Origin: Candidatus Tectimicrobiota bacterium
Lineage (GTDB): Bacteria > JACPSX01
Assembly (NCBI GenBank): GCA_016193065.1
Contig: JACPSX010000186.1
Span: 1-8,027, forward strand
Reading direction: 5' to 3'
DNA: 8,027 bases
The number at the start of each line of letters is the position of its first letter. Positions within the stretch are counted from its first letter, which is position 1. The notes below the pieces were generated by a model. The model did no database searches. It was not told the origin of the DNA and worked only from the letters and a program-made list of their open reading frames with translations. The position numbers and the translations under genes were made by a program. This document shows positions 1 through 8,027 of this stretch, one piece after another.

Positions 1-125
1 TGCCGGGCCAAGGAACGAGCATAACGAGGCGCGAGCCCTGAGCCGACTGAGGCGTACTGAGGGAGTACGCCGCAAGGACGGCGAAGGGCGATGAACGAAG
101 TTAGGCGAAGTTAATTGGGCCGGCA
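1..125 (+). repeat. Palindromic element: 125-nt imperfect hairpin abutting the adaptor stop codon
   Basis: Non-coding. The ends are inverted repeats: 1-11 (TGCCGGGCCAA) pairs with 115-125 (TTGGGCCGGCA) at 10 of 11 positions. Moving inward, 14-16 pairs with 110-112, 22-25 with 100-103, 35-38 (GCCC) with 86-89 (GGGC), 42-45 (GCCG) with 79-82 (CGGC), and 51-58 (GGCGTACT) perfectly with 64-71 around a 5-nt GAGGG loop. Between stems, the internal loops repeatedly carry GA opposite GA or GAA, as at 40-41/83-84, 17-18/107-109 and 26-27/97-99. Tandem G.A pairs are stabilising only on the plus strand; the minus strand would carry TC/TTC there. The layout suggests a REP- or MITE-like intergenic element, or a structured RNA read opposite to the operon. 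It has no T-tract on either side, so it is not a standard intrinsic terminator. The left flank lies outside the window. Confidence 0.72.
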
Positions 126-1526
126 CTAGAACCTCCGGAACATGGGGGGAGCGCCGGGCGGCCCTCCGCTGTTGGCAGTAGCGGACCGCAGGCCTATGAT
201 AACCTGATCCCCCTCTTTAAGGCTCCCCGAAACGATCTCCGTGAAGCGTCCGTCACTGATCCCCGTCTGCACGGAAACCGGCTGCAAACTTCCGCCCTGC
301 CCCAGCATCCACACTTGCATCCGGTCTCTCTCCACGGTCTGCCGCTTTTGCCCTCCCGAACCTTTTCTTGCCACTGGAGACTTTTCTCCTCCCCCTACCG
401 GTGTGGGAGGGCGAAACCGCGTGGCCTGAACAGGAAGCCTCAAAACGTTGTCCTTCCGGGATGTGATAATGGACACCTGGGCCGTCATCCCGGGCATGAG
501 CCTCTTTCCCGGGTTTTCCACAGTCACCACCGCATTGTAGGTTACCACGTTTTGCACCGTGGTGGGATTGAGACGGACCTGTGAAACCCGGCCTCGGAAG
601 GTCTGCGAGGGGAACGCATCGACGGTGAACTGGACTTCCTGGCCCTCCTGAATCCTGCCCACATCTGCTTCTGGAACACTAGTGTCGATCTGGAGCCGGC
701 TGAGATCCAGGGCAATGATAAAAAGGGTTGGAGCTTGTAGACTGGCGGCCACCGTTTGCCCCACGTCCACGTTTCTTGCCACCACGATGCCGTCAATGGG
801 GGAATAGATCGTGGCCTTCTCCAGATTGATCTGGGCCTGACGCAGAGCCGCAGCGGCCTGGGCAACCTGAGCTTCGTTTGTCTTGATCTGAGCCTGCGCC
901 GACTGGACTCTGGCTCTGGCTGCCTCCAGATCCGCCTCCGCTTGCTGGACCTGAGCTTCCACAACTCTCTTCTGAGCCACGGCCAGCTCGTAGGCCGTAT
1001 TTGCCACCTCCACATCTCTCTGCGCAATGAGGTTGCGCTGCCAGAGAGCGGTCTGCCTGTCCCGATTATCCTTGGCGTCTTTCTCACTTACCCTGGCCTT
1101 TTCCGCGTTGGCCCGCACACTGGTCAGGTTGGCCTGGGCGCTCAGAAGAGCGGCCCGGAAGTTTTCCAGAGAAGCCTTGGCGTTCTCCACCTGGGCTCGA
1201 GCCGTTTGAAGATTGGCTGCAGCTTGAGCCACCTGGGATTCAAAGGTGTCCGTATCGAGTTGTGCCAGGATCTGCCCGCGCCGCACTGCAGAGTTGAAGT
1301 CGGCGTAGAGCTTTTTAATCGTGCCAGACACCTGGCTTCCCACCAATACCGTCGTGATGGGGTTGACGGTACCGGTGGCCGTAACCCTCTCGACGATATT
1401 GCCCCGCTCCAGCCGGGCCAAATTGTACTGTGGATCGCTGGCACCCCTTCCCCGCCACCACAGGATCCCTGCCGCTACGGCCGCGATCCCAGCCGCCGCT
1501 CCGAGCCCTCGCCACCGCTTGTTCAT
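126..1526 (-). CDS. Efflux pump periplasmic adaptor, HlyD/MacA-like membrane fusion protein
   Basis: Adaptor that would bridge an inner-membrane ABC or RND pump to a TolC-type channel. Residues 8-24 form one hydrophobic anchor. Residues ~34-91 and ~232-262 are the two halves of the lipoyl-like domain (GSQVSGTI, YSPIDGIVVARNVDVGQTV). They flank a long Ala/Gln/Glu-rich coiled-coil hairpin (~92-231). The beta-barrel follows (~265-365, with TSVPEADVGRI, FRGRVSQVRL and MPGMTAQVSI), then a charged Gly/Pro/Lys linker (~371-400) absent from compact family members, and a membrane-proximal domain (~401-446). The hairpin tip has Arg157 and Leu161 of the channel-docking R-x3-L-x6-S motif, but Ala168 in place of the Ser. 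At 466 residues it is longer than E. coli MacA (about 370). The ATG lies 1 nt after the stop of the upstream gene behind GGAGG, so translational coupling is likely. MacA-type adaptors usually precede macB; here the 1-125 palindromic element follows instead. MacA-like over RND-type is a preference, not proven. Confidence 0.92.
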   Translation of the reverse strand: MNKRWRGLGAAAGIAAVAAGILWWRGRGASDPQYNLARLERGNIVERVTATGTVNPITTVLVGSQVSGTIKKLYADFNSAVRRGQILAQLDTDTFESQVAQAAANLQTARAQVENAKASLENFRAALLSAQANLTSVRANAEKARVSEKDAKDNRDRQTALWQRNLIAQRDVEVANTAYELAVAQKRVVEAQVQQAEADLEAARARVQSAQAQIKTNEAQVAQAAAALRQAQINLEKATIYSPIDGIVVARNVDVGQTVAASLQAPTLFIIALDLSRLQIDTSVPEADVGRIQEGQEVQFTVDAFPSQTFRGRVSQVRLNPTTVQNVVTYNAVVTVENPGKRLMPGMTAQVSIITSRKDNVLRLPVQATRFRPPTPVGGGEKSPVARKGSGGQKRQTVERDRMQVWMLGQGGSLQPVSVQTGISDGRFTEIVSGSLKEGDQVIIGLRSATANSGGPPGAPPMFRRF

Positions 1527-1527
1527 C

Positions 1528-1535
1528 TCACCTCC
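1528..1535 (-). promoter_or_regulatory. Shine-Dalgarno of the adaptor gene, overlapping the upstream stop codon
   Basis: The minus strand reads GGAGGTGA, then G, then the ATG at 1526. GGAGG sits 4 nt from the ATG, and its TGA is the stop codon of the SurA-like gene. A ribosome ending one frame is placed to start the next, so the two proteins are probably made in a coupled way. Confidence 0.75.
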
Positions 1536-2283
1536 CTACCCCTCCCTCTTTACTTTGGCCGCGCGGACCGGGAAAAAGTTCCCTGGCGGGGACTTCGTCG
1601 CCACCGACCAGTTTGAGATCCTCCGAGGGGATGGTAATGCGCGCCCGGTCCCGCAGCTCCCGCGTCCATTCCTGAAGGCGCGCGTTGAACTTGCGGGCGG
1701 CGAGAAGTTGTTCAATCCGGCCCTTGAGCTCTTCGAGCGGGGTTTCTCCTAACTCCCCGCGCTGCTCCTTATAGTATTCCTCGATCTCTCCTGCCGTGAC
1801 CCGGATGAACAGGCGCAGGCGCAGGTCCATGTACTTCAGGGCCAGAAGCTGGCGGCGCACCAGTTCGCGGATCACTTCCTCACTCACTCCAAGGGCCTTT
1901 CGTCTCTGCTCCCGGCTTTCCGCACCTCCCAACAGGGCCATCCGCCGGCGGATCTCGGAGTCCACTTCGTCCGCCGTAATCTCAACGATCTGCCGTCTTC
2001 TGGCCTCTTGGAGGATGAGAACCTGATCGATCAATTGGGCCAGAGATTCACCGGGCTCCGTGTTCCGCATCGAGCCGGGGCCCGGAACCAAGCTCTGCAG
2101 GGCCATGAAATCCGTCAGATCCTTCGAGGTCAGGACCGTGTCATTCACCACAGCGAGAACTCGCATAACCAAGCCGGCTCCTGCGGAACTCGCCGGGGTG
2201 AAAAGCCCCCAGAGGAGTCCCACGACCGCCAGAGCGCTCTCCAGCCACCTGTGCCGCAGCCACCCGGTTCCTGATTTCACCAC
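1528..2283 (-). CDS. SurA-like periplasmic chaperone without a parvulin PPIase domain
   Basis: Secreted 251-residue protein. A signal peptide is visible: basic N-terminus, hydrophobic core ~16-30, and a likely cut after ASSA near residue 34. The mature part starts with the SurA/PpiC N-domain signature (RVLAVVNDTVLTSKDL, residues 41-56). Next come a helical stretch with LAQLIDQVLILQEARRR (81-97), a helix beginning ITADEVDSEI (102-111), and an ALGVSEEVIRELVRRQLLAL segment (130-149). A C-terminal helix (LEELKGRIEQLLAARKFNARLQEWTRELR, split here at ~185-211) ends in RARITI. In SurA one or two parvulin domains lie between these N- and C-terminal parts (about 430 residues in total). Here the interval is only about 20 residues, so the isomerase is missing and a holdase or escort role for unfolded outer-membrane proteins is inferred. 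It sits 13 nt after the Omp85 gene. The start is GTG, with a second GTG directly after; a GAGGAG site 9 nt upstream supports the first. Confidence 0.83.
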   Translation of the reverse strand: MVKSGTGWLRHRWLESALAVVGLLWGLFTPASSAGAGLVMRVLAVVNDTVLTSKDLTDFMALQSLVPGPGSMRNTEPGESLAQLIDQVLILQEARRRQIVEITADEVDSEIRRRMALLGGAESREQRRKALGVSEEVIRELVRRQLLALKYMDLRLRLFIRVTAGEIEEYYKEQRGELGETPLEELKGRIEQLLAARKFNARLQEWTRELRDRARITIPSEDLKLVGGDEVPARELFPGPRGQSKEGGVGR

Positions 2284-2292
2284 GGAGCTCTT

Positions 2293-2298
2293 CTCCTC
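2293..2298 (-). promoter_or_regulatory. Shine-Dalgarno of the SurA-like gene
   Basis: The minus strand reads GAGGAG, 9 nt before the GTG at 2283, and overlaps the TGA stop of the Omp85 gene (2297-2299). This spacing fixes the GTG start and places both genes in one transcript. Confidence 0.75.
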
Positions 2299-5053
2299 AA
2301 AACGGATACCCCAGGGTGAAGTAAAACTCCCCGGCAGTCTCCCCCGGCGCCCGGTTCAACTTGTGACCATAATCCAGGCGGAAGGGTCCGATGGGAGTCC
2401 CGTAGCGCAGTCCCAAACCTGTCGTGGTCCGCAGATGCCCCACGGAAACCTCCCGTGTTTCGGTCCAGACATTCCCGGAGTCGACAAAGACAACACCATT
2501 GAGACCCAGGAAAAGGGGGAAGCGGATCTCCGCGTTCCCGATCAAAAGAAAGTTCCCCCCCGTGGGAGTGTTGTCACCGGCCTTGGGTCCCAACTCATCG
2601 CGGCGGTAGCCTCTGACCGTCGTGGAGCCCCCGGCGAAGAAGCGCTCGGTGATGGGGACTCCGGCCGTCGGGCCGAAGCTCCGGGCCCAGCCTACCCGGC
2701 CCCCCAGGGCAAGGACCACCTCGGTAGCGAGAGGAAAGTACCAACGGCTCTCCCCTGTCACCTTATAGAAGTCGACCTCCGAGGCCAATGCCTGGGAGGA
2801 GAGTTCGAAGGTCATGCTGTTCAGAGAACCGCGGAAAGGATTGATGGCGTCGTTGCGGCTGTCCCGGATCAAGGTGGGAGCAATGCTGGCCACAGTAAGC
2901 CGGCCCTGGTCCTCTTTTTCCAGAATGGCGCTCGGATCCACGTCGAGGAAACGGATGCCGCTGTAACGATAGGCCAGGGTCGTCCGGTAGGTTTCCCCCC
3001 AGGGCTTCTCCAGCCCGAGCTGAATCCCTTTTGTCCGGGTCGTGTAGCTTCTCTTCCTCAGGTCCCCCTGTTCCAGCCGAGACGTGCCGCTTACGGGAAG
3101 ATCGAAAAGCCAGGGTTCCCGGTAACTCAAGCTGTAGTTTTCCTGAATCGAGCTCTTCTGGGCTCGCAAACTCGCGGTCCGCCCCCACCCTCCCAGGTTC
3201 CGGTGAGAAGCTTCCACAAACCCCCGCAGGCGGTCCTCGGATCCGTAGCCGAAGCCGAACTCGATGACCTTCGGCTGGGCTTCGTTCACCTCCACCACCA
3301 GATCCCGGGTTTCTTCTTCGGCGTCCAGGGAGGGGGCGGGGCGCAAATCGACCCTGGAAAAAATCCCGAGCCGGCTGATTTTGCGGGCCGCCCGAGCTCC
3401 AACAGCCCGGCTGTAGGGATCTCCTTCCTTGATGGTCATCTCCCGTGTAACGACCCGGGAATGGGTGGCGAGATTGCCCTGCACGATGACTTGCCCTATG
3501 CGGACCTGTTTGCCCTCTTCAATGTCCAGTCCCAGGTTGATCTGTCCGGCCTCAGGGGCGGAACGCTCCACAGATACCTGGGCCTCCCCGAACCCCCGTT
3601 CCACGTACTTATCCAGGAGGCGATCGATCCCCCTTTGCAGAATCACCTGATTGAAGGGGTCTCCAGGACGAACCCCCAGCAGATCACGCACCTCTTCTTC
3701 GGACAGGGCTTGATTCCCCTTCAGGGTGATGCGGGAAATAGTGGAGGGCTCCCCTTCCACGATGGTGACGCTGATCGTCAAACGGGTTGTATCCGGTGAG
3801 TACTCGTACTCGGCGGCCACTTCCGCTTGCAAGTAACCCCGGGAGCGGTACAGGAACCGAACGGCTTCCAGGTCGTCCTCGAAGCGTTTCGCCACGTACC
3901 ACTCCCTGCGGAAGGTTCCCGAGGGTCGGGTGAGCATCTGGGCCAAAACATCGGCCCGGGAAATGCGGGCATTCCCCTGAATCCCGATCTTATCGACCCG
4001 CACCCGGGGGCCTTCATCTACAGTGAATTTAAGGAGAGTTTCCCCGGCCCCTGTGGCGAGAGCCGATTCTACGCGGGCAAAGGGAAACCCGCTGTCCAGA
4101 TATAAGAATTGAATTTGCCCGGTGTTTTTCTGCAAGGTGAGCGGGCTCAGATCCCCGTCTTCCTGCAAAGTCAGTTTTGACCTGAGCGCTTTGGCGGATA
4201 AAAACCGGTTCCCCTGAAACCGGATCAAAACCCGGGGACCTTCTGTAAGAGCAAGTCTGATGCGGACGCTTCCGGCTGACACCCGTTCGATCCCGGGCTT
4301 GTCGACCGTGGCGAATAGGAAGCCCCGGTCCCGGTAGTCTTTCTCCAGGCGCTCGATTCCCGCCTGCAGGCGGCGGCGGTCAAAGACCCGGCCAGCCTGC
4401 AGCCCCAGAGTCTTCAGGACCCTTTCCCGGTTCAGAGCACGGTTCCCTGCCAGGAGCAGAGAATCAATCCGGGTCGGCGGGCCTTCGCTCACCTCCAGGG
4501 TCACCACGACCCAGTGTCCGTCCGGTTTCCCGACCTGGGGCCTGACTTTGCAGTCTTCATATCCGAATTCCCGGCACCGTTCCCGCACCAACCCCACCTG
4601 CTTGGACAAGAAGGTCTGACTGAGAATCGGGGGTGGAGAGAGGGTCAAGCCCTCGCTGAGCTGGCTTCGGGAGAGAGCCCGGTTTCCCCGGATCCTCCAA
4701 GCCCCCACGAAAATCTGCGGCACGGTTCGGAAAGTGAGGGCAACTCCCCCTTCCACCTCCTCCGCATCAACCAGGATATCCGCAAACATGCCTTTCTGAT
4801 AGAGCCGCTTGACGCTGTCGCTGATCTTTTGCAGATCGTAGGGCTCCCCTTCTTTGATCAAGAGCAGGCCCCGAAATTCTCTTTCTGACAGATTGCTCTG
4901 GGTCTGTAAGCGGATCGACCGGACCTGCCCTTCCGGGGGGGCACCCTGAACAGAGGAGAGCGGGAGAAAGAAAAGTAAGACAAGCGCCAGGATGCCCGGC
5001 AGGCACCCCGCTTTCCGCTGGTGGGTTGCGGTCCAAACCAAGCCGTCAGTCAT
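2297..5053 (-). CDS. bamA: Omp85-family outer-membrane protein assembly factor (BamA/TamA-like) with seven POTRA domains
   Basis: Outer-membrane insertase. Numbering is from the GTG at 5056, one codon before the ATG used here. Residues ~14-39 are a signal peptide (basic QRK, hydrophobic core, cut near VQGA). Seven repeats of ~75-85 residues follow: ~45-115, 116-194, 195-275, 276-351, 352-437, 438-517 and 518-596. Six carry GN in the second strand (124, 204, 282, 361, 447, 527), and all have a POTRA helix-strand turn (KGMF, EFGY, DRGF, DSGF, SRGY, ERGF, RLGIF). The 16-strand barrel region spans ~597-919, with NLGGWGR, the loop-6 VRGY motif at 814-817 whose Arg is essential in characterised Omp85 proteins, and a final strand ending in Phe (FYFTLGYPF). 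E. coli BamA has five POTRAs in ~810 residues, and TamA has three. Position next to tamB suggests it could be TamB's partner rather than, or as well as, the housekeeping BamA. The start is weakly defined: only AAAGG, 2 nt before the ATG. Confidence 0.9.
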   Translation of the reverse strand: MTDGLVWTATHQRKAGCLPGILALVLLFFLPLSSVQGAPPEGQVRSIRLQTQSNLSEREFRGLLLIKEGEPYDLQKISDSVKRLYQKGMFADILVDAEEVEGGVALTFRTVPQIFVGAWRIRGNRALSRSQLSEGLTLSPPPILSQTFLSKQVGLVRERCREFGYEDCKVRPQVGKPDGHWVVVTLEVSEGPPTRIDSLLLAGNRALNRERVLKTLGLQAGRVFDRRRLQAGIERLEKDYRDRGFLFATVDKPGIERVSAGSVRIRLALTEGPRVLIRFQGNRFLSAKALRSKLTLQEDGDLSPLTLQKNTGQIQFLYLDSGFPFARVESALATGAGETLLKFTVDEGPRVRVDKIGIQGNARISRADVLAQMLTRPSGTFRREWYVAKRFEDDLEAVRFLYRSRGYLQAEVAAEYEYSPDTTRLTISVTIVEGEPSTISRITLKGNQALSEEEVRDLLGVRPGDPFNQVILQRGIDRLLDKYVERGFGEAQVSVERSAPEAGQINLGLDIEEGKQVRIGQVIVQGNLATHSRVVTREMTIKEGDPYSRAVGARAARKISRLGIFSRVDLRPAPSLDAEEETRDLVVEVNEAQPKVIEFGFGYGSEDRLRGFVEASHRNLGGWGRTASLRAQKSSIQENYSLSYREPWLFDLPVSGTSRLEQGDLRKRSYTTRTKGIQLGLEKPWGETYRTTLAYRYSGIRFLDVDPSAILEKEDQGRLTVASIAPTLIRDSRNDAINPFRGSLNSMTFELSSQALASEVDFYKVTGESRWYFPLATEVVLALGGRVGWARSFGPTAGVPITERFFAGGSTTVRGYRRDELGPKAGDNTPTGGNFLLIGNAEIRFPLFLGLNGVVFVDSGNVWTETREVSVGHLRTTTGLGLRYGTPIGPFRLDYGHKLNRAPGETAGEFYFTLGYPF

Positions 5054-5071
5054 CACCTTTCAGCCGTCAGC
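5044..5071 (+). repeat. Degenerate heptamer block overlapping the Omp85 start codon
   Basis: Four consecutive 7-mers on the plus strand (CGTCAGT, CATCACC, TTTCAGC, CGTCAGC) fit the consensus CGTCAGC at 5 to 7 of 7 positions. The block covers the GTG/ATG start pair (5051-5056) and the first codons of the Omp85 gene. It is the inverted form of the array at 5118-5166. Two central copies match only 5 of 7, so the array status here is weaker than for its partner. Confidence 0.5.
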
Positions 5072-5082
5072 TTCGGAGGTCC

Positions 5083-5100
5083 GAACTTCTTCAACTTCTT
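5083..5100 (-). repeat. Two-copy 9-bp tandem repeat in the Omp85 leader
   Basis: The minus strand reads AAGAAGTTG then AAGAAGTTC, an 8/9 tandem pair in the purine-rich stretch between the two heptamer arrays. It is followed by TTCGGACCTCCGAA (5072-5085), whose arms can form a small hairpin. No function can be assigned; it may simply be part of low-complexity intergenic DNA. Confidence 0.4.
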
Positions 5101-5117
5101 TCCCTTTCCATGTCCGG

Positions 5118-5166
5118 GCTGACTGCTGATCGCTGACCACTGATCCTTGACCGCGGACTGCTGGCA
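5118..5166 (+). repeat. Heptamer tandem array, consensus GCTGAYC
   Basis: Seven 7-mers in register on the plus strand: GCTGACT, GCTGATC, GCTGACC, ACTGATC, CTTGACC, GCGGACT, GCTGGCA. The first four are close to consensus and the last three are progressively degraded. It lies in the 241-nt gap between tamB and the Omp85 gene. Its first 11 bases (5118-5128) can pair with 5061-5071 at 10 of 11 positions, giving a stem with a 46-nt loop just upstream of the Omp85 start. Heptanucleotide tandem repeats such as cyanobacterial STRRs are known intergenic elements; any relationship is only by analogy. Confidence 0.68.
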
Positions 5167-5193
5167 GGGGATGGCTAAACCGCGCAACGCATG

Positions 5194-5301
5194 CTCGTGC
5201 CGTTCCAACTATTTTGGGCTACGTTCCCGGTTCGCGTAGTCCATACTTTTGCTGCCACGTACATCGCTCAAATTGGGCGCATCAAGTTGGAACGGTACTA
5301 G
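5194..5301 (+). repeat. Palindromic element with 17-bp terminal inverted repeats, ending at the tamB stop codon
   Basis: The left arm 5194-5210 (CTCGTGCCGTTCCAACT) is the inverse of the right arm 5285-5301 (AGTTGGAACGGTACTAG) at 15 of 17 positions. Inside are two hairpins: 5216-5223 with 5235-5242 (8 pairs, one G.T), and 5265-5269 with 5275-5279 (5 pairs, one T.G). The whole resembles a three-way junction. The mismatched terminal-stem position 5199/5296 is also G.T on the plus strand. These wobbles would be A.C mismatches on the minus strand, so the plus strand folds better. The right end contains the tamB TAG stop (5298-5300) within CTAG. There is no open reading frame for a transposase, so if mobile it is a MITE- or REP-like passenger. 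Confidence 0.72.
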
Positions 5302-8027
5302 CGGAAACGGAAAGAAAATTTCAGATCCACTCCGGCCTCCCCCCTCTCATCCCGAATTCCAACCAGAGAAAGAGAGCGGGTGAGGCGATATTCCACCTCA
5401 AGCACCTGTCCTTCGGAGACCCCCACGATGCTGCTGTAAGTCACAGACAGGTCTTTGGAGAGATCTTTGCCTACCGTCACCCGGGGACCTGATCCCTGCC
5501 CCCCAACCACGTAAGGATCGACCTGGAAGCGATCCAGGCCCGTGATCTGACGCACCCCTTTTTCCAGCTCCCTTTCCAGCTCTCCGGCCAGATAGGTGGA
5601 GGCCCCTTGAGCGGCAATCTCCCCCTGTCCGGGCGAGACCTCTCGACCCGTCTTGCCCAGGGTGATGAGGGAAACGATGTCAATCTCGTTCAGGGGGGGA
5701 TTGGAGCTCAGGCCTACGTTGAATTGTTCCGGAGTGCCGTTTGCCCTTAACGAGACCTGGTACCGCCTCACGGTCGCCTCCGCCAGCAGATCGAAATAGG
5801 GGACAAACCGGTTGGGGTCGAAGAAATCCAGGGTCCCTGAAGACACGACGAACTCGGTGCCGCGGAAAACGATCTTTCCCTTCTTCACCTCGGCCCGGCC
5901 CGTGAGGCTCGGCCGCTGCAAGTTGCCGCCCAGCATGAGGTCGGCCCCCATCTCCAGACGGGCTAGATTCGTGTCAATGAGGATCCCGTCCCGGCTGGTG
6001 ATTTCCAAGTTAAGACCGAGATCCGCCACCCGCTCTCCGAAAGGTTCCAGACGACGCTTGCGCAACTGGGAGAGAAGAGACTTCAGGTCGATCTGCCTGT
6101 GGTAGATGGCCTTTTCAACGATGATTTGACCACTGAGGACTCGACCTCCGGGGCGCCCCTCCATGAGAAGCTGAGCGTTCACACGGGAGTTGAGTTCGGC
6201 TGGAAGGCGCAAGGCCAGATGCTCACCGTCCAGAACCAGGCGGAAGTTCCCCTTTTCCTTGCCGGCAAACAGGTATTCCCCCGAGCCGCTGAACCGACCG
6301 CCCCCTTCCATCCGGCCCCGGAATTCGAACACCCGCAACCGGTTGCCCGAAAACTCTCCGTCGGCCACCAGGTCGGATACCGACAGTCCCCCCAGTGTAG
6401 AAGCCGTGAACGCTCCTTCGCGCAGCGTTACAGCCCCCTCCATCTGCGGGCTGGCCAGGGGGCCGACAATTCTCATCTGGCCCTGCAGGGTACCGCGGGA
6501 AATCCGGAGCTGGGCACCCGCCAGGCGGGTACCCGGGCTTCTCAGGAGACCCAGGCTGCCGGCCCCCCGCACGAGCAGGTCCGCTCTTTCCCCAAGGGTC
6601 ACGGAGCCAGAGAGGTTCAGGTCTGTCCCTCCTCCGCGCAAATGAAAGCGGTTGACCGTCAACTTTCCTCCCTGATAGGCAAGCTCAATCGTCTCGGCGT
6701 TTGTCAATTCCACCCCGAACAGGCTGGCAGTCAGTTGCCTGACCCGGATGCCCCCGGAAACTTGAGCTTTGGGGCGAAGGTTTCCCGCCAGATCCGCCTG
6801 CGCGCTAAACGTACCGCTCAGGGTCCCTGCCTTGCCTCCCGTGGCCTGCTGCACAAATGCCGCCAGGTCGCTGCGCGCCGCAGAGATTGTAGCCTGGAAG
6901 GGAAAGTCGCCCGCCAGTTTCCCGTTGCCCCGGACTTGGTAGCCGCCAAAACCTTCTCCCGACCACTCGATACTTTGGCCTTGTCCCCGTAAGGTGATCC
7001 GGCCTTCCCCTAGATTCTGACGCCACAGGCTCAACTTGGTAAGGTGGATCTCTCCCGCCAGGGTGATTCCATCTCTGTTCCCGCTGCCGCTCATTTGCAG
7101 TTGGGCCACCCCCCCGGGCTCCGAACCTTGGGAGGCAAGAACTTGCAGCTTGGAGAGATCCAGAGCTGAGGCCGTGAGTTCCCCTCCCCATGCCCCTTTC
7201 TCCCAGCGGTAGTAGCCTTTCCCCCGCAGGGTTCCGGCGCCAAGCAGCACGGCCAAGTTGTCCACCTTCAGTTCCCGTGCAGTTGTCAACCCGAGAGCTC
7301 CCTGCAGGGAAGAAAATGGTTCCCCCCGCCAGGTGCCAGCCTCGATTCTCACGATACCCTCACCCGACGGCGTAATCTCTTTCAGAGTCCCATCCACTTC
7401 GGCGGAACCCTCCAGGGAAAGGCGGGAAAAGTTCAGCACGGCGTTTCTGAAACTGCCGCCGAACAGACTGACCTTTCCTCGTGTGCTCCCCTTGCGGAAG
7501 CGGTCCCGGACAGAGACCGCCAGGTCCGCAACAAGGCGATCATAACCAAGCCCCCGGATCTCTCCGCGCTCCGCCCTCAGTAACACCCGGCCGGTTGCCC
7601 CAACTCCCGGACGCAGGGAATCCAGGGAGACGCTGGCTCGAAGAGCCGGAATCTTGCCCCCTCGAAACTCCCCCTGCAGCCATTCAACTTCAGCACTGCC
7701 CTTGAGATCCTGCGGCGACCCTGTCAAGGAGAGGGAGCCGTTCAGGTTCCCCGTGACCGGCCAGGATTTTCCAAGCACCTGCTGGAGGCGGCGGATCCCA
7801 ATTCCTGCATAGGAGATCCCCAGTTCTTCAACCCCACGCAGAAAAGGAGCGGGCTTCTTCCCAAAGAGGTTCCCCGAAACCAAAAATCTCGCCCTCCCCC
7901 TGAGGTTCCCCTCGGGGTGGGAGAGGTGAAACTCACCCACGCGGAGATTTCCTCCGTCCCACTGTCCCGAGAACTTCAAGGAGGTGAAAGGAACCCCCTC
8001 GATTTCCCCTGAACCAAGAACCCCGCT
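5298..8027 (-). CDS. tamB: TamB (DUF490) translocation and assembly module protein, C-terminal part, 5' end outside the window
   Basis: Inner-membrane-anchored periplasm-spanning protein that works with Omp85 proteins in outer-membrane protein assembly and has been linked to phospholipid transport to the outer membrane. About 909 residues are visible. The frame runs open to the right edge (the first visible residues read SGVLGSGEIEG), so the TTG at 7979 is an internal codon and not a start. Most of the visible part is repetitive AsmA/TamB-type beta-sheet built of short strands (LSGTFSAQADLAGN, MRIVGPLASPQMEGAVTLREG), the expected hydrophobic groove. The last ~300 residues are the conserved TamB domain: LSGQIIVEKAIYH, DTNLARLEMGADLMLGGNLQ, GTLDFFDPNRFVPYFDL, NEIDIVSLITLGKTG, LDRFQVDPYV and RVTVGKDLSKDLSVTYS. 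The chain ends in an aromatic strand (VDLKFSFRFR). The TAG stop lies inside a CTAG at the edge of the 5194-5301 element. The gene continues leftward into the Omp85 gene after 241 nt, so co-transcription is plausible but not shown. Confidence 0.93.
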   Translation of the reverse strand, partial: SGVLGSGEIEGVPFTSLKFSGQWDGGNLRVGEFHLSHPEGNLRGRARFLVSGNLFGKKPAPFLRGVEELGISYAGIGIRRLQQVLGKSWPVTGNLNGSLSLTGSPQDLKGSAEVEWLQGEFRGGKIPALRASVSLDSLRPGVGATGRVLLRAERGEIRGLGYDRLVADLAVSVRDRFRKGSTRGKVSLFGGSFRNAVLNFSRLSLEGSAEVDGTLKEITPSGEGIVRIEAGTWRGEPFSSLQGALGLTTARELKVDNLAVLLGAGTLRGKGYYRWEKGAWGGELTASALDLSKLQVLASQGSEPGGVAQLQMSGSGNRDGITLAGEIHLTKLSLWRQNLGEGRITLRGQGQSIEWSGEGFGGYQVRGNGKLAGDFPFQATISAARSDLAAFVQQATGGKAGTLSGTFSAQADLAGNLRPKAQVSGGIRVRQLTASLFGVELTNAETIELAYQGGKLTVNRFHLRGGGTDLNLSGSVTLGERADLLVRGAGSLGLLRSPGTRLAGAQLRISRGTLQGQMRIVGPLASPQMEGAVTLREGAFTASTLGGLSVSDLVADGEFSGNRLRVFEFRGRMEGGGRFSGSGEYLFAGKEKGNFRLVLDGEHLALRLPAELNSRVNAQLLMEGRPGGRVLSGQIIVEKAIYHRQIDLKSLLSQLRKRRLEPFGERVADLGLNLEITSRDGILIDTNLARLEMGADLMLGGNLQRPSLTGRAEVKKGKIVFRGTEFVVSSGTLDFFDPNRFVPYFDLLAEATVRRYQVSLRANGTPEQFNVGLSSNPPLNEIDIVSLITLGKTGREVSPGQGEIAAQGASTYLAGELERELEKGVRQITGLDRFQVDPYVVGGQGSGPRVTVGKDLSKDLSVTYSSIVGVSEGQVLEVEYRLTRSLSLVGIRDERGEAGVDLKFSFRFR

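Follow-up and report, generated by a model that had tools for sequence, protein, structure and literature searches.

The window analysed here, 8,027 nucleotides of contig JACPSX010000186.1 from a Candidatus Tectimicrobiota bacterium, opens directly on a long hairpin that abuts the stop codon of an adaptor gene, which raises the question of whether such a structure is a mobile DNA, a functional RNA or both. A first-pass annotation had hesitated between a structured RNA antisense to the operon and a mobile single-stranded hairpin of the REP/MITE kind. We consider, with a probability of about 0.7, that positions 1-129 are one copy of a non-autonomous MITE, and that it carries a conserved hairpin in which tandem G·A loops recur on a single strand.

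The hairpin at the contig edge and its copies

With RNA parameters, a folding energy of -65.4 kcal/mol (z -8.8) was obtained for the + strand of window 1-125, a value equalled by 0 of 200 shuffles, while the - strand reaches -51.8 kcal/mol (z -6.4); DNA parameters give -34.7 (z -6.8) for the + strand versus -25.4 (z -3.8) for the - strand. The fold comprises an inner stem of 8 bp (GGCGTACT/AGTACGCC) and further GCCG/CGGC, GCCC/GGGC, AAC/GTT and TGCCGG/CCGGCA stems, with GA/GA, GA/GAA and GA/GCA internal loops between them. An exact-pattern search places its core stem-loop, TGAGGCGTAC-TGAGGGA-GTACGCCGCAAGGA with a GA/GCA loop at the foot, at 48..78 on the + strand. The nested arms pairing from 1 to 125 and the restriction of the G·A loops to the + strand, both read from the letters by the first-pass annotation, are borne out by these folds, whose energies are far better than chance. 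None of the three outcomes that it had named as refuting (folding like shuffled controls, a lack of further copies, a lack of covariation) was observed.

The mobile unit extends slightly beyond its hairpin. Based on its fold, its copies in the same genome and its match to the covariance model described below, element 1 is delineated as a type C copy of the G·A-ladder hairpin MITE at 1..129 on the + strand, with the hairpin at 1-125 and a terminal CTAG at 126-129. The description as a 125-nt end-to-end hairpin therefore holds for the pairing but not for the end of the element, to which the CTAG belongs. Similarly, the hairpin does adjoin the HlyD/MacA-type adaptor ORF (126..1526, - strand; HlyD domains by Pfam) but does not come after its stop, since the TAG given by the ORF list at 126..128 (- strand) lies inside the terminal CTAG. 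The contig starts at the first base after the left CTAG, so that element 1 is deprived of its 5' CTAG and upstream flank; such a start inside an element is typical of an assembly break caused by a repeat.

The search for further copies advocated by the first-pass annotation was successful. In the 2.9-Mb assembly of this genome (294 contigs, 86% complete), a sequence search recovered copies of 73-99% identity and a covariance model counted about 11 in all. These copies are dispersed and devoid of coding capacity. At their ends they read CTAG-TGCCGG...CCGGCA-CTAG, with a single case of CTAA...CTAA, and the matching tips suggest, from their sequence, that a 4-bp YTAR target would be duplicated upon insertion. 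A second dispersed palindromic MITE of at least 20 copies in this genome, element 2, is found at 5194..5301 (+ strand) with the terminal inverted repeat CTAG-TGCCGTTCCAACT. Both elements have CTAG-TGCCG tips and the two families are entangled, because the left half of element 2 directly precedes four copies of element 1.

Relatives in other bacteria and their terminal repeats

The core pattern TGAGGCGTAC-N(3-10)-GTACGCCGCAANGA gave 13 matches in 4 of 386 sampled genomes, in which its reversed control gave 0, and at least 118 stretches in the species collection. Among the matches listed, carriers are mostly Desulfobacterota MAGs, together with Methylomirabilota, Nitrospirae and Bdellovibrionales. 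Since these copies were selected by the core pattern, invariance of the core is no evidence and only positions outside it are informative. A covariance model (R1) was made from 28 relatives that share less than 80% identity and all come from genomes other than that of the window; it finds positions 23..102 of the + strand (cmsearch; 42 bits, E 1.5e-10). At the level of sequence comparison, element 1 is thereby shown to be homologous to a hairpin family spread over several phyla.

The first-pass annotation did not recognise a named RNA family, and a scan of the hairpin against Rfam 15 agreed, with no score above the gathering threshold. The element was matched in neither plasmid nor phage collections, and searching the open literature by sequence or topic revealed no description of the family, though the supplements of two Geobacter studies (PMC2700814, PMC2996986) may hold relatives. 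Viral contigs of IMG/VR contain 15 stretches with the core (L330-L344), possibly in provirus flanks, and one of them displays an apparent ATGCTTT duplication (L337, near 7554). An integron attC site was also envisaged for GTTAGGC at 100-106, which resembles an R' box, and was set aside as this motif is absent from other family members.

Mobility is best documented for type A relatives. These units measure about 151-156 bp, start with GATGGCTTCGTAAAAAGTC and close with the complementary sequence, and have terminal inverted repeats of ~20 bp whose ends read GACGG...CCGTC. Exact target duplications of 6 bp occur in 13 of 30 complete copies (0.38 expected) and of 7 bp in another 7 (0.03 expected), i.e. 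20/30 against about 0.4 expected, with examples such as AAAGTTT, AATGTAT and ACCTATT; these statistics hold for type A, and the CTAG/CTAA tips of type C could also reflect target preference combined with inverted symmetry. An additional outer arm pairing with the 3' arm is retained in about 40 relatives. Between two congeners, orthologous sites were found with the element present in one and absent in the other; a clean empty site was sought in congeners and not found, the junctions being eroded at about 83% identity. Of the two kinds of mobile hairpin put forward by the first-pass annotation, the MITE is thus upheld by terminal inverted repeats, dispersed non-coding copies, target-site duplication in complete type A relatives, and presence/absence in congeners.

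The same hairpin core is located between differing terminal repeats: those of type A, the YTAR-like ends of type B, the TGCCGG...CCGGCA repeats with CTAG tips of type C, and locus-specific arms in genome G131. Conversely, type A repeats also enclose unrelated palindromic cargos, either CCTTCGACAGGCTCAGG-type or ATTCC...GGAAT dRS3-like (L101, L156, L165, L275, L302 and others); a single MITE backbone thus serves many different palindromes. Because these ends enclose other cargos and the core occurs between other ends, terminal repeats and hairpin behave as separable modules. In addition, GGGTACCC-type hairpins (GGGTACCCA...TGGGT) are nested in several copies (L006, L007, L102, L150, L307 and L309), as if other palindromes were inserting into the loops of the element.

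Which strand is maintained, and by what

On a MAFFT alignment of the relatives made from sequence only, 14 of 24 stem pairs are changed on both sides. Double-changed cells amount to 99, compared with 27.6 ± 4.4 after shuffling and no more than 34 when the partners were slid. Template-switch correction of quasi-palindromes can mimic this measure, but it would be expected to remove the G·A loops as well. The test for compensatory changes proposed by the first-pass annotation hence reveals strong covariation in the stems. Arm mismatches are strongly skewed in the 118 listed copies, with 843 G·A and 167 A·A versus 56 C·T and 21 T·T, and the + strand folds better than the - strand in 103 of these copies with RNA parameters and in 111 with DNA parameters. 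Stems are therefore maintained by compensatory change, and purine-purine loops on one strand only. As recognition of duplex ends needs neither compensatory change nor one-sided G·A loops, the folded single strand itself, be it RNA or DNA, is well supported as the object of selection. A strand test comparing G·T with A·C was dropped, because the loops themselves contain A·C oppositions that confound it. The + strand coincides slightly more often with the C-rich strand (69 vs 44, P 0.02; GC skew), an imbalance too weak to build on.

The most serious alternative is a functional RNA, be it a terminator, a 3' UTR stabiliser or an antisense sRNA, for which the MITE would be no more than a vehicle, with selection acting on the RNA fold. 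Covariation of the stems and stabilisation of RNA by sheared G·A loops would both fit, as would the preference for gene 3' ends and the T runs of at least 4 in each arm of about 90 of the 118 listed copies, which recall bidirectional terminators and are present in most type A/B relatives. However, at the family loci the better-folding strand is more often antisense (49) than sense (17) to the adjoining gene, and Rfam offers no match. The window type itself is without U-tracts: no intrinsic terminator (GC stem plus T-tract) was detected in window 1-400, and no promoter inside element 1. We regard this explanation as possible yet rather doubtful, and an RNA of the + strand antisense to the operon stays putative. 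Within the MITE reading, the U-tracts in both arms of types A and B may provide bidirectional transcription termination at gene ends, whereas the folded strand of the window type more likely serves the element itself, since type C has no U-tracts.

Template-switch correction of quasi-palindromes is a known mutational process, and it could keep arms complementary in a neutral palindrome devoid of any selected function. The six G131 copies (L306, L308, L310, L312, L314, L324) are near-identical inside, and their outer arms are wholly different from copy to copy while remaining mutually complementary, as this process would predict. Yet correction would pair mismatches, and G·A is kept 15:1 over C·T; moreover, outside the search pattern, several bases of the loops do not vary at all in sequences that are less than 80% identical. 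A neutral origin of the complementarity is accordingly improbable.

A further feature to be explained is the position of the elements at stop codons. Besides the natural adaptor TAG in element 1, the TAG of the TamB-like gene (5298-5300) lies in the right CTAG of element 2, and it represents the natural end of that gene because its TamB domain reaches residue 892 of 893 (Pfam). In the same BamA/TamB operon, the 251-aa product of ORF 1528-2283 (- strand) has no Pfam match, and its position suggests a SurA-like periplasmic protein. Considering the two families together, 18 of 26 elements in this genome have one end that coincides exactly with the stop of an ORF of 80 codons or more, and in 43 of the 118 listed copies a long opposite-strand ORF terminates only a few bases from the 3' end. 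When type A empty sites were rebuilt, those reached by a long ORF usually had their own stop at the same codon. These counts could be taken as the mark of a dedicated mechanism that directs insertion to stop codons, and not as a side effect of the target sequence. Nonetheless, when CTAG sites of this genome that lie outside elements are considered, 28 of 68 already represent such stop codons, so that target sequence and purifying loss of harmful insertions explain most of the overlap, and a dedicated targeting is unlikely.

An element whose folded strand is read as single-stranded DNA by a Y1 transposase (RAYT or IS200-IS605-like) is less credible still: despite a strand-asymmetric hairpin and Y1 genes in all four carrier genomes examined, none of their 14 Y1_Tnp loci has the core within about 1.5 kb, no element-flanked Y1 gene exists among them, and complete type A units combine target duplications with terminal inverted repeats, which are absent in Y1 elements. 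The REP/RAYT half of the first-pass proposal is thus not retained, with a size of 125-158 bp, far above that of REP sequences, no repeat-flanked transposase, and CTAG/TGA/TAG instead of GTAG ends.

Proposed mechanism and comparison with known systems

In the MITE reading, a DDE-type transposase acting in trans would recognise the terminal repeats, which read CTAG-TGCCG in this genome, insert the element at YTAR sites and duplicate them. In the 86% complete assembly, DDE_5 is absent, and the single DDE_Tnp_1 gene has no ends matching the element. Since CTAG is rare and often a stop codon, insertions there would leave the protein intact and survive, which probably accounts for the observed location at stop codons. 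With less certainty, the + strand would function as a folded single strand. We further propose, tentatively and somewhat short of an even bet, that selection maintains the G·A-ladder hairpin as a folded single strand in at least several phyla, and that this nucleic-acid module, independent of any one transposon, has been joined to several unrelated sets of terminal repeats. It would then amount to a structured element, either hitch-hiking or domesticated, that has so far escaped description.

If correct, this interpretation gives a widespread repeat of environmental bacteria its anatomy, with boundaries, target duplications, strand and a covarying secondary structure, and it accounts both for the contig break at the window edge and for repeats that overlap stop codons exactly. 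Mobile palindromes are usually regarded as duplex junk; here, selection would keep one strand with tandem G·A motifs, and the nature of a reader of the folded strand becomes a directly testable question.

Among known systems, insertion sequences of the IS701 (4 bp), ISH3 (4-5 bp), IS1634 (5-6 bp) and ISPepr1 (7-8 bp) groups generate target duplications (PMC2266710) of the same kind as the lengths deduced for the element, which differs from them by the lack of a linked transposase and by terminal sequences that do not match. REPs are 20-40 bp long, with GTAG types accompanying RAYT genes and CGTC types made of 8-9-bp stems and 4-5-base loops (PMC3733652). The element resembles both as a dispersed intergenic palindrome, with type A ends that recall the CGTC tag, but it is 125-158 bp long and multi-looped. 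The multicopy sequences described in Geobacter metallireducens and G. bemidjiensis (PMC2700814, PMC2996986), which include a set of 24 copies with GRCGTAGCGCTGCTACGCC at their centre, are likewise palindromic, partly RNA-like and found in Desulfobacterota; their centre sequence is different, and the passages that present them report no mechanism, target duplication, covariation or strand asymmetry. Finally, parallels are offered by bacterial MITEs such as ERIC/RU-1, of 127 bp (PMC2759123), and the MITEs of Coxiella (PMC5896051). The element shares with them its size, palindromic form, dispersion, terminal inverted repeats and non-coding nature. Unlike them, it has a hairpin with one-sided G·A loops that is maintained through compensatory change, and it spans phyla with its core placed between unrelated terminal repeats. 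Mobile palindromes as such are already known, and what appears new here is the combination of cross-phylum covariation, a one-sided G·A ladder and the exchange of terminal repeats.
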